A DNA stretch of 64,000 bases from Balneolales bacterium (GTDB lineage: Bacteria; Bacteroidota; Rhodothermia; Balneolales; Cyclonatronaceae), in NCBI GenBank assembly GCA_020832405.1, contig JAFIET010000005.1, positions 1 to 64,000 of the forward strand, in the 5' to 3' direction. Below are positions 1 to 64,000 of the stretch, piece by piece. The first letter of the stretch is position 1; every line of letters starts with the position of its first letter. The notes below the pieces were generated by a model. The model made no database searches. It saw only the letters and a program-made list of their open reading frames with translations, and was not told the origin of the DNA. Both the position numbers and the translations under genes were made by a program.

Positions 1-11
1 GTCAGAATTTT

Positions 12-43
12 GAAGTCGTATAAGCACATACTTATACGACTTC
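12..43. terminator. Perfect 13-bp inverted repeat, probable terminator
   Basis: Two 13-base arms at 12-24 and 31-43 are exactly complementary around a 6-base loop. The element sits 19 bases beyond the stop codon of the minus-strand lipoprotein gene. The flanks are A/T rich but have no long T run, so a factor-independent terminator is plausible but not certain. Confidence 0.5.
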
Positions 44-62
44 GCTTTATTCTGTATCAGTA

Positions 63-1547
63 TCAATCCCCCAGAAACAGTTCAATAAGCTCTGTGTGGG
101 AAACTTTGGCGTCGTAGAGCAGGCGGCTGCGTTCGCGTACGTCGGCTGTTACGCTGGGCCAGTCTGAGGCGCGCTCAAAGGCGGTGCCTTTGCGGTACAT
201 ATTGCCGGCGGCGGTTACGAACATACCGGCTGCGGAGATTCGCGCGGAGGAATCGATCACGCTGCCGTTTTCATAAGAGAGCTGATGCACGATTCTGCCG
301 GCGGGCATCATGTGGTCGAGGCTCCCCTGCAGGATCAGGTCGCTGAGGGTACCGACACGCCGCGGGATATCCGGCTGAAACTGACGGATAAAGCCGGCAG
401 TTCCTTCCAGCTCACGGTCCCACGAGAAGCCGCCTCCGATGTGGTTCAGAAACTGAAACGTATGGTAGGGCTCGGTGTAGGTCGCGGCTGCTTTGGGGCC
501 TTCTGCGGTAAATGAAATCCGCTGCGGAAAGCCCCAGGGTTTGGCAAGGCTTTCGGCATGTTCGAACAAGATTACCGAGCGGTCGAACAGCTGCCGCGCC
601 GCCCGCATGCTTTCCATGCCGGAGCCGAACATATACAGTGCCTCGTACAGCGCTTTGTGGCCCCGGATCATGGCGCCGAGGGCATCGACCGACCATGCAG
701 CTTCCATCATATCATCCCGGAAAACATAGATCCGCCGCTCCCTGTCCCAGGCGTTGTTGAGGTATGCGGCAACTTCAAGGGCAATTTCGGCGAGTTCTTC
801 TTTGGAATACTGCATCCAGCCGCGGAGCCGGGCTTCATCAACCAGGCCCATGTTGTCTTCGCCGTCGGGTTTGGCCCAAATCACCCAGGCGTAGATGTGC
901 CCGTGAATGCCGCCCAGGCCGTAGCTCATGCTGCGGTGATCGATACGGCCGTCATCATCAAAAAACGCCCCGTCGCGGTAATGGTTTTGCAGCAGGTAGC
1001 GTCCCGGTGAAACGATGAAGTTAAGCGGCTCGAAGAAAAGGCGCTGATCCAGCCCTTCTTCTGTTCCTGCAAAACGGTCTCCGCGGTGATGCATGTGGTA
1101 CGAATAAACCAGGTGCGGATAAACGGAAAGGTCGGTTTTCTGAGCCGGTGCAAATCCCTCGCCGTAGCGGGTGAAATAGGGCATAAAGCGGCCGCTGCTG
1201 TTGAAGAGGGAGTCTGTGACCCGCACCAGGTCAAGCCATTTTGCCGCCCGCTTACCAGACAGCTCAGCCAGCTCCGGACGGTAGTTCTCACTCGCCAGTT
1301 CTGAGCTGCGGGAGTTGCCGGCCGTCATGAAAATGGCGTGCAGGGCATTGCTGTAGTCGTCGAGGAAAATCCGGTCATCTTTAAAATACGGCGTACCGTC
1401 TGAATAGGCCGCTGAAGGAATCAGCACGGCGGGTCCGGGCACGGTTTCCGCCGGTTCCTCGCCGGCACAGGAGGCAAGCAGCGGAAGGGCAAACAGCAGG
1501 CAGCACATACAGCGCTTAATCAGGCTAAAGTCAGTTAAGTTCATCAT
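63..1547 (-). CDS. Predicted lipoprotein of unknown function
   Basis: A 494-residue protein that I do not recognise. It starts with two Met codons, a basic stretch (Lys-Arg at 11-12), a hydrophobic Cys-rich segment and a lipobox LASC with the acylated Cys at 27, so it should be a lipid-anchored envelope protein. The rest is soluble, rich in Tyr, His, Trp and Asp, with alternating helical stretches, and has no transmembrane segment. A central patch with HYRDGAFFDDDGRIDH and later YGLGGIHGHIYAW looks like a ligand- or metal-binding face. The helical, aromatic-rich composition would suit an alpha/alpha-barrel such as those of glycoside-processing enzymes, but I cannot see a diagnostic catalytic motif and do not assign one. 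It is read as a single gene; the next gene upstream on the same strand is a HAD phosphatase 57 bases away. Confidence 0.8.
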   Translation of the reverse strand: MMNLTDFSLIKRCMCCLLFALPLLASCAGEEPAETVPGPAVLIPSAAYSDGTPYFKDDRIFLDDYSNALHAIFMTAGNSRSSELASENYRPELAELSGKRAAKWLDLVRVTDSLFNSSGRFMPYFTRYGEGFAPAQKTDLSVYPHLVYSYHMHHRGDRFAGTEEGLDQRLFFEPLNFIVSPGRYLLQNHYRDGAFFDDDGRIDHRSMSYGLGGIHGHIYAWVIWAKPDGEDNMGLVDEARLRGWMQYSKEELAEIALEVAAYLNNAWDRERRIYVFRDDMMEAAWSVDALGAMIRGHKALYEALYMFGSGMESMRAARQLFDRSVILFEHAESLAKPWGFPQRISFTAEGPKAAATYTEPYHTFQFLNHIGGGFSWDRELEGTAGFIRQFQPDIPRRVGTLSDLILQGSLDHMMPAGRIVHQLSYENGSVIDSSARISAAGMFVTAAGNMYRKGTAFERASDWPSVTADVRERSRLLYDAKVSHTELIELFLGD

Positions 1548-1604
1548 AAAGGATACCTCACAGGATGGGAAAGATTGCGGATTTAAATATGTGGTAATCA
1601 GAAA

Positions 1605-2366
1605 TTAAAGATCAAGCTGTTCAAGATCGACTTTTTCGAGGGATTCAAAAATGTGGTTGGGCCGGTACGGAAACATATCGAGGTCTTCCAGGCGGCTGTA
1701 GCCGCTCAGTACGAGCACCGTCTGCACTCCTGCCTGTACGCCGGCCAGGATATCGGTCTGCATGTTGTCGCCAATAATCAGGGAGTTTTCGCTGTGTGCT
1801 TTCATGCTGTCGAGGGCTGCACGCAGCATGAAGGCGCTGGGCTTGCCGATGTAAAGCGGCTTCTTGCCGCTGATGCGCTCAATCGGGGCACAAAGCGCAC
1901 CACAGGCCGGGGAGCCGCCGGGACCGGCCACATCAGGATTTGTGGCAATAAACCGGGCGCCGTTTTTCACAAAGTGCGAGGCCCTGCGGATCATCTCCCA
2001 GTTGTAGGAGCGGGTTTCGCCCACCACCACCACATCCGGATCAATATCCGTGACCGTAAATCCGATTTTGTACAGCTCGTGTGTGAGGGCGCCCTCCCCG
2101 ATTACGTAGGCTTTCTTACCGTTCTGTTTCGACAGAAAGGCTGCGGTAGCCATGGCCGAGTTGAAGAATTTTTCTACGGGGATGTCAACTCCCGCAGCAC
2201 GGAGCCGGTTTTGAAGATCGGCCGGGGTTTGGGACGGATAATTGGTGATGAAGCGGAAGTCGATGCCCCGCGCCATAATTTTTTCGAGGAAGCGGTCAGC
2301 TCCGGGAATAAGGTCGTTGTCGTGCAGTACGACGCCGTCCATATCAAGTAAAAGATGCGTTTTCAA
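1605..2366 (-). CDS. HAD-superfamily (class IIA, NagD-like) sugar/nucleotide phosphatase
   Basis: A 253-residue cytosolic phosphohydrolase. HAD motif I is DMDGVV with the nucleophile and acid/base Asp at 8 and 10; motif II is the FITN segment; the conserved Lys lies in GKPSAFM; motif IV is GDNMQTDI, which binds Mg2+. The length and the position of the cap between motifs II and III match the NagD/PGP/AraL class IIA group, whose members act on UMP, p-nitrophenyl phosphate or sugar phosphates. Substrate cannot be deduced. It lies downstream of the HMG-CoA reductase gene on the same strand but a terminator hairpin separates them, so it probably has its own promoter in the 2367-2405 gap. Confidence 0.85.
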   Translation of the reverse strand: MKTHLLLDMDGVVLHDNDLIPGADRFLEKIMARGIDFRFITNYPSQTPADLQNRLRAAGVDIPVEKFFNSAMATAAFLSKQNGKKAYVIGEGALTHELYKIGFTVTDIDPDVVVVGETRSYNWEMIRRASHFVKNGARFIATNPDVAGPGGSPACGALCAPIERISGKKPLYIGKPSAFMLRAALDSMKAHSENSLIIGDNMQTDILAGVQAGVQTVLVLSGYSRLEDLDMFPYRPNHIFESLEKVDLEQLDL

Positions 2367-2404
2367 ATAGTCTGAAGTTGAAAGATGAGTAGTTGGAAAA
2401 ATGA

Positions 2405-2441
2405 AAAGGGTGACGGGTTCCGGTCTCGAAACCCATCACCC
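2405..2441 (-). terminator. Rho-independent terminator of the HMG-CoA reductase gene
   Basis: Arms at 2408-2419 and 2430-2441 form a 12-bp stem. The single mismatch on the plus strand becomes a G-U wobble in the minus-strand RNA, and that RNA continues into a U-rich tail (TTTTCATTTTT). Both points fix the direction as minus. Confidence 0.8.
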
Positions 2442-2462
2442 TGAAAAAAAACCTGAAAAATA

Positions 2463-4013
2463 TTAGCGGTTTCGGCCGTATTTCTCGTGGCTTGAAACCC
2501 AGTCGAGTGAGGAGATAGCCGCACCGAGGGAAAGCTCACCCGCGAGGGCTACACCGGCGATGATTTCAGCCAGCTTGCGGGCTTTGTTGCGCCCGTAGCA
2601 ATCCATGATTTCGAGGCATTCGCGCTGTGTGGCCAGGCCCGTGCCGCCGCCGTAGGAGGCCACAATAAGCGAGGGGATGGTGAGCGAGATGTACAGATCG
2701 CCTTCAGGGGTTAGCTCGGAGTAGAGGATGCCGGCCGAAGATTCGGACACGTTGGCCACATCCTGACCCAGCGCGATGAACATGGCGGTGATGGCATTCG
2801 GGGAATGCGCGCCGTTGTTGTTCGCGCCGCTGATGAAGGCGCCGATGGTGGAAACGCCGTTGTGATAGTACAGGCTTTCGGGCTCAACACGGAGTGTTTC
2901 GATCAGTACGTTCCGCTTGATGACGGCCTCCGCGGTTACCCGCTTGCCGCGCGTGCGCATCACATTAACCTGCGAGGCTTTTTTGTCGGTCGCAAAGTTC
3001 GATTCGAGATAGAAGCGCGAAATGCCCGGGTAGGCATCCAGAATCCAGGAGCAGGCGGCAAAGGTTGCGCGGCCTACCATGTTCTGCCCTGCCGCATCAC
3101 CCGTTGCAAAGTTGAAGCGCAGGTAGGCAAATTTGTTGGAGAGGTACGAATCGATGTAGAGCAGCTTGGCTACGCTTGAGGTAGCCTCAGATTCCTCGCG
3201 GATGCGCGTCATGTTGGCCGGCTGATTGATCCAGTCCACAAAGTCGCGCGCCTGCCGCGCGTCTTCAAAAATAAACACCGGGGCCCGCTGCATGCAGTCA
3301 ACCGAAACGGTGCACTTCACCCCGCCGGAAAGGTTCACGGCTTTGATGCCGCGGTTGTAGGAAGCCACGAGCGTGCCTTCGGTTGTGGCGAGGGGCACGA
3401 GGAACTCGCCCTTGGCGTGCTCGCCGTTTACGAGTATGGGGCCGGCGAAACCCAGCGGAACCTGAACCACCCCGGTGAAGGCCTCACAGTTGCCTTTTGT
3501 GGTTTCCGGATCGATGGAGAAATGCGGGATGTGCCGCAGCTTGGTGTTGCTGTATTCTTCCACAAATTTTTGCCGCGCCTTTATAGCCTCGGGACTGTAA
3601 TCGTTTTGCTTGTCGATGGGGATGCGCACTCTTTTTTCGGAAGCGTCGCCGAGGGCATCTTCCACTTTCACGCTGAGCTTGCCGACTTTCTCGGTGAGGA
3701 AGTTGAAGCGGATTTCGTGCTTGCCTTTCTCAAGGGGCTCGCCCTCCACGTGAAAAACGACGGCATCGCGCAGTTTCAGGTCGATATTGTTTTCTGCGGT
3801 AACTTCGCGGATGTTCATGCGGCGGCCGTCCTGCAGCTCTACGGTTACTTTGGAGGCCTCGTACTCGTGCCCGTTAATCATAATGCCGTAAACGCCCAGC
3901 ACATTGGCATCGCTGAGGCGGTTTTTAGCTTCAAACCGAAAGCCGCTTTCGGTATTCATAAGGCTGCCGTAGGTGTAGAGTTTGCGCAGCAAAAGGCTTG
4001 GTATTTTAAACAT
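2463..4013 (-). CDS. Hydroxymethylglutaryl-CoA reductase, class I, with extra N-terminal domain
   Basis: A 516-residue enzyme for reduction of HMG-CoA to mevalonate, the committed step of the mevalonate route to isoprenoids. The catalytic domain begins near residue 140. Catalytic residues are visible: Glu212 in TTEGTL, Asp306 in GDAAGQNM, the Lys pair at 344-345 in TDKKAS, and His509 in the C-terminal SHEKYGRNR, which parallels the SHxxxNR end of class I enzymes. Residues 1 to about 135 are not part of the catalytic core and have no transmembrane helices. They alternate hydrophobic and charged residues like a beta-sandwich (for example KVTVELQDG and HEIRFNFLTEKVGKL). A later start at Met19 is possible but would cut into this domain. 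It stands alone, with its own terminator downstream. Confidence 0.92.
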   Translation of the reverse strand: MFKIPSLLLRKLYTYGSLMNTESGFRFEAKNRLSDANVLGVYGIMINGHEYEASKVTVELQDGRRMNIREVTAENNIDLKLRDAVVFHVEGEPLEKGKHEIRFNFLTEKVGKLSVKVEDALGDASEKRVRIPIDKQNDYSPEAIKARQKFVEEYSNTKLRHIPHFSIDPETTKGNCEAFTGVVQVPLGFAGPILVNGEHAKGEFLVPLATTEGTLVASYNRGIKAVNLSGGVKCTVSVDCMQRAPVFIFEDARQARDFVDWINQPANMTRIREESEATSSVAKLLYIDSYLSNKFAYLRFNFATGDAAGQNMVGRATFAACSWILDAYPGISRFYLESNFATDKKASQVNVMRTRGKRVTAEAVIKRNVLIETLRVEPESLYYHNGVSTIGAFISGANNNGAHSPNAITAMFIALGQDVANVSESSAGILYSELTPEGDLYISLTIPSLIVASYGGGTGLATQRECLEIMDCYGRNKARKLAEIIAGVALAGELSLGAAISSLDWVSSHEKYGRNR

Positions 4014-4114
4014 AAAGTGTTCGGATTAAAGGATAGATGAGGTCGGAATCAAAAAGGAATATCTTTATTCAAAAATTAAAAAACACGCGCTTTAAAATGC
4101 TGATTATTTTGGTG

Positions 4115-4239
4115 AATAGCTACCATAACAGCGTTAAGGACGCCCTGGCCGGTGATTTCACACTGCTTAATCGGCCTTCGGAAACCAGCCGGATTTGGTC
4201 GGTATGGTGATGGTAGCTATTTTGCGCAGCACAAAATAG
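4115..4239 (+). promoter_or_regulatory. Leader region with two mutually exclusive inverted repeats
   Basis: A 12-base arm at 4115-4126 is exactly complementary to 4210-4221. A second perfect repeat pairs 4217-4224 with 4232-4239 around a 7-base loop. Bases 4217-4221 belong to both, so an RNA could form only one of the two hairpins. The element ends 42 bases before the start of the YfcC-type carrier. It matches no riboswitch class that I recognise; attenuation or an operator pair are both possible. Confidence 0.35.
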
Positions 4240-4281
4240 TCGTTCACCTTTGAATATCTACTGAAATAAGCCTCAGAGCCC

Positions 4282-5655
4282 ATGAATTTCCGGATGCCGC
4301 ATACCCTCACCCTGCTGTTTTTCCTGATGGTCGCTGCTCTCGCCGCAACCTGGATTATCCCGCAGGGCTCGTTTCAGACCGAGCTGAATGAAGCGGGCCG
4401 TCAGGTCGTAGTGCCGGGCACCTACGAAACGAGCGAGCGGGTTTTCCTGAGCCCGATGAACCTGTTCACCGGTATCCCGCGGGCGTTTGCCGCCGCGCAG
4501 GACATCATTTTCTTTCTGTTTATTATTGGCGGTGTTCTGGCCATCATCCGCAAGACGGGCACGGTTGATGCCCTGCTTGGCCGGCTGCTCGAAAACCTGG
4601 GGGATAAGCCACAGCTGCTGATCTTTACCGTGATCTTCGTTTTTGCGGTTGCCTCGAGTGCGATGGGGGCTTCCGGGGAGTACATCCCCTTTGTGCTCAT
4701 TCTCGTGGCTCTTTGCCGGGCCATGAACCTCGACGCTATGACGGCCGTCGGCATCGTGATTGCCGGCTACGGCATCGGCTACGGCACAGCGGCCTTCAAT
4801 CAGTACACGGTTGTAGTGGCGCAGGGCGTGGCCGATCTGCCCACCTACTCCGGCTGGCAGCTGCGGGCGGGCATACTTGTTCCGTTTGTGGCAATTGGCG
4901 CGCATCACGTGTGGTCGTATTCGAAAAAAGTTCAGCTTAATCCCGATGCAAGCCTGATGAAGGGCCTTGAAATTCCGGAGGGCGGCAAACCTCCAAAATC
5001 GTACCCGGATCTGACCTTAAGCCACATTCTCATCCTGGTTTCCTTTTTTGCGGCCCTGGGCACCGCCGTTTGGGGTATCGCAACCCGCGGATGGTACCTC
5101 ACCGAACTCGGCGCTGCATTTGTGATTTTGGGGATTGTGACTGCAATTATCGGGCGCATCGGTCCAAGCGTGACCGCCAAAGAATTTGTGTCGGGCGCCA
5201 TGAACCTCACCGAAACAGCCCTCCTGGTCGGGGTGGCCCGCGGTATAGCGCTTATGATGGAAGACGGGCAGATCCTGCACACCATCGTGCACTACCTGTC
5301 GATTCCGCTCTCCGCGGTAGGTCCCGAAATTGCCGGGGTAGGGATGATGATGATGCAGACCGTGCTCAATTTGTTTGTGCCTTCGGGCAGTGGTCAGGCC
5401 TTTGTAACCATGCCGTTGATGGCACCACTGAGCGACCTCCTCGGGATTTCGCGGCAGGTAGCCGTGCTCGCCTTCCTTTTCGGCGATGGCTTTGCCAACA
5501 TGCTCGTGCCCACCAACGCCGTACTGATGGGCATTCTGGGGATGGCCGGTGTGCCCTACGACCGCTGGTTCCGCTTCTGTTTCCCGCTGCTGCTCAAGCT
5601 GCTCGCAGCCGGTGCCGTTGTGATCGTGTTGGCTATCATCTTTGGTTATTCCTAA
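4282..5655 (+). CDS. YfcC-family (C4-dicarboxylate/amino-acid anaerobic carrier-like) membrane transporter
   Basis: A 457-residue inner-membrane protein with about eleven to twelve hydrophobic segments. The start (HTLTLLFFLMVAALAATWIIP), the GGVLAIIRKTGTVDA stretch, the SSAMGASGEYIPF segment and the late NLFVPSGSGQAFVTMP motif are typical of the YfcC/DcuC/AbgT-like ion-transporter group, which moves dicarboxylates or basic amino acids and peptides. The exact substrate cannot be read from sequence. The gene is monocistronic, and its leader carries the alternative hairpins at 4115-4239. Confidence 0.82.
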   Translation: MNFRMPHTLTLLFFLMVAALAATWIIPQGSFQTELNEAGRQVVVPGTYETSERVFLSPMNLFTGIPRAFAAAQDIIFFLFIIGGVLAIIRKTGTVDALLGRLLENLGDKPQLLIFTVIFVFAVASSAMGASGEYIPFVLILVALCRAMNLDAMTAVGIVIAGYGIGYGTAAFNQYTVVVAQGVADLPTYSGWQLRAGILVPFVAIGAHHVWSYSKKVQLNPDASLMKGLEIPEGGKPPKSYPDLTLSHILILVSFFAALGTAVWGIATRGWYLTELGAAFVILGIVTAIIGRIGPSVTAKEFVSGAMNLTETALLVGVARGIALMMEDGQILHTIVHYLSIPLSAVGPEIAGVGMMMMQTVLNLFVPSGSGQAFVTMPLMAPLSDLLGISRQVAVLAFLFGDGFANMLVPTNAVLMGILGMAGVPYDRWFRFCFPLLLKLLAAGAVVIVLAIIFGYS

Positions 5656-6191
5656 GCAGCAGGCAAGAAACTAAGCCCGGGTCCGGCAGCGCCCCGCTTT
5701 TCAGGGTAAGCGTGCAGCATTGTTGCTGCTGCTAAGCAGCAATACCTGTAAGTCCGGGCCCAAGCTGAATGAGCTGGCTGACATGTAAAGCTGAAATTAC
5801 GTTAAGTTCTCGCCGGGCTTTGGTGCTGTTTTGTTTTGGTAGCGCCTGCATCAAAAAAAGCTGGGCGCACCACACCGATTTGGGGTGTGGGGAGCAACCA
5901 ACACTGACAGTGATGTGCACGGAGTCCCCCCCCCAAAAAAAACGGAAACAGGAATGGCTGTGGCGCTGAATTCAGCTTGAACATTTTGGTTAAGCGGTCA
6001 TTTTTGGCAAAGTAACCGCTATCCGAAAACCGCTTTTAATGGATTGACAGCATAAATTGCTATTTTAGACAGAAGCTTCAGCGACTGTTTCAGGAATCAG
6101 GGTTTGGCCGGGCTTCAAACCGGTACTGTTTTACAATACCCTGAAAATGCGGGAAGAATTATTCACATTACTTTGATGCGGAGAGGGTTGA
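5656..6191. other. Long intergenic region upstream of plsY
   Basis: No convincing gene. It holds a G/C-rich, fold-prone stretch just after the carrier gene (an 8-bp hairpin TTGCTGCT/AGCAGCAA near 5724-5743), a 7-bp hairpin near 5867-5890, and a simple-sequence tract of nine C followed by eight A at 5926-5942. A TTGACA hexamer near 6045 followed by TATTTTAG may be part of the plsY promoter. A 66-codon open frame at 5769-5969 has no ribosome-binding site or recognisable composition and was not called. Confidence 0.5.
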
Positions 6192-6227
6192 ATGGCCTGC
6201 TCCGTCGGGACTAAACAGGAGAATATC

Positions 6228-6911
6228 GTGGGAACCTTACTCATTATCGGGCTGCTCAGCTATCTGATTGGCGCCATCCCGTCCTCTTTGTGGGCCGGCA
6301 AACTCTACAAAAAAATAGACCTGCGGAACTACGGTAGCGGCAACCTCGGTGCGACCAACACCTTCCGGATTTTAGGCTGGAAAGCCGGCGTAGTGGTCGG
6401 TTTGCTTGACTTCGGCAAGGGCTTCATTGCTGCGTTTTATATCTCCGGTATTGCAAGCGGCTCAATCCCGACGGTTTACTCCGGCTGGGAAACAGAAGTT
6501 TTTGTGATGATTTATGCGGGTCTGATGGCCGTAATCGGCCATATGTACTCCCTGTTTGCTAAGTTTAAGGGCGGCAAAGGGGTGCTTACGGCCTGCGGTA
6601 TGTTGTATGCAATCGAGCCGGTTTCCATTAGCCTGGCGCTGCTGGTTTTTATCACGGTGCTGTTTACCAGCCGCTATGTTTCGGCAGCCTCCATTATTTC
6701 GGCCATTATGTACCCGATTTTCCTGCTGCTGCTGCGCTACGGGTTTGATTACGCCATCGACGGCAGCCTGATGGTCATCACGGCCGCGCTTGCCATCACC
6801 ATCGTGATAAAACACCGCAGCAACATCCGCCGGCTGCTGGATGGCAACGAAAACCGCATCAGCTCCTTTAGTCCGGCCAAAGGCCGCATCAACGAAGAAC
6901 AGGCCGGATAA
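6228..6911 (+). CDS. plsY: Acyl-phosphate:glycerol-3-phosphate acyltransferase
   Basis: Integral membrane enzyme that acylates glycerol-3-phosphate with acyl-phosphate, the first committed step of phospholipid synthesis. The three PlsY motifs are present: SGNLGATNTFR, GHMYSLFAKFKGGKG and the C-terminal NIRRLLDGNENR. It has about five membrane segments and 227 residues, usual for the family. I prefer the GTG at 6228 because AGGAG lies 6 bases upstream and the protein then starts directly with the hydrophobic LLIIGLLSYLIGAIPSS typical of the family; an in-frame ATG at 6192 would add 12 residues. It is followed 18 bases later by gpsA, which makes the substrate, a common pairing. Confidence 0.92.
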   Translation: MGTLLIIGLLSYLIGAIPSSLWAGKLYKKIDLRNYGSGNLGATNTFRILGWKAGVVVGLLDFGKGFIAAFYISGIASGSIPTVYSGWETEVFVMIYAGLMAVIGHMYSLFAKFKGGKGVLTACGMLYAIEPVSISLALLVFITVLFTSRYVSAASIISAIMYPIFLLLLRYGFDYAIDGSLMVITAALAITIVIKHRSNIRRLLDGNENRISSFSPAKGRINEEQAG

Positions 6912-6929
6912 GGCGGTCAACCCATTTTT

Positions 6930-7967
6930 ATGATATCAAAGCCAGAAGATTCCGCAAAAATGCGGGTCACGATTATTGGTGCCGGCAGCTGGGGCACAGC
7001 CCTTGCCCTGGTACTTGCTGACTCCGGCCATACCGTTAAGCTGTGGGCACGCGAGCCGGAAGTGGCTTCCCACATTAACAGCCACCACAGCAACCCAAGC
7101 TATCTGAAGGGCTGCCCCCTGCCTGAGAGCATCACCGCAAGCGCTCACTATGCCGAAGCCCTCGCCGGTGCACAGGTTGTGCTTTTTGCGACGCCCTCGC
7201 ACGTGCTCCGCACCGTGGCAAGCAGCGTAAAAAGCCTGCTTGAGCCGCATCAGCTGGTCATCAGCGTGGTGAAAGGTATCGAAAACGACACCTACTACAC
7301 CATGACACAGGTGCTGCGCGAGGTGCTTGCCGGTGTGATTTCCGAAAATCAGATCAGTACTCTCTACGGGCCGAGCCATGCCGAAGAAGTAGCCACCCGC
7401 AAACCGACCGCGGTTGTAGCTGCGAGCTATTCAGCAAGTACGGCCAAAACCGTGCAGCAGCTGTTCACGAGCCCGATGTTCCGGGTGTACATCAACCGGG
7501 ATATTTTGGGGGTGGAAGTTTCCGGATCCATCAAAAATATCATGGCCATTGCCGCCGGTGTGGCGGAAGGCGCCGGTTTCGGGGATAACGCCATCGCAGC
7601 GCTGGTAACCCGGGGCCTGCAGGAAATGAAGCGCCTCGGCATGCGTCTCGGGGCTTCACAGGATACCTTTGCGGGCCTTGCGGGCGTGGGCGATCTCGTG
7701 GTTACCTGCACCAGCGGGCACAGTCGCAACCGAACCGTGGGCAAACGCATCGGGCAGGGCGAAAAGCTCGACGACATCATCAGCCACATGAACATGGTGG
7801 CTGAGGGCGTAAAAACAACCCGCAGCGTGTACGGATGGGCCCAAAAACTGGGCGTTGAAATGCCCATAACCGAAGCCGTACATGCCGTGCTCTTTGAAGG
7901 TCTTAACCCGCGTGACGGCGTGTACCGCCTCATGACCCGCGAGCAAAAAGAAGAAATTTTGTATTAG
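6930..7967 (+). CDS. gpsA: NAD(P)-dependent glycerol-3-phosphate dehydrogenase
   Basis: Cytosolic enzyme that reduces dihydroxyacetone phosphate to sn-glycerol-3-phosphate, feeding PlsY encoded just upstream. The Rossmann motif GAGSWGTALA follows MRVTII. The catalytic Lys is in SGSIKNIMAIAAG, and the substrate-binding segment GLAGVGDLVVTCTS is intact. Length is 345 residues from ATG 6930; starting at ATG 6960 (the Met before RVTII) gives 335, closer to the family norm, and neither start has a strong ribosome-binding site. A weak GC hairpin with a G4 loop at about 7992-8006 may end the transcript. Confidence 0.95.
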   Translation: MISKPEDSAKMRVTIIGAGSWGTALALVLADSGHTVKLWAREPEVASHINSHHSNPSYLKGCPLPESITASAHYAEALAGAQVVLFATPSHVLRTVASSVKSLLEPHQLVISVVKGIENDTYYTMTQVLREVLAGVISENQISTLYGPSHAEEVATRKPTAVVAASYSASTAKTVQQLFTSPMFRVYINRDILGVEVSGSIKNIMAIAAGVAEGAGFGDNAIAALVTRGLQEMKRLGMRLGASQDTFAGLAGVGDLVVTCTSGHSRNRTVGKRIGQGEKLDDIISHMNMVAEGVKTTRSVYGWAQKLGVEMPITEAVHAVLFEGLNPRDGVYRLMTREQKEEILY

Positions 7968-8162
7968 GCCCGGTGCGGATCACCCCAAATAACAAGCCGG
8001 GGGGCTTTCCTGATTTGGCACTAAAGCCCTACTTTTAAAGCTTAATTCCGCTCTTCCGAAACGATATACGCGCGGATCGTGTAGTTCGTTAGCTAAATCA
8101 CAATGCTGAAAAACTGCTGCAGTATTGTTAACGTCTCAGATTTATGCTCTTTTTATTTCGCC

Positions 8163-8834
8163 ATGTTTAAAATTCCGCCTGCCACAAGCTCAATGTCGCT
8201 TGGCGACCTCAAACGTTTTATCAAGACGGGTGAAGGCACCTTTCTGGAATTTAAGCGCACCATTTCATCCCCCGAAAAAATAGCCCGCGAAGTGTGCGCC
8301 TTCGCCAATACCAAAGGCGGTACGCTGCTTATAGGCGTTGATGACAACCGGACCCTCATCGGTGTTGACAGCTACTACGAAGAAGGATATCAGCTGATTG
8401 AAGCCCTTACCGTGCTCTGCGATCCGCCCCTTCACTACAAGATTGAGCTGCTTGAAATGGGCCAGCGGGAAATCGTAATTGTGAAGGTTGAAGAGGCAGA
8501 GAAAAAGCCGGTTTATGTGAAGCACAACGGCAAAAGCGCCGTGTACATCCGGAAGAAAGACAAGAGCGTGCAGGCGAGCAAAGAGCGTGCAGCCCTGCTC
8601 CGCACCGAAAACCGGGATACCGGCATCACCTTTGAATATGGTGAGAATGAGCAGCGCTTATTTCGCTACCTTAACGAGTATCAGAAAATTACGGTAAACG
8701 AATACGCAAAGCTCATCAACCGAAGTAAATACAAATCATCCCGTATTCTGATTAATCTTGTGAGCATCGGGGTGCTGAACCTTTTTTCAAAAGACGATCA
8801 GGAGTTCTTTACCCTGTCCAACAAAACATTTTGA
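8163..8834 (+). CDS. AlbA_2 (Schlafen-like ATP-binding) domain protein with C-terminal helix-turn-helix
   Basis: About 223 residues. The N-terminal half carries the AlbA_2/divergent AAA-4 signature: EGTFLEFKRT, then a helix, then CAFANTKGGTLLIGVDDN, and later VYIRKKDKS. These domains occur in putative transcriptional regulators and in Schlafen-like nucleic-acid enzymes. The last 60 residues (RLFRYLNEYQKITVNEYAKL onward) look like a winged helix. ATG 8163 is chosen because residues upstream (an in-frame ATG at 8103) are hydrophobic and Cys-rich, unlike the family; even Met at 8193 is possible. No partner gene identifies a target. DNA binding is inferred. Confidence 0.75.
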   Translation: MFKIPPATSSMSLGDLKRFIKTGEGTFLEFKRTISSPEKIAREVCAFANTKGGTLLIGVDDNRTLIGVDSYYEEGYQLIEALTVLCDPPLHYKIELLEMGQREIVIVKVEEAEKKPVYVKHNGKSAVYIRKKDKSVQASKERAALLRTENRDTGITFEYGENEQRLFRYLNEYQKITVNEYAKLINRSKYKSSRILINLVSIGVLNLFSKDDQEFFTLSNKTF

Positions 8835-8977
8835 ATCTCATTCACGGGCGGAATCGCACGCTTTTGCCCCTTCTGTTGTTTTTGGTAACTTATGGGTGTT
8901 TAGGGTGATGATGTAATAAGCGACACCTGCACTTCATATTATTGATACTGAAACATTCAAGCTACTATTCTGCTGAC

Positions 8978-9322
8978 ATGAACACTACTGAAAAAGAAGT
9001 TATTGAAATTACCGAACGCGCTGCGCGTCAGATCCGCAAACTGATGAGCGAGGGTGAAAACCAGGACAAGCCTTACCTCAGGGTTGGCGTGAAAGGCGGC
9101 GGCTGTTCGGGCTTGAGCTACATTATTGATTTTGATGAAGCCGGCGAGATGGATACCATTTCAACCATCCATGATATCCCCGTTGTGGTCGATAAGCGGC
9201 AGGCGCTGTACCTGTACGGCACCGTTCTCGATTTTAAAGACGGCCTCGATTCCAGAGGCTTCATCTTCGAGAACCCGCAGGCAAGCAGCACCTGCGGCTG
9301 CGGATCATCGTTCAGTGCCTGA
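8978..9322 (+). CDS. A-type iron-sulfur cluster carrier (IscA/SufA/HesB family)
   Basis: A 114-residue Fe-S carrier that transiently binds a cluster and passes it to target proteins. The three conserved cysteines are present: one in KGGGCSGLSY and two in the C-terminal STCGCGSSFS. The start is the ATG at 8978 (MNTTEKEVIEIT); an in-frame TTG at 8942 would add 12 residues not seen in the family. It is a single gene with a strong terminator behind it and no isc/suf neighbours, so it is probably one of several copies. It could serve housekeeping enzymes or the Fe-S-rich hydrogenase further along; the latter is speculation. Confidence 0.92.
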   Translation: MNTTEKEVIEITERAARQIRKLMSEGENQDKPYLRVGVKGGGCSGLSYIIDFDEAGEMDTISTIHDIPVVVDKRQALYLYGTVLDFKDGLDSRGFIFENPQASSTCGCGSSFSA

Positions 9323-9352
9323 GCCTGAGCCGAACACGCCCTGTTTTAAATT

Positions 9353-9392
9353 AATCACCTGCTCCGTTAACCGGCTGCAGGTGATTTTTTTT
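9353..9392 (+). terminator. Rho-independent terminator of the A-type Fe-S carrier gene
   Basis: A perfect 10-bp stem (9353-9362 with 9377-9386) is followed by an unbroken T run to 9392. Confidence 0.9.
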
Positions 9393-9631
9393 GGGGGATG
9401 TGCTTTCGGGCCTGCCGCAGCTGCTGAGCGAGTTACCGGGGAAAGTAATCAGGCAGCTTAGGTGCCGCCCTTGCGGCTTCAGGGTGCCATCCGGTTTAAG
9501 CCTGAAAAATCCGTATATTTAAGGCTAATTCAGAATTATTCCCGTGTTCAATAGGAAAGCATTTACTGAGGGAAGATCAACAGAGATTTAAACACGGCCG
9601 AACAGCCGTTTGTCAAACCGGTGTACATTTC
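9393..9631. other. Intergenic region before the M20 hydrolase
   Basis: No gene seen. An A/T-rich stretch at about 9505-9540 (CCGTATATTTAAGGC) is the likeliest promoter site for the downstream M20-lysC-dapB operon. No clear operator was found. Confidence 0.35.
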
Positions 9632-10834
9632 GTGAGCACTACAAACACAGACCTTAAACCTGAAATTAACGAGCAGGCGCTGCAGTATCAGCTGCTTTGG
9701 ATGCGCCGCCATCTGCATCAGAACCCGGAGCTGAGCTGGGGCGAGTATGAAACCTCGCGCCTGGTGATTGAAAAACTGCGGGCGATGGGCCTTGAGGTCG
9801 TAACCGGCCTGGCCCAGACAGGTTTCTACACCGATATCAGTTCCGGCAGGCCCGGCCCCGGTATCGCATGGCGGGCTGATATGGACGCCCTGCCCATCGA
9901 AGACGAAAAAGACGTGCCCTATGCTTCCAAGCGCAAAGGCATCGCACATATGTGCGGCCACGATGTGCACACTACCATTGCCTTCGGCCTTGTGAAGCAG
10001 CTGCTCACCCGCCGGGATGAAATAAACGGCACCATCCGTGTTTTCTGGCAGCCTGCCGAGGAGCAGCAGCCCTCCGGCTCCCCCGATATGATCCGTGACG
10101 GCGTACTTGAAGGCATCGACGCGGTGTATGGGATGCATTGCGATCCGAATACAGCAAGCGGCAAAATAAGCCTGCGTCCCGGCGCAGAAACCGCCGCTTT
10201 TGATGCCTTTCAGTTTGAAATCGACGGCGGCTCAACGAACCACTCCGCACGGCCGCACCGCTCGCCCGATGCCATGTGGGTGGGGCATCAGCTCGTACAG
10301 AACATCTATCAGTTTGCCGGCCGCATGATTAATGCGCTGGAGCCCACCGTTGTATCGGTTTGTAAGTTCAATGCCGGAAACGCCCTGAATGTAATCCCGC
10401 GCCATGTGTATGTAGGCGGCACGGTTCGCACGGTAGCTGAAGACAAGCGCGACTACATCAAAGGCTACCTCAGCCGCCTTGCCGACAGCCTGGCCGAACT
10501 GTACGGCGTCAAAATCAGCTACGATTTCGGCCTGGGTGCTCCGGCCGTAGTTAACCATCCCGCGCTGTATGCCTTTGCAAAAAATCATGTGGCCGAAACC
10601 CTCGGGCCTGATAATATCGAAAGCCGCCCGCAAAGCATGGGCGCGGAAGATTTTGCATTTTACAGCAGCGAGCGACCGGCCCTGTTTATCCGCGTGGGTA
10701 CCTGCAACGGTCCTGCAACCGCACACCCGCTGCACAGTTCGCTGTTTGACATTGATGAAAGTATTCTTGCCCCGACAGCAATTTACCTGGCCGATTTGCT
10801 GATTAAGCACTCGCAGACAGACCTTAACATTTAA
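9632..10834 (+). CDS. M20-family metallo-amidohydrolase, candidate N-acyl-diaminopimelate deacylase
   Basis: A 400-residue binuclear-metal amidohydrolase. Metal and catalytic motifs are intact: RADMDALPI near 81, MCGHDVH at 107-113, QPAEE at 140-144 with the general base, and MGAEDFAF near the C-terminus. The central dimerisation lid contains the NHSARPH His. Start is the GTG at 9632. The family includes N-acetyl-amino-acid, hippurate and indole-acetyl-amino-acid hydrolases as well as N-acetyl-diaminopimelate deacetylase. The next gene, lysC, starts 23 bases later and dapB overlaps lysC, so the operon suggests a role in the acyl branch of lysine/diaminopimelate synthesis. That assignment is inference from context. 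Confidence 0.85.
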   Translation: MSTTNTDLKPEINEQALQYQLLWMRRHLHQNPELSWGEYETSRLVIEKLRAMGLEVVTGLAQTGFYTDISSGRPGPGIAWRADMDALPIEDEKDVPYASKRKGIAHMCGHDVHTTIAFGLVKQLLTRRDEINGTIRVFWQPAEEQQPSGSPDMIRDGVLEGIDAVYGMHCDPNTASGKISLRPGAETAAFDAFQFEIDGGSTNHSARPHRSPDAMWVGHQLVQNIYQFAGRMINALEPTVVSVCKFNAGNALNVIPRHVYVGGTVRTVAEDKRDYIKGYLSRLADSLAELYGVKISYDFGLGAPAVVNHPALYAFAKNHVAETLGPDNIESRPQSMGAEDFAFYSSERPALFIRVGTCNGPATAHPLHSSLFDIDESILAPTAIYLADLLIKHSQTDLNI

Positions 10835-10857
10835 ACGATTCATACCATCAGAAAGCC

Positions 10858-12240
10858 GTGAAAGTATTAAAATTCGGCGGCACCTCCATGGCCGATGCGC
10901 AGGCCTGGAAACGCGTACTCGATATTGCCGGTGCCTCGGGTGCCGGCACCATAACGGTAGTATCCGCCACATCCGGAACAACCAACAGCCTTATTCTTGC
11001 CGCTGAGACCGCCAGAACCGGCTCGCTCAAAGAAGCGCAGCGGATCTCAGCCGAGATCGGCGATAAGCACCGCAAGCTGATCAGCAGCTTTTTTGCCCTC
11101 CCTGAAGTTACCGACCGCAGCGGTTCGCAAACCTGTGAGCAGCATATCGCTGCCCTCATCAGTCTGCTCGATAACTACCTTTTGGGCATTCACACCCTCG
11201 GTGAGCTCAGCCCAAAATCCCTCGACGCCGTTTCAAGCATCGGAGAGCGGCTCAGTTCGTTTCTGCTTGCCGAGTGTGCCAAAGCAATCGGCATACCTGC
11301 GGTCTGGATCGATGCTGCCGAGGTGATGAAAACCAGCTCCGAGTACGGCAAGGCCGCACCTGACATGGATGCCCTCTTTGAGCGTGCCCGACGGGTAGCC
11401 CATCATTCTGCCAACGGCCGCTACCCGATTATGGGCGGCTTCTACGGCTCTGATGCTTCCGGTACCATCACTACGCTCGGGCGCGGGGGTTCCGACTACT
11501 CCGCGAGCCTTATCGGGCTGGCTCTGGGCGCTTCCGCCATCGAAATCTGGACAGACGTAAGCGGCATGTACACCAGCGACCCGCGCTTTGTGCCCCGGGC
11601 ATTTTCCATCAAGGAGCTAAGCTTCAGTGAAGCGGCCGAGCTTGCGTACTTCGGCGCCAAAGTGCTTCATCCGGCAACCATACAGCCGGCGGTCGAGAAA
11701 AACATCCCCGTTTATGTGAAAAACACCTTCGAGCCGGAGCACCCCGGTACCCGGATTTTCTCGGATGCCGATGCCGACTCGCCGGTACGCGCCATTGCCT
11801 TTAAGAAGGATATCACCGTGATTACCGTCATTTCATCGCGCATGCTGCTGGCCTGGGGCTTCCTTGCGAAGGTTTTTGCTATCTTTGAAAAGCATCAGGT
11901 TTCTGTAGATCTGGTTTCAACGAGTGAAGTTTCCATCAGCATGACTGTCGATAAAAAGACGCGCCTTGATGCGGTGCAGAAAGAGCTGGAAGATATCGCA
12001 AGCGTCAAGATCTACCACAATCAGGCCCTGATTTCACTGGTTGGTAAAAACATGATGCAGAGCAAAGGCGTAGCCGCGAAAGCCTTTGATGCGCTGGCTG
12101 AGTTTCCCATCCGGATGATCTCGCAGGGAAGCTCCGACATCAACCTTTCCGTTGTGGTTGAGAACGAGCACGCCGTTGAAGCCGTGCTTGCCCTGCACGA
12201 TACCTTTTTCCCGAACCTGCCAAGCCCGGTGAACGCATGA
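10858..12240 (+). CDS. lysC: Aspartate kinase
   Basis: Phosphorylates aspartate, the entry step to lysine, threonine and methionine. The N-terminal KFGGTSM (residues 4-10) is the nucleotide-binding signature. The RGGSDYSA segment and WTDVSGMYTSDPR follow in the kinase domain, and the last 130 residues form the paired ACT regulatory domains (ITVISSRMLLAWGFLAKVF, LISLVGKNMM). It is 460 residues, monofunctional, with no homoserine dehydrogenase fused. GTG start; it overlaps dapB by four bases (ATGA), so translation is coupled. The ACT domains imply feedback control by an end product, probably lysine given the operon. Confidence 0.95.
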   Translation: MKVLKFGGTSMADAQAWKRVLDIAGASGAGTITVVSATSGTTNSLILAAETARTGSLKEAQRISAEIGDKHRKLISSFFALPEVTDRSGSQTCEQHIAALISLLDNYLLGIHTLGELSPKSLDAVSSIGERLSSFLLAECAKAIGIPAVWIDAAEVMKTSSEYGKAAPDMDALFERARRVAHHSANGRYPIMGGFYGSDASGTITTLGRGGSDYSASLIGLALGASAIEIWTDVSGMYTSDPRFVPRAFSIKELSFSEAAELAYFGAKVLHPATIQPAVEKNIPVYVKNTFEPEHPGTRIFSDADADSPVRAIAFKKDITVITVISSRMLLAWGFLAKVFAIFEKHQVSVDLVSTSEVSISMTVDKKTRLDAVQKELEDIASVKIYHNQALISLVGKNMMQSKGVAAKAFDALAEFPIRMISQGSSDINLSVVVENEHAVEAVLALHDTFFPNLPSPVNA

Positions 12241-13046
12241 GTGCTGTTTCGCTACCTCCTGCCCGCAAACTTGCCCTCATCGGCGACGGCCGCATGGGCA
12301 CGCGCCTGAGCGAACTTGCGCCATCGCATGGTTTTGAAACCGTGCTTCAGTTGGGTGAAGCGAACAACGCGCGCGGAGCGGGCATCACGGCGGAGAATTT
12401 TGCCGGGGCAGAAGTTGCGATTGATTTCACGCATCCCGCATCGGCGGTAACGCACATCCGCCGCACGCTTGAGCTGGGTGTGCCGATTGTTGTGGGCACA
12501 ACGGGCTGGCTTACCGAAAGCAACAAGGCCGAAATCGAAGCGCTTGTTTTGCAGTTTGATGGCCGCCTTTTGTACGGCTCTAATTTCAGCCTGGGCGTAC
12601 AGCTGTTTATGAAGCTCGCCCGTGAGGCGGGCCGTCTGCTCGGCAATGCGCCGGGTTTCGATGCCGCCCTGCATGAAGTGCACCATACCGGCAAGGCAGA
12701 TGCCCCAAGCGGTACCGCCATCACCCTGGCGCAGCAGTATCTGAGCGGTGCCGGCCGCTCCACGGCTGCTCACAGCTACGGCATTCCGGAGCGGGGACTG
12801 GCAGATACCGCCAAACTTCGGGTGAGTGCACAGCGGCTGGGCGGGGTTTTCGGCGAACACAGCCTGCGCATCAATTCTGAGTGGGACGATATCGAACTCA
12901 CACACCGGGCCCGCAACCGGGACGGCTTCGCCGCCGGTGCGCTGCGGGCCGCCGCCTGGCTGGCCGATCAGCAGCAGCCGGGGTTCTTCCTGATTGAGGA
13001 TGTGGTTGAGGAAATCCTTGGCGGCAGTCAGCAAAAAAACGGATAA
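12237..13046 (+). CDS. dapB: 4-hydroxy-tetrahydrodipicolinate reductase
   Basis: NAD(P)H-dependent reductase in diaminopimelate/lysine synthesis. The Rossmann motif reads IGDGRMGTR (15-23). The GTTG at 87-90 and the catalytic signature HHTGKADAPSGTA at 149-161 with His149-His150 and Lys153 are all present. It has 269 residues, normal for the family. The start codon overlaps the lysC stop (ATGA). The first glycine of the usual GxxGxMG reads as IGDG, a mild variation. Confidence 0.95.
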   Translation: MSAVSLPPARKLALIGDGRMGTRLSELAPSHGFETVLQLGEANNARGAGITAENFAGAEVAIDFTHPASAVTHIRRTLELGVPIVVGTTGWLTESNKAEIEALVLQFDGRLLYGSNFSLGVQLFMKLAREAGRLLGNAPGFDAALHEVHHTGKADAPSGTAITLAQQYLSGAGRSTAAHSYGIPERGLADTAKLRVSAQRLGGVFGEHSLRINSEWDDIELTHRARNRDGFAAGALRAAAWLADQQQPGFFLIEDVVEEILGGSQQKNG

Positions 13047-13093
13047 TAGTATTTAAATATAAATTTTTCACTAAACAGTAAATAAAGTTAATT

Positions 13094-13555
13094 ATGGCAC
13101 TTTACGACACTCTGCTCGCAGATCTGAAAGAATCCATGAAAGCGCGGGAAGAGCGCCGCACGCTGGTGCTTCGCTCCCTGAAGTCGGGCGTGCTCGAGAA
13201 GGAAATCACCAACCGTACCGGCGGAGCGCGCAGCGAAATTACCGACGAACTCGTGATTGAAGTTATCACCAAGGCCGCCAAACAGCGCCGGGACTCCCTG
13301 GATCAATACCGCAATGCCGGCCGCGAAGACCTCGCCGAAATTGAAGAGCAGGAGCTCGCCATTATCGAAACCTACCTTCCCAAACAGCTCAGCAAAGAAG
13401 AAGTTGAGGCTATTGTAGATGAGGTCATTGCCCAAACCGGCGCCGCCTCTGTGAAGGATATGGGCAAGGTGATGGGGCAGCTGATGCCCAAAGTTAAGGG
13501 CAAGGCCGACGGGAAGCTGGTGAACACGGTTGTAAGAGAACGGCTCGGCGCCTGA
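13094..13555 (+). CDS. GatB/YqeY-domain protein
   Basis: A 153-residue helical protein of the YqeY family, related to the tail domain of the GatB amidotransferase subunit. It has the family start (LADLKESMKAREERR...LRSLKSG), the QYRNAGREDLAEIEEQEL segment and the C-terminal KDMGKVMGQLMPKVKGKADG. Its cellular role is not established; association with tRNA is presumed from the GatB homology. It is followed 8 bases later by cvpA, so the two are probably co-transcribed. Confidence 0.92.
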   Translation: MALYDTLLADLKESMKAREERRTLVLRSLKSGVLEKEITNRTGGARSEITDELVIEVITKAAKQRRDSLDQYRNAGREDLAEIEEQELAIIETYLPKQLSKEEVEAIVDEVIAQTGAASVKDMGKVMGQLMPKVKGKADGKLVNTVVRERLGA

Positions 13556-13563
13556 GGTAAGGC

Positions 13564-14103
13564 ATGGCGCTTACCTTCATCGATTTCCTGATTCTGGTGC
13601 CGCTTGCGGTAGCCGGATTTACCGGCTTCCGCAACGGACTGCTGCGCGAAGTGCTCGGTCTGGGCGGCGTGCTGCTGGCTCTGTTTCTGGGATTTCGCTA
13701 CATGACGGAGGTGCGCCTCTGGCTGCAGCCTTACGTGAACACCGAGGAGGTCTGGCTTTCGGTGCTGGCTTTTGTGTTTATATTCGGCCTTGTTTTTGCC
13801 GCTATGCAGCTGCTCATCCGCATCCTTGAAGGGGTGCTGAAGGCTGCGCTGCTTTCCGTTCCGAATAAACTTTTGGGCATGCTGTTCGGCCTGTTTAAAA
13901 GTGGTTTATTCCTGAGTCTCCTTTTTATTTTGCTGCTCGCCTTTGAACAGCCGTCCGAGCAGGCCCGCGAAGAATCTGCGCTCTATCCTATTATTGTTCG
14001 GGTTGCGCCCATGGCTTATGATGTGCTGGCGTATTTTTACCCGAATACGGATAGCTTTGCGGAATCTGTTGAGGATGCGCTCAGGCGCCTTCAGCAGGAG
14101 TAA
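13564..14103 (+). CDS. CvpA-family membrane protein
   Basis: A 179-residue inner-membrane protein with four hydrophobic segments. It begins with the family pattern (FIDFLILVPLAVAGFTGFRNGLLREVLGLGG), and the central segment NKLLGMLFGLFKSGL is also typical. CvpA is linked to colicin V production and envelope integrity; its molecular action is unknown. It lies close behind yqeY and 90 bases before tyrS. Confidence 0.88.
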   Translation: MALTFIDFLILVPLAVAGFTGFRNGLLREVLGLGGVLLALFLGFRYMTEVRLWLQPYVNTEEVWLSVLAFVFIFGLVFAAMQLLIRILEGVLKAALLSVPNKLLGMLFGLFKSGLFLSLLFILLLAFEQPSEQAREESALYPIIVRVAPMAYDVLAYFYPNTDSFAESVEDALRRLQQE

Positions 14104-14193
14104 AACAGAACCTTATTTTTTTGGCTATGCGGGTTAATGTGCTTCACCTCCCCCATCACAACCTTTTATTTATCTAACACCTTAAATTTTTAT

Positions 14194-15405
14194 ATGAATT
14201 TTTTACCAGTTGGTGAACAGCTTGAAATTATCCGTCGGGGAACGACTGAAATCATCCCCGAAGACGAGCTGAAAAACAAGCTGCAGCGCTCTCTTGATTC
14301 GGGAAAACCGCTGCGGATTAAGCTGGGCTGCGACCCCACCCGCCCTGACCTGCACCTGGGCCATTCCGTAATTCTGCGCAAACTGCGGCAGTTTCAGGAT
14401 CTGGGGCATCACGCCATTCTCATTATCGGAGACTTCACCGGTATGATCGGCGATCCTACGGGGCAGAACAAGACGCGCCCCGCACTTACTGTAGAAGACG
14501 TGCGCGCTAACGGACAGACCTATTTTGAGCAGGCTGCCAAAATTCTGGATCCGGATAAAACCGAAATCGTGTACAACTCCGACTGGCTCGGTAAAATGAG
14601 TTTTGAGGATGTGATCAAGCTCGCATCAAGTTACACCCTCGCCCGCATGATTGAGCGGGATGATTTCACCAAAAGGTTTAAAAATGAAGATCCGATAGCG
14701 CTTCATGAGTTTTTGTATCCGCTGGCACAGGGGCAGGACTCTGTCCACCTGAAGTCAGATGTAGAGCTGGGCGGCATAGATCAGAAGTTTAACCTGCTGG
14801 TCGGGCGTCACCTGCAGAAGGAAGCGGGGCTTGAGCAGCAGGTGTGCCTGATGATGCCGCTGCTTGTAGGTACCGACGGCGTGCAGAAAATGTCGAAAAG
14901 CTACGACAACTACATCGGCCTCAATGATGCGCCAAACGATATGTACGGCAAAATGCTGCGTGTGCCGGATGAGCTGATTTACACCTACTTCGAGCTGCTC
15001 ACCGATGTGCCCGTTCAGGAGCTGCCGGCGCTTAAACAAAAAGCCGAAACCGATCCGCGCAACAGCAAGCACGAACTCGCCTGGACCATCACCCGCATGT
15101 ACTACGATGAATCCGCCGCTGATGCTGCCCGGGAGCATTTCGAGAAGACCATCATCAACAAAGAAATCCCGGACGAGATGCCGGAATTCCGATTTGAAGC
15201 AGGCAGTACGCACAAGATGGTGCACATCATCAAAGAAGTAAACTTTGCGCCAAGCAACGGCGAAGCCCGCCGCCTCATACAGCAAGGAGGTGTTTCACTG
15301 AACGGTGAAACCATTGAGGACGTAAATGCGGAGGTAACTTTTAAGACCGGCACGGAGCTCGTTCTGAAAGTGGGCAAGCGTAAGTTCGGCCGGCTGTTGG
15401 CCTGA
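14194..15405 (+). CDS. tyrS: Tyrosyl-tRNA synthetase
   Basis: Charges tRNA-Tyr. The class I HIGH motif is LHLGHS in [14 protein letters not shown], the KMSKS motif is intact, and a C-terminal S4 RNA-binding domain begins near [19 protein letters not shown]. It belongs to the longer TyrZ-like branch at 403 residues. I choose the ATG at 14194 ([12 protein letters not shown]); an in-frame ATG at 14137 would add 19 residues with no homology. Terminator at 15451-15484. Confidence 0.95.
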
Positions 15406-15450
15406 TTTCTTTTCGTACAGCTGAATTTTATTCGGATTGCAAAACCTGAA

Positions 15451-15484
15451 AAACCCCGTCTGATATTTATCAGCCGGGTTTTTT
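15451..15484 (+). terminator. Rho-independent terminator of tyrS
   Basis: The stem AACCC(C)G-T-CTGAT pairs with ATCAG-C-CGGGTT around an ATTT loop and is followed by a T run to 15484. Confidence 0.8.
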
Positions 15485-15570
15485 GTTTGTGGTTTGAGTT
15501 TAGAAGCGGTAAATACTCCGCAGTGGTTTAGGCCAAAGTATTTTGTGCTGTGTTGTTCAGTGCTCAAGGT

Positions 15571-17940
15571 TCAGGCTTGTTTCAGCTGACGGATCTGCCA
15601 GGCTGCAATCTGACCGAAACCGCAGTTTTCGTCGTTCGGACTTAGCTGATTATGGAAGAGCAGCCTGTGCTCAGGGCCGGCCGTTTGCCTGATCATTCCG
15701 CAAAGCAGCGCATTCTGGAAAACGCCTCCGCTGAAGCCAAGCGTAAATACGCCCAGCTTTCTCGAAAGCTGAAAAACAAGTCCGGCCAGAGTCCGGAAAA
15801 AGCGGATCGCAATCCTTCCCCGTGATTCACCGTAGCTGAGTTCGTCGCAAATTGCAGTAAGCATCAGGCGCGGATCAATTTGTGTGCCGCAGGGGCTAAG
15901 CTGAAGCGGGTACGCTGCCGTATCAGACCGGGCATGAACCGAAGCAAGGGATTCAAGCCGCATTGCAGCTTCGGCTTCATAGTTGTTCCGCATGGTGAGG
16001 CCCAGCAGCGCACTCACGGCATCAATAAGTCTGCCCATAGAGGATGTTTGAAGCCCGTTCGCTCCTGTCAATGCAGCTTTGTTGTAATAACCCCATTCCT
16101 GCTCAGTGAAAAAGCCGGCCAGCAGCTTTTCCCGTCGATCCGCTGCGAAGCCGCAGCTGTGCAGCAGGGAAAGTGCACTAAGGCGCGGTTCCAGGCTCAT
16201 GCGGTCGCCGGCGAGTACCGGAAAGTATTTAAGGTGCACCTCCCTGCGAATACCCTGAGCACAGTACCGCATCACTTCGCCGCCCCAAATCTGCCCGTCG
16301 CCTCCGTAGCCGGTGCCGTCCCAGATAAATCCAAGTACTTCCTGCCCGCTTTGGTGCAGCTCATGCTCGGCCAGCAGGGCTGCAAAATGCGACTCGTGAT
16401 GCCCGATGGATACACACGCTGCGCCGGTTTCGGCGGCCAGTTTTTGAGCAAGCCCGCTGCTGTGACAGGCAGGATGCGCATCGTGCAGCACTACTTCCGG
16501 GCAAAAGCGATACAGCCCGAAAAGATGCTGCCTCACGTGATGCCAGTTTTCCAGCGATTCGTAGGAAGCAAGGTTGCCGAGGTACTGACTCACCAGTAGT
16601 TTTTGGGAGTCAGCCAGGGCGAAGGCATTCTTGAGATCAGCGCCTGCGGCAAAAACAGGCACAGGCAGTTTGCTGAACGGGTTGGGGTGATGATTCGGTG
16701 CCAGGCCCCGGCTTCGTCTCAGCAGAATACGCCGGCCGTGTGTGTCAAATTGGATTACGCTGTCATCCTGCGGCACCATAATATCACGCTCAAAAGTGAG
16801 GGTAAGGCAGGCGAAGCGCCCGCACTGTGCTAAGGCGTCGCGGTCACGATAAATTATCGGCGAGCCGCTCAGGTTGGCACTTGTGGCTATAAGCGGGCGC
16901 GCCAGCCGCTGTAGCAAAATCCGGAGCAGTGGTGCATAAGGAAGCATGATACCGATGCGGTTCAGCCCGGGAGCAACTTCTGCTGAGCAAAGTCCTGATG
17001 CCGGCTTATCTCTGAGCCTGCACAGCACAATCGGTGCCTGCGTGCTTTCAAGAGCTTTTCTTTCGGTTTCGCTCAGTTCGGCATCTCCCTGCACGGTTTC
17101 TATGTCGGGGTACATGAGAGCGAAGGGTTTGGCCGGGCGATTTTTTTGTTTCCGCAGTTGCTTTACGGCATTCGCTGCGCAGGCATCTGCGAGCAGCAGA
17201 TAGCCGCCTACGCCCTTTACAGCGACTGTACTTCCTGCTTCGAGGGCATTGGCTGTCAGATCAAGGCACCGGGCAGGATCTTCGGTAAGCAGCTGAGCTG
17301 AAGCTGCGTAAAGCCGCATGGGTATGGCACAAACCGGGCAGGAGTTGGTCTGGCTGTGCTGTCTTGCAGGCAGAGGGCCTTCCTTTGGTACCGCTCCGCA
17401 GCTGCCCTCATATTCAAGGCGGCAGCTTTCGCACATCGGCAGCTCTGCCATGGTTGTACGGGCCCGGTCGTAGGACAGGCCGGTGATGACCGAGTATCGG
17501 GGGCCGCAGTTCAGGCAGGTTGTGAAAGCATAGCCGTTTCGGCGGTTACCGGCCTGCCGAAGCTCCTGCCTGCAGCGGTCACAAATGGCTCTGTCGGGCG
17601 GTAGCAATGCCCCGGCTGAAGTTTCATCTTGATGATCATTTTCAGGGCTTTCAAGGATGCGGAAAGTATTCGGATGTTCCGGCTCTTCCTCAGCTTCGCC
17701 CTGCTCCTGCACAGTTTTATGCCGGGAGCCGGTAATCAGTGCGTGCTCCGGGGGGTGCGTGAGCAGCAGATTCAGGAAGGTTTCCGCTTCCTCGCGCGTT
17801 CCGTATATCAAAATTTCCAGCCCTTTGCTGCTGTTGCGCACCCATCCCTTCAGCTGCCGAAGCCGGGCTTCACGCAGCACATAAGGCCTGAACCCGACTC
17901 CCTGAACGATGCCTTCAATTAACAAACGATGAGCTTCCAT
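15571..17940 (-). CDS. hypF: Hydrogenase maturation carbamoyltransferase HypF
   Basis: Activates carbamoyl phosphate and transfers the carbamoyl group to HypE for synthesis of the CN ligands of the NiFe(CN)2CO centre. It has 789 residues. Domains in order: acylphosphatase-like (about 1-90, IVQGVGFRPYV), two zinc-finger units (CDRC with CLNC; CESC with CPVC), YrdC-like (about 200-390) and a Kae1-like C-terminal domain (HDAHPACHSS, IGHHESHFAAL, WDGTGYGGDGQIWGGE). All hallmarks are intact. It is the last gene of the hydrogenase block, 67 bases behind hypB, and converges on tyrS. Confidence 0.96.
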   Translation of the reverse strand: MEAHRLLIEGIVQGVGFRPYVLREARLRQLKGWVRNSSKGLEILIYGTREEAETFLNLLLTHPPEHALITGSRHKTVQEQGEAEEEPEHPNTFRILESPENDHQDETSAGALLPPDRAICDRCRQELRQAGNRRNGYAFTTCLNCGPRYSVITGLSYDRARTTMAELPMCESCRLEYEGSCGAVPKEGPLPARQHSQTNSCPVCAIPMRLYAASAQLLTEDPARCLDLTANALEAGSTVAVKGVGGYLLLADACAANAVKQLRKQKNRPAKPFALMYPDIETVQGDAELSETERKALESTQAPIVLCRLRDKPASGLCSAEVAPGLNRIGIMLPYAPLLRILLQRLARPLIATSANLSGSPIIYRDRDALAQCGRFACLTLTFERDIMVPQDDSVIQFDTHGRRILLRRSRGLAPNHHPNPFSKLPVPVFAAGADLKNAFALADSQKLLVSQYLGNLASYESLENWHHVRQHLFGLYRFCPEVVLHDAHPACHSSGLAQKLAAETGAACVSIGHHESHFAALLAEHELHQSGQEVLGFIWDGTGYGGDGQIWGGEVMRYCAQGIRREVHLKYFPVLAGDRMSLEPRLSALSLLHSCGFAADRREKLLAGFFTEQEWGYYNKAALTGANGLQTSSMGRLIDAVSALLGLTMRNNYEAEAAMRLESLASVHARSDTAAYPLQLSPCGTQIDPRLMLTAICDELSYGESRGRIAIRFFRTLAGLVFQLSRKLGVFTLGFSGGVFQNALLCGMIRQTAGPEHRLLFHNQLSPNDENCGFGQIAAWQIRQLKQA

Positions 17941-18007
17941 GTGCTTCTTCGTGTTTTTTTAGGGGGATGTATTCCCGGGCGGGATCCGCATCACCTGATA
18001 AAAAAAC

Positions 18008-18907
18008 TTAGTTGTCCTTTTTTTGCTGCATTTTGCTGCAAAGCCAGCTGTACCAGCTGTCCAGCCCTTCGCCGGATGTGCAGCTAAGCTCGAAGAAGAT
18101 CAGCTTTGGATTTACTTTGCGGGCGTTCGCTTTTGCTTTTTCCAGATCGAAGGGTACGTAAGGTAGCAGATCGGTTTTGTTAATGACGCACACAGCCGAG
18201 CTGTGAAACATATCAGGGTATTTCACAGGCTTGTCGTCTCCTTCGGTTACGCTCATGATAACGACACGAACCTCTTCACCTAAATCAAACATGGCCGGAC
18301 AAACCAGGTTCCCGACATTTTCGATGAACAAAACGCTGTTTTCGGCAGGCTTCAGTTCCTGAAGGGCGTGCAGTACCATGTGGGCATCGAGGTGGCATCC
18401 CTTGCCTGTGTTGATCTGAACGGCGGGGGTGCCCGTAGCACGAATTCGGTCGGCGTCGTTGCTTGTGTGCTGATCTCCTTCAATTACTGCAAAATTGAGC
18501 TCACCTTTCAGGTCGGTAAGGGTTCTTTCGAGCAGCTGTGTTTTCCCCGAGCCCGGCGAGCTTACGAGGTTCAGGGCCAGGATGCCTTTTGCATCACAAT
18601 AGCCCCGGTTGCGCTCAGCGAGTAGTTTGTTTTCGTAAAGAACATCCCGCTCAAGCTGAAGCAGCCTCCCGCCGGTGTCCTGAACGGGTTCATGAGTGTG
18701 ATGATGTTGGTTATCATGATGATCAAGATGATCATCATGCTGGCCGCTATGGCCCGACCCGGCTACGCCTGTGATTCCGTGACTGTGCCCGTGCGCGTGC
18801 GCATGTCCGTGATCGGGGGCATGGGCATGGTCATGCCCATGAGTGTGGCTGTGATGATGGAGGTTTGTGCGGCTTTCAGGGGCGCCGCACCCGCAGGTGA
18901 TGCACAT
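18008..18907 (-). CDS. hypB: Hydrogenase nickel-incorporation GTPase HypB with His-rich N-terminus
   Basis: GTPase that supplies nickel to the HoxH precursor together with HypA. It begins MCITCGCG, the high-affinity metal motif, followed by a histidine-rich tract (about residues 17-73, more than twenty His, many as HxH or HGH) that should store Ni2+ or Zn2+. The G domain has the P-loop SSPGSGKTQL, the ENVGNLVCPAMFDLGE metal-binding switch and NKTDLLPY for guanine specificity. It is 299 residues; the His tract explains the extra length. It lies 12 bases after hypA. Confidence 0.96.
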   Translation of the reverse strand: MCITCGCGAPESRTNLHHHSHTHGHDHAHAPDHGHAHAHGHSHGITGVAGSGHSGQHDDHLDHHDNQHHHTHEPVQDTGGRLLQLERDVLYENKLLAERNRGYCDAKGILALNLVSSPGSGKTQLLERTLTDLKGELNFAVIEGDQHTSNDADRIRATGTPAVQINTGKGCHLDAHMVLHALQELKPAENSVLFIENVGNLVCPAMFDLGEEVRVVIMSVTEGDDKPVKYPDMFHSSAVCVINKTDLLPYVPFDLEKAKANARKVNPKLIFFELSCTSGEGLDSWYSWLCSKMQQKKDN

Positions 18908-18919
18908 AAAATTAGGGGC

Positions 18920-19354
18920 TTAAAATTTTTTGGGTGATGGCTTTGAAGCCGCCACGGGCTGTGTGAGCGGTTCAGCTGCAGCTTCATTGGGATGCAGGCT
19001 GAAGGCAGGCTCATCTTCGAGCCGAAGGCTGCATACCCGCAGAGACTGTCCCTGCCGTATTTCAGGGCCAAACAGGCCGCAGCCGGGGCAGGGCTCGTAC
19101 AGCTGCTTTATTTCGAATACAAGGCCGCAGCCGGTACATGCTGCTTCGCCGGGCAGGTAGCGGATAGTACAGCGGGCGTGTTCGAGCATGCTGCCGCGAA
19201 CAGCCTGTTTCCAGGCGAAGCGGAAAGCAGCGGGCTCAATCGAACTGAGCCGGCCGATTTCCAGACTGATGGCTGATATACGATGCGCACCTGCTATCCG
19301 GGCTTCCTTTTCGGCAATTTCCACAATATTCAGTACTATGGAAAATTCATGCAC
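18920..19354 (-). CDS. hypA: Hydrogenase nickel chaperone HypA
   Basis: Nickel and zinc metallochaperone that partners HypB. It starts MHEFS with the Ni-binding His2; the zinc site is formed by CTGC and CPGC in the second half. The usual length is about 115 residues; this one has 144 because of a 30-residue Pro/Ala-rich tail (after SLRVCSLRLEDEP) of unknown purpose. Its start overlaps the end of the upstream small membrane gene by 8 bases, implying coupled translation. Confidence 0.95.
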   Translation of the reverse strand: MHEFSIVLNIVEIAEKEARIAGAHRISAISLEIGRLSSIEPAAFRFAWKQAVRGSMLEHARCTIRYLPGEAACTGCGLVFEIKQLYEPCPGCGLFGPEIRQGQSLRVCSLRLEDEPAFSLHPNEAAAEPLTQPVAASKPSPKKF

Positions 19355-19574
19355 GGGCTGCTTCCTTTTTGCGGCGTTTCGCCATCATCCAACCGAAGGA
19401 AAGGCCGACCATCAGCACAACAGAGAGCAGTACAATGGCGTGCATGGGTTCGGTGAGGTAGTGCATAAGCGAATGCCCTTCAGTATCCCCGTGACCGGGA
19501 TGGGCCAAAGCTTTGCTGTGCAATAAAAACAGGCTTGTGAAGCATGTAAAAACGTAAATGAAGAAGGATTTCAT
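19347..19574 (-). CDS. Tiny HupE/UreJ-like membrane protein in hydrogenase operon
   Basis: A 75-residue protein: a cleavable-looking signal (about 1-24, ending SKALA), then the mature start HPGHGDTEGHSLMHYLTEPM, one transmembrane helix (AIVLLSVVLMVGLSFGWMM) and a basic tail (AKRRKKEAARA). HPGHG directly after a signal peptide followed by a histidine-containing H-LT-H stretch is the start of HupE/UreJ nickel permeases, but here only that N-terminal portion remains. The gene sits 3 bases after the protease gene and overlaps hypA, so it is firmly part of the hydrogenase operon. A role in periplasmic nickel capture or delivery is inferred. It is too small to be a full HupE permease. Confidence 0.8.
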   Translation of the reverse strand: MKSFFIYVFTCFTSLFLLHSKALAHPGHGDTEGHSLMHYLTEPMHAIVLLSVVLMVGLSFGWMMAKRRKKEAARA

Positions 19575-19577
19575 AGT

Positions 19578-20063
19578 TCAGGGATTTACAGATGATGGTT
19601 TTGGGAGGCGTGAAACGGCTTTGTTTTTGATACCAAAATGCGCGCGCAGAAGCCGGAGCGCTGACATTAGATTTTTTTCCCCCTCTTCGCTGAGGCCGGA
19701 GCCGAGCGCCCACTGCCGCCCTGTTATGGCAAGTACGTAAGCTTTCGGCCGCTGTCCGTAAAGTGTTTCGCAAAGGTAAAGCACGGCTTCCGGACTTTGC
19801 AGATGGGAGGAAAAAAAGTAAGTTTCGGCAGGCTCACAAGCTGAAAGGCGTGCACCGTTTGGCAGCTGCGTTTCGGTAGCATCGGCAAAAATAACTTCGT
19901 TGAATCCGGCTATGAGAGCGGCATCTTCTACCTGTAACTGAAAACGGTGGCCGGTTTCAACCTCCGGCGGCAGTGCAGGCTGAATTTCATCCAAAACCCG
20001 CCACCCCAGGCCGTCGTCGCCCCGGCTTGCGTTGCCGATTCCTATGAGCAGGGTTCGTTTCAT
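19578..20063 (-). CDS. hoxW: Hydrogenase maturation protease (HoxW type)
   Basis: Endopeptidase of the HybD/HoxW family that removes the C-terminal extension of the large subunit after nickel insertion. It has 161 residues with GIGNASRGDDGLG at the N-terminus (acidic metal ligand), a second acidic ligand in IFADATET and the third ligand His in SSHLQSPEAV. It starts 6 bases after the hoxH stop. Its substrate HoxH has Gln at the position where this family normally cuts after His, so any co-variation in its recognition loop is of interest. Confidence 0.9.
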   Translation of the reverse strand: MKRTLLIGIGNASRGDDGLGWRVLDEIQPALPPEVETGHRFQLQVEDAALIAGFNEVIFADATETQLPNGARLSACEPAETYFFSSHLQSPEAVLYLCETLYGQRPKAYVLAITGRQWALGSGLSEEGEKNLMSALRLLRAHFGIKNKAVSRLPKPSSVNP

Positions 20064-20069
20064 ATCGCC

Positions 20070-21530
20070 CTAATTTTTTTCGACCGTTTGCAGCAGCTCT
20101 CCGCCAGCGCTGTACAGCTCGGCCCTGAGAGGCATTTTTCCCATAGCCTGAGTGGCACAGCTCAGGCAGGGATCATAGGCGCGAATGGCAACTTCTACGG
20201 CATTGAGCATGCCGTCGGTGATTTCGCCCTTTCCGCTGATTGTTTTACCGGCTACTTCCCGCACGGCCCGGTTCATGGCATCGTTGTTGTGTGTGGTCGA
20301 TACGATCAGGTTACAGCGGGTAATGAGGCCGCCCTCATCAATTTCGTAATCGTGGGTTAGGGTGCCCCGCGGTGCTTCTATGATGCCGATGCCTTTGCGC
20401 CTTGGTGAGCCGGTGCGTACAAGGTTGTTCTCTTCAAGGATTTGTGGATCGTGCAAAAGCTCCCGCATCACTTCAGCAGCATGCAGGGTTTCAATGAGGC
20501 GGGCCCAGTGGGTGTACATACTGCGGTTGCAGGGTGCCTGCTCTGAAAAAGCGAAAAACGTTTGCCGGGCTGCTTCAGCGAGCGGACTTGGGATGTAATC
20601 ACAAACATTTAGCCGGGCAAGCGGCCCGACCCGGTTCCAGCCCTGCTTCCGGCCCAGCGCTTTCAGGTAGGGGAATTTCATGTAGGACCAGCGCTCAACT
20701 GCTTCGGAAAAATACTGCGCGTAATCATCGGCGGGTACGTCGTTGAGGGTAACCCGACCCTGTGCGTCTTTGGCACGCAGCAGCCCGTCGTACAGCTCGA
20801 GTGCGCCCTCGGGTGAAACCATGCCCAAATGGCCGGACGGGAAGTTTGCAAAATCATCCAGAAAAGCGCGGTTTTGCTGATGGTATCCCAGCATAAACTC
20901 CGTCATCTGCTTCGACCAGGCAATCATGGTTTCAATACCGGGCAGGCCGTTACCATCTCCTTCCAGAAAAAGCTGCCGCGCTTCTTTGGTGAACGTTTTG
21001 TACACGCCGCCCGGAACTGCAAGGGTGCCGTGTATTTTTTTGCCCGCCAGCGCCTTTATCAGTTCCTGACCGTATTTACGCATGGTTATGCCTTTCAGTG
21101 CAAGTTCCCGGTTTGCGACCGCTACGGCTACAACATTGCGCTTTTCGACCGGGGCATCAAGCCCGAAAAGCAGATCGGGAGATGCCAGATAAAAAAAGTG
21201 CAGGGCGTGCGACTGAAACATCTGTGCATAGTGCAGGAGTTTTCGCAGTTTGAAAGCCGCCGGGGGCAGCTCAGCCGGATCAATACCAACCAGCTGATCT
21301 ACCGCTTTGGAGGCAGCGAGATGATGGCTTACCGGGCAGATTCCGCAAAGGCGCTGTACCAGGTTGGGTACCTGCCAGTACGGCGTTCCCTGAATGAAGC
21401 GTTCAAAGCCGCGAAACTCCACGATGTGGAAGAAGCTTTCCGCTACGTTTCCGTGCTCATCCAGGTGAATGGTTACCCGGCCATGACCTTCAACGCGGGT
21501 TACGGGATCGATAGTGATGGTTCGGCTCAT
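20070..21530 (-). CDS. hoxH: NAD-linked [NiFe] hydrogenase large subunit HoxH
   Basis: A 486-residue catalytic subunit carrying the NiFe(CN)2CO centre. The L1 motif is RLCGICPVSHH (60-70, ligands Cys62 and Cys65); the L2 motif is DPCLSCATQ (453-461, ligands Cys455 and Cys458). VEFRGFERFIQG near 37 and EAPRGTLTHDY are typical of the soluble NAD-reducing group 3d enzymes. The precursor keeps a 25-residue C-terminal extension after residue 461. The last residue of the L2 motif, His in nearly all relatives and the protease cleavage point, is Gln here (codon 20148-20150). It lies 15 bases behind hoxUY and 6 before the protease gene. Confidence 0.96.
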   Translation of the reverse strand: MSRTITIDPVTRVEGHGRVTIHLDEHGNVAESFFHIVEFRGFERFIQGTPYWQVPNLVQRLCGICPVSHHLAASKAVDQLVGIDPAELPPAAFKLRKLLHYAQMFQSHALHFFYLASPDLLFGLDAPVEKRNVVAVAVANRELALKGITMRKYGQELIKALAGKKIHGTLAVPGGVYKTFTKEARQLFLEGDGNGLPGIETMIAWSKQMTEFMLGYHQQNRAFLDDFANFPSGHLGMVSPEGALELYDGLLRAKDAQGRVTLNDVPADDYAQYFSEAVERWSYMKFPYLKALGRKQGWNRVGPLARLNVCDYIPSPLAEAARQTFFAFSEQAPCNRSMYTHWARLIETLHAAEVMRELLHDPQILEENNLVRTGSPRRKGIGIIEAPRGTLTHDYEIDEGGLITRCNLIVSTTHNNDAMNRAVREVAGKTISGKGEITDGMLNAVEVAIRAYDPCLSCATQAMGKMPLRAELYSAGGELLQTVEKN

Positions 21531-21545
21531 AGAGCTTTCTCCCGG

Positions 21546-22817
21546 TTAATCGTACTTAAATTCATTGTAGAGAATGGAGAATTTTTCGCCCCAAAGCAGG
21601 TTTTTAACCGCTTTCCAGATGTGCTGTGCGTCGGGCGGACAGCCGGGGATGTTGTAGTCGATTTTTACAACTTCACGGCAGGCATAAACCCGGTTGAGCA
21701 GCTTTGGAAGCTCTTTGTGATAAGGCACCAGGGCTGTTTCGGCATCGTTGGTGCTGCAGTTGAGGTAAGCTTCCTCGAGGCACTCGCCCAGCGGCAGCTG
21801 GTTCCGCATGGCCGGAAGGCCTCCCCAGATGGCACACTCCCCAACTGAAACCAGGATATCGCAGTGCTCACGGAAAGCACGAAGGGTCTCAATATTTTCA
21901 TCGTTGCAGCACCCTCCCTCAATAATTCCCAGATCGCAGCGCCCGCTAAATTTTTTTATATCGTTGATGGGCGACTTGTCGAACTCAACAAGCTCAACGA
22001 GCTCAAGCAGTTCAGTGTCGATATCGAGCATACTCATGTGGCAGCCAAAACAGCCGGCCAGCGAAGTTGTGGCGATGCGTTTTTTCTCTTTCGTTTCGCT
22101 GCTTTTGGCATAGGCCCGCTGCGGGATAAAGTCAGTTCGGGTTGATTTCATATCGAACTTCCGCTGACCAAAAGGTTTGCCCAGGCTTTCGCCGCGCACG
22201 ATGATGGCACCAGTGGGGCAAATCCGCATGGCTTCACGGGCCTGCTCTGTGCTAAGAAGTGCTTCCTGTTCGTAATCGATACCTACAAGCGTGTCGTTGC
22301 CCCGGTTCTGATAGCTGAACACACGCTTTCCGTTGTCGGTGCGCACTTCTTCTACACAGCGCATACACTTGATGCAGCGGTTGTGTTCAAGCAGCATCCG
22401 GCGGGCCTGCCAGTCAATTTTGTGGTCTGTGAAAAGATGCGGAAACCGGCTCACTGAAATGCCGAGCTCGTAGCCCATATGCTGTAAATCGCAGTCACCG
22501 CTTTTTTCACAGGCCGGGCATATATGATTGCCTTCGGCGAACATCATTTCTACCAGTGCCTTGCGCATATCTTTCAGTTCTTCTGTGCCGACTTCAATCA
22601 CCATGCCCTCGCGTACTTTTTCGGTACAGGCCGGTCCGTAGCGCCCGTTTACCTTGCAGGTACAGGTACGGCAGGTGCCCAGCGGCTGATCCATGTTTTT
22701 AAAATAGCACAGTGAGGGGATGAAGATGTCGTTTTCGGCCGCAACATCAACCAGATTTTTGCCCTCATCGGCCAGAATGGTGCGGCCGTCTATGCTAAGG
22801 GTAACATGCTTGTTCAT
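21546..22817 (-). CDS. Fused HoxU-HoxY: diaphorase Fe-S subunit joined to hydrogenase small subunit
   Basis: A 423-residue single reading frame. Residues 1 to about 232 are HoxU, the NuoG-like electron-transfer subunit: [2Fe-2S] ligands Cys37, Cys49, Cys52, Cys64; a His98/Cys100/Cys103/Cys109 site; Cys148, Cys151, Cys154 with Cys200 for a [4Fe-4S] cluster; it ends at the family-typical KPFGQRKFD. Residues 233-245 are a polar linker (around SSETKEKKR). Residues 246-423 are HoxY, the small subunit: cluster ligands in GCFGCHMSMLD (Cys256, Cys259), GECAIWGG (Cys328) and PGCPPD (Cys393). In known enzymes these are two adjacent genes, hoxU and hoxY. No stop codon or frameshift separates them here. 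The fusion would place the diaphorase-to-hydrogenase electron path in one chain. Confidence 0.93.
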   Translation of the reverse strand: MNKHVTLSIDGRTILADEGKNLVDVAAENDIFIPSLCYFKNMDQPLGTCRTCTCKVNGRYGPACTEKVREGMVIEVGTEELKDMRKALVEMMFAEGNHICPACEKSGDCDLQHMGYELGISVSRFPHLFTDHKIDWQARRMLLEHNRCIKCMRCVEEVRTDNGKRVFSYQNRGNDTLVGIDYEQEALLSTEQAREAMRICPTGAIIVRGESLGKPFGQRKFDMKSTRTDFIPQRAYAKSSETKEKKRIATTSLAGCFGCHMSMLDIDTELLELVELVEFDKSPINDIKKFSGRCDLGIIEGGCCNDENIETLRAFREHCDILVSVGECAIWGGLPAMRNQLPLGECLEEAYLNCSTNDAETALVPYHKELPKLLNRVYACREVVKIDYNIPGCPPDAQHIWKAVKNLLWGEKFSILYNEFKYD

Positions 22818-22835
22818 AGGGTGGCTCCTGAGCGG

Positions 22836-24611
22836 CTAAGATTTATAGGCTTCATAATCGGCGGTTGCGCCCTCAAGATCGAATTTCATGTTGAGGCGTT
22901 TATCTGCAGGGTCGGTATGGCTTTCGAAATAGTAAGCGAATTTTTTTAGAGCCGTTTCAATGCTGTTGGTAGCCGTTTTACCCAGCCCGCAGCGGCTTGT
23001 CATGCGCATTAGCCGGCCCCACTGCCTTAGCTCGTCGAGGTCTTCATTTGTGGCAAGCCCGTCGCGGATGCGCTCGAGTTTGCGCTCTACAATGAAGTTA
23101 CCGGCACGGCAGGGTGTGCAGATCCCGCAGGATTCCTTTTTGTAGAAATCAGCATAGTTGAGCAGAATTTCGATGATGTCCCGGTTTTTACTGAAAATCG
23201 TAAGGGCACCCCCGCAGCGGATGTGCTGCGTTAGCATGGAGTCGAACATGGCAATGGGTACATCCAGATCATCAAGGCTGAGCACTGTACCGGACGGGCC
23301 GCTTTCCTGAATGTACCAGGGGTGTTCGGCTTCGCACAGGCTGAGCAGTTGTCGCAGCGTAGTGCCCCAGTTAATCTCGTAAATGCCCGGCTTGCGGCAG
23401 TCGCCTGAAACGCTGATCAGTTTGGTACCGGAGGAGCGCTCAATGCCGTACGACTGATAGTTTTCAACACCGTGCTGCAGGATGCGGGCTGCTGCGCTGA
23501 AGGTTTCCACGTTGTTAACTACCGTTGGCAGCTGCAGGTAACCCCGCTGCACCGGGAAGAACCATTTGGTACGCGGCTCTCCCCGCTTGCCTTCGGCGGA
23601 TTCAATCAGTGCGGTTTCCTCACCGCAAACATAAGAACCTGCACCGATTTGCAGGCGGATGTCGAAATGGAAATCCTTTAACCCGCAACAGTCCCGGCCA
23701 AGCAGCTTTTTGTTGCGGTAGCGCTCAAGCAGCTCAAGCAACGGTTTTTGCAGCCATTGATATTCGGCACGCAGGTAAATCAGCCCGAAATTTGCACCAA
23801 TAGCCCGTGCGCAGGCTGTCATGCCTTCAATTACAGTTTCCGGTACTTTTTGCAGCAATATGCGGTCTTTGAACGTGCCCGGCTCACCCTCATCGGCGTT
23901 GCAGATCACAACTTTATTACCGGTCGGCTGATCGGCAGCGGCCTGCCATTTCATCCAGGTGGGGTAAAAGGCCCCTCCTCGCCCGGCAAGCTTGGTTGTT
24001 TTCAGAGCTCCGATGATGGTATCCGGGCTGTTTGTTTTGAGTTTGGAAACGGCATCACCAGGAGTAAACGCTGTGAAGAAAATTCCGGGCCGCTCACCGG
24101 CGGTGTAGCGGATCGGTGCAGCGGGTTCATCACAAAGTGTTTCAACGGGGGCGCCTTTTTTTAGAGCAGCAATGATTTCCCGGATGCGCAGGGCATTGAG
24201 GCGGGTGAAGGGGTGGAAGTTAATGAGTGCAGCCGGCTCCTGATCGCACAGCCCGATGCAGGGCGTGGCGTAGAGTCCGAAGGTTTCGGTTGCGTCAGTA
24301 GTGCCGTGGCGGGCGCCGGTTTCCCGCTCAAACGCCCGGATAATGCGATCGTAGCCGCTAATGCGGGAAGTCATGCTGTCGTTTACATAAATGGTAAACT
24401 TGCCGGCATGTTTGCGGTGGAAAAAATGATAGAATGATACAACGCCCTCAACCTCAATTGCTGAAATACTGAATTCGCCGGCGAGCCGGCGGATATCTGT
24501 ATCGGAGATGAAACGCTGCCGGTTTTGAATCTCCCAAAGCCGGTCGAGCATGCGGGTTCGGGCGGGTTCAGCGAAACCCGTGTTATGCAGGATGGTGCCT
24601 TGTTGAACCAT
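22836..24611 (-). CDS. hoxF: Hydrogenase diaphorase subunit HoxF (NuoE-NuoF-like fusion)
   Basis: A 591-residue FMN- and NAD(H)-binding subunit. Residues 1 to about 155 are a NuoE-like thioredoxin fold, then a NuoF-like domain: FMN motifs NADEGEPGTFKDR and GAGSYVCGEETALIES, and the [4Fe-4S] ligands in ESCGICTPC plus the Cys in TSRCGLG. The layout matches the Cupriavidus-type HoxF of about 600 residues. In the E-like domain only Cys118 and Cys122 (TPCIGLCDQ) remain; the first cysteine pair is replaced by VNDS, so that cluster is probably absent. The glycine loop reads GRGGAFYPTW instead of the usual GRGGAGFPTG. I choose ATG 24611; an in-frame TTG 15 bases upstream is less likely. It is 18 bases from hoxUY. 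Confidence 0.94.
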   Translation of the reverse strand: MVQQGTILHNTGFAEPARTRMLDRLWEIQNRQRFISDTDIRRLAGEFSISAIEVEGVVSFYHFFHRKHAGKFTIYVNDSMTSRISGYDRIIRAFERETGARHGTTDATETFGLYATPCIGLCDQEPAALINFHPFTRLNALRIREIIAALKKGAPVETLCDEPAAPIRYTAGERPGIFFTAFTPGDAVSKLKTNSPDTIIGALKTTKLAGRGGAFYPTWMKWQAAADQPTGNKVVICNADEGEPGTFKDRILLQKVPETVIEGMTACARAIGANFGLIYLRAEYQWLQKPLLELLERYRNKKLLGRDCCGLKDFHFDIRLQIGAGSYVCGEETALIESAEGKRGEPRTKWFFPVQRGYLQLPTVVNNVETFSAAARILQHGVENYQSYGIERSSGTKLISVSGDCRKPGIYEINWGTTLRQLLSLCEAEHPWYIQESGPSGTVLSLDDLDVPIAMFDSMLTQHIRCGGALTIFSKNRDIIEILLNYADFYKKESCGICTPCRAGNFIVERKLERIRDGLATNEDLDELRQWGRLMRMTSRCGLGKTATNSIETALKKFAYYFESHTDPADKRLNMKFDLEGATADYEAYKS

Positions 24612-24894
24612 TGTGAACAGCCTCAACAGTTTGGTTTTCCGGGTGAAGCGGGCTGCAAAGGGCAGGCCGCTTTCTGTTCCTGGCAGGCTATCGGACTGGA
24701 ATCTTTTGAATTTGCGTTTTATAGGTAGTTACAGCCGATAAGCTGCACTTGCGCTGCTTCCGGGAAGGTTCCGTGTGAGGAAAACTACAGAAGCATTATC
24801 CTTATAATCGAATCGTGATATTGTAATTATATTAATGATTTGTAATGATTCTTCCAAGTAAAACCACTGTACAAGAAAGTGAGCTGAAGGGCAT
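24612..24894 (-). promoter_or_regulatory. Probable promoter region of the hoxF-hoxUY-hoxH operon
   Basis: A 283-base gene-free gap between hypE and hoxF, the only large break in the hydrogenase block. It contains a very A/T-rich core (24800-24850) with three consecutive 10-base units resembling TGTAATGATT at 24822-24850, spaced one helical turn apart, and a TAATATAAT-like -10 candidate on the minus strand. It may let structural genes be transcribed separately from hypCDE. No known operator family is recognised. Confidence 0.45.
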
Positions 24895-25959
24895 TCAGCA
24901 GATGCGGGGCAGCAGTTCGCCGCGCATGGGCGGAAGCACCCGCCGGCCGCCGATGGTGCTGTTCAGTACAACAGGTGCCCGGAGGTCAGAACGAAGCCGG
25001 CCGATGAGGGCAGCCTGTTGCCCGAAACGATGGCTGCGCAGCAGTGCAAGGGCTTCTGTTGCTTTATGTGCTGCTACAGCGGCCACAAAAACACCTTCGT
25101 TAGCCACAAATAGCGGATCAAGACCGAGCATTTCACAGGCTCCGGCTACTTCTTGCTCTACCGGCAGGGCCGACTCCTCAATTTCAGCACTGAACCTGCT
25201 TTGAGATGTGATTTCGTGCAGGATGGTGCCCACTCCGCCCCGGGTTGCGTCGCGCATGAGGTGAAGGTCCGTTCCAAGAGCATCGCTCAGCATCCCGCAG
25301 ATTTCATGCAGAGGCTGTGTGTCGCTTTGGATGCTTGTTTCGAAACCGATGCCTTTGCGCCGGCTCATTACGGCAATGCCATGCCGGGCAAGAGGGCCGC
25401 TAACAAGCAGGCAGTCATTATCTTTTAAAAAAGAAACGCCAAGCTGTACACCGACCCGCAGGCGCCCGATGCCGCTTGTGTTAATGAAAATACCGTCCCC
25501 TTTTCCCCGCTCCAGAACTTTGGTGTCGCCGGTTACGATTGCTGCCCCGGCAGCGGCACAGCAGCGCCTGATGCTCTGCAGAATGCGAAGGAAGGATGCT
25601 GAGGAAAAGCCTTCTTCCAAAATAAACGCAAGCGACAGATACTGCGGTAGCGCTCCGCTTACGGCAAGGTCGTTTATGGTGCCGTTAACAGCAAGATCAC
25701 CTATATCGCCGCCGGGAAAAAACAGGGGGGAAACAACAAAAGTATCGGTGCTGAAGGCAAAGGGGCCTTCCACCTGTAAGATGGCGGCATCTTCCTGTTT
25801 TTGGAGCCAGTCGTTGTTCAGGCATTCAAACACGTACTGTTGAAGCAGCTGCCGCATCTGTGTGCCGCCGCTGCCATGGCTGAGCGTAATTTGTGTAAAC
25901 TCAGCCGCCGGAGCCGCACAGCTGAGCTTTACGACGGGGCGTTTGTCTTCAGCTTTCAT
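24895..25959 (-). CDS. hypE: Hydrogenase maturation protein HypE
   Basis: Dehydrates the carbamoyl group received from HypF on its C-terminal Cys to a thiocyanate, the CN donor for the active-site iron. It belongs to the PurM/SelD ATP-binding superfamily: LSHGSGGTQM at the start, GGDIGDLAVNGTINDLAVSG, VTGDTKVLERGKGDG and MRDATRGGVGTILHE. It ends in LPRIC with the essential terminal cysteine. The start is ATG 25959, overlapping hypD by 11 bases; an upstream in-frame start at 25995 would overlap 47 bases and lacks homology. 354 residues. Confidence 0.96.
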   Translation of the reverse strand: MKAEDKRPVVKLSCAAPAAEFTQITLSHGSGGTQMRQLLQQYVFECLNNDWLQKQEDAAILQVEGPFAFSTDTFVVSPLFFPGGDIGDLAVNGTINDLAVSGALPQYLSLAFILEEGFSSASFLRILQSIRRCCAAAGAAIVTGDTKVLERGKGDGIFINTSGIGRLRVGVQLGVSFLKDNDCLLVSGPLARHGIAVMSRRKGIGFETSIQSDTQPLHEICGMLSDALGTDLHLMRDATRGGVGTILHEITSQSRFSAEIEESALPVEQEVAGACEMLGLDPLFVANEGVFVAAVAAHKATEALALLRSHRFGQQAALIGRLRSDLRAPVVLNSTIGGRRVLPPMRGELLPRIC

Positions 25960-27064
25960 GATGCCACCCGCCCACATACTGATAATAGGCAGCACAGGCG
26001 CCCTCGCTGCTCACCATAGGCGCGCCAAGCGGTGTTTCCGGTGTGCAGCCTGTGCCGAAATATTGACACTGTGCGGGTTTTATGAGCCCTTTCATTACTT
26101 CACCAGAACGGCACTGCTGCTGCTGCGCCGCCGTTGAAGCTGCCGGAAGCTCGGGGTTAATCCCGAATTTCTGAAAAGCATCAAATGCAGACCATACAGA
26201 CCTCAGCCTGAGGCCGCTTTCCGGAATTTCGCCTATTCCCCGCCACTCCCGCAAGCTCTTTTCAAAAACAGCATCCGCTGTTTTTATGGCAAAAGGGTTT
26301 CCTTCCGGATGAACGGCCCTGCGGTATTGATTTACGAGTTCTGCACGGCTGCTTTCAAGCAGCTCTGCTGCCGTGCAGATACCCTGAAGCAGATCGACCG
26401 GCTCGAAACCGGTAACCACAACCGGAACCTGCCAGCGTTTCACAAAGGGCTCATACACCTGCATACCAGTAACTGCACACACATGGCCTGCGGCTAAAAA
26501 AGCGTTTACCCGTGTTTCAGGGTCAGACATAATGGCGGTCATTGCAGGAGGCACAAGCACGTGAGCAGTGAGCAGGCTGTAGTTTTTGAGGCCGAGCTGA
26601 TGCGCCTGCAGCACCGAAAGCGCGTTGGCCGGTGCGGTTGTTTCGAAGCCGACCGCAAAAAAGACAACTTCCCGATCGGGCTGCTGCTGTGCCAGCTGCA
26701 CAGCTTCGTAGGGGGCGTACACCACGCGCACATCAGCTCCCTGTGCACGGGCCTGCAACAGGCTTCCGCTGCTGCCCGGTACCCGGAGCATATCCCCGAA
26801 TGAGCAAAGAATAACGTTATGATCGAGGGCCAGCGAAACAGCGGTATCAATATGGCTTACAGGTGTGACACAAACCGGACACCCGGGGCCGTGAATCATA
26901 CTGATTTCGGGTGGCAGCATGTCAAGGATACCGTGCCGTACAAGGCCGTGCGTCTGACCGCCGCAAACTTCCATGATGTGCCATTTTTTTGACACTGTTT
27001 TCCGGAGTCGCTCAAGGAGCCGTTTAACCAGCCGGGCATCACGGTATTCGGTGAGATGTTTCAT
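25949..27064 (-). CDS. hypD: Hydrogenase maturation protein HypD
   Basis: Fe-S protein that, with HypC, holds the Fe(CN)2CO unit during assembly. It has 371 residues with CGGQTH, GPGCPVCVTP and FFAVGFETTAPA, the three conserved blocks, and a Cys-containing C-terminal region for the [4Fe-4S] cluster (QCQYFGTGCTPE ... SSEGACAAYY). It overlaps hypC by four bases (ATGA) and hypE by eleven, so hypCDE forms one translationally coupled unit. Confidence 0.96.
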   Translation of the reverse strand: MKHLTEYRDARLVKRLLERLRKTVSKKWHIMEVCGGQTHGLVRHGILDMLPPEISMIHGPGCPVCVTPVSHIDTAVSLALDHNVILCSFGDMLRVPGSSGSLLQARAQGADVRVVYAPYEAVQLAQQQPDREVVFFAVGFETTAPANALSVLQAHQLGLKNYSLLTAHVLVPPAMTAIMSDPETRVNAFLAAGHVCAVTGMQVYEPFVKRWQVPVVVTGFEPVDLLQGICTAAELLESSRAELVNQYRRAVHPEGNPFAIKTADAVFEKSLREWRGIGEIPESGLRLRSVWSAFDAFQKFGINPELPAASTAAQQQQCRSGEVMKGLIKPAQCQYFGTGCTPETPLGAPMVSSEGACAAYYQYVGGWHHES

Positions 27065-27381
27065 GCCTGTGCGCTTTTTGGAGGAGCGGGCCGGGCTTTC
27101 TGAGGAGCCGGGGAGCCGGGCGCTTCTTCAGATTCAGGACCAAGTTCGTCGAGTTCACCAATTTGCTTGAGGTACCGGAAAGTTTCTTCCGCCTCTGCTT
27201 CATCAACAACACTTAGCGCCACACCAACATGTACGAGTACGTAATCGCCAGGCTGTGCCTGTGGCACGAAGCAGAGGTTTACATCACGGCGGATGCCACC
27301 AAATGACACTACGGCCGGCCGGTTAACTTCGTCGGCAACAGGCGAGACCGAAAGTACTTTTCCGGGAATGGCAAGACACAT
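27061..27381 (-). CDS. hypC: Hydrogenase assembly chaperone HypC
   Basis: Small chaperone binding HypD and the HoxH precursor. It starts MCLAIPGKV with the essential Cys2 and continues with the beta-barrel typical of HypC (VSFGGIRRDVNL, GDYVLVHVGVAL). It has 106 residues, longer than the usual 75-95 because of a Pro/Ala/Glu-rich tail after ELDELGPESE. It is the first gene of the block; the divergent xth lies upstream. Confidence 0.95.
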   Translation of the reverse strand: MCLAIPGKVLSVSPVADEVNRPAVVSFGGIRRDVNLCFVPQAQPGDYVLVHVGVALSVVDEAEAEETFRYLKQIGELDELGPESEEAPGSPAPQKARPAPPKSAQA

Positions 27382-27515
27382 AAGCGCTGAACTTTGTTGT
27401 GAGGGATAAAAAAGAAGGCACTTAAAACTGCTAAAAATCTAACCTGCATATCAGAATACTAAAAAAACATGAATTTGCACAGTGTAAATCTGTTTTGAGG
27501 TACGCTAAAGTCGGA

Positions 27516-27542
27516 AAGCTGTAAACCCCCGATTTACAGCTT
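27516..27542. promoter_or_regulatory. Perfect 10-bp inverted repeat between hypC and xth, candidate operator
   Basis: AAGCTGTAAA (27516-27525) is exactly complementary to TTTACAGCTT (27533-27542) around CCCCCGA. It lies in the divergent intergenic region, 135 bases before hypC and 118 before the xth start. A half-site-like GTGTAAATC occurs nearby at 27482-27490. There is no T run, so an operator is more likely than a terminator; the regulator is unknown. Confidence 0.4.
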
Positions 27543-27659
27543 CGGATGTAAGCCTGCCGGTTTCATCCTGTTTTCCGTAACTTGGCAAAAGTCTCTATCT
27601 TAAAAGCCTTCGGAGAAACCGATTTAAATTATTCAACAAGACTCAAAATAACCGTTAAA

Positions 27660-28433
27660 GTGGCGACCCTAAAAATCAGCACCTACAACGTAAACGGCAT
27701 CCGGGCAGCGGAGAAAAAAGGATTTTCGGACTGGGTGAAGGCATCCCAACCCGACATTATCTGCCTGCAGGAAACCAAGGCGCAGGAAGATCAGATTCCG
27801 GAGGAAATAGCTGCTTTGGGCTATCATGCGGGCTGGCACTCTGCGGAAAAAAAAGGGTATTCAGGCGTGGGCATTTTATCACGGACTGAGCCGGTACAGG
27901 TGCAGACAGGCATCGGGATCGACTGGATTGACTCCGAAGGCCGGGTGCTGATGCACGAGTACCCGGAGTGCCGCGTGCTTTCGCTGTACCTGCCAAGCGG
28001 CACAACCGGCGATGTGCGGCAGGAAGTGAAGATGCGCTTCCTCGATGTACTCAGCGATTTCGGCCGTGAGCTGCTCTCGGATGCCAAGCCCCTGGTGCTC
28101 TGCGGCGATTACAACATCGCCCACACGGAAATCGACATTCACGACCCGGTACGCAATAAAAACACCTCCGGCTTTTTGCCGGAAGAGCGGGCCTGGTTCA
28201 CCGATTTTCTGGCGCTGGGCTACAAAGATGTGTTCCGCGAGCTGAACCCGGAGCTGACCGATACCTACAGCTGGTGGTCGTACCGGGCGGCCTCCAAAAG
28301 CCGGAACAAAGGCTGGCGGCTGGATTATCAGCTCGGCAACGAAGCCATGATGGCCCGCGCAAAATCTGCGGAAATCGAGTTCGCGCAGGATATGAGCGAT
28401 CACGCGCCCGTATCTGTTGTTTACGAATTCTGA
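27660..28433 (+). CDS. xth: Exodeoxyribonuclease III (AP endonuclease)
   Basis: DNA repair enzyme that cleaves at abasic sites and removes 3' nucleotides. The EEP-fold motifs are intact: STYNVNGIRAA at the start, LQETK with the metal-binding Glu, GDYNIAHTEIDIHDP, and SDHAPV with the catalytic His at the end. 257 residues from the GTG at 27660, which puts the conserved LKISTYNVNG right at the N-terminus; a TTG at 27582 would add an unconserved 26 residues. gltX follows on the same strand. Confidence 0.93.
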   Translation: MATLKISTYNVNGIRAAEKKGFSDWVKASQPDIICLQETKAQEDQIPEEIAALGYHAGWHSAEKKGYSGVGILSRTEPVQVQTGIGIDWIDSEGRVLMHEYPECRVLSLYLPSGTTGDVRQEVKMRFLDVLSDFGRELLSDAKPLVLCGDYNIAHTEIDIHDPVRNKNTSGFLPEERAWFTDFLALGYKDVFRELNPELTDTYSWWSYRAASKSRNKGWRLDYQLGNEAMMARAKSAEIEFAQDMSDHAPVSVVYEF

Positions 28434-28493
28434 ACCGGGATCAGGCCCGGAACCGCATCACCCGAGAAAAACACCACCATTTAAAAAGCTGAT

Positions 28494-28519
28494 CTGCCCC
28501 GGCGCTAAGCGTTGGGCAG
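28494..28519 (+). other. Nested hairpin in the gltX leader
   Basis: CTGCCC (28494-28499) pairs with GGGCAG (28514-28519), and inside it CGCT pairs with AGCG around one A. It lies 28 bases before the gltX ATG. With no T run it is not a normal terminator; a translation- or stability-related role is possible. Confidence 0.3.
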
Positions 28520-28547
28520 GAAGCACATCCCCCGAAAAAAAATTACC

Positions 28548-30032
28548 ATGACTATTTCACAGGTTCGCGTTCGTTTCGCCCCCTCACCTACCGGCTGGCT
28601 GCACATTGGCGGCCTTCGTACGGCCCTTTACAATTACCTTTTTGCGCGCCGCAACGGCGGCACCTTCGTGCTTCGCATCGAAGATACCGACCAAAAGCGG
28701 TATGTGGAGGGCGCCGAAGCTGACATTCTTGAGAGCCTGCGCTGGGCAGGGCTTGAGGCCGATGAGGGTCCGGGCAGCAACGGCGGCTATGGCCCTTACC
28801 GGCAGAGCGAGCGCTCAGAGCTGTACCGCCGCTATGCCGCGCAGCTGGTGGAAAGCGGCCATGCCTACTATGCCTTTGATACGCAGGAAGAAATCGAGGC
28901 GGCGCGCGAAGCCGTGGGCGAGACTTTCAAGTATGACGCCATCACCCGGAATAAAATGAAAAACAGCCTCACGCTTTCAGAGGCCGAAGTACAGCTGCGG
29001 CTTTCTTCGGGTGAGCCTTACGTGATCCGGCTGATGGTGCCCGTAGGCGATACCGTAGCTTTTGAAGATATGGTGCGCGGCAAGGTGCGGTTTGAAGCTT
29101 CCGAAATTGATGATCAGGTGCTGATGAAATCCGACGGGCTGCCGACCTATCACCTGGCCAATGTGGTGGATGACCACGAGATGGGCATCACGCACGTGAT
29201 TCGCGGCGAGGAATGGCTGCCGAGTGCGCCTAAGCACATGCTGCTGTACCGGGCCTTCGGCTGGACCCCGCCTGTGATGGCGCACCTGCCGCTGATTATG
29301 TCGCCCGCGGGCGGTAAGCTGAGCAAGCGCAAAGCTGAGGAGCAGGGGATTATGGTGAACGTGCGGGATTACATTCAAAATCACTACGAAGCGCAGGCGC
29401 TGGTTAATTTCCTGGCTTTTCTGGGATGGAACCCCGGTGATGAGCGCGAGCTGTTTACCCTGGAAGAACTTTGTGAGGTTTTTGAGCTTGACCGGGTGAG
29501 TAAGTCAGGGGCTGTGTTCAATAACGACAAGCTGAGCTGGTACAATGCGCATTACCTGCGTGCCCGAAACCCGGAGGAGCTGCTTCCGGCGGCGCGCGCG
29601 GAGCTGGCAAAGCACGGCATGGAGGCCGGCGACGACGCCTTTCTTGCGGGTGCCATCGGTCTGTTGCTTGAGCGCATCGAAACCCTGGCTCAGCTGCCCG
29701 AAGCCGGCGCCTTCTTTTTTAAAGCACCCGAGCAGTATGATGAAAAAGCGGTGAAAAAAGCCTGGAAAGCGGATACAGCTGACCTCATAAACACTTACCT
29801 TGCCGAAATCAGCGGTTTAGGAGGCGCGGCTTTTGAGGCCGCAGCGCTGAAAGCAGCCCTGATGGCTGTGATTGAAAAAGCCGGTGTGGGTATGGGCAAG
29901 CTCATGCTTCCGGTTCGCCTGGCTGTTACAGGAGTTGGGGGCGGCCCGGATCTCTTCCAGACCATGCAGCTGCTGGGGCGAGAGGAAGTGCTGGGCCGTA
30001 TCGGATCCGCAGTACAAAAACTGGCTGATTAA
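28548..30032 (+). CDS. gltX: Glutamyl-tRNA synthetase
   Basis: Charges tRNA-Glu. The class I HIGH motif is in PSPTGWLHIGGLR, the KMSKS-type motif is KLSKR, and the protein has the normal 494 residues with an all-helical anticodon-binding C-terminus. Start is ATG 28548 (MTISQVRVRFAPSPTG); an in-frame TTG at 28512 is less likely. A YgjP-like gene starts 58 bases after the stop. Confidence 0.95.
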   Translation: MTISQVRVRFAPSPTGWLHIGGLRTALYNYLFARRNGGTFVLRIEDTDQKRYVEGAEADILESLRWAGLEADEGPGSNGGYGPYRQSERSELYRRYAAQLVESGHAYYAFDTQEEIEAAREAVGETFKYDAITRNKMKNSLTLSEAEVQLRLSSGEPYVIRLMVPVGDTVAFEDMVRGKVRFEASEIDDQVLMKSDGLPTYHLANVVDDHEMGITHVIRGEEWLPSAPKHMLLYRAFGWTPPVMAHLPLIMSPAGGKLSKRKAEEQGIMVNVRDYIQNHYEAQALVNFLAFLGWNPGDERELFTLEELCEVFELDRVSKSGAVFNNDKLSWYNAHYLRARNPEELLPAARAELAKHGMEAGDDAFLAGAIGLLLERIETLAQLPEAGAFFFKAPEQYDEKAVKKAWKADTADLINTYLAEISGLGGAAFEAAALKAALMAVIEKAGVGMGKLMLPVRLAVTGVGGGPDLFQTMQLLGREEVLGRIGSAVQKLAD

Positions 30033-30090
30033 TTCCTTATTTGCAGTGTGGCTGCGTGCAGCCGGGCTGCATAAAACCGAATCTGATGTT

Positions 30091-30792
30091 ATGGATCGAA
30101 AAGATGAGCTTACAGCAGCGGTTCGCTTTGTGCGCCGGAGCAACCAAAAATATATCCGCATCAGGGTAAAGCCTGATGAAGTAATTGTATCGGGGCCGTC
30201 GCGGGCATCGGAACGGGAGCTGAAGAATTTCTTCGAACAAAAGAAGGAGTGGGTGATAGAAAACCTTCAGAAGCTGAATCAGCGCAAGGAGCAGACCGGC
30301 GCCCTGAACCGCTTTGATGAAGGTTTCCTGCTGTATGGGGGCGAATGGGTGCCGGTTGACATCACTAAAAACGAGCCCCGAACCCGTATTACATTTGAAA
30401 ACGGCCGCTTCAAAATAAACGTAAGCAAATACGAGAAACCTGATGCAGCCCTGTTTTCATGGATTTATTCGAACTGGGCTGTAAGCGAAATCGGGCAGCG
30501 TTTCTCGGAAATTGCATCCCAATACAACTTTAAGGTCGGCAGGGTTACCATCCGCAATCAGCGGACAAAATGGGGCAGCTGCTCGGGGAAAGGCAACATC
30601 AACCTGAACTGGCGGCTCATAAAATGCCCGCGCTTTGTGCAGGATTATATTTTTATACACGAGCTTTGCCATCTCAGGCATCTGAACCACAGCCCGGAGT
30701 ATTGGGCACTGGTCGATTCTTTATACCCCCGCCGCGCTGAGGCTGAGCGCTGGCTAAAAATACACGGTCCGCTCGCGTTTCAGGATCCCTGA
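30091..30792 (+). CDS. YgjP-like (DUF45) zinc metallopeptidase-fold protein
   Basis: A 233-residue protein of the YgjP/WLM-like metallopeptidase group. The zinc signature is HELCHLRHLNHSPEYW with a downstream Trp, and the strand KWGSCSGKGNINLNWRL before it is diagnostic. Family members occur near restriction or housekeeping genes; the substrate is unknown. I choose the ATG at 30091; the open frame reaches into gltX in another frame, which is not coding. It converges with the methyltransferase gene 26 bases away. Confidence 0.88.
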   Translation: MDRKDELTAAVRFVRRSNQKYIRIRVKPDEVIVSGPSRASERELKNFFEQKKEWVIENLQKLNQRKEQTGALNRFDEGFLLYGGEWVPVDITKNEPRTRITFENGRFKINVSKYEKPDAALFSWIYSNWAVSEIGQRFSEIASQYNFKVGRVTIRNQRTKWGSCSGKGNINLNWRLIKCPRFVQDYIFIHELCHLRHLNHSPEYWALVDSLYPRRAEAERWLKIHGPLAFQDP

Positions 30793-30818
30793 AGCTTGCA
30801 GAACAAAGAAAGCGCTGA

Positions 30819-31457
30819 TCAGGCCGTGAGCATAAACCGGGGCTTGGCCGGCTGTTTTTTTCTGCGCGGTTTCTGAGGCTGCAGCAGTGCCGTTTCCTGA
30901 CCGATTCTCAGGGTAAAAAGCTGGGCCGGCGGGAAGTTCCGCAGCACAAAAGTGCGGTCGATGCTGAAGCGGCTTACGAGTTCTTTCTCGTATTTGCACC
31001 TGAAGTGATTGAAGTTCACATACTTGTAGTAGGAAATAAAACCGCCGGGTTTGCACAGCTTTAATTTTTGCTCCCACATGCCTTTGCTTACTTCTTCAGG
31101 GATGCTTTCGTAGGGGATGCTCGAAAAAATATAATCGTAGGGCTTGCCGGGGCTGAATTCCAGCAGGTCGGTATAGTGTACCTGCATATTCGGATGGCTG
31201 AACTCCCGGCGAAGCATCCGGCAAAAATGAGGATTGATCTCAACCAGATCCAGCGAATCTTCCGGTCTTAAAACTTTCAGGATCGCTTTTGTGAGGGTGC
31301 CTGTGCCGGGCCCGAGCTCAAGAATGCGCAGGGGGCGCTTTGTTTTTTGTACCTGTTCGGCGAGAAACCGTACCATATCGCTGCAAAGATATTTGGAACT
31401 TGGGGCAACTGCCCCTGTTTTCCGGATATCTCTAATGAAGTACAAAATCGGATTCAA
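30819..31457 (-). CDS. Class I SAM-dependent methyltransferase, PmtA/KsgA-like
   Basis: A 212-residue methyltransferase. The SAM site is LELGPGTGTLTKAIL, with the acidic ribose contact in LVEIN and the post-strand 4 motif IFSSIPYESIP. The start (FIRDIRKTGAVAPSSKYL) matches the phosphatidylethanolamine/phospholipid N-methyltransferase-like group that also resembles rRNA adenine dimethylases. Lipid methylation is the better guess, but the substrate is not proven. The C-terminus is very basic (PRRKKQPAK). Confidence 0.78.
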   Translation of the reverse strand: MNPILYFIRDIRKTGAVAPSSKYLCSDMVRFLAEQVQKTKRPLRILELGPGTGTLTKAILKVLRPEDSLDLVEINPHFCRMLRREFSHPNMQVHYTDLLEFSPGKPYDYIFSSIPYESIPEEVSKGMWEQKLKLCKPGGFISYYKYVNFNHFRCKYEKELVSRFSIDRTFVLRNFPPAQLFTLRIGQETALLQPQKPRRKKQPAKPRFMLTA

Positions 31458-31495
31458 AGCGACGCTGTTTCGTTGATATTTTGCTGGGCTAAAAA

Positions 31496-31536
31496 TGGTG
31501 ATGGGTTGATTATAATGATTTATACTTCCATCACCA
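31496..31536 (-). terminator. Stem-loop downstream of porX
   Basis: TGGTGATGG (31496-31504) pairs with CCATCACCA (31528-31536). In the minus direction it follows the porX stop by 53 bases and is succeeded by ATTTTT. The loop is long (23 bases), so the terminator call is moderate. Confidence 0.5.
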
Positions 31537-31588
31537 ATTTATTTATGGCATCACACAACCAGCGGACTGCGGGGTATGGTCTGCTTTT

Positions 31589-33142
31589 TTACTTTTTGGG
31601 GGTAAGAACGGATACCGGCAGTATCATCTCTTCCATAGATGCGCCCCCGTGCTGAAACGTATCTTTGTATTTATTCTGGAAACGGTGATAGTTGGTCGGG
31701 TACACAAAAAAGTAATCTTCTTTTGCGATGATGTAGTTCGTGCTCGAGTTGATGCGCGGCAGCCGGAAATCATCCGGGTTATCCACAATGATGGCCGCGT
31801 TTTTGTCGGCCTTGAGGTGCCGCCCGAATTTATAGCGCAGGCTTGTGGAGGTGTTCCGGTCGCCCAGCACTTTGGTATCGCGAAGGGCGCGCACCGAGCC
31901 GTGATCGGTGGTGATTACGATGCGAACATTTTTCGAACTCAGATCGCGTAAAATTTGCAGCAGGTTTGAATGCTGAAACCAGGTTTTGGCAAGCGACCGG
32001 AAGGCGGGTACATCGGGGGCAATTTCCTTCATTACATCCGAATCAGAGCGGTAGTGAACGAGGGTATCCACAAAATTAAAGACGAAAGCATTAAAAGGAT
32101 GCTGTACGTAATTCATGATGCGGTCTGCTATTCTTTTCCCCTCTTCCTTGTGGAGCACTTTTTCGTAACGGGGTTCAAAATTGTGGCCCAGCCTGTGAAG
32201 CTGTTCACGCAGCAGGTCGGGTTCGTCCTGATTGAGGGATGACTCATCGCCTTCCGCATTTCGCCAGTACTGAGGGTAGTGTTTTTCGATATCGGCGGGA
32301 TAGAGCCCGGCGAAAATAGCGTTTCGGGAGTAGGGTGTAGCGGTAGGAAGAATAGAGTAATAAAAATCAGTTTCGATGTGGTAAAACTCGCTGAGTAACC
32401 GTTCAAAAACCAGCCACTGATCGTAGCGCATGCAATCGATGATGAATAAAAAATTGCTGTCGTAGCTGCCGCCAATGTGAGGATGGATATACTCTTTGAT
32501 GATATCGACCGACAGCAGCGGGCGTTCGTTGGCTTCTTTGGTGAGCCAGTACTGATATTCGCTGTCGATGAATTTCCCGAATTCTGTGTTTGCCTGCTGC
32601 ATTTGATCGTAGAGCACCTGTAGCAGGCCTTCGTCGGTTTTTTCAAGCTCAAGCTCCCAGCCGGTAAGCGCGCTGTAAATGGAAATCCATTCCGACCAGT
32701 CCGGCCGGCTTTGTATTTGTGCGCTGATGCTCTGAAAGCTCTGAAGATAACTCTGTGCCGATTTCTCGTTGCTGAGCCTTTTTTGATCTAAAATGCGCTT
32801 TATGGTAAGCAGAATCTGATTTGGGTTTACCGGCTTAATGAGGTAATCTGCAATTTTAAACCCTATGGCATCCTCCATGATAAACTCCTCCTCGCTTTTG
32901 GTAATCATTACTACAGGAAGCTGCGGGTTTATTTTTTTGATTTTGCTCAGGGTTGTGAGCCCGTCCATACCGGGCATTTGTTCATCTAAAAAAACAAGAT
33001 TAAAAACTTCTTTTTGTACCAGGGTGATGGCATCTTCTCCGTTGGTTACCGGTACCATTTCGAAGCCTTTTTTTTCTAAAAACATGATGTGCGGCTTCAG
33101 CCGGTCGATTTCGTCGTCGGCCCATAAAATGCGAATACTCAT
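31589..33142 (-). CDS. porX: PorX: response regulator with PglZ (alkaline-phosphatase-like) output domain
   Basis: A 517-residue two-domain regulator of type IX secretion. Residues 1 to about 120 are a receiver domain: acidic pair Asp9/Asp10/Glu11, phospho-acceptor Asp53 in [11 protein letters not shown], and conserved Lys82 in ITKSEE. Residues from about 200 to the end form a PglZ/alkaline-phosphatase fold: [11 protein letters not shown] with the first metal ligand and nucleophile region, [10 protein letters not shown], and ITTDHGSV as the second metal site. This architecture is that of PorX, which acts with the PorY kinase and SigP in Porphyromonas and hydrolyses nucleotide second messengers. 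The partner kinase is not in the window. Confidence 0.93.
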
Positions 33143-33165
33143 TGATGAATCAGTTTTAATTTAGT

Positions 33166-33828
33166 TTAACTGTCGGATTGTGTTGTGATGTAATCTTTGA
33201 TAGCTTCGAAACGGGCCTGACCTATACCTCGTACATTTTTTATTTCACTGATGTCTTCAAAAGGGCCGTTTTCATTACGATACTCAATTATACGGGCAGC
33301 AATCGCAGGCCCGATTCCCGGCAGTTTAACAAGCTCTTCGGCATCGGCAGTGTTAATATTGATTCTGGATTCAGGTGTAAGTGCTGTTTCCGTATTGGTT
33401 GATGATGCACGCGATGTTTCAGCATGAGCAGCCATAGTCGTGGCTGTGGCTGTAGCGGCTTCCGTTCTGACAGCCGCTGCGGGGGAGGCGGTAGGCTGGG
33501 CTGCCAAAGAAAGCTGATCTGAGCTCTGCTTTTCACTGGCATTGCCTGAATTAAGCTCATGTTCGTAAGCTGAGCCCGAAATCTGCTGCTGTGATTGCGG
33601 GTAATATCGGGCCATTATTTCCTGGTGCGCATTGTCACGTGCCTGAACCCGTTCATGAAAATCAGCGATGATCTCCTGATAATAGTCTTCGGAAAATGCC
33701 GGTGCCGGATGGTAAAGCTGATTGATGGTTAATAGCAGTACAAATGCTCCCCCAAGGGCGAGCACCCCCAGCCTTTCATAATAGGTTATCTGAAGGCGGT
33801 CTGTTAAAAAGTAGAGAAACCGTTTCAT
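33166..33828 (-). CDS. Membrane-anchored ComEA-like helix-hairpin-helix protein
   Basis: A 220-residue protein. A short cytoplasmic start, one transmembrane helix (LGVLALGGAFVLLLTINQLY, about 20-40), a low-complexity Ala/Thr/Ser linker (about 90-150), then a double helix-hairpin-helix (INTADAEELVKLPGIG ... EIKNVRGIGQARFEAIKDYI). The HhH pair binds DNA backbone nonspecifically. In many bacteria such proteins (ComEA) capture DNA for uptake; whether that holds here is unknown. It lies 23 bases upstream of porX and may be co-transcribed. Confidence 0.82.
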   Translation of the reverse strand: MKRFLYFLTDRLQITYYERLGVLALGGAFVLLLTINQLYHPAPAFSEDYYQEIIADFHERVQARDNAHQEIMARYYPQSQQQISGSAYEHELNSGNASEKQSSDQLSLAAQPTASPAAAVRTEAATATATTMAAHAETSRASSTNTETALTPESRININTADAEELVKLPGIGPAIAARIIEYRNENGPFEDISEIKNVRGIGQARFEAIKDYITTQSDS

Positions 33829-34049
33829 AGAAGTCAGTCGTCTGTGTTAGGCCGCGCTGTAGAGCGAAAATAAATGAGGCGGCTAAGGTTGGGATATGCA
33901 GGATATTAAGTTCCTATTTAATTAAATTTGGGCTAAAATGCACATTATTTTTTAAAACAGTTCTGCTGCCATCAGGCCGGCAGGCAGTACCCGGAACAGG
34001 AAGAGTCCTTATTTTATTCTCAAAAAAATATTAATCCGCATCTCAGCTA

Positions 34050-34874
34050 ATGACAACAAGCAGCAGACCTGCAACGGGTGAACATCTTATAAGTATAGGC
34101 CGGCAACAGGTCAGAATTCGTGTGTTTGGAGAGACGGGCGGCAAAGCAATTCTTTTTTTGCATGGCTGGGGCTGTAGTGCTGATACTATGTCGGGCCTGG
34201 CATCCTCTTTGGGACCCGGTTTTTATGTGGTACTTCCGGATTTTCCGGGTTTTGGCAAAACACCGCCACCTGCGCAGGCTTGGGATGTTTCGGATTACGG
34301 CACATTTGTTATGCAACTCAAAGAAAAGGTTTTTGGGAATGATATTATTGCTGTGCTTGCCCATTCGTTCGGGGCACGTGTTATGCTAAAGCTGCTTGCA
34401 GCGCCTGAGTATGCAGGAGCCTTTGGGCAGATATTACTTACCGGCGGCGCAGGAATGAAGCCAAAACGCAGCTGGCGCTACTATTACCGAACAGCTTTAG
34501 CAAAAGTGCTGAAGACACCGTTTCAGCTGCTGCCTGCTGCTTTACGTGAGCAGGGCCTTTCACGATTGCGCAAAACAGCTGTTTGGAGATCGCTGGGCTC
34601 GTCGGAGTACAGTCAGCTAAGCGGGGTTATGCGCGAAATATTTGTAAAAACAGTTCGGGAATACCTGGAACCCTGCCTTCCTGAGATAGAACATGAGGTT
34701 CTGCTTGTTTGGGGCCTGAATGATGATGCAACCCCGCTATATCAGGCTGAAAGAATGGAGAAGGGTCTTAAAAAGGGTGTGCTTATAAAAATAGAATCAG
34801 CCGGACATTACGCATTCTTAGATAAGCCACAGCAGTTTGCAGCCATAGCAAAAGCTTATTTTGAAAGTAAATAA
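34050..34874 (+). CDS. Alpha/beta-hydrolase
   Basis: A 274-residue soluble hydrolase. The oxyanion strand is LFLHGWG, the nucleophile elbow is LAHSFGA, the acid is Asp in LNDDATP and the base is His in AGHYAFLD, so the Ser-Asp-His triad is intact. A helical cap with basic residues follows the nucleophile. Substrate unknown. It stands alone, with a divergent HhH gene upstream. Confidence 0.85.
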   Translation: MTTSSRPATGEHLISIGRQQVRIRVFGETGGKAILFLHGWGCSADTMSGLASSLGPGFYVVLPDFPGFGKTPPPAQAWDVSDYGTFVMQLKEKVFGNDIIAVLAHSFGARVMLKLLAAPEYAGAFGQILLTGGAGMKPKRSWRYYYRTALAKVLKTPFQLLPAALREQGLSRLRKTAVWRSLGSSEYSQLSGVMREIFVKTVREYLEPCLPEIEHEVLLVWGLNDDATPLYQAERMEKGLKKGVLIKIESAGHYAFLDKPQQFAAIAKAYFESK

Positions 34875-35284
34875 GCCATTTTTCCAATGCAGTAATCCCG
34901 CATTTGGGTTGCACAGGGCTTCAGTTAAGCCACAAAAACAAGTGTGAGAAGCACACTGCTGTGAGATAGTCGTAAATTTTACAAAAAAAAGTGTTTAGCC
35001 CTGAGATAATCCCGCTTTTTTTTAGTTATAATAGTTTAAGGATAGTGCATTCAAAGCTGATTTACCGGACTCACAAAAACACATTATCCTTGAATTATTT
35101 GCAAGCCAGACAATAAGATCGTGTTTACTTACGCTTAGGGCCGACTTTCATAACAGTATAACATTCGCCTGTGCATACTGTGAATTGTTAGGAACAAAGT
35201 GAAAGCCGGCGGTATGATTTACACGACAAAATTGCTTGAAAACATTGCCTCAATCGTTGTCCAAATCAAAGGAGACTGATAATA
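34875..35284. other. Gene-free A/T-rich region before the GNAT gene
   Basis: No supported gene on either strand. It has an A/T-rich segment (35010-35045, TTTTTTTTAGTTATAATAGTT) that could be a promoter, and AAAGGAG at 35268-35274, which is the ribosome-binding site of the following gene. Nothing else stands out. Confidence 0.45.
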
Positions 35285-35773
35285 ATGATAGTAAAAAAGC
35301 AAAAGCAGCAAAGGAAAAGAGACGTACTGCTAAAATCGGCCAGATATTCAGATTATACAGTAAAAGCAGCTTCATGGGAAAAATACTCCCATGATATTTT
35401 AAGTGTTCGTTTCAGTGTATTTGTACATGAACAGAAAGTTCCTATCGAACTGGAAGTTGATGGCTTTGACCCGGTATCTCACCATGTTGTTGTGTATAAC
35501 AGCAGCGGAAAGCCTGTTGCTACCGGAAGACTGACCCCCGATGGTAAACTTGGCCGGATGTCAGTTCTGAAGGAGTACCGCGGCAAGTACCTGGGACACC
35601 TGTTAATGGTGCAGCTGATGAGCAAAGCTTTTAAACAAGGGCATCGTATTATAGAGCTAAGCGCTCAAACCCATGCAATTCCATTTTATCAGAAGTATGG
35701 ATTTAATACAGTTGGTCGGGTTTATGATGATGCAGGCTTGCCTCATCAGAAGATGATTTATATCCATAAATAA
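35285..35773 (+). CDS. GNAT-family N-acetyltransferase (ElaA-like)
   Basis: A 162-residue acetyltransferase. FVHEQKVPIELEVDGFD, ATGRLTPDGKLGRMSVLKEYRGKYLGHLLM (acetyl-CoA-binding motif A, RGKYLG) and FYQKYGFNTVG (motif B) match the ElaA-like GNAT subgroup. The first 15 residues are strongly basic (KKQKQQRKR) and not part of the fold. The start is supported by AAAGGAG ten bases upstream. Acceptor unknown. Confidence 0.88.
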   Translation: MIVKKQKQQRKRDVLLKSARYSDYTVKAASWEKYSHDILSVRFSVFVHEQKVPIELEVDGFDPVSHHVVVYNSSGKPVATGRLTPDGKLGRMSVLKEYRGKYLGHLLMVQLMSKAFKQGHRIIELSAQTHAIPFYQKYGFNTVGRVYDDAGLPHQKMIYIHK

Positions 35774-35792
35774 AAAGACAAACCCTGATATG

Positions 35793-35831
35793 CGAAGAAG
35801 GCTTCCGGTACACAACCGGAAGCCTTCTTCG
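35793..35831. terminator. Perfect 17-bp inverted repeat, bidirectional terminator between convergent genes
   Basis: Arms 35793-35809 and 35815-35831 are exactly complementary around ACACA. It separates the plus-strand GNAT gene from the minus-strand gene ending at 35863. It lacks a T run but the stem is very stable. Confidence 0.75.
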
Positions 35832-35862
35832 TAACAGCCAGTTTTACCCTGTAAAGGCTTAG

Positions 35863-36369
35863 TTACGTTTGGTAGTACCAAAGCAACTCAGGCTTGAATT
35901 CTGTTCCGTAGAGCCGTCTTGAAATTCCGTCAAGGGCAATCTCACCCCGCTCAGCGAGATAAAGCTCATGGCCGGCTGTTGCCTCAAGAAACCCGAATTG
36001 AACCAGGTCGTTGATAATGAGATAGCCAAGTTCAGCAGTAGTGCCGCAGTTTTTCTGAGCAAACTCCCGGGTAAGAGGCGGCTGCGGCGGTAAACCTGCA
36101 AGCCCTAAAATGTTGAATTCAGCCGGAGTAAGCGGGTAGCCTTCCGAACCGGTTGTAAGCAGCGAATCCCAGGCTTTTTGAGAGTAATGAAGCCCAAACC
36201 AGCGCTTTGTTCTTTTGATTATTCGATGGGTAACTGCACAGCTTACTATTTCTGCTGCAGGTACATCGAAGGGTTCGCCCCTTGATCGGTAAAGGGAAAC
36301 GAGGGTGGCCAAATCCAGAATCTGAATATTAGGCGGATACAAAAAACAGGGTTGTACAAATGCTGACAT
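35863..36369 (-). CDS. Conserved-looking hypothetical protein downstream of topA
   Basis: A 168-residue protein with no family I recognise. It is soluble, with helical segments and a region (NDLVQFGFLEATAGHELYLAERGEIALDG) that resembles a small winged helix with a beta-hairpin wing, so nucleic-acid binding is conceivable. It starts 32 bases after the topA stop on the same strand and is probably co-transcribed with it. The stretch IIKRTKRWFGLHYSQKAW is basic. Function not assigned. Confidence 0.7.
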   Translation of the reverse strand: MSAFVQPCFLYPPNIQILDLATLVSLYRSRGEPFDVPAAEIVSCAVTHRIIKRTKRWFGLHYSQKAWDSLLTTGSEGYPLTPAEFNILGLAGLPPQPPLTREFAQKNCGTTAELGYLIINDLVQFGFLEATAGHELYLAERGEIALDGISRRLYGTEFKPELLWYYQT

Positions 36370-36401
36370 TAAAAACGGCTTACGACCCGGCAGGCAAGGG
36401 C

Positions 36402-39020
36402 CTATTTGGTTTTTTGTTTGATGAGCTCAACAGCCTGCTCCATACTGAAACTCTGTGCATCTGTATCTTTGGGCAGGCTGATGTTCTTTTTACCAAACTT
36501 AATGTACGGGCCGTAGCGGCCGTCAAGAATGTTGATAGCATCTCCTGTCTTGGGGTGAGGCCCGAGTTCTTTGAGTACCGATGCGCTGCCGCGCCCGCCA
36601 CCTCTGCCACCGGTTTTCTGCTGTGCAAGCACTTCGAGCGCCCGGTCGAGCTTTACATCAAGCACATTATCGTCTTTCCCGAGCGATTTAAACTTGCCGT
36701 CGTGCAGGATAAACGGACCGAAACGGCCAACGCCGGCTTTTACTTCCAATCCGGTTTCGGGGTGGTTGCCAAGGGTTCTGGGCAGGGAAAGAAGTTTCAG
36801 GGCCATCGGTAAATCTACGTCTTCGGTGGTCATGCCTTTGAGCAATGAGCCGCGTTTGGGCTTTTTATTGCTCTCAGTTACTTCACCAAGCTGCACATAC
36901 GGGCCATAGCGACCGGTAAGCATATAAATATTTTCTCCGGTTTCAGGGTGCCTGCCGAGAATATCGGGCCCTTCTTCCGAGATTTCGATCAGCTCTTTAA
37001 TTTTATCAGCTGTCAGGTCGCTTGGTTCCATACTTTCGGGGATGGAGGCTGAAACCACTTCTTCACCTTTTTTCATCTGAACATAGGGCCCAAAACGGCC
37101 TACGAATAGTTCGATACCGTCAAGCCCTTCGAGCGGAAGGTTAATTCTCCTTGCTTTGGCCGGGTCAATCTGCGACTCCTGTTTTTCAACGTTTTCTTTT
37201 AAGCCTTTTTCCCCTTCAAAATAAGATTTGATGTAGGAAAGGCGGTCGTAGGTGCCGTGGGCGATTTCATCCAGCTGATTTTCCATTTCGGAGGTGAAAT
37301 GCGTATCAACCACGTCAGGAAAGTGCGTTTCCAGCAGCTCTGTAACGGCAAATGCGGTAAAGGTAGGCACAAGGGCTGATCCGTCTTTTTTTGCATACTT
37401 CCGGTCCTGAATGGTTCCGATAATGGAAGCATAGGTGCTCGGCCGGCCAACACCTTCTTTTTCCAGAAATTTGATAAGGGTAGCTTCTGTAAAGCGGGCG
37501 GGCGGTTTCGTTTCGTGGGTTACGGCTTCAAGCTTTTTACAGCCCAGTGTGTCCTGTTCTTTAAGTGCAGGCAGAGGCTTATCCTGATCTTCCAGCTGTG
37601 CTTCCGGATCATCGCTTCCCTCAACATACGCCCGGAAATAGCCCGGAAAGAGGATGCGTTTCCCTGAGGCCTTGAAGTGGGTTTCGATGAGGCCTTCGTC
37701 AGTTGTTTTGTCGGCAATGTTTTGCCTGGCAGATGTTTTGCCGGGGGTAACGATACCCTCAATAAGCACATTGGTAAACGCAATGCGTGCTTCGGCCATT
37801 TGCGTGGCAACGGTGCGTTTCCAGATAAGGTCGTATAACTTGAGCTCGCGACCGCTAAGGCCGGTGTCGTTTGGTGTTTGAAACTGATTGCCGGCCGGCC
37901 GGATTGCTTCATGAGCCTCCTGAGCGGCTTTTGATTTGGTGGTGTACCGGCGCTCTTTTTCACTCAGGTACTCCGGGCCGTATAGTGATTCGACGCCCTT
38001 GCGTGCGGCGGTAATCGCCTGATTCGACAAAAAGGTAGAATCTGTACGCATATAGGTAATGAAGCCTTGTTCGTACAGGGCCTGTGCCACACGCATGGTA
38101 TCGCCTGCAGAGAAACCGAATTTCCGGTTGGCTTCCTGCTGAAGGGTTGAGGTTGTAAACGGAGGTGCCGGTGAGCGTTTCTGCACTTTGGTTTCAACCT
38201 GAAGCACACGCCACACGCCGTTTTCCAGTAACTGATTTTTGAGCATTTCAGCCTGCCCGAAGCTGAGCAGTTCAACGGCATCGGGCTTTTTGAGCTTGCC
38301 TGTGTTTTCATCGAAATCTTTTCCTGAAGCAAGGCGCTTGCCGTTAAGGGCACTCATTTCAGCCTCAAACTGAGAATTTTTGCTTTCCGGAAAAAGCACA
38401 GCTTTCAGATCGCAGTAGGTACCGCTACGGAACCGCATCCGCTCCCGCTCCCGGTCAACAATCAGCTTTACAGCAACAGACTGCACCCTGCCTGCGGAAA
38501 GGCCGGGTGCAATTTTCTTCCATAAAAGCGGGGAGATGGTATAGCCTGCAAGCCGGTCGATAATGCGGCGTGTTTCCTGCGCATCAACCAGATTCATATC
38601 GATTTCCCGAAACTCTGTGAGTGCTTTTTTGATGGCATCCTCAGTAATTTCATGAAAAACCATGCGCTTTACAGGCACCTTAGGTTTCAGAACTTCACGA
38701 AGGTGCCAAGAAATGCCTTCTCCTTCGCGGTCTTCGTCAGTTGCAAGTATCAGCTCATCAGCTTCTTTAATTAAATCCTTGAGCTTCTTAACAATTTTCT
38801 TTTTTTGTGTAGATACCACATAAAGAGGCTCATAGCCGTTTTCAGTGTTGATGCCCAACGAAGCCCATTTTTCTTTTTTCATATTGGCAGGCACTTCTTT
38901 GGCCGATGCCGGTAAATCGCGGATGTGCCCGTTAGAAGAATCTACCACATAGCCTTTTGGCAGGTATTTTTTGATGGTTTTAGCTTTGGTCGGGGACTCA
39001 ACAATGACTAAGGATTTCAT
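36402..39020 (-). CDS. topA: DNA topoisomerase I (type IA)
   Basis: Relaxes negative supercoils. The N-terminal Toprim domain is VIVESPTKAKTI with Glu8 and ATDEDREGEGI at 93-103 for Mg2+; the nucleophile is Tyr323 in ITYMRTDST. It has 872 residues. In place of the Cys4 zinc fingers of E. coli TopA the C-terminus carries four GRFGP/GRYGP repeats (about residues 650-860), as in many Bacteroidota. Start MKSLVIVESPTKAK is unambiguous. It is 24 bases behind the peroxiredoxin gene on the same strand. Confidence 0.95.
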   Translation of the reverse strand: MKSLVIVESPTKAKTIKKYLPKGYVVDSSNGHIRDLPASAKEVPANMKKEKWASLGINTENGYEPLYVVSTQKKKIVKKLKDLIKEADELILATDEDREGEGISWHLREVLKPKVPVKRMVFHEITEDAIKKALTEFREIDMNLVDAQETRRIIDRLAGYTISPLLWKKIAPGLSAGRVQSVAVKLIVDRERERMRFRSGTYCDLKAVLFPESKNSQFEAEMSALNGKRLASGKDFDENTGKLKKPDAVELLSFGQAEMLKNQLLENGVWRVLQVETKVQKRSPAPPFTTSTLQQEANRKFGFSAGDTMRVAQALYEQGFITYMRTDSTFLSNQAITAARKGVESLYGPEYLSEKERRYTTKSKAAQEAHEAIRPAGNQFQTPNDTGLSGRELKLYDLIWKRTVATQMAEARIAFTNVLIEGIVTPGKTSARQNIADKTTDEGLIETHFKASGKRILFPGYFRAYVEGSDDPEAQLEDQDKPLPALKEQDTLGCKKLEAVTHETKPPARFTEATLIKFLEKEGVGRPSTYASIIGTIQDRKYAKKDGSALVPTFTAFAVTELLETHFPDVVDTHFTSEMENQLDEIAHGTYDRLSYIKSYFEGEKGLKENVEKQESQIDPAKARRINLPLEGLDGIELFVGRFGPYVQMKKGEEVVSASIPESMEPSDLTADKIKELIEISEEGPDILGRHPETGENIYMLTGRYGPYVQLGEVTESNKKPKRGSLLKGMTTEDVDLPMALKLLSLPRTLGNHPETGLEVKAGVGRFGPFILHDGKFKSLGKDDNVLDVKLDRALEVLAQQKTGGRGGGRGSASVLKELGPHPKTGDAINILDGRYGPYIKFGKKNISLPKDTDAQSFSMEQAVELIKQKTK

Positions 39021-39044
39021 ATAAAAAGTTAATACGTGATATAA

Positions 39045-39518
39045 TTAGAGAGAATCGATGAGTTCAAGCAGTTCTGTTGCATGATCAGCAGGATTGAGCT
39101 TCTCGATTACTCCCAAAACGGATCCGTCTGTACCGATTACAAAGGCTGAACGGGAAGGACCTTCGTAAGTTTTGCCGTACATTTTTTTCTCAACAACAGA
39201 ATCTGTTGCCTTTGAAAAGGCGTTCGCGGGGTCTGAGGCCAAAATATAGCTTATGCCAAGCTTCTGCGCATACTTTTTATGTGAACCGCAGCTATCCTTT
39301 GAAATGGCGATGAGGTTGTAGCCTCTTTCCGCAAAACTGCCTGCATGTTCGGCAAGGCTTTTATTTTGTTTATCGCAGCTGCCGGTATTGTTTTTCATAT
39401 AAACAGAAACGATTGCAGGCTTATCAAGCAGCTCAGCAAAGCTGACTTCCGTTTCTGATCCGCCCCGAATTACCTTAAGAGTGAATTCTGTATTGATTTT
39501 ATCGCCTTTGGTTACCAT
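39045..39518 (-). CDS. Peroxiredoxin of the Bcp/PrxQ type with atypical active-site loop
   Basis: A 157-residue thiol peroxidase. The peroxidatic cysteine is Cys48 in NNTGSCDKQ; the conserved Arg is in GPSRSAFVIG. A second Cys at 77 (SKDSCGSHKKYAQKLGI) could be the resolving cysteine; the usual resolving position five residues after the first Cys is not cysteine. The nearly universal Pro of the PxxxTxxC loop is Met41 here. The fold is otherwise typical (AISKDS...SHKKYA). Membership in the family is clear, activity is likely but not proven. Confidence 0.85.
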   Translation of the reverse strand: MVTKGDKINTEFTLKVIRGGSETEVSFAELLDKPAIVSVYMKNNTGSCDKQNKSLAEHAGSFAERGYNLIAISKDSCGSHKKYAQKLGISYILASDPANAFSKATDSVVEKKMYGKTYEGPSRSAFVIGTDGSVLGVIEKLNPADHATELLELIDSL

Positions 39519-39795
39519 AGTGCAAAAAAAGTTTGGTTTTGGTTGATGTTATTGAACATCCGGTTTTCAGAAACCACTGAAGCCAGCTCATTTTTTTCAC
39601 AACAATTTTTCTAAAGGGCAAAATGAAAAAGTTTCCCCAATAAAAAAAGAAGCATAAAAATTGCGCAAGGGCAGGCCCTGCAGTTTTCGGTAAAGGATGT
39701 GTGGCCCAAAATGGAACCAGGCCTTATAAACGTTCCTTAAATGCCTTTACAGCTGAATAAAGCCAGCCTCGTTGCAGTCTGAATATACTGCTGAT

Positions 39796-40128
39796 TCAGG
39801 CCCTGGCATCACTGAAGAGCCGCTGAACACCTTCGGCCTTGTTGGCTATGCTTTCACAAACCAGATCGCACAGGTTGTAAACCGATTCGTCTGCAATAAA
39901 ATAATACACATGGAGGCCCTCTTTACGCCGGCCGAGGATGCCGTGCGAAATAAGCAGGGAAAGATGTTTGGATACATTCGCCTGCCCGGCCCCCGTAAGC
40001 TCTACCAGGTCCTGAACGCAGTACTCCCCCTTTTGCAGGCAAGCGAGAAGGCGCAGACGCATAGGCTCACCTAACACTTTAAACCGCTGTGCTACGTGTT
40101 CGAGGGTTTGGTCGTTAAGTTTAGGCAT
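39796..40128 (-). CDS. ArsR/SmtB-family winged-helix repressor
   Basis: A 110-residue dimeric repressor. The recognition region is ELTGAGQANVSKHLSLLISHGIL, followed by the wing RRKEGLHVYYF. It has cysteines at 30, 37, 87 and 91. Cys37 sits at the start of helix 3 as in ArsR-type sensors, and Cys87/Cys91 lie in the last helix, so a metal or thiol/persulfide sensor is plausible. A palindrome ACTTAAGT eight bases before its start could be an operator for self-control. No transporter or oxidoreductase is adjacent that would name its inducer. Confidence 0.85.
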   Translation of the reverse strand: MPKLNDQTLEHVAQRFKVLGEPMRLRLLACLQKGEYCVQDLVELTGAGQANVSKHLSLLISHGILGRRKEGLHVYYFIADESVYNLCDLVCESIANKAEGVQRLFSDARA

Positions 40129-40551
40129 ACAAAATACTTAAGTGAAAAATAAGGGAGCTTGGGTTGAACAATTATGATTCCCGGAGCATGTAAACGGTAG
40201 TTGAAAACAATTTGTGAAGCGACTTTATAAGGTATGAAAAACGCAACTATATAACTAATCGGTAATTTAATGTGTTTGTGATCTGAGAATGCATTGAATG
40301 TATCTTGGTTCTAAATCGTTTGTATCTTAAGTTCAGCCGCCATACCCGGGCTGTAAAACCTGATTTACGCTGCCATCAGCTGCTATCAAACTGCTTACTA
40401 ACAATGCCTGATTCATTTCCTTCCTCCCAAAGCCTGCACCGGCTTTTTTGATACTCCGCAAAAAAAAATTCAAATTTGCTGTAAGGTTTCAGGCCTGTGT
40501 GAATCTTAATGCAAAACAACTAATACGAGAACAAAAAAGGAGACACAACAT
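40129..40551. other. Divergent regulatory region between the ArsR-type gene and ssb
   Basis: A 423-base gap with no supported gene. It holds the ACTTAAGT palindrome near 40137-40144 close to the repressor start and the strong ribosome-binding site AAAAAAGGAG at 40533-40542 before ssb. The rest is A/T rich and shows no repeats. Confidence 0.45.
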
Positions 40552-41013
40552 ATGTCCAGTTTAAATAAAGCAATGGTTATCGGTAACTTAGGTGCTGATC
40601 CAGAGGTACGCTATACTTCAAATAACACAGCTGTTGCTACACTTAGTGTGGCAACCTCCGAGCGTTACCGCGATAACAACGGTGAACTGCAGGAGCGGAC
40701 CGAGTGGCACAGAATTATCGCCTGGGGTAAGCTTGCTGAACTCTGCCAGAATTATCTGAAAAAGGGTAACAAAGCCTACTTTGAAGGGCCGATACAAACC
40801 CGGCAGTGGGAAGATAAAGACGGACAAAAGCGTTACACTACGGAAATTAAGGCTTTGAACATCGTGCTGCTGACACCCCCCGGGCAGGGCAGTTCAGGAG
40901 GTGATTACAGCAGCTCAGGCGCTGCATCAAAGCCTGGTATAGCCGCATCGGGCGATGTTAACAATTTCTCAGATAATACACTTAACGAGGTCGAAGACGA
41001 CCTTCCGTTTTAA
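40552..41013 (+). CDS. ssb: Single-stranded DNA-binding protein
   Basis: Binds ssDNA during replication and repair. The OB fold starts NKAMVIGNLGADPEVRYT and includes TEWHRIIAWGKLAELC and YFEGPIQTRQW. A Gly/Ser-rich linker leads to the acidic tip EDDLPF, the docking motif for partner proteins. 153 residues. It is followed by a terminator and then the gldE-like gene, the same order as in gliding Flavobacteria. Confidence 0.95.
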   Translation: MSSLNKAMVIGNLGADPEVRYTSNNTAVATLSVATSERYRDNNGELQERTEWHRIIAWGKLAELCQNYLKKGNKAYFEGPIQTRQWEDKDGQKRYTTEIKALNIVLLTPPGQGSSGGDYSSSGAASKPGIAASGDVNNFSDNTLNEVEDDLPF

Positions 41014-41035
41014 CGCCCGGCCCTGTAAACAACCC

Positions 41036-41080
41036 AAAGCCCGATCTGCAAGCTGTAGCAGGCCGGGCTTTGTTATTTTA
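41036..41080 (+). terminator. Rho-independent terminator of ssb
   Basis: AAAGCCCG (41036-41043) pairs with CGGGCTTT (41064-41071) with an inner CTGC/GCAG stem, then TGTTATTTT. Confidence 0.8.
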
Positions 41081-41251
41081 TCAAACCGGCAACTTGCAGG
41101 GCAGTTACACTGACTGTTAGCAGGTGAAAGATGCCACTTTTAATTAGTATATTTAGAACTGTATTTTTAAGGTTTACCTTTTGCCTTTACCGAAAAAAAC
41201 GCCGGCCTTATTCCGGGTTAGTGCGTACTGATTACTAATTTATCTGTTCCG

Positions 41252-42658
41252 TTGGAGCCTCCGCATTTATCACTGTCTGATTTTAGCATTGCTGTCGCGC
41301 AAACGCAGGCTGAAGCCATCGGGCATCTCAATACCCTGGATCCTGTAGAAACCGGGCTGCAGTTACTTGTCATTTTTCTGGGGCTCATCTTTTCGGCCTT
41401 CTTTTCCGGTTCTGAAGTCGCCTACTTTTCGCAGCAGAATACAACCCGCTTCAGCGATAAAGAAAAGCGGCTCGACAGTCAGGAGATGCGTGTAAAGCGC
41501 ATGCTTGATGAGCCACGGCGGCTGCTTGCTACCATTTTAATCGGAAATACAACAGCTAATATAGTAACAGCCGTTTTTGCTGCTGTTGTAACCGGTAAAC
41601 TTATTAAAGCCTTCGCTTTACCGGCCTGGCTTATTTTTTCGGCCGAAATACTGATTCTCACTTTTACTATTGTAATCCTGACTGAGATTACGCCGAAAAT
41701 TCTTGCTTTAAAAAATACCTATACTATTTCCCGGCGCCTCAGCGGCCTGCTGTTGTTTTTCTTTTTGATTTTATCGCCCCTTGCCCGCATTATCGCTCAC
41801 TCAGCTGCCAAGCTCGAAGCCCGGATTCCAACACAGCAGGATGAGATCAGCTCAGAAGATATCAAAACCATTGCTGAAGTTGGTGAAAGGCAAGGTACCT
41901 TAAAGGGGGAAGAACGTGAGATTATCGAAAACGTAATTGAGTTCAGCAATACGCAGGTAAAAGAAATAATGACCTCAAGGGTAAACATGGTTGCAGTTTC
42001 TACAGAGGCAACTTTGGATGACGTGCTTGCCCTCATCCGGGAAAAAAGCATCTCCCGCTTCCCTTTGTTCGACGGTGATCTTGATACCATAACCGGTATT
42101 ATTCACGCCAAAGATATTCTTCCGTTTCTGCTGTCCAATCAGGACAGCTCCGTAATAAACTGGCAAACCAATGCCCGAAAGGCGTTGTTCGTGCCTACCT
42201 CAAAAAAAATTGATGACCTCCTTCGCGATTTTCAGCGGGAGAAAACACACGTTGCTATTGTTGTTGATGAGTACGGAGGTACCGAAGGCCTCATTACACT
42301 TGATGACATTCTCGAGGAAATTATCGGCGAAATTCATGATGAGCACAGCGAGACCGAAGAGCTTTTTGCCCGTACTGAAAACGGAGATTACATTTTTGAA
42401 GCAAGAGTCGATCTCGATGATGTAGCGCAGGTGCTTGACCGTGAACTTACAACCGACAATGACGAGTATGAAACCCTGGGTGGGTTAGTGTATCACCTAA
42501 CCGAGCGTATCCCCGAAGAAGGGGAACAGATCATATTCAGGGGCCTGGAGCTAACGGTACATGAAACTGAGAACAACCGCCTCCGGAAAATAAGAATTCA
42601 TGTGCTCCCCGATGATTATCTCGATGATGCCTCGGGTGAAGGAAGCGGAGCCGACTAA
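41252..42658 (+). CDS. gldE: GldE-like CNNM/CBS-domain membrane protein
   Basis: A 468-residue protein: an N-terminal CNNM (DUF21) membrane domain with about four helices (IFSAFFSGSEVAYFS, TILIGNTTANIV, TITEITPKILALK region), two CBS repeats (ITSRV-type MTSRVNMVAVS; TSKKIDDLLRDFQ) and a C-terminal CorC/transporter-associated domain. The family transports Mg2+/Co2+ or acts in gliding and T9SS (GldE). The position directly after ssb is the known gldE context in Flavobacterium, which, with PorX and T9SS cargo here, favours GldE. gldD is not next to it. The start is a TTG at 41252; no in-frame ATG precedes the first helix. It could equally be a general CorC-type transporter. Confidence 0.72.
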   Translation: MEPPHLSLSDFSIAVAQTQAEAIGHLNTLDPVETGLQLLVIFLGLIFSAFFSGSEVAYFSQQNTTRFSDKEKRLDSQEMRVKRMLDEPRRLLATILIGNTTANIVTAVFAAVVTGKLIKAFALPAWLIFSAEILILTFTIVILTEITPKILALKNTYTISRRLSGLLLFFFLILSPLARIIAHSAAKLEARIPTQQDEISSEDIKTIAEVGERQGTLKGEEREIIENVIEFSNTQVKEIMTSRVNMVAVSTEATLDDVLALIREKSISRFPLFDGDLDTITGIIHAKDILPFLLSNQDSSVINWQTNARKALFVPTSKKIDDLLRDFQREKTHVAIVVDEYGGTEGLITLDDILEEIIGEIHDEHSETEELFARTENGDYIFEARVDLDDVAQVLDRELTTDNDEYETLGGLVYHLTERIPEEGEQIIFRGLELTVHETENNRLRKIRIHVLPDDYLDDASGEGSGAD

Positions 42659-42730
42659 AGTTTTTTTGCAGGATGACGCACTTCTGCCCCGCCCTGCCTT
42701 TTCTGCTAATAACAAAACCTGCTTATTACT

Positions 42731-44023
42731 ATGATAGAACGCTACAGCCGGCCGCAAATGGCGGCAATATGGACCGATCAGGCGCAGTTCCAGGCCTGGC
42801 TTGATGTTGAACTTGCAGCCTGCCGTGCCTGGAGCGAGCTGGGGCACATTCCTTCCGAAGATGTGGATGAGCTGTACAACAATGCCGGCTTCTCAATTGA
42901 CAGAATCCTTGAAATTGAAGCTGTTACCCGGCACGATGTTGTAGCTTTTACCCGCGCGGTTTCTGAAACGCTGGGCCCCGAAAAAAAATGGATACACTAT
43001 GGCCTTACCTCAACCGATGTGGTTGACACAGCATGGGGGGTACGGCTCAAAAAAGCCAATGAAATTCTTGCCGCCGGCATTCAGCGCATGTGTGATGTGC
43101 TCGCTGCCAAAGCCATTGAGCACAAGCACAGCGTAATGATGGGCCGCACACACGGCATTCACGCAGAGCCCACAACTTTTGGCCTGAAATGCGCTCTTTG
43201 GTTTGCCGAGATGAAGCGCAACCAAAAGCGTTTTGTTATGGCCGCCGCTGATGTAGAAGTCGGTAAGCTTTCCGGGGCTGTTGGCACGTTTGCGAACATC
43301 CCGCCGGAGGTTGAGGAAATTACCTGCCGTATTCTCGGTCTCAAAGCTGCCGAGATTTCCACCCAAACCCTGCAGCGCGACCGCCACGCCTATTACGTAG
43401 CTACCCTTGCTACGATTGCATCCACCCTGGAAAAGATGGCAGTTGAAGTGAGACATCTCCAAAAAAGCGAAACCCGGGAAGCTGAGGAATATTTTGCCGC
43501 AGGTCAGAAGGGCTCGTCGGCCATGCCGCATAAACGGAATCCGATTTCTTCAGAAAACATCACCGGTTGTGCAAGGGTGATTCGCGGCTACATGATTACG
43601 GCATTCGAGAACGTGCCGCTGTGGCATGAGCGCGATATTTCACACTCATCAGCGGAGCGCATCATCCTGCCCGATGCTACCATTTTGCTGGACTATATGC
43701 TCCACCGATTCGCCCGCGTTATGGAGCAGCTTGTGGTTTTCACCGGTCGCATGAAGTCGAATATAGACCTCACACACGGTCTTGTTTTTTCTCAGCGCGT
43801 GATGCTCAAGCTCATAGATAAAGGGCTCAGCCGCGAAAAAGCCTACGATACAGTACAGCCGCTTGCCATGCAGGCCTGGGAGCAGCAAACACATCTCAAA
43901 CCCCTGGTTTTGGGCAGTGATGCCGTACGTGAGAAACTCTCGGAAGAAGATGTTGAAGACGCATTCGATCTTGGCCACCATATGGCGCAGGTTAACCGGA
44001 TTTTTGCCCGTGTCGGGCTTTAG
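42731..44023 (+). CDS. purB: Adenylosuccinate lyase
   Basis: Catalyses two steps of purine synthesis (SAICAR to AICAR, adenylosuccinate to AMP). The fumarase-superfamily signature [11 protein letters not shown] is intact, with the TSTDV segment ([11 protein letters not shown]) and [15 protein letters not shown]. 430 residues, as usual. It starts 72 bases after the gldE-like gene. Confidence 0.95.
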
Positions 44024-44024
44024 C

Positions 44025-44050
44025 GGCTTTGGCCAGGCCTGACCAAAGCC
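44025..44050. terminator. Hairpin between convergent purB and menE
   Basis: GGCTTTGG (44025-44032) pairs with CCAAAGCC (44043-44050) and the loop contains the palindrome AGGCCT. It begins two bases after the purB stop. No clear T run. Confidence 0.55.
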
Positions 44051-44075
44051 TGCAATAAAGGAGGCGGGAATTAAA

Positions 44076-45497
44076 CTATAAAAGCTTTTCCAGGGCTTCC
44101 CGCTGAATTTTACCCATTTCGTTACGCGGTATTCGCTCCGGAAACCTGAATTCGGCAGGTACCATCCATGCCGGCATTTTTTCTTTGAGCCAGCTACGGA
44201 GCTTATCCGGATCAGGTTTGTCGCCCTCAAACACGATCCAGGCAACCAGCTTCTGCCCCCATCGGGCATCCGGCAGTCCGCCTACTACCAGGTCGGCAAT
44301 CCCGTCTATTTCGCTGCGCAGTATGGATTCAACTTCCCCGGGGTTGATGTTTTCCCCTCCGCTTACTACGAGATCAGAGCGCCGCATTTCAATATAAACC
44401 CAGCCGCCGGAGTCTTGCCGTGCGTAATCGCCGGTGCAGAACCAGCCATCAGCATCAAACGAGGCGGGGCTGTTTGCGGGGGCATCGGCGTAGGTATTGA
44501 TCAGCTGTGGTCCCTTTAGCCAAAGCAGGCCGGTTTCTCCTGCCGGTAAAACGGCTCCGTACGCATCCCGGATCTGAACATAATGTCCGGGGTTTGCTTT
44601 GCCACTGCTGCCAAAAGGGGCGTTACCCAGCTCTTTGTAGGGAACACTGATTACATGGGCACAGCTTTCGGTCATACCGTAGCTTTTCATTACAGGTACT
44701 GCGCGGGAGCGGGCTTCTTCGATTAGCGCGTTGGGTGAAGGTCCTCCCCCAAGCAAGATGGCTTTAAAACCGGGATGAACAATCAGGGCTTTTCCGATTT
44801 CAAGCAGTTGGTCAAGCTGTGTGGGTACCATAGAGGCCAGAGTGAGGGATTCATTTCCTGTAAGTTGAGCCAGCATTTCATCGTAACCACACATGCGCGC
44901 ATCAACAATGGAGTTGCCGTTCAGCCACGACCGAAGTACAACTGCTGCGCCGCCAATATGATTGAGCGGCAGGCAAAGCAGCCAAGATTCGAGTCTGTCA
45001 GGGAGCAGGCTGGTTTCCATACTACTGAATGCGGCCTGCATCTGTGCCCGGCGCAGCGCGACAAGCTTGGGCGCGCCGCTGCTTCCTGAAGTAAACAGGT
45101 AGCTGAAAATTGATTCCGGATCATCTGTATAAGACCTTGTTGGAAAGTCGTCGCCGTTGTTTTTAAGATATTCATCCAGAGCCTGCTTCCAGTGGTAGGG
45201 TACCGGGTTAAGCAGGTGTTTTGCACGGGCTGTGATAGTGGCTGATGCGAGTGCGGGTTCAATCCAGTAGGGAACAGAAGCATGCCAGCATGCAGCAATA
45301 AACTCCGGAGCCATGCGGTGATTGGCGGGGAAGCTAAGCGGTTGCTCAGGTTCAGAGCAGTATTGTGTGTGCCAGCGCTTTACGACGGCCGCCATCCGGA
45401 TTACCGTTTCCCGGGTAGAGCGGAGGTCGAGAAGCCCGCCTGTTGCCGCCGAAAAAATAAACGGAACAGGAGGCCGGAAGTTAAACGGTAAATTCAT
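44076..45497 (-). CDS. menE: 2-succinylbenzoate-CoA ligase (menaquinone synthesis)
   Basis: An acyl-adenylate-forming enzyme, 473 residues. The P-loop is LFTSGSSGAPKLVAL; the ATP-binding motif is KSYGMTESC, followed by WLKGPQ and GWFCTGDYA, and a C-terminal Lys in RNEMGKIQ. It makes o-succinylbenzoyl-CoA. The start overlaps menC by 17 bases, and menA-menC-menE form a compact operon, which settles the assignment among related ligases. Confidence 0.92.
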   Translation of the reverse strand: MNLPFNFRPPVPFIFSAATGGLLDLRSTRETVIRMAAVVKRWHTQYCSEPEQPLSFPANHRMAPEFIAACWHASVPYWIEPALASATITARAKHLLNPVPYHWKQALDEYLKNNGDDFPTRSYTDDPESIFSYLFTSGSSGAPKLVALRRAQMQAAFSSMETSLLPDRLESWLLCLPLNHIGGAAVVLRSWLNGNSIVDARMCGYDEMLAQLTGNESLTLASMVPTQLDQLLEIGKALIVHPGFKAILLGGGPSPNALIEEARSRAVPVMKSYGMTESCAHVISVPYKELGNAPFGSSGKANPGHYVQIRDAYGAVLPAGETGLLWLKGPQLINTYADAPANSPASFDADGWFCTGDYARQDSGGWVYIEMRRSDLVVSGGENINPGEVESILRSEIDGIADLVVGGLPDARWGQKLVAWIVFEGDKPDPDKLRSWLKEKMPAWMVPAEFRFPERIPRNEMGKIQREALEKLL

Positions 45498-46560
45498 ATA
45501 GCTTACGTAACACGCTGTAGTTCAGCGATTTAGGGTTTAATAGGGGGGCAATGCCGGCCGTTTCGAACAGCCCGTTAAAAATCGGGTCAGGCTCATTAAG
45601 CGTATCCTGTGAAAGCAGGCTGCCGGTTGAGAGTCCGTGCGCCATAGCTGCGTTATCTGACAGAGCCGCGGCAAGAACGGCGGTATCTCTGCGGGCAAGA
45701 GCGCTGTCGAGAGAAGTGGTGAAAATCATATCCGTGCCCGCTTTTCTTGCAGCATCAGAAATCCGAAGCAGGTTTGTAATGCTGCCGCACAACATAGGTT
45801 TAATAATGAGCACATCAGCCAGCCTGTTACTGAGAATTCGCTGAACATCCGCAGGGGTACGGGCGGATTCATCCGCAGCAAGGGGGATGCTGGTTTGGTT
45901 GCGCAGCCAGGCCATGTGGTGGTCATCATCCGGCTGAACCGGCTGTTCGCAGTACTCAATCGTGAGCGGCTCGAACTTTTGGAGTACTGCTGCTGCTTCT
46001 TTAGGATGCCAGCAGCCATTAGCATCGAGGCGCAGTTTAAGTGCGGGAAAAGTATTCCGGATGGTTTTAAGGGCCGAAAGCAGCTCGTCAGCTTCTCCTA
46101 TAACTTTGTATTTAATGGTTTTGAAGCCATGGGAAACAGCCTGCCTGGTTTTAGATGTAATTTCAACAGCACTGCCCAGGCCAATGGCGGCATTTACGGC
46201 AACGCGGGCAGCCGCAGATTTTCCAAGAACTACAGTAACGGAAGTGTTGCTGTTATGAGCTTTGTGCTTAAGCCAGAGTACAGAGCAGGCAAACTGAAGG
46301 GATGGCGGCATACTATCAGAAAAATCCGGAAGGTCGTGCAGGCTCAAGAATCGGTACCAGCCGGGATTTGAAGACAGATAGACCAGGATATCAGTAAGGT
46401 TTTCGGAGGAGAAGCCGGGAAGAGGCGCGGCTTCTGATGCGAGCAGGCAGCCCTGATCATCCAGCAAAAAAAGCAACCCCTCCCGCGTTTCAAAAATATG
46501 ACCGGCTGTGCGAAAGGGTGTGCGAAAAGGGAGGCTGTATTTAAAGATCGTTAGCTTCAT
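45481..46560 (-). CDS. menC: o-Succinylbenzoate synthase
   Basis: An enolase-superfamily dehydratase, 359 residues. Catalytic Lys pair in GFKTIKYKV, Mg2+ ligands Asp in LRLDANGCW, Glu in YCEQP and Asp/Glu in AADESA, and the second base Lys in IIKPML. The N-terminal capping domain is normal. Stop overlaps menE, and it starts 3 bases after menA's stop. Confidence 0.92.
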   Translation of the reverse strand: MKLTIFKYSLPFRTPFRTAGHIFETREGLLFLLDDQGCLLASEAAPLPGFSSENLTDILVYLSSNPGWYRFLSLHDLPDFSDSMPPSLQFACSVLWLKHKAHNSNTSVTVVLGKSAAARVAVNAAIGLGSAVEITSKTRQAVSHGFKTIKYKVIGEADELLSALKTIRNTFPALKLRLDANGCWHPKEAAAVLQKFEPLTIEYCEQPVQPDDDHHMAWLRNQTSIPLAADESARTPADVQRILSNRLADVLIIKPMLCGSITNLLRISDAARKAGTDMIFTTSLDSALARRDTAVLAAALSDNAAMAHGLSTGSLLSQDTLNEPDPIFNGLFETAGIAPLLNPKSLNYSVLRKLYEFTV

Positions 46561-46563
46561 GCT

Positions 46564-47481
46564 TTATGCACCAAGCACCAAACCGGCTGAAAAAAATATG
46601 CCAAAGGCGGCCATAAACTGTGCGGTTTGTTCGAGGGTTTTGTTGAGGCTTCGCTTGTCGGGTACAATCAGTACGTTGCGGTAGAGAACAGCTGCAGGCA
46701 AAATCAGAGCCATTGGCAGGAGTACTTGCCAGTTATAGCCTTCCTGAACAAAAAAGTGCGGAGGGATGGCAAATGCCAGGGCTAACATTAGGCCGTATTC
46801 GATTTTCAGAGCGCTATCGCCAAAAAGTACGCCGAGGGTCTTTTTGCCGGTAATGCGGTCTTCTTCGGCATCGCGGAGGTTATTGATTACCAGGATATTC
46901 GTGCAAAGAGCACCCGCTGCAATGGAAGCCCAAAAAGCCTGTGCCGACCAGGTAAAGGTGTTGAGATAGTACGTGCCCATCACCGCTACAAAACCAAAAA
47001 AGAGGAAGACAAATACATCGCCTAACCCATTATAGCCCAGTGGAAAAGGGCCGCCCGTGTAAAGAATTCCAAACAAAATGGATAGCAGGCCGATCAGCAG
47101 AATAACCCAGCCGCCGTGCCACACCAGATAGAGGCCCAGCACAAAAGCAGCAGCCATGGTAAGGATTGTTGCACGCAGCATTTTTTCCGGGGCAATAAGC
47201 CCGGCTGAAGTTGCCCTTACGAAGCCGATCCGATTGGTGGTGTCTGCCCCTTTTTTGAAATCGTAGTAGTCGTTTGCAAAGTTGGTGCCAATCTGAATCA
47301 GAAAAGCGCACATCAGAGCTGCGAAGGTGGGCAGGGCAAGAAAGGAATCATGGCTGTAGGCAAGGCTTCCGCCTATCAGTACGGGAACAAAAGCAGCGGC
47401 AAGGGTTTTGGGCCGCATGGCGGCGATCCAAACCGAAAGCTGTGACTGAGGGGGAAGCAGGGCCGAATCGGGTGTGTTCAC
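46564..47481 (-). CDS. menA: 1,4-Dihydroxy-2-naphthoate prenyltransferase
   Basis: Membrane UbiA-family prenyltransferase that attaches the isoprenoid chain, about eight helices, 305 residues. The Asp-rich prenyl-diphosphate site is NFANDYYDFKKGAD and the second is NNLRDAEEDRITGK. It leads the menA-menC-menE operon; the other men genes are outside the window. Menaquinone implies a respiratory chain with which the hydrogenase-derived NADH could connect. Confidence 0.94.
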   Translation of the reverse strand: MNTPDSALLPPQSQLSVWIAAMRPKTLAAAFVPVLIGGSLAYSHDSFLALPTFAALMCAFLIQIGTNFANDYYDFKKGADTTNRIGFVRATSAGLIAPEKMLRATILTMAAAFVLGLYLVWHGGWVILLIGLLSILFGILYTGGPFPLGYNGLGDVFVFLFFGFVAVMGTYYLNTFTWSAQAFWASIAAGALCTNILVINNLRDAEEDRITGKKTLGVLFGDSALKIEYGLMLALAFAIPPHFFVQEGYNWQVLLPMALILPAAVLYRNVLIVPDKRSLNKTLEQTAQFMAAFGIFFSAGLVLGA

Positions 47482-47832
47482 AAAAAAAAGTTGGAATTTG
47501 AACAGTAATTGAAACAGTTGGCTATGGGCATCTGAAAATACTGATTCATCATCAAAATCATTCCCTAAAATGGCAGCTGCCCTGTTTTTAAGCTGAAAGT
47601 GCGGGTTCAGGCTGTAAGCACTTTTTTACTTGCAGAATTAGGGCGTAACGCATCACATCTAATCTAAAAGCGCTTTTTAGTTGTGTTAAGGCTATGTGAC
47701 CTACCAAAGTTTGGGGTTAAACAAATTGGACTTAAAAAAGTATGGCATTTAGGAAAAATTACCTTATTATTGAATCCGAATCAGACCGGTGCAAAGCGCA
47801 ACCGGCCCTCAAAACAAATCCAAGACTATATT
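47482..47832. other. Divergent promoter region of menA and glnN
   Basis: A 351-base region without a supported gene. An open frame runs from 47683 into glnN but the ATG at 47833 is the likely start, so the frame upstream is a leader. A/T-rich stretches near 47700-47790 are promoter-like. No nitrogen-control operator was identified. Confidence 0.45.
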
Positions 47833-50013
47833 ATGAGTAAATCTTTCAAACGATTCGATGCAATAGCTGCTGTAAAATCCCCCGGAAACGGCTCTTTAAG
47901 TGAGAGCGGCAAGGCATTCGACATCCTTGGTATTTTCGGTGAAAATGCACTTCATCTTACTGAATTGAAGGCCCGTCTTCCAAAAACAATCTGGAAGGAA
48001 CTCAAAAAAACGGTCACTGATAATGCACCTTTAAATCCGGATGTGGCCGATGCAGTTGCAGTTGTAATGAAAAACTGGGCTACTGAGCGCGGTGCCACAC
48101 ACTACACTCACTGGTTTCAGCCGCTTACCGGACATACTGCTGAAAAGCACGACAGCTTTATTACGCCTAATCAGGGTGGCGGTGCTGTAGCCGAGTTTTC
48201 AGGCAAAGAACTGATTCAGGGTGAGCCGGATGCCTCAAGTTTCCCGAGCGGCGGCCTGCGCCCCACTTTTGAAGCACGTGGTTATACCGCCTGGGATCCT
48301 ACTTCCCCGGCCTTCATCATGGAAAATGAAAACGGTGCAACCCTTTGCATTCCTACGGCTTTTGTTTCCTGGAAAGGTGAAGCTCTCGACCACAAAACCC
48401 CGCTGCTGCGTTCGGTTGAAGCTCTGAACAAAGCCGGCTTACGCGCCCTTGAGTATTTCGGTATTGAGGCTACACGCGTTACTTCTACCGTAGGTGCAGA
48501 ACAGGAGTACTTCCTCATCGATAAGGAATTTTTCTATCGCCGTCCGGATCTCGTGATGGCCGGCCGCTCTCTTTTTGGTGCCGTTCCGCCTAAAGGTCAG
48601 GAGCTCGACGACCACTACTTCGGGTCTATTCAGGATCGTGTGCTTTCCTACATGCTTGATGTGGAAAAAGAACTTTACCGACTCGGAGTTCCTGTTAAAA
48701 CACGCCATAATGAAGTAGCCCCGGGCCAGTATGAGATTGCCCCGATTTTTGAAACCGCCAACGTAGCGGCTGACCATCAGCAGCTTACCATGATTGTGCT
48801 TCGTAAGATAGCCCGGAAGTATGACCTGGTTTGTATCATGCATGAGAAACCTTTTGCCGGCCTGAATGGAAGCGGCAAGCACACCAACTGGTCTGTAAGT
48901 ACTTCTGACGGATTAAACCTGATGGAGCCGGGTAACGACCCGCATTCGAATATGCTGTTCCTGTTTTTCTGTACCGCTGTTATTTCAGCAGTAAGCAAAC
49001 ATCAGGATTTGCTCCGGGCTGTTATAGCCTCAGCAGGCAATGATCATCGCCTCGGTGCGAATGAAGCACCTCCTGCCATAATCTCAATTTTTCTGGGCGA
49101 TCAGCTCGACGATATCTACAATCAGATTAAATCTGGTGAGCTGAAGTCGTCTAAGAAAGGTGGGCTGCTTGGCCTCGGAACCCCTGTATTGCCGCCGCTG
49201 CCAAAACATGCCGGCGACCGAAACAGAACCTCTCCCTTTGCCTTCACCGGCAATAAGTTTGAGTTTCGTGCAGTAGGTTCAGCTCAATCGATCTCACTGC
49301 CGGTTACAGTGCTGAATACGGTTATGGCCGAAGCCGTAGACTATATGTGTGACCTGCTCGATGAGCAGCTCAAGAGCGCTGATTTTGAGTCGGCACTCAA
49401 AGTTGTACTCACAAACGTGACGAACGAGCATCATGCCATCCTCTTTAACGGCGACGGCTACTCAGAAGAGTGGCAGGTAGAAGCAGCCAAACGCGGCCTG
49501 CTTAACCTGAAAACCACTATGGATGCCCTGCCATACCTTAAGAGCAGCAAAAATGCAGCCCTGTTTGAAAAGTACAATGTGCTCAGCCCGGCCGAGCTCG
49601 AATCCCGTTTTGAAATTTTTGTGGATCAGTACTTCAAGGGTATCAACATTGAAGGTGAAACAACCGCATCAATGGTTCAGACCATGGTAATCCCGGCTAT
49701 TATCCGTTACCTGAATGAGCTTGCCGCTACCCTTGACCGCGGCGAGAAGCTTGGTTTTACGATTTCCGGTACTAAGCGCGTAGCAGATCATCTTGCTAAA
49801 GAGCTTGATGCCCTTATCGAAGCCAATGAAAAGCTTATGGAGCAAAATGCAGAACTCGGCGGCGAAACCGAGGTTGAGAAGGCTGAGCATATGCGGACTA
49901 ACATCATCCCTGCGATGAACAAGGTGCGCGAGATTGCCGACCGCCTCGAGCGTTACGTAGCCGACGATTACTGGCCAATGCCTACCTACAAAGACATGCT
50001 GTTTATAAAGTAA
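47833..50013 (+). CDS. glnN: Glutamine synthetase type III
   Basis: Assimilates ammonia into glutamine. At 726 residues it is the large GSIII, not the 470-residue GSI. Characteristic blocks: [36 protein letters not shown] (metal-binding Glu region), [19 protein letters not shown] (the flap and ATP region) and [15 protein letters not shown]. The start at ATG 47833 ([11 protein letters not shown]) gives the family length; the upstream open stretch would add 50 unconserved residues. Strong terminator follows. Confidence 0.95.
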
Positions 50014-50040
50014 GCAGCATCTGCAAGGCAGTGTTTTTAT

Positions 50041-50077
50041 AAAAAGGCGGCTTCCGTTCGGGAGGCCGCCTTTTTTT
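50041..50077 (+). terminator. Rho-independent terminator of glnN
   Basis: AAAAAGGCGGCTTCC pairs with GGAGGCCGCCTTTTT around GTTCG, with one T-G wobble, and the T run continues. Confidence 0.9.
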
Positions 50078-50235
50078 GTGAGATTTGTAACAAAAAATCG
50101 CATAATAGTTGCGTAATTGCATTAAATTATTATAATGCACTATCATAACCCAATGGATTGCTCTGTAATCCGTTGGCCTTCCATAAATAAAATCGTTTTC
50201 TATCGATCATTCGTTACAGCCCTCCCCCTAAATAA

Positions 50236-53200
50236 ATGCCCCTCCGCTTTTACACACAACCAGCTGTGGTTGCTGTGATGCTTTTGCTGATGCTGTTACA
50301 GGTCAATGTGCTGCGTGCCCATGGTTCGGGAAACGTATCCTATGCTTTCAATGATACCCAACAGCAGGCAGAACAGGTTCAGCAACCCGAAGCCGCAGCC
50401 CCCGTGCCGCAGTTTAGTCTTGCGCCCGGTTTTTATACCGAGCCTATCAGCCTGTTCATCTCTTCCGGAGGGCAGGCTGTAATTCGTTATACAACCGATG
50501 GGAGCGAGCCCGATGAAAACAGCCCGATATTCGACGGGCCGTTGCTGTTGGGTTCAAGGGTCGGAGAGCCGAATGATATTTCAATGATTCCAACCAACAA
50601 CATCGACCCGGCACACGATCAGTACAACGAAGCCTGGCAGCCTCCATTTGGTGAAGTCTTTAAAATCCACACCATCAGAGCACGTGCCTATATTGAAGGT
50701 ATGCAGCCGGGTGAGGTGATCACGGGGAGTTTTATCATTGATGAAGCGGGCCTCAGCCGGTACAGCATGCCGGTTATTTCCATTACTTCGCACAGGGATA
50801 ATTTTTTTGATAATGAAATCGGAATCTATGTGCCCGGCAATAACCTGAATTACAATCAGCGCGGGCGGGAATGGGAGCGGCCCGCATGGATTGAGTTTTT
50901 TGAGGATGACGGCTCACTTGCTTTTTCGCAGGGTATTGGTGTGCGAATACACGGCGGCACAAGCCGCAGCAGGCCCCGCAAATCACTCCGTTTGTATGCC
51001 CGCTCTGATTACGGAACCTCCTGGATTAACCATCAGATATTTCCTGACAAACCAATCGGGCAGTTTAAGCGGCTGCTGCTCCGAAACAGCGGTAACGACT
51101 GGGACGGAGCTATCTTTCGGGACAGCTTCATGCAGTCGCTCATACGGGGCCTTGAGGTTGATATGCAGCACTCACGCCCGGCCATCGTATTTATTAACGG
51201 GGAATACTGGGGCGTGCACAATATCCGCGACCGGCTTGATGAGCGCTATCTTGAAACCCATTACAGTTTAGATTCGGGAAATCAGGAAAGCTTCACGATT
51301 GCTGAAAACAACTCCGTTTTTGACAGCGGAAACCCAGAGGGCCTCACGCACTACAATCAAATGAGGTCATTCCTCAATAATCCCGGTGTAGCAAATAATG
51401 CCAATTTTGAAGAGCTCCGCAACCGTATGGATGTGGAAAACTTCACCGATTACTTTCTGGCACAGGTTTATTTCCGCAATACAGACTGGCCGGGAAACAA
51501 TAAACAATACTGGCGCGGAACAAACAGTACGCTTCCGGAAGGTGAACCCGGTGCTGACGGGCGCTGGCGATGGATGATGTTTGATACTGATTTTGGTTTT
51601 GGGCTTGATTTCAACTATGTAGAGGGTTATCAGGAGGGTCCGGCACATAACACCCTTGCATTTGCTCTGCAGGATAACGGACCCGGATGGCCAAATCCGC
51701 CATGGGCAACCTTCATCCCGCGGCAGCTGCTTCAAAACCAGCAATACCGGCGTCAGTTTATCAACCGGGCGGCAGATTTGCTGAACACGGTTTTCAGCCC
51801 TGAGTACGTACAGACCCGGCTGGATTCACTTGAGGCCATGTATCTGCCTGAAATTCAGGAACACATCAACCGCTGGAGGCGCCCGGTTTCGGAGGAAACA
51901 TGGCAGCAGCATATTCAGGTAATGCGTGATTTTGCCGCTGAACGCCCTGATTTTCTCCGGCAGCACATCCGGCAGCAGTTCAACCTGTCATCGGCTCCGG
52001 CACAAATCACCCTTGATGTAAGCGATCCTGCGCACGGGTACATCCGTATCAATCAAACGGAAATCAGACAGGGCACGCCGGGTATTAGCGCTCAGCCCTA
52101 CCCCTGGTCGGGTACCTACTTTAGTGGTGTATCAGTAATACTCGAAGCGGTTGCCCGAACAGGCTATGTTTTTTCAGAATGGACTGGAAGCGTTTCTTCA
52201 ACCGATTCCGCTATCGTTGTATCACCGCAGCAGGCTACCAACCTGACGGCTGTTTTTGTTCCGCAGGATGACGACGGAGCTGAGCCACCTATTGATCCTT
52301 GGCACATGGTTCAGGGTGATTTTACGTTCAGCAGCTGGAGTGCAACCGAACAGGCCGGTACTTACCCCGCTCATATGATGTTCTATCAGGCTACCGTTGC
52401 CGATCCTACCCTTACATCTGAGTTTAATGAAGCCTGGACCCTTCCCTATAACCTCTCAAACCGCAGCCGCTTAAATGGCCTTGGTGATCAAGGGCTCGGG
52501 TTTATTAATACAGCTAACGCGCAGGAAGAGGGCGGCGGCTGGCTGGGTGCAGCAGTCGTGGGGCTGAACACATCAGGTACTGCACAGCTATATGCCGGTT
52601 GGAGAGGCGGTACCGTATTGCCGAATTCACGAGTCTATAACATTCGCTTGCAGTATCGCATCAGCCCGAATGATAATTTTGAGGATGTTTTGGACAGCAA
52701 TGGTGAACCGGTACAGTACGAGCGGAACAGTTCAGCAGGCCACAGTTCCTATATAGGCCCAGTAGAACTGCCTCAGGCAATACTCAACCGCAGCTATGCG
52801 GAATTACGTTGGGTATATTACTACACCGGCGTTCGCCTCGATAGTGAAAGCGGACAGCGCAGCAAGCTGAGGCTGGCAGACATCCGCATATCGGCAGAAC
52901 CTTTTGAAGTGAATGAGCCACTGCAGTTTGCGCAGCTGAGCCCAACAGCTCAAACCGGTTTTTCTTTGAAGCCTTTCGAAGTAATTGTGTTTGATGCAAG
53001 CGGTAATGAGGATTCCGGTTTTAACGGCACTATAACACTCAGCAAGGCTGATGGCCCCGGAGAGCTAACCGGAAACCTTACAGTAAGTGCATCAGCCGGC
53101 CGCGCGCAGTTTAACGGAATCAGTTTTACACAGCCTGGTATTTATAGGCTACAGGCTGCCTCCGAAACCCATAGTGTTATAAGTGAACCGCTTCGGGTGG

Positions 53201-54330
53201 CAGCGCTCACAGAAGTAATAATGCCTGCCTTCATGCAGGGAGCGCAGCCTGAAAATAATGACCGCATCCCTTTTGCCTATCGGCTGAAGCTCGAAGGTCT
53301 GAAGCCTAATGCAACGTACCGCTTCGCCAATCGGGTGATTGATGATGAGGATGACTATCACCAAAACGGAGCCGGAAACATGATATTTGCCGGCAATGAT
53401 GCATCCTCGTTTATCCGTACCACCTCCTCCCCTGATTTTAGCCAGGCCGCTTTCGAAACGGGTCATTATACCTTTACAACCAACGGTGAAGGTCAGTATG
53501 AGGGTTGGTTTATTACGGAACCAAGTGGAAACAGGCGGTTTACACCCGGCGGTATTCTTCGCATTCGCCTGATGCTTAATGATGGCGAAGGTGGCAGCGG
53601 CGTGCATCATGTGCTTGATACAACCTCTGATATCCGGGTGCTGTCGTTCGGGCAGGAAGCTGATCAGGCTACGGGAGTAGCCGCTTTTTCTAATGCTGTA
53701 CCCGGTAATTTTGTGGTAATTTATGATGATGAAACCGGTGCTGACCGCCCTGTTTATACGACTTTTGTGCAACAGTCTGGTATTCAGTTTGATGACCGCT
53801 ATGCCGCTTTCTTCCGGGAGTGGGTAGAAACTACTGACGGCGGATGGGCAGTAATGCTGCCAAACGATTTCCCGTTTGGCATTAGGCGTGTTGAGGAACG
53901 CTCCCTGCTTGACGGCCACGAAATTGAGGTACTCACCAGTCCGGATGGTGTTTGGGCAGAAGGCATTTCTACGGTAAATCCATCAGGCGGAGGCAGTTTT
54001 CCCATTATTCTGGATTTACTTACACCGGTTTCGGCGCCCGGAACAGACACGGAGATGGCAGCTGAATTTGTGCTTTATCAAAACTACCCCAATCCGTTTA
54101 ATCCGGCTACCCAAATCACATACTCGATTCCGGAGCCAACTCATGTACGACTTGATGTCTTCAGTGTGAATGGGCAGCTGGTAACGACCCTCCAAAACGG
54201 CATGCAAAGTGCCGGTACACATACTGTTACATTTGATGCACGAAACTTCCCCATTGCCAGCGGGGTCTATCTCTATCGGGTAGAAGCCGGCAGCTTTGTG
54301 CAGGTAAAAAAAATGCTGCTTGTGAAATAA
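50236..54330 (+). CDS. Large secreted CotH-domain protein with T9SS type-A sorting domain
   Basis: 1364 residues. Signal peptide (about 1-28, hydrophobic VVAVMLLLMLLQV). About 55-105: chitobiase/hexosaminidase C-terminal-like beta domain (RYTTDGSEPDE). About 230-560: CotH kinase-like domain (GVRIHGGTSRSRPRKSLRL, RNSGNDWDGAIFRD, YWGVHNIRDRLDERY, MMFDTDFGFGLDF). About 640-680: InlB-type beta-repeat (GYVFSEWTGSV). About 890-990: Ig-like (VFDASGNEDSGFNGTITLS). 1278-1364: T9SS sorting domain (YQNYPNPFNPATQITYSIPE ... GVYLYRVEAG). It should cross the outer membrane by T9SS and be anchored or released. CotH proteins include spore-coat kinases; activity here is unproven. Its promoter region has a 7-bp inverted repeat at 50118-50139. 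Confidence 0.9.
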   Translation: MPLRFYTQPAVVAVMLLLMLLQVNVLRAHGSGNVSYAFNDTQQQAEQVQQPEAAAPVPQFSLAPGFYTEPISLFISSGGQAVIRYTTDGSEPDENSPIFDGPLLLGSRVGEPNDISMIPTNNIDPAHDQYNEAWQPPFGEVFKIHTIRARAYIEGMQPGEVITGSFIIDEAGLSRYSMPVISITSHRDNFFDNEIGIYVPGNNLNYNQRGREWERPAWIEFFEDDGSLAFSQGIGVRIHGGTSRSRPRKSLRLYARSDYGTSWINHQIFPDKPIGQFKRLLLRNSGNDWDGAIFRDSFMQSLIRGLEVDMQHSRPAIVFINGEYWGVHNIRDRLDERYLETHYSLDSGNQESFTIAENNSVFDSGNPEGLTHYNQMRSFLNNPGVANNANFEELRNRMDVENFTDYFLAQVYFRNTDWPGNNKQYWRGTNSTLPEGEPGADGRWRWMMFDTDFGFGLDFNYVEGYQEGPAHNTLAFALQDNGPGWPNPPWATFIPRQLLQNQQYRRQFINRAADLLNTVFSPEYVQTRLDSLEAMYLPEIQEHINRWRRPVSEETWQQHIQVMRDFAAERPDFLRQHIRQQFNLSSAPAQITLDVSDPAHGYIRINQTEIRQGTPGISAQPYPWSGTYFSGVSVILEAVARTGYVFSEWTGSVSSTDSAIVVSPQQATNLTAVFVPQDDDGAEPPIDPWHMVQGDFTFSSWSATEQAGTYPAHMMFYQATVADPTLTSEFNEAWTLPYNLSNRSRLNGLGDQGLGFINTANAQEEGGGWLGAAVVGLNTSGTAQLYAGWRGGTVLPNSRVYNIRLQYRISPNDNFEDVLDSNGEPVQYERNSSAGHSSYIGPVELPQAILNRSYAELRWVYYYTGVRLDSESGQRSKLRLADIRISAEPFEVNEPLQFAQLSPTAQTGFSLKPFEVIVFDASGNEDSGFNGTITLSKADGPGELTGNLTVSASAGRAQFNGISFTQPGIYRLQAASETHSVISEPLRVAALTEVIMPAFMQGAQPENNDRIPFAYRLKLEGLKPNATYRFANRVIDDEDDYHQNGAGNMIFAGNDASSFIRTTSSPDFSQAAFETGHYTFTTNGEGQYEGWFITEPSGNRRFTPGGILRIRLMLNDGEGGSGVHHVLDTTSDIRVLSFGQEADQATGVAAFSNAVPGNFVVIYDDETGADRPVYTTFVQQSGIQFDDRYAAFFREWVETTDGGWAVMLPNDFPFGIRRVEERSLLDGHEIEVLTSPDGVWAEGISTVNPSGGGSFPIILDLLTPVSAPGTDTEMAAEFVLYQNYPNPFNPATQITYSIPEPTHVRLDVFSVNGQLVTTLQNGMQSAGTHTVTFDARNFPIASGVYLYRVEAGSFVQVKKMLLVK

Positions 54331-54431
54331 GCCCGCAGCTGAACCCTGCCGGATTTGGAAAAGCAAGTTAATCGGGGCATATTCGGCCTGGAAACTACCC
54401 AACTATAGCCGTTAACCAAGCAAATACCAAA

Positions 54432-55502
54432 ATGAAGCACAGTTTATTTTTTATATCAGGTATCGCCCTTATGCTATTTACCGCATGTGCCGAAAGCAAT
54501 CAATCTGATTCGGAAACCTTCGCAGAGCGGGTTGAGTATGCGATCGCTTTACACGGCGGGGCCGGTGTAATTTCCCGGGATATAGATCCGGAAATTAAGC
54601 AACAATATGTTGACAGTCTCGCAGAGGCACTCGAGCTTGGGCGCAGCATGCTTGCCGATGGTGCTGATGCACTTGATGTGGTTGAACAGGTTGTTCGCCT
54701 GCTGGAAGATAACCCCCTGTATAATGCCGGCCGGGGTGCTGTTATGACAAATGCTGAAACCTTTGAACTGGATGCCTCCATTATGGACGGCCGTAACCTT
54801 GCTGCCGGTGCAGTAGCAGGTGTAACAACGGTGAAGAACCCTATCACCCTTGCCCGCCATGTGATGGAAAACTCGCGGCATGTGCTTTTTGCCGGTGAAG
54901 GCGCTGAGCGCTTTGCCGACGGCGCTGGTGTTGAGCGTGTAGAACAGTCCTGGTTTTACACCGAGCGTCGCCATCAACAGCTGATACGCGCAAGGGAGCG
55001 CGATGAAGTAACCCTCGATCATGACGACAGTGCGCAATCCATGAATCCGTATCAGGCAATAGACGACAACAAGTATGGTACCGTAGGCGTAGCCGTGCTC
55101 GACCGCAACGGCAACCTCGCTGCAGGAACCTCTACCGGAGGCATGACGAACAAGCGTTTCGGACGGGTCGGGGATTCACCCATTGTAGGTGCCGGTACTT
55201 ATGCCAACAACAAAAGCTGTGCTATTTCATCAACCGGAACCGGGGAAGAATTCATCCGGCATGCCGTTGCATTTCAGATTTGTGCAATTATGGAATACAC
55301 AGGAGCCTCCCTTAATGAAGCGGCCCGCATCGTAATTCATGACAAACTCCAGCCGGGTGACGGCGGAATTATCGGGGTGAGCCACACTGGTGAAATTGCC
55401 ATGATCTTCAACAGCCGGGGAATGTTTCGCGGAGCTGCCGATTCAAACGGGCGCTTTGAGGTTGCTATATGGGATGAAAACGAGGCTGAAGCTTCCCGCT
55501 AA
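54432..55502 (+). CDS. Isoaspartyl peptidase / L-asparaginase (Ntn-hydrolase), lipoprotein
   Basis: A 356-residue precursor. Lipobox FTAC with Cys19, so membrane-anchored and exported. The Ntn-hydrolase domain starts at IALHGGAGV; autocleavage would occur before Thr217 in DDNKYGTVGVAV, giving alpha and beta subunits, and GGMTNKRFGRVGDSPIVGAGTYA is the signature of the class. It hydrolyses isoaspartyl dipeptides and asparagine. Bounded by a strong terminator. Confidence 0.93.
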   Translation: MKHSLFFISGIALMLFTACAESNQSDSETFAERVEYAIALHGGAGVISRDIDPEIKQQYVDSLAEALELGRSMLADGADALDVVEQVVRLLEDNPLYNAGRGAVMTNAETFELDASIMDGRNLAAGAVAGVTTVKNPITLARHVMENSRHVLFAGEGAERFADGAGVERVEQSWFYTERRHQQLIRARERDEVTLDHDDSAQSMNPYQAIDDNKYGTVGVAVLDRNGNLAAGTSTGGMTNKRFGRVGDSPIVGAGTYANNKSCAISSTGTGEEFIRHAVAFQICAIMEYTGASLNEAARIVIHDKLQPGDGGIIGVSHTGEIAMIFNSRGMFRGAADSNGRFEVAIWDENEAEASR

Positions 55503-55525
55503 AGACAAGGAAAGCTGCTTTACAA

Positions 55526-55576
55526 AACCCAAAAAGCCCGCAGAAACAGCTTTGTTCCTGCGGGCTTTTTGGGGTT
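55526..55576. terminator. Strong terminator, probably bidirectional
   Basis: AACCCAAAAAGCCCGCAG (from 55526) pairs with CTGCGGGCTTTTTGGGGTT (to 55576). A-rich on one side and T-rich on the other, so it can end both the peptidase gene and the convergent acidic-protein gene. Confidence 0.85.
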
Positions 55577-55604
55577 AAATGAAGCTGATTTAAAATAGAT
55601 TACA

Positions 55605-56561
55605 TCACATTAAGTTTTGGTGCTGATCGAACAGATCCCGCAGTTCCTGTATGTAAATACCAAGGTCGTTACGGATCTCAAAGAGGTCGCAGTGCAGCTG
55701 CCGGTACTCAATTTCACCGAAAACCAGATTGCGTTCTTTAATGAACCGAAGGTTGTTCAGTGCACGATTGGCAGCGTGCAGCGCCTTTTTGCAAAAAGCG
55801 ATATTGCCACCGAGCATATCATCAAAGAAACCAAGCGTATAGCCGGCAGCAATTTTTGCACTAATCTGAAGCACATCAGCCATGAACAGATTATACAGGT
55901 GCTGATCCTCAGTTTTTTCGAAATATAAATGCGCAGATCTCACAAGCATATGCGTGCCGAAAGCATGAGCACGGTCATAAACATCGAGATTGTCAAGTGA
56001 ACCGAAGTCGCTCAAAGTGTGATCATTACTGAGCAGTTTCCATTCTTCGCCTTCATCTAAATCGTCGAAATCATCGAATTCTCCGAGATCGTCATCACCG
56101 GATTCATCCGAATAATCGTCGTCATCATCCTGACTGTTTATTTTGTTATTATTGCTGCTGCCTGTAATCGGCGCAAAAGGATCGAAATCAAAGGGGACAT
56201 CCGACCCTGGATAAGGATGTGCATCTGCATCTGCATTAGGTGAATCACCATCTGAATCAAGCGGCTGACTGTCAGTTGCAGCAAAAAAATCGTCGTCAAA
56301 GTCGTCAAAATCGTCAATATCCCAGTCGTCATCATCGTCGGGGAGATAGGCTTCATCGAGCAGGAGTTCTTCCTCTATATATGCATCGAGCGCTTCGTGC
56401 TCCGATTCAGATTCCTGTAAAATTTTAACCCAACGCGGACCCTCGCTGCCGAAGGTTTTATCTAAGAAATGGCGGATTTCTTCACTTTTTTGTTCCGCCT
56501 CATTTATATGGGTTTCCCATCTGTGCTCGTCCCAAATATCGTTCGAAGAGTTGGATTTCAT
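55605..56561 (-). CDS. Highly acidic hypothetical protein with Asp-rich central tract
   Basis: A 318-residue protein that I do not recognise. Residues 1-70 are helical and charged; about 74-175 is a low-complexity acidic tract with repeated DDDDDWDIDDFDDFDDD, SGDDDLGEFDDFDDLDEG-like units; about 185-318 is a compact helical domain (AHLYFEKTEDQHLYNLFMAD ... IYIQELRDLFDQ) that looks like a four-helix bundle. There is no signal peptide. The acidic tract may chelate cations or act as a flexible spacer. It lies 150 bases after punA on the same strand. Confidence 0.72.
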   Translation of the reverse strand: MKSNSSNDIWDEHRWETHINEAEQKSEEIRHFLDKTFGSEGPRWVKILQESESEHEALDAYIEEELLLDEAYLPDDDDDWDIDDFDDFDDDFFAATDSQPLDSDGDSPNADADAHPYPGSDVPFDFDPFAPITGSSNNNKINSQDDDDDYSDESGDDDLGEFDDFDDLDEGEEWKLLSNDHTLSDFGSLDNLDVYDRAHAFGTHMLVRSAHLYFEKTEDQHLYNLFMADVLQISAKIAAGYTLGFFDDMLGGNIAFCKKALHAANRALNNLRFIKERNLVFGEIEYRQLHCDLFEIRNDLGIYIQELRDLFDQHQNLM

Positions 56562-56711
56562 AGCAAGAAGTTGGTGCCTGGTAATGATGTGTGTCGCTGT
56601 ATGGCTGATTCATCAGTAGTGATGAAGTGGTGCCGCATAAGGTACGAAGAAAAAACGGATAATTGTAGATGTCAATCCATGCGTACCTTATGCAGAAGCT
56701 ACTGTTTCGGT

Positions 56712-57548
56712 CTAAAGTTTTTCAAGCACACCCTTGATCACATTAGTGAGCTTGGGTTCAGCGATAGATGCTGCTTCAATAATTTCATCAAGCACAACCG
56801 GCTGAAGCGATTCCGGGAAGCACTCGTCGGTGATGGCAGAGATGCCAAAAACTTCCATTTTCATGTGTACTGCGGCAATTACTTCTGGCACGGTACTCAT
56901 CCCAACCACATCAGCTCCGAATAGGCGCAGGAAACGGTACTCGGCGCGGGTCTCAAGATTAGGCCCCGGAACGGCCACATAAACCCCCTGATGCATTTTG
57001 ATGCGGCTTTCGAGCGCAACTTCTTCGGCGATTTTTACCAGACGGTTGCTGTAGGGTTCGCTCATATCCGGGAAGCGATCGCCGAGTTCGTTGTCATTAG
57101 GCCCGATAAGGGGGTTGTCGCCCAGCATATTGATATGATCGGTGATGCACATGATGTCGCCACGGCGGAACAGCGGGTTCATGCCGCCGGCAGCGTTGCT
57201 TACCAGAAGCGCCCGCGCACCCAAAGCCTGCGCTACACGAACGGGAAAAGCAATTTCCTGCATGCTGTAGCCTTCGTAGTAGTGGAAACGGCCCTGCATT
57301 AGTACAACCCGTTTGCCGCCAAGGCTGCCGAAAAGCAGCTTGCCGGAGTGTGACTCAACCGTTGAAACGGGAAAGTGCGGGATGTCTTCGTAGCTGATGG
57401 TAACTTCGGCATCAAGTTCACGGGCAAGATTGCCGAGGCCGGTACCCAAAATAATGAGTACTTCAGGTTTATAGTCGGTTTTGGTACGTATAAAATCTAC
57501 AGCTTCGGCTCTTTTGTTTCGGAAGCTTTCTATAGTGTCGAATGTCAT
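56712..57548 (-). CDS. punA: Purine nucleoside phosphorylase, trimeric type
   Basis: Phosphorolysis of inosine and guanosine. 278 residues with [11 protein letters not shown] (phosphate and ribose binding), [10 protein letters not shown] and [16 protein letters not shown], which define the low-molecular-mass trimeric PNP. The start follows the divIVA-like stop by 27 bases, so the two are probably co-transcribed. Confidence 0.95.
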
Positions 57549-57575
57549 TTTTAAAAAATTATGTAAACGGAAAGG

Positions 57576-58166
57576 TTAATCTAATTCTTCGATCAGGTCG
57601 TCAATATCTTCAGTGCCGGGTGCTGATTTGGCAATTCCGGCGGCGGTATCTTTTTTCCGGTCAACCGGCAGGGGCTCTGTTTCGGCTTCATCACGGGGGA
57701 GCTGATAAACGCCCTGCCCGTCTTTGTGGAAGCTATCCAGCGATTTCTGAGCTACATCGAGGTAGGAGCTCATCCCCCTGATAATTTCTTCGCGGCGTTC
57801 AAGTAATTTGAGGATGCTCTGCCGGATATGTTGCTTTTGCATGCGGGCTTCTTTAATAACCTGTTCGGCTTCAATTTCAGCCTTTTGAAGCTTGTTTTTG
57901 GCATCTCTCCGGGCATTTTCCATTTTTTGTTCAGCATTTTCGCGGGCAGTCTGCAGGGTTTCGTGCAGGGTTGCTTCAATTCGCTGGTAGTGGCTTAGCT
58001 TGTCGTTTACTTCGCGTACATCCCGCTCAAGCGATTTTATTTTGGTAACCTGATGCTCCCATTCGTTAGCCAGCATGTTCAGAAAAGCATTTACCTCTGC
58101 GGGATCGTACCCTCTGAGGGATTTTGAGAAGTTGCGCTGCTTAATATCAAGGGCTGTAATCGTCAT
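57576..58166 (-). CDS. DivIVA-domain coiled-coil protein
   Basis: A 196-residue protein. The N-terminus ITALDIKQRNFSKSLRGYDPAEVNAFL is the DivIVA membrane-binding signature. It is followed by a long coiled coil with many Glu/Arg/Lys heptads to about residue 140, then a short acidic tail (EDIDDLIEELD). DivIVA proteins mark negatively curved membrane at poles and septa; this version lies next to punA and PspB-like genes, and its partner is unknown. Confidence 0.9.
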   Translation of the reverse strand: MTITALDIKQRNFSKSLRGYDPAEVNAFLNMLANEWEHQVTKIKSLERDVREVNDKLSHYQRIEATLHETLQTARENAEQKMENARRDAKNKLQKAEIEAEQVIKEARMQKQHIRQSILKLLERREEIIRGMSSYLDVAQKSLDSFHKDGQGVYQLPRDEAETEPLPVDRKKDTAAGIAKSAPGTEDIDDLIEELD

Positions 58167-58312
58167 GGCGGCTGCACAGAGTGAGGAGTTTCGGGATGAT
58201 AACGGAATGCTGCTGCCTGAGCAGGATAAAGCGCACAGGTCAGATAAAAAAAAAGACCTTGCAGCAAAATTAAGTGCAAGGTCAGGTAAGTTAACGAATT
58301 GCGGGCATTATG

Positions 58313-58681
58313 TCACGATTTAAGCTGATTTCTGAGTTTGCTGCTGCCGGGGTCAGCAGGGTTATCTGATGCAGGGGTGCTGTTCTCTTTGAGGTAGTCA
58401 GCTGAAATCTTCCGGGGCTTTGAGATGCGTTTTTCGGCTTTGGCAACCGCATCTTCCAGAATTACGCCATCTTCGCTTACGATTTCCTCGAGGGCCTGCA
58501 GGCGAAGTTCCGTGCGCTCCATAAACTCTCGCAGCTCTTTAACTTCCCTGCTGTTTTCATGTGCATACTTGCGGTCAATCCGGTACCGGATGAGTTTGGC
58601 TCCTGCATAAATAAGGTAGAAGGCAGGCCCGAAAACGGCCAAAATGGCAACAAGAGGGATGATGATGTCTTCGCTGAACAT
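58313..58681 (-). CDS. Small membrane protein with coiled coil, PspB-like
   Basis: A 122-residue protein: one N-terminal transmembrane helix (IIIPLVAILAVFGPAFYLIYAG), a basic stretch and a coiled coil (REFMERTELRLQALEEIVSEDG), then a polar tail. This is the layout of PspB, the inner-membrane partner in phage-shock signalling. Homology is inferred by architecture only; no PspA or PspC is in the window. A related gene lies 72 bases upstream. Confidence 0.65.
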   Translation of the reverse strand: MFSEDIIIPLVAILAVFGPAFYLIYAGAKLIRYRIDRKYAHENSREVKELREFMERTELRLQALEEIVSEDGVILEDAVAKAEKRISKPRKISADYLKENSTPASDNPADPGSSKLRNQLKS

Positions 58682-58753
58682 AAAGTCTTTTTTTTGCAGG
58701 TTGATGGATTCAGCTATGCTTGCCGTGTTAAACCGGCAATGGACATGGGCTGC

Positions 58754-59059
58754 TTATCTCTGCCCGCCCTGTTTGGCCCGGGCCAGCTCGTTCACCAGTC
58801 GCTGATTGGCACGCGCCGGTTCTTCCGGTTCATGGTAATAGGAGGTATTGCGGGCACGGTCCTGAAAGTTGTCGGGATCAGATACGGCAATAATTTCAAG
58901 ATTTTCAATGCGCTTTTCAAGGGTCTTAATGGTCTCGTTAAGCTCGTTAATCTTTTTGTCATTACCGCTGAAGCGTGCCTTGTTCTTCTGATTTTTGTTA
59001 TACATATCAGCAAGAAGGCTCATTACTACTATAATGACGATTGCGGTCCAGAGGCCCAT
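58754..59059 (-). CDS. Second small membrane protein with coiled coil, PspB-like
   Basis: A 101-residue protein with an N-terminal helix (LWTAIVIIVVMSLLADMY), a coiled coil (INELNETIKTLEKRIENLEIIA) and SDPDNFQDRA. The RIENLE-then-short-acidic ending resembles PspB. The gene lies upstream of the other small membrane gene on the same strand, giving a tandem pair. Confidence 0.65.
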   Translation of the reverse strand: MGLWTAIVIIVVMSLLADMYNKNQKNKARFSGNDKKINELNETIKTLEKRIENLEIIAVSDPDNFQDRARNTSYYHEPEEPARANQRLVNELARAKQGGQR

Positions 59060-59264
59060 GGTAAAATAAGATTTAAAGTGATACCTCTAAGTCAGGTATG
59101 GCTGATTTGAGGAAGGGAAGGGAAGTTTTAGCCAGTGGCGGCATGTTATATTTTTACGGATGTGATCTGTTTGCGTTTCAAAATTACTGTTGTTTATGAT
59201 GATATCAAACCGCTGCATAACTTCAGTGAAAACAGGGTAAATCAGTGGCGATGATGGGTTCGGT

Positions 59265-59888
59265 CTACACAATCAGCATGGAGATGCCGTTTATGATGAA
59301 CTGCACTCCGATACATAAGGCAATAAAGCCCATCATGCGGGTGAGGGCGGTCATGCCTGTTTTACCCAGTATTTTGATGAGGCGCGGCGCTACGTAAAGT
59401 ACGCCAAATACGGCAACAGCTACCAGTATAATTGCCACAAATACAAGAACTGCATCGAATACACCGGTAGTTTGTGAGCCAAAGCCGAGTACAACCGCAA
59501 TGCTGCCGGGCCCGGACAGCAGCGGCATGGCCAGCGGGCTGAAGGAAATGTCGGGTTTATTCTGACTCTCCTGTTCGTCTTCAGGAGTGATTTTGCGCCC
59601 GCCTTCTGCAGGGTTAAGCAGCGAATAGGCAAACCTCATAATCATGAGCCCGCCGGCAATCCGGATGCCTTCGATACTGATCCCGAAAAAACTGATGATA
59701 TACTGACCGCCAAAAAGAAAGGCCCCCAGGATGATAACCATATAAATGGCGCCCCATAAAGCTTGTTTATTGCGCTCCTTTTCCGTTAGATCTCCGGTAA
59801 GGGCCAGAAATACGGGCATGGCCGTAAACGGGTTCACGATGGAAAAAATGGAAATAAATGTTGTGAGCAGAAAACCGACGGAGATCAA
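59265..59888 (-). CDS. MarC-family integral membrane protein
   Basis: A 207-residue protein with six hydrophobic segments. STFISIFSIVNPFTAMPVFLALT-like start, LLSGPGSIAVVLGFGS and RMMGFIALCIGVQFIINGI are the MarC/UPF0056 blocks. Function of the family is not known; the old link to antibiotic resistance in E. coli was not upheld. Confidence 0.9.
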   Translation of the reverse strand: MISVGFLLTTFISIFSIVNPFTAMPVFLALTGDLTEKERNKQALWGAIYMVIILGAFLFGGQYIISFFGISIEGIRIAGGLMIMRFAYSLLNPAEGGRKITPEDEQESQNKPDISFSPLAMPLLSGPGSIAVVLGFGSQTTGVFDAVLVFVAIILVAVAVFGVLYVAPRLIKILGKTGMTALTRMMGFIALCIGVQFIINGISMLIV

Positions 59889-59996
59889 TGAAATCCTTTT
59901 TTTTGCGTGAGTATATTAACCCGCTTGCGTATTAGATCTGATGCGGGTGCGACCTCAAATATAAGGCTTTTCCGGCCCTGATTAGTGTTGTTGCTA

Positions 59997-60647
59997 TCAG
60001 CCAAGCGGAAGGTAGCGGTACACCACCCAAAAATGACTGAAGCTCCCTCCCATCACAAAAAGGTGCCAAATCTCATGAAACCCAAAAGTGCCGGGCCAGG
60101 GATCGGGCCGCCTCACACCATAAACTACAGCACCAATTGTGTAAGATAGACCGCCGGCAATAATCCAGTTTCCGGCAGCGGCACTCAGGTTGCCAAAGGC
60201 GTAGGGAAGTATCAGCAGGCCCAGCCAGCCCATCCCTAAATAAAGTGTGATCGAGAGCCATGCCGGGGCATGAAGCCAGAACAATTTAAAAACCATGCCG
60301 GCGAGGGCTATCCCCCAGATTATACCCATGAAAACCCAGCGGAGATTTCCTTCAATCAGCAGCAAGGTGAAGGGTGTAAAGGTGCCGGCGATGAAAAAGT
60401 AGATCATCACATGGTCGAATTTCCGGAGGGCTTTGGTGAGCGCATCACCGGCATCAAAAAGGTGGTAAAGCGTACTTGCCAGGTACATCAGGAACATGGT
60501 GCCGCCAAATATGCTGAAAGCTATTGCTTCTATCGGGGCATTGGCGGTAAGTAGCATCAGGATGAGCCCGATAACGGCGAAAAAAGCCCCTGCCATGTGT
60601 GTAAGGCAGCTTATGGGGTCTTTAATTCGGGATACTATTTTTTTCAT
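59997..60647 (-). CDS. Hemolysin III / TrhA (PAQR) family membrane protein
   Basis: A 216-residue protein with seven predicted helices. The PAQR/TrhA residues are visible: HMAGAFFAVIG at the start, YHLFDAGDAL, FDHVMIYFFIAGTFTPF and the C-terminal GFHEIWHLFVMGGSFSHF with three His. Family members influence membrane energetics and lipid homeostasis; the older hemolysin name is not evidence of toxin activity. Confidence 0.92.
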   Translation of the reverse strand: MKKIVSRIKDPISCLTHMAGAFFAVIGLILMLLTANAPIEAIAFSIFGGTMFLMYLASTLYHLFDAGDALTKALRKFDHVMIYFFIAGTFTPFTLLLIEGNLRWVFMGIIWGIALAGMVFKLFWLHAPAWLSITLYLGMGWLGLLILPYAFGNLSAAAGNWIIAGGLSYTIGAVVYGVRRPDPWPGTFGFHEIWHLFVMGGSFSHFWVVYRYLPLG

Positions 60648-60668
60648 ACAGCTAACGGAAAGCGGGTT

Positions 60669-61589
60669 TTACTGTAATTTTTCATATTCCGAAATATGGC
60701 TTGGATCAAGCTCGGTAAGCAGGTTGAAGGCTTCAAGCCGCGTTGAGAGTTCCGCATCCAAAAAGGCCGCGGTGAACTCCCGGTTTTTGGCTGAGAAAAG
60801 CAGGTCGAACAAGTACCGCTCAGTTGTTTGCCGGCGGGTTTCCTGAAGCAGGTTAAACGCCTCCAGAATGTTCTGCCTTGCGCGGTCGGGGTTTAGGGTA
60901 AACTGATCAAGACCCAGGCGGTGATATTTGTACAAGGCCCGGCGAAAGCCCTCATAGTTTGGATTGTTGAGCTGTGTGATGAGTCCGTGCCTGTTACGCC
61001 GGGTACCGATGGAGGTCCAGCCGGAGGCCCCTCCGGTTGACTGTGCCACATTCAGAATATTTTCTGCACGGCGAAGGTGGGGGTTGCCGCCAAGCTCAGA
61101 AAAAGTGTCATAATCGTAAGCCAGAACGATAAATATATAAAAATCAATTACGGAGGCAATGTCGTCATACTGGAAATCATCCCGGAGGATGTTTCGGTTT
61201 CGTGTAAAATTGAAGCGCCAGGCGTTGTCGCTGATGAGTACGAGGGGCGTTTTAGCCAGGGTGTTGTAGATTGGCCGGCTGGACTGGATAATCAGGTTGG
61301 CATCAAAGTTGGCGTTATTATCGGCATTGGTTAGTGTAATGCGGATGTCGACTTCAATGCGCTCATCTTCCAGGTAGCTGTCTTCTGTCCAGCGTGTTTC
61401 GTTTACATATTCCTCAATGAGGGTGCGGAGCTCGTTCAGGTAGTCATAGTCTGAGCTGCTGATCTGGCTGGTGTTCAGATCAACCCGTGCCCGGATTTCC
61501 TGCCCGTGTGCAGGCGCAAAATAGGCCGGAATGAGGAGCAGCAGAAAGATAGCGTAAACGAAAAAAGAATGGCTTGCAGGCTTGTACAA
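60669..61589 (-). CDS. DUF4835-family secreted protein (possible T9SS factor PorD)
   Basis: A 306-residue exported protein with an N-terminal hydrophobic signal (FFVYAIFLLLLIPAYFA), then ARVDLNTSQISSSDYDYLNELRTLIEEYVNETRWTED, INVRITLTN-like strands, and ENILNVAQSTGGASGWTSIGT. This pattern is that of DUF4835, a Bacteroidota family named PorD in some annotations and associated with T9SS. The function is not established; I am sure of the family, less of the PorD label. Confidence 0.8.
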   Translation of the reverse strand: MYKPASHSFFVYAIFLLLLIPAYFAPAHGQEIRARVDLNTSQISSSDYDYLNELRTLIEEYVNETRWTEDSYLEDERIEVDIRITLTNADNNANFDANLIIQSSRPIYNTLAKTPLVLISDNAWRFNFTRNRNILRDDFQYDDIASVIDFYIFIVLAYDYDTFSELGGNPHLRRAENILNVAQSTGGASGWTSIGTRRNRHGLITQLNNPNYEGFRRALYKYHRLGLDQFTLNPDRARQNILEAFNLLQETRRQTTERYLFDLLFSAKNREFTAAFLDAELSTRLEAFNLLTELDPSHISEYEKLQ

Positions 61590-61784
61590 AATAAAACGGG
61601 CTTAACAGAGCAAAATTAGTATTTGATAAGCAGAACAGCCATTGCCGGAGCAGGAAATCTGATTTTTTCCTTTAAGAGCTGTAAGGTTTTTGGATTTTAA
61701 GTATCCATTGCTCATCTCGCAAAAAGATAAGCTTTCAAAACGTAAGCATCTATGGAAAAGTATGATTACAGGTACCATACGGGC

Positions 61785-62597
61785 ATGAGGTTGCAAGCTG
61801 TTTTAGCAGGCTTGTTTTTTTTCCTTGCAGGGGCACTTACGGGGCCACAGCTGTATGCGCAGCAGGTGCTTGGGGCTCGTCAGGTGGGTATGGGGCAGGC
61901 TGTAACCGCAGCAGGTGATGGCGCATGGGCGGTTTTCGCAAATCCTGCATTGTCAGCAGGCAGCCCCCGGTCGGTATCGTTTTACGGCATCCGCAATTAT
62001 GGCTTTGCTGAGCTTACTGATGCAGCAATGGCTGCAACCTATCAGGTGCTTGGGGGTGTAGCTGCCTCCGGACTTCACACCTATGGTGACGAGCTTTACC
62101 GCGAAACACGGCTGCGCCTTGGCTATTCGTACGGGTATGCTGGTTTCTATGCCGGCTTTGCACTCAATTATACCCATCTTCTTATACAAGGCTACGGCTC
62201 AGCCGGAGCGGCAGCGATTGATATTGGTTTGGCCTGGGAGGTCATCCCTGAACTTCGTTTCGGCGCGCGCGCGGCCAACCTTAACCGGGGCAGAGCCGGC
62301 GAAGCCCGTGAGGAACTGCCGGCCGAGTTTGCCCTTGGCCTTGCCTATACCATCTCGGAGAAAGCGCTGTTCGCACTTGATGCGGTTAAAGATGTCCGGT
62401 TTCCGCTGGCTTTCCGCGCTGGCCTTGAGATGGAGCTTTCCCATGCATTCGTGCTGAGGGGCGGCCTTACAACTGCCCCTCAAACTTTCTCTGCCGGCGC
62501 CGGTTATCGCTTTGCTAATTTTCATATCAACCTGGTTGCTCAGCAGCACTACGTGCTCGGATGGAGCCCCGGGCTTGACCTGACCCTGCATTTTTAA
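61785..62597 (+). CDS. PorV/PorQ-like outer-membrane beta-barrel protein
   Basis: A 270-residue protein with signal peptide (MRLQAVLAGLFFFLAG ... LYA) and then GARQVGMGQAVTAAGDGAWAVFANPA, the conserved start of the FadL-like PorV/PorQ barrels. Alternating amphipathic strands continue to the end with a terminal Phe in LDLTLHF, typical of outer-membrane proteins. ATG 61785 fits the signal; ATG 61752 would add 11 residues. The next gene starts 10 bases after its stop, so it probably forms an operon with it. Confidence 0.78.
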   Translation: MRLQAVLAGLFFFLAGALTGPQLYAQQVLGARQVGMGQAVTAAGDGAWAVFANPALSAGSPRSVSFYGIRNYGFAELTDAAMAATYQVLGGVAASGLHTYGDELYRETRLRLGYSYGYAGFYAGFALNYTHLLIQGYGSAGAAAIDIGLAWEVIPELRFGARAANLNRGRAGEAREELPAEFALGLAYTISEKALFALDAVKDVRFPLAFRAGLEMELSHAFVLRGGLTTAPQTFSAGAGYRFANFHINLVAQQHYVLGWSPGLDLTLHF

Positions 62598-62607
62598 GGA
62601 CGCTGCC

Positions 62608-64000
62608 ATGGAATCTACCCGGCTACCACAGCTGATATTCAGCAAACGGTTATGGTTTTTCCCGGTACTGTTGATGCTGTTTGTTTCGGGCCCGGGGCTT
62701 CCCCTGATGGCTCAGCAAACCATACCGCCGGATTCGCTTCGGGTACTTGAACGGGAGCTGGAATGGTTGCTCGAACAAACTGAGCCTGACGACGAAACAG
62801 AGGGGCAGGAAGACCTCGCCGGATTCCTGCTCGATCTCGCATCAAACCCGCTTAACATTAATCGCGCCTCGGTTCAGGAGTTGGCTCAGGTTCCCGGAAT
62901 CAGCCTTGCTCAGGCTCAGGCCATTGTTGCCAGGAGAGGGGAAAAACCTTTTGAAAGCCTCGAAGAGCTTCTTCAGATCCGTGGGATTGGCCGGGTGAGC
63001 CTTGACCGCATCCGGCCTTATGTTACTGTAGGCAGCAGTGCTGAGCTGGCCCGAATGCTCTTAACAAGCCCCGCTTACTGGACCTACCGTGGCCGCTTTG
63101 AGTACATAAGCCGCGGGCAGCGGGTACTGGAAACACAAGCCGGTTTCACCCCTCCCGAGTTTGAAGGGCAGACCCGCTACGCCGGTGGTCCGTGGCGTGT
63201 TTATCAGCGCTTTAACTACCGCAGCCGGCACCTCTCGCTTAACCTTACACAGCTTAAGGCTCCGGGTGAGCCTCTGAGCAGACCGTACGATTTTGATTTT
63301 AATTCATGGCATGCCGGCATTCAGAATGTTGGCATGGTGAGGCGCTTTGTAGTTGGCGACTACGGAATCTGGGCCGGTCAGGGGCTTGTACTGCATACCG
63401 GCCTTGGCTTTGGCAAAGGGCGGGATGTGTCCGGCGGTCCGCTCAGGGCTGAGCGCGGTCTTGCACCCTATCAGTCGAGCGAGCAGACCCGCTTTATGAG
63501 GGGTGTGGCGGCAACCGTTGGCCGGCAGCTGCAACTCACAGGGTTTTATTCGAGCCGGCCCCTGAGTGCCTCTGTTATCGATGGGGAGACCATTCGTTTC
63601 CCCTCTGCGAGCGGCTTTCACCGCACCCCAACAGAGCGGGAGCGCCGCAACAATACCCGCCTCGATATGGCGGGCGGTCGCATCACCTACTCCGGCCGCT
63701 ACGGTATGATTGGCACCACCGGCTATCATGCGGCTTACAACCGTTACATTGTGCCGGGAGATGCGCTTCATAACCGTTACGATTTTGAAGGCAGGCAGGC
63801 TTCGGCTTTTGGTGCAGATTACCGTTTACTTCTGGCCCCGCTTTATTTTTTTGGGGAAGCAGCACGAAGCCGCAACGGAGGTACCGGCTTAATCAGCGGG
63901 CTTCAGTACCCTTTAGGTGAAGGCACCGATATCACGATTATCTACCGGAATTATGCCCGTGATTTTCAATCGCTATTTGGTTCGGCTTTTGGGGAAGGCA
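62608..64000 (+). CDS. Helix-hairpin-helix outer-membrane protein, truncated by window end
   Basis: At least 464 residues, open at the right edge. Signal peptide (about 1-36, LMLFVSGPGLPLMAQQ), then two helix-hairpin-helix units (NPLNINRASVQELAQVPGIS and LEELLQIRGIGRVSLDRIRPY), followed by repeated amphipathic strands rich in Tyr, Gly and Arg (YTYRGRFEYISRGQ-like, GLGFGKGRDVSGG), consistent with a beta barrel. Such HhH-barrel proteins are common in Bacteroidota and have no known function. The gene was found by reading the frame, because it has no stop inside the window. Confidence 0.82.
   Translation, partial: MESTRLPQLIFSKRLWFFPVLLMLFVSGPGLPLMAQQTIPPDSLRVLERELEWLLEQTEPDDETEGQEDLAGFLLDLASNPLNINRASVQELAQVPGISLAQAQAIVARRGEKPFESLEELLQIRGIGRVSLDRIRPYVTVGSSAELARMLLTSPAYWTYRGRFEYISRGQRVLETQAGFTPPEFEGQTRYAGGPWRVYQRFNYRSRHLSLNLTQLKAPGEPLSRPYDFDFNSWHAGIQNVGMVRRFVVGDYGIWAGQGLVLHTGLGFGKGRDVSGGPLRAERGLAPYQSSEQTRFMRGVAATVGRQLQLTGFYSSRPLSASVIDGETIRFPSASGFHRTPTERERRNNTRLDMAGGRITYSGRYGMIGTTGYHAAYNRYIVPGDALHNRYDFEGRQASAFGADYRLLLAPLYFFGEAARSRNGGTGLISGLQYPLGEGTDITIIYRNYARDFQSLFGSAFGEG

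Follow-up and report, generated by a model that had tools for sequence, protein, structure and literature searches.

A natural HoxU-HoxY gene fusion in a putative NAD-linked group 3d [NiFe]-hydrogenase of Bacteroidetes and their kin

The locus described here raises the question of whether one long frame, in which the diaphorase iron-sulfur subunit HoxU is followed by the hydrogenase small subunit HoxY, is a genuine fused gene, and, if so, to which enzyme it belongs and how it arose. The frame lies in a complete hyp-hox cluster on a single strand (hypC, hypD, hypE, hoxF, hoxUY, hoxH, hoxW, hypA, hypB, hypF; Table 1) of the window, by which we mean the whole stretch of 64,000 nucleotides that was analysed. 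Our reading, to which we give a probability of about 0.88, is that hoxUY encodes a fused subunit of a cytoplasmic group 3d NAD-linked HoxF-HoxUY-HoxH enzyme, which would have originated by loss of a stop codon and since been passed on, by inheritance and transfer, in working form.

Table 1. Coordinates of the hyp-hox genes and of the parts of the fused product in the window
Feature	Coordinates	Strand	Characteristics and basis
hypC	27061..27381	minus	TIGR00074
hypD	25949..27064	minus	TIGR00075
hypE	24895..25995	minus	TIGR02124
hoxF (HoxE-like + NuoF-like, one chain)	22836..24626	minus	PF01257 + PF01512 + PF10589
hoxUY, fused HoxU-HoxY	21546..22817	minus	423 aa, ATG, TAA; ORF with Pfam, NCBIfam and PDB matches
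HoxU half, residues 1-222	22152..22817	minus	ligands for one [2Fe-2S] and two [4Fe-4S]; NF005745
linker, residues 223-245	22083..22151	minus	23 residues, polar, predicted coil; 21-28 residues in relatives
HoxY half, residues 246-423	21549..22082	minus	proximal [4Fe-4S] ligands C256, C259, C328, C393; PF01058
hoxH, NiFe large subunit	20070..21530	minus	PF00374; RLCGIC ... DPCLSCATQ
HoxH Gln461 (CAG), usual His of DPCxxCxxH, expected processing site	20148..20150	minus	sequence alignment
hoxW, hydrogenase maturation protease	19578..20063	minus	TIGR00072
hypA	18920..19354	minus	TIGR00100 match slightly under its cut-off
hypB, His-rich N-terminus	18008..18907	minus	TIGR00073
hypF	15571..17940	minus	TIGR00143

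The first-pass annotation had proposed that HoxU and HoxY share one unbroken frame with a polar linker between them, and the ORF, the Pfam and NCBIfam profiles and the PDB matches all agreed with this. The frame runs from 22817 down to 21546 without an internal stop over 423 codons, and AGGAG stands upstream of its ATG. The HoxU profile NF005745 covered residues 5-219 of the product (E=7e-51), NF040763, a profile for the HydA of NADH-dependent [FeFe]-hydrogenases, matched residues 5-206, and the NiFe small-subunit family PF01058 covered residues 256-406 (E=2e-26), while the PDB matches of the two halves were chains B (HoxU) and C (HoxY) of 5xf9, the NAD-reducing soluble hydrogenase of Hydrogenophilus thermoluteolus. 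Of the residue limits given earlier, the start of HoxY at 246 was retained, whereas the HoxU part, formerly 1-232, was shortened to 1-222, which leaves residues 223-245 to the linker.

An alignment of 53 sequences showed that all twelve cluster ligands of the HoxU half (C37/C49/C52/C64, H98/C100/C103/C109 and C148/C151/C154/C200) and all four of the HoxY half were invariant, and the ligands aligned with those of Cupriavidus necator HoxU and HoxY, as expected from the earlier claim that both sets are complete. The dN/dS ratio was 0.02-0.12 for the HoxU half and 0.01-0.07 for the HoxY half, i.e. both are under strong purifying selection. Because all cluster ligands are present and selection is strong, the fused product is very likely functional, which is also how it had appeared at first sight.

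The structure of the product was predicted with AlphaFold2 from an alignment of 123 rows, from which plasmid rows were left out. The deeper alignment raised the pLDDT from 64, obtained with the 53 sequences, to 78, with a pTM of 0.62; confidence is thus moderate, and the relative placing of the two halves is unreliable. The predicted halves matched 5xf9_B and 5xf9_C with TM-scores, by target length, of 0.76 and 0.74. Residues 208-245 were predicted to be coil, and the lowest confidence within the linker fell at residues 231-240.

A scan of public genomes for other proteins with HoxU and HoxY in this order, as had been suggested, returned at least 54 non-redundant fused loci including that of the window, from independent assemblies and with the frame unbroken in each, and these formed a single clade. 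Of the best 80 loci, 50 carried the fusion (L073-L121 and L134), while in the remaining 30 hoxU and hoxY were split by one or two stops; the scan favours in-frame neighbours in its ranking, all these counts are minimum values, and fusions with less than about 46% identity may have been missed. Relatives with the same unbroken frame occurred at 72-74% identity. Seven named isolates were among the carriers: Lutibacter citreus, Lutibacter agarilyticus DSM 29150, Winogradskyella alexanderae, Lutimonas halocynthiae CECT 8444, Ginsengibacter hankyongi, Pontibacter ruber and Botryobacter ruber. One might suspect that faulty sequencing or assembly had joined two genes, given that the genome to which the window belongs is a draft assembly in 188 contigs and that in the closest split relatives the two genes share a frame interrupted by one or two stops. 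However, the same open frame recurs across these independent assemblies, the seven isolates included, and the linker is biased toward synonymous change; we therefore regard an artefact as practically negligible and take the fusion to be real.

The carriers are mostly Bacteroidetes and their kin. The fusion was present in 6/394 sampled genomes of the window's phylum and in 10/129 genomes of its order, in which two families (f1 and f4) were of the fused type and a third (f3) of the split type. Three metagenome-assembled genomes with the fusion carry labels outside Bacteroidota and Balneolota, one of them Acidobacteria (L107) and two Chlorobiota (L109 and L117). L107 nested among Flavobacteriaceae in a tree built from the concatenated HoxU and HoxY halves, linker excluded (U+Y tree), possibly through transfer or misbinning, and it was the only carrier among 297 genomes of the phylum of its label. 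None of the four plasmid records covering most of the query carried the fusion; the homologues were unfused in all of them.

We then asked whether the fusion had arisen more than once. On the U+Y tree, fused versus split was a single change, and the single fused clade was supported at 100/100 with four long-branched rows omitted. Support fell to 74/44 once C. necator and other distant rows were included, because C. necator has an uncertain position near the base. One change, with a support of 99, was likewise seen on the HoxH tree. The fusion thus probably arose once.

The nearest split homologues, from Bacteroidales, Spirochaetes, Aminicenantes and another Balneolales family, have hoxU adjoining hoxY, and in many split relatives the two genes are in the same frame, mostly with 54-75 nt between the conserved edges and one or two stops. 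Since the split genes are adjacent, often in frame and only one or two stops apart, the fusion most likely came from adjacent hoxU and hoxY genes through loss of the hoxU stop. Fused linkers measure 21-28 residues (63-84 nt), which is similar to the split spacing, and seven of them, mostly from Chitinophagaceae, retain M[EGS]KKIVAT, comparable to the split hoxY starts MSKPVIAT and MEKKIIAT. Drift of the linker after loss of the hoxU stop would be the simplest history.

The linker is poorly conserved in sequence. Its dN/dS ranged from near 0 to 0.6, with a clear excess of synonymous change in two of the three usable pairs and a value of 0.60 in the third; the excess makes it very likely that the linker is translated in frame. 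A separate HoxY could still be made, by initiation at an internal start codon in or near the linker or by later proteolytic cleavage there: codon 223 of the window's hoxUY is an in-frame ATG that follows a GGAAG, the linkers of several relatives contain ATG codons, some of them at the former hoxY start, and a linker predicted to be unstructured would be cleavable. However, ATG, GTG and TTG are all absent from 22 of the 54 linkers, so internal initiation of HoxY cannot be general, and a separately initiated HoxY was rejected as the general product. The ATG at residue 223 of the window is moreover unconserved, and purifying selection acted on the linker in those two pairs. We consider production of a separate HoxY unlikely, and prefer a single chain.

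The features of the cluster point to group 3d. HoxU has one [2Fe-2S] and two [4Fe-4S] sites and HoxY the four proximal-cluster cysteines, as in this group, HoxH carries both NiFe ligand motifs (RxCGxC as RLCGIC and DPCxxC as DPCLSC), and a NuoF-like FMN/NAD(H) domain with a [4Fe-4S] site adjoins the hydrogenase genes (PF01512 and PF10589 in 22836-24626). The His-ended form DPCxxCxxH, which is typical of group 3d without strictly defining it, is absent from the window's HoxH. On the U+Y tree, built with less than the full reference set of other groups, C. necator was the characterised row nearest the fused clade, on a long branch. Specificity for NAD is predicted from homology. A bifurcating or ferredoxin-linked enzyme resembling HydABCSL would also have been conceivable, as the HoxU half matched the N-terminus of NiFe-HydA (7t2r_A) too. 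However, the HoxU half, at 222 residues, is without the additional length that takes NiFe-HydA to 692 aa, the HoxE-like and HoxF parts form one chain, as in non-bifurcating HoxF (PMC8880783), and the U+Y tree and the closest PDB and plasmid matches all point to soluble NAD-reducing enzymes. This alternative is very improbable, and we retain the NAD-linked assignment. Apart from the fusion, the enzyme is an ordinary group 3d hydrogenase; no second NiFe large subunit was found in the same genome and no Rfam match in the region.

Comparison with the enzymes of C. necator H16 (HoxFUYHI2) and H. thermoluteolus (HoxFUYH, 5xf9) showed the same subunit content and cluster ligands, HoxE and HoxF in a single chain that lacks the full [2Fe-2S] cysteine set of HoxE, and HoxW and hyp genes nearby, as in the window. 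In both systems, however, HoxU and HoxY are separate chains, the C. necator genes overlapping by 4 nt, and the HoxH motif of C. necator ends in His while that of the window ends in Gln. A HoxE-like and a HoxF-like part in one chain is normal for this type (PMC8880783), and C. necator HoxF has the same layout. Cyanobacterial HoxEFUYH, in contrast, has a separate HoxE with its own [2Fe-2S] cluster; the first cysteines of Acaryochloris HoxE are missing from the HoxE-like part here. The unfused 3d enzymes of Bacteroidales, Spirochaetes and Aminicenantes (L122-L152) share the order F-U-Y-H, and their identities are 40-50% for HoxU and about 60% for HoxY, but one or two stops part hoxU from hoxY. 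The HydA of NADH-dependent [FeFe]-hydrogenases likewise combines, within a single polypeptide, a HoxU-like cluster arm and a hydrogenase module; this is an analogy in design, its partner being the H-cluster domain rather than a NiFe small subunit. The electron-bifurcating NiFe-HydABCSL (7t2r) has a HydA N-terminus and a small subunit related to the two halves of hoxUY, but its HydA is longer, and HydB, HydC and the small subunit are separate, unlike here. The HypB of the window has a long His-rich stretch at its N-terminus, which probably serves nickel storage.

In the proposed working of the enzyme, HoxH would split or make H2, and electrons leaving HoxH would cross the HoxY half by its proximal [4Fe-4S] cluster and the HoxU half by its [4Fe-4S] and [2Fe-2S] clusters, and would reach NAD+ by way of the [4Fe-4S] cluster and FMN of HoxF, or would follow the whole path in reverse. 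The step between HoxY and HoxU would fall within one chain. The quaternary arrangement of the unfused enzyme would presumably be kept, with HoxY permanently incorporated into the diaphorase arm and only HoxF and HoxH detachable. It is plausible that the fusion would remove dissociation into hydrogenase and diaphorase halves, and it may lock the stoichiometry of the two subunits, both of which had been suggested earlier. An alternative reading is that the stop loss was harmless and was fixed neutrally. The earlier premise that other soluble hydrogenases dissociate in this way is true of the Rhodococcus opacus enzyme, which comes apart easily, but not of that of Ralstonia eutropha, which is stable (PMC3189943).

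The conserved His of DPCxxCxxH is the residue after which processing proteases cut (PMC5299533). HoxH reads DPCLSCATQ in the window and in a nested subclade of Balneolaceae, Chitinophagaceae, Cyclobacteriaceae and Flammeovirgaceae (20 tree rows), while His is kept in the other fused and split relatives with a readable HoxH C-terminus. This distribution required a single change on the HoxH tree, against two on the U+Y tree, and HoxW is still present. A tentative and rather doubtful extension is that the module boundary has moved: HoxY would be built into the diaphorase arm, mature HoxH would dock last as the only detachable hydrogenase part, which could prevent dissociation in respiring hosts, and the later His-to-Gln change of HoxH would belong to a modified course of maturation.

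COX1 was found in 45/45 searched fused-gene genomes (L073-L121 and L134) versus 13/30 split-gene genomes (L122-L152). A tie between the fusion and aerobic life was considered but is not claimed, since a single origin amounts to one evolutionary contrast and C. necator is an aerobe yet unfused.

In three genomes of the same genus and one of the same family, cvpA-tyrS-xthA-gltX form one unbroken run into which no hox gene is inserted, whereas in the window the entire 11.8 kb cluster (15571-27381) lies between tyrS and xthA, with a GC content of 54.7% versus 51.2% in the rest of the window. Because of these uninterrupted tyrS-xthA junctions and the GC contrast, the cluster probably moves as a self-sufficient cassette. 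Loss of the cluster from these relatives, instead of its gain, is the alternative. In the same-family carriers (G006, G007 and G010) the hox genes and tyrS are on separate contigs.

The first-pass annotation had set the fusion apart from known enzymes; it proved common in its own clade, with the 54 or more loci described above, which goes half way toward the refutation that the annotation itself had named, commonness among related hydrogenases. No description of a natural HoxU-HoxY fusion was found in the open-licence literature searched, and this inherited gene fusion is apparently undescribed so far. Annotation pipelines built around separate HoxU and HoxY proteins may give the fused protein a wrong label. 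Soluble NAD-reducing hydrogenases are investigated for use in cofactor regeneration, and subunit loss is among the suspected reasons for their instability (PMC12809855, PMC3189943). A natural covalent connection of HoxU with HoxY, widely inherited and present in culturable bacteria, makes stabilisation by the tying together of modules directly testable.
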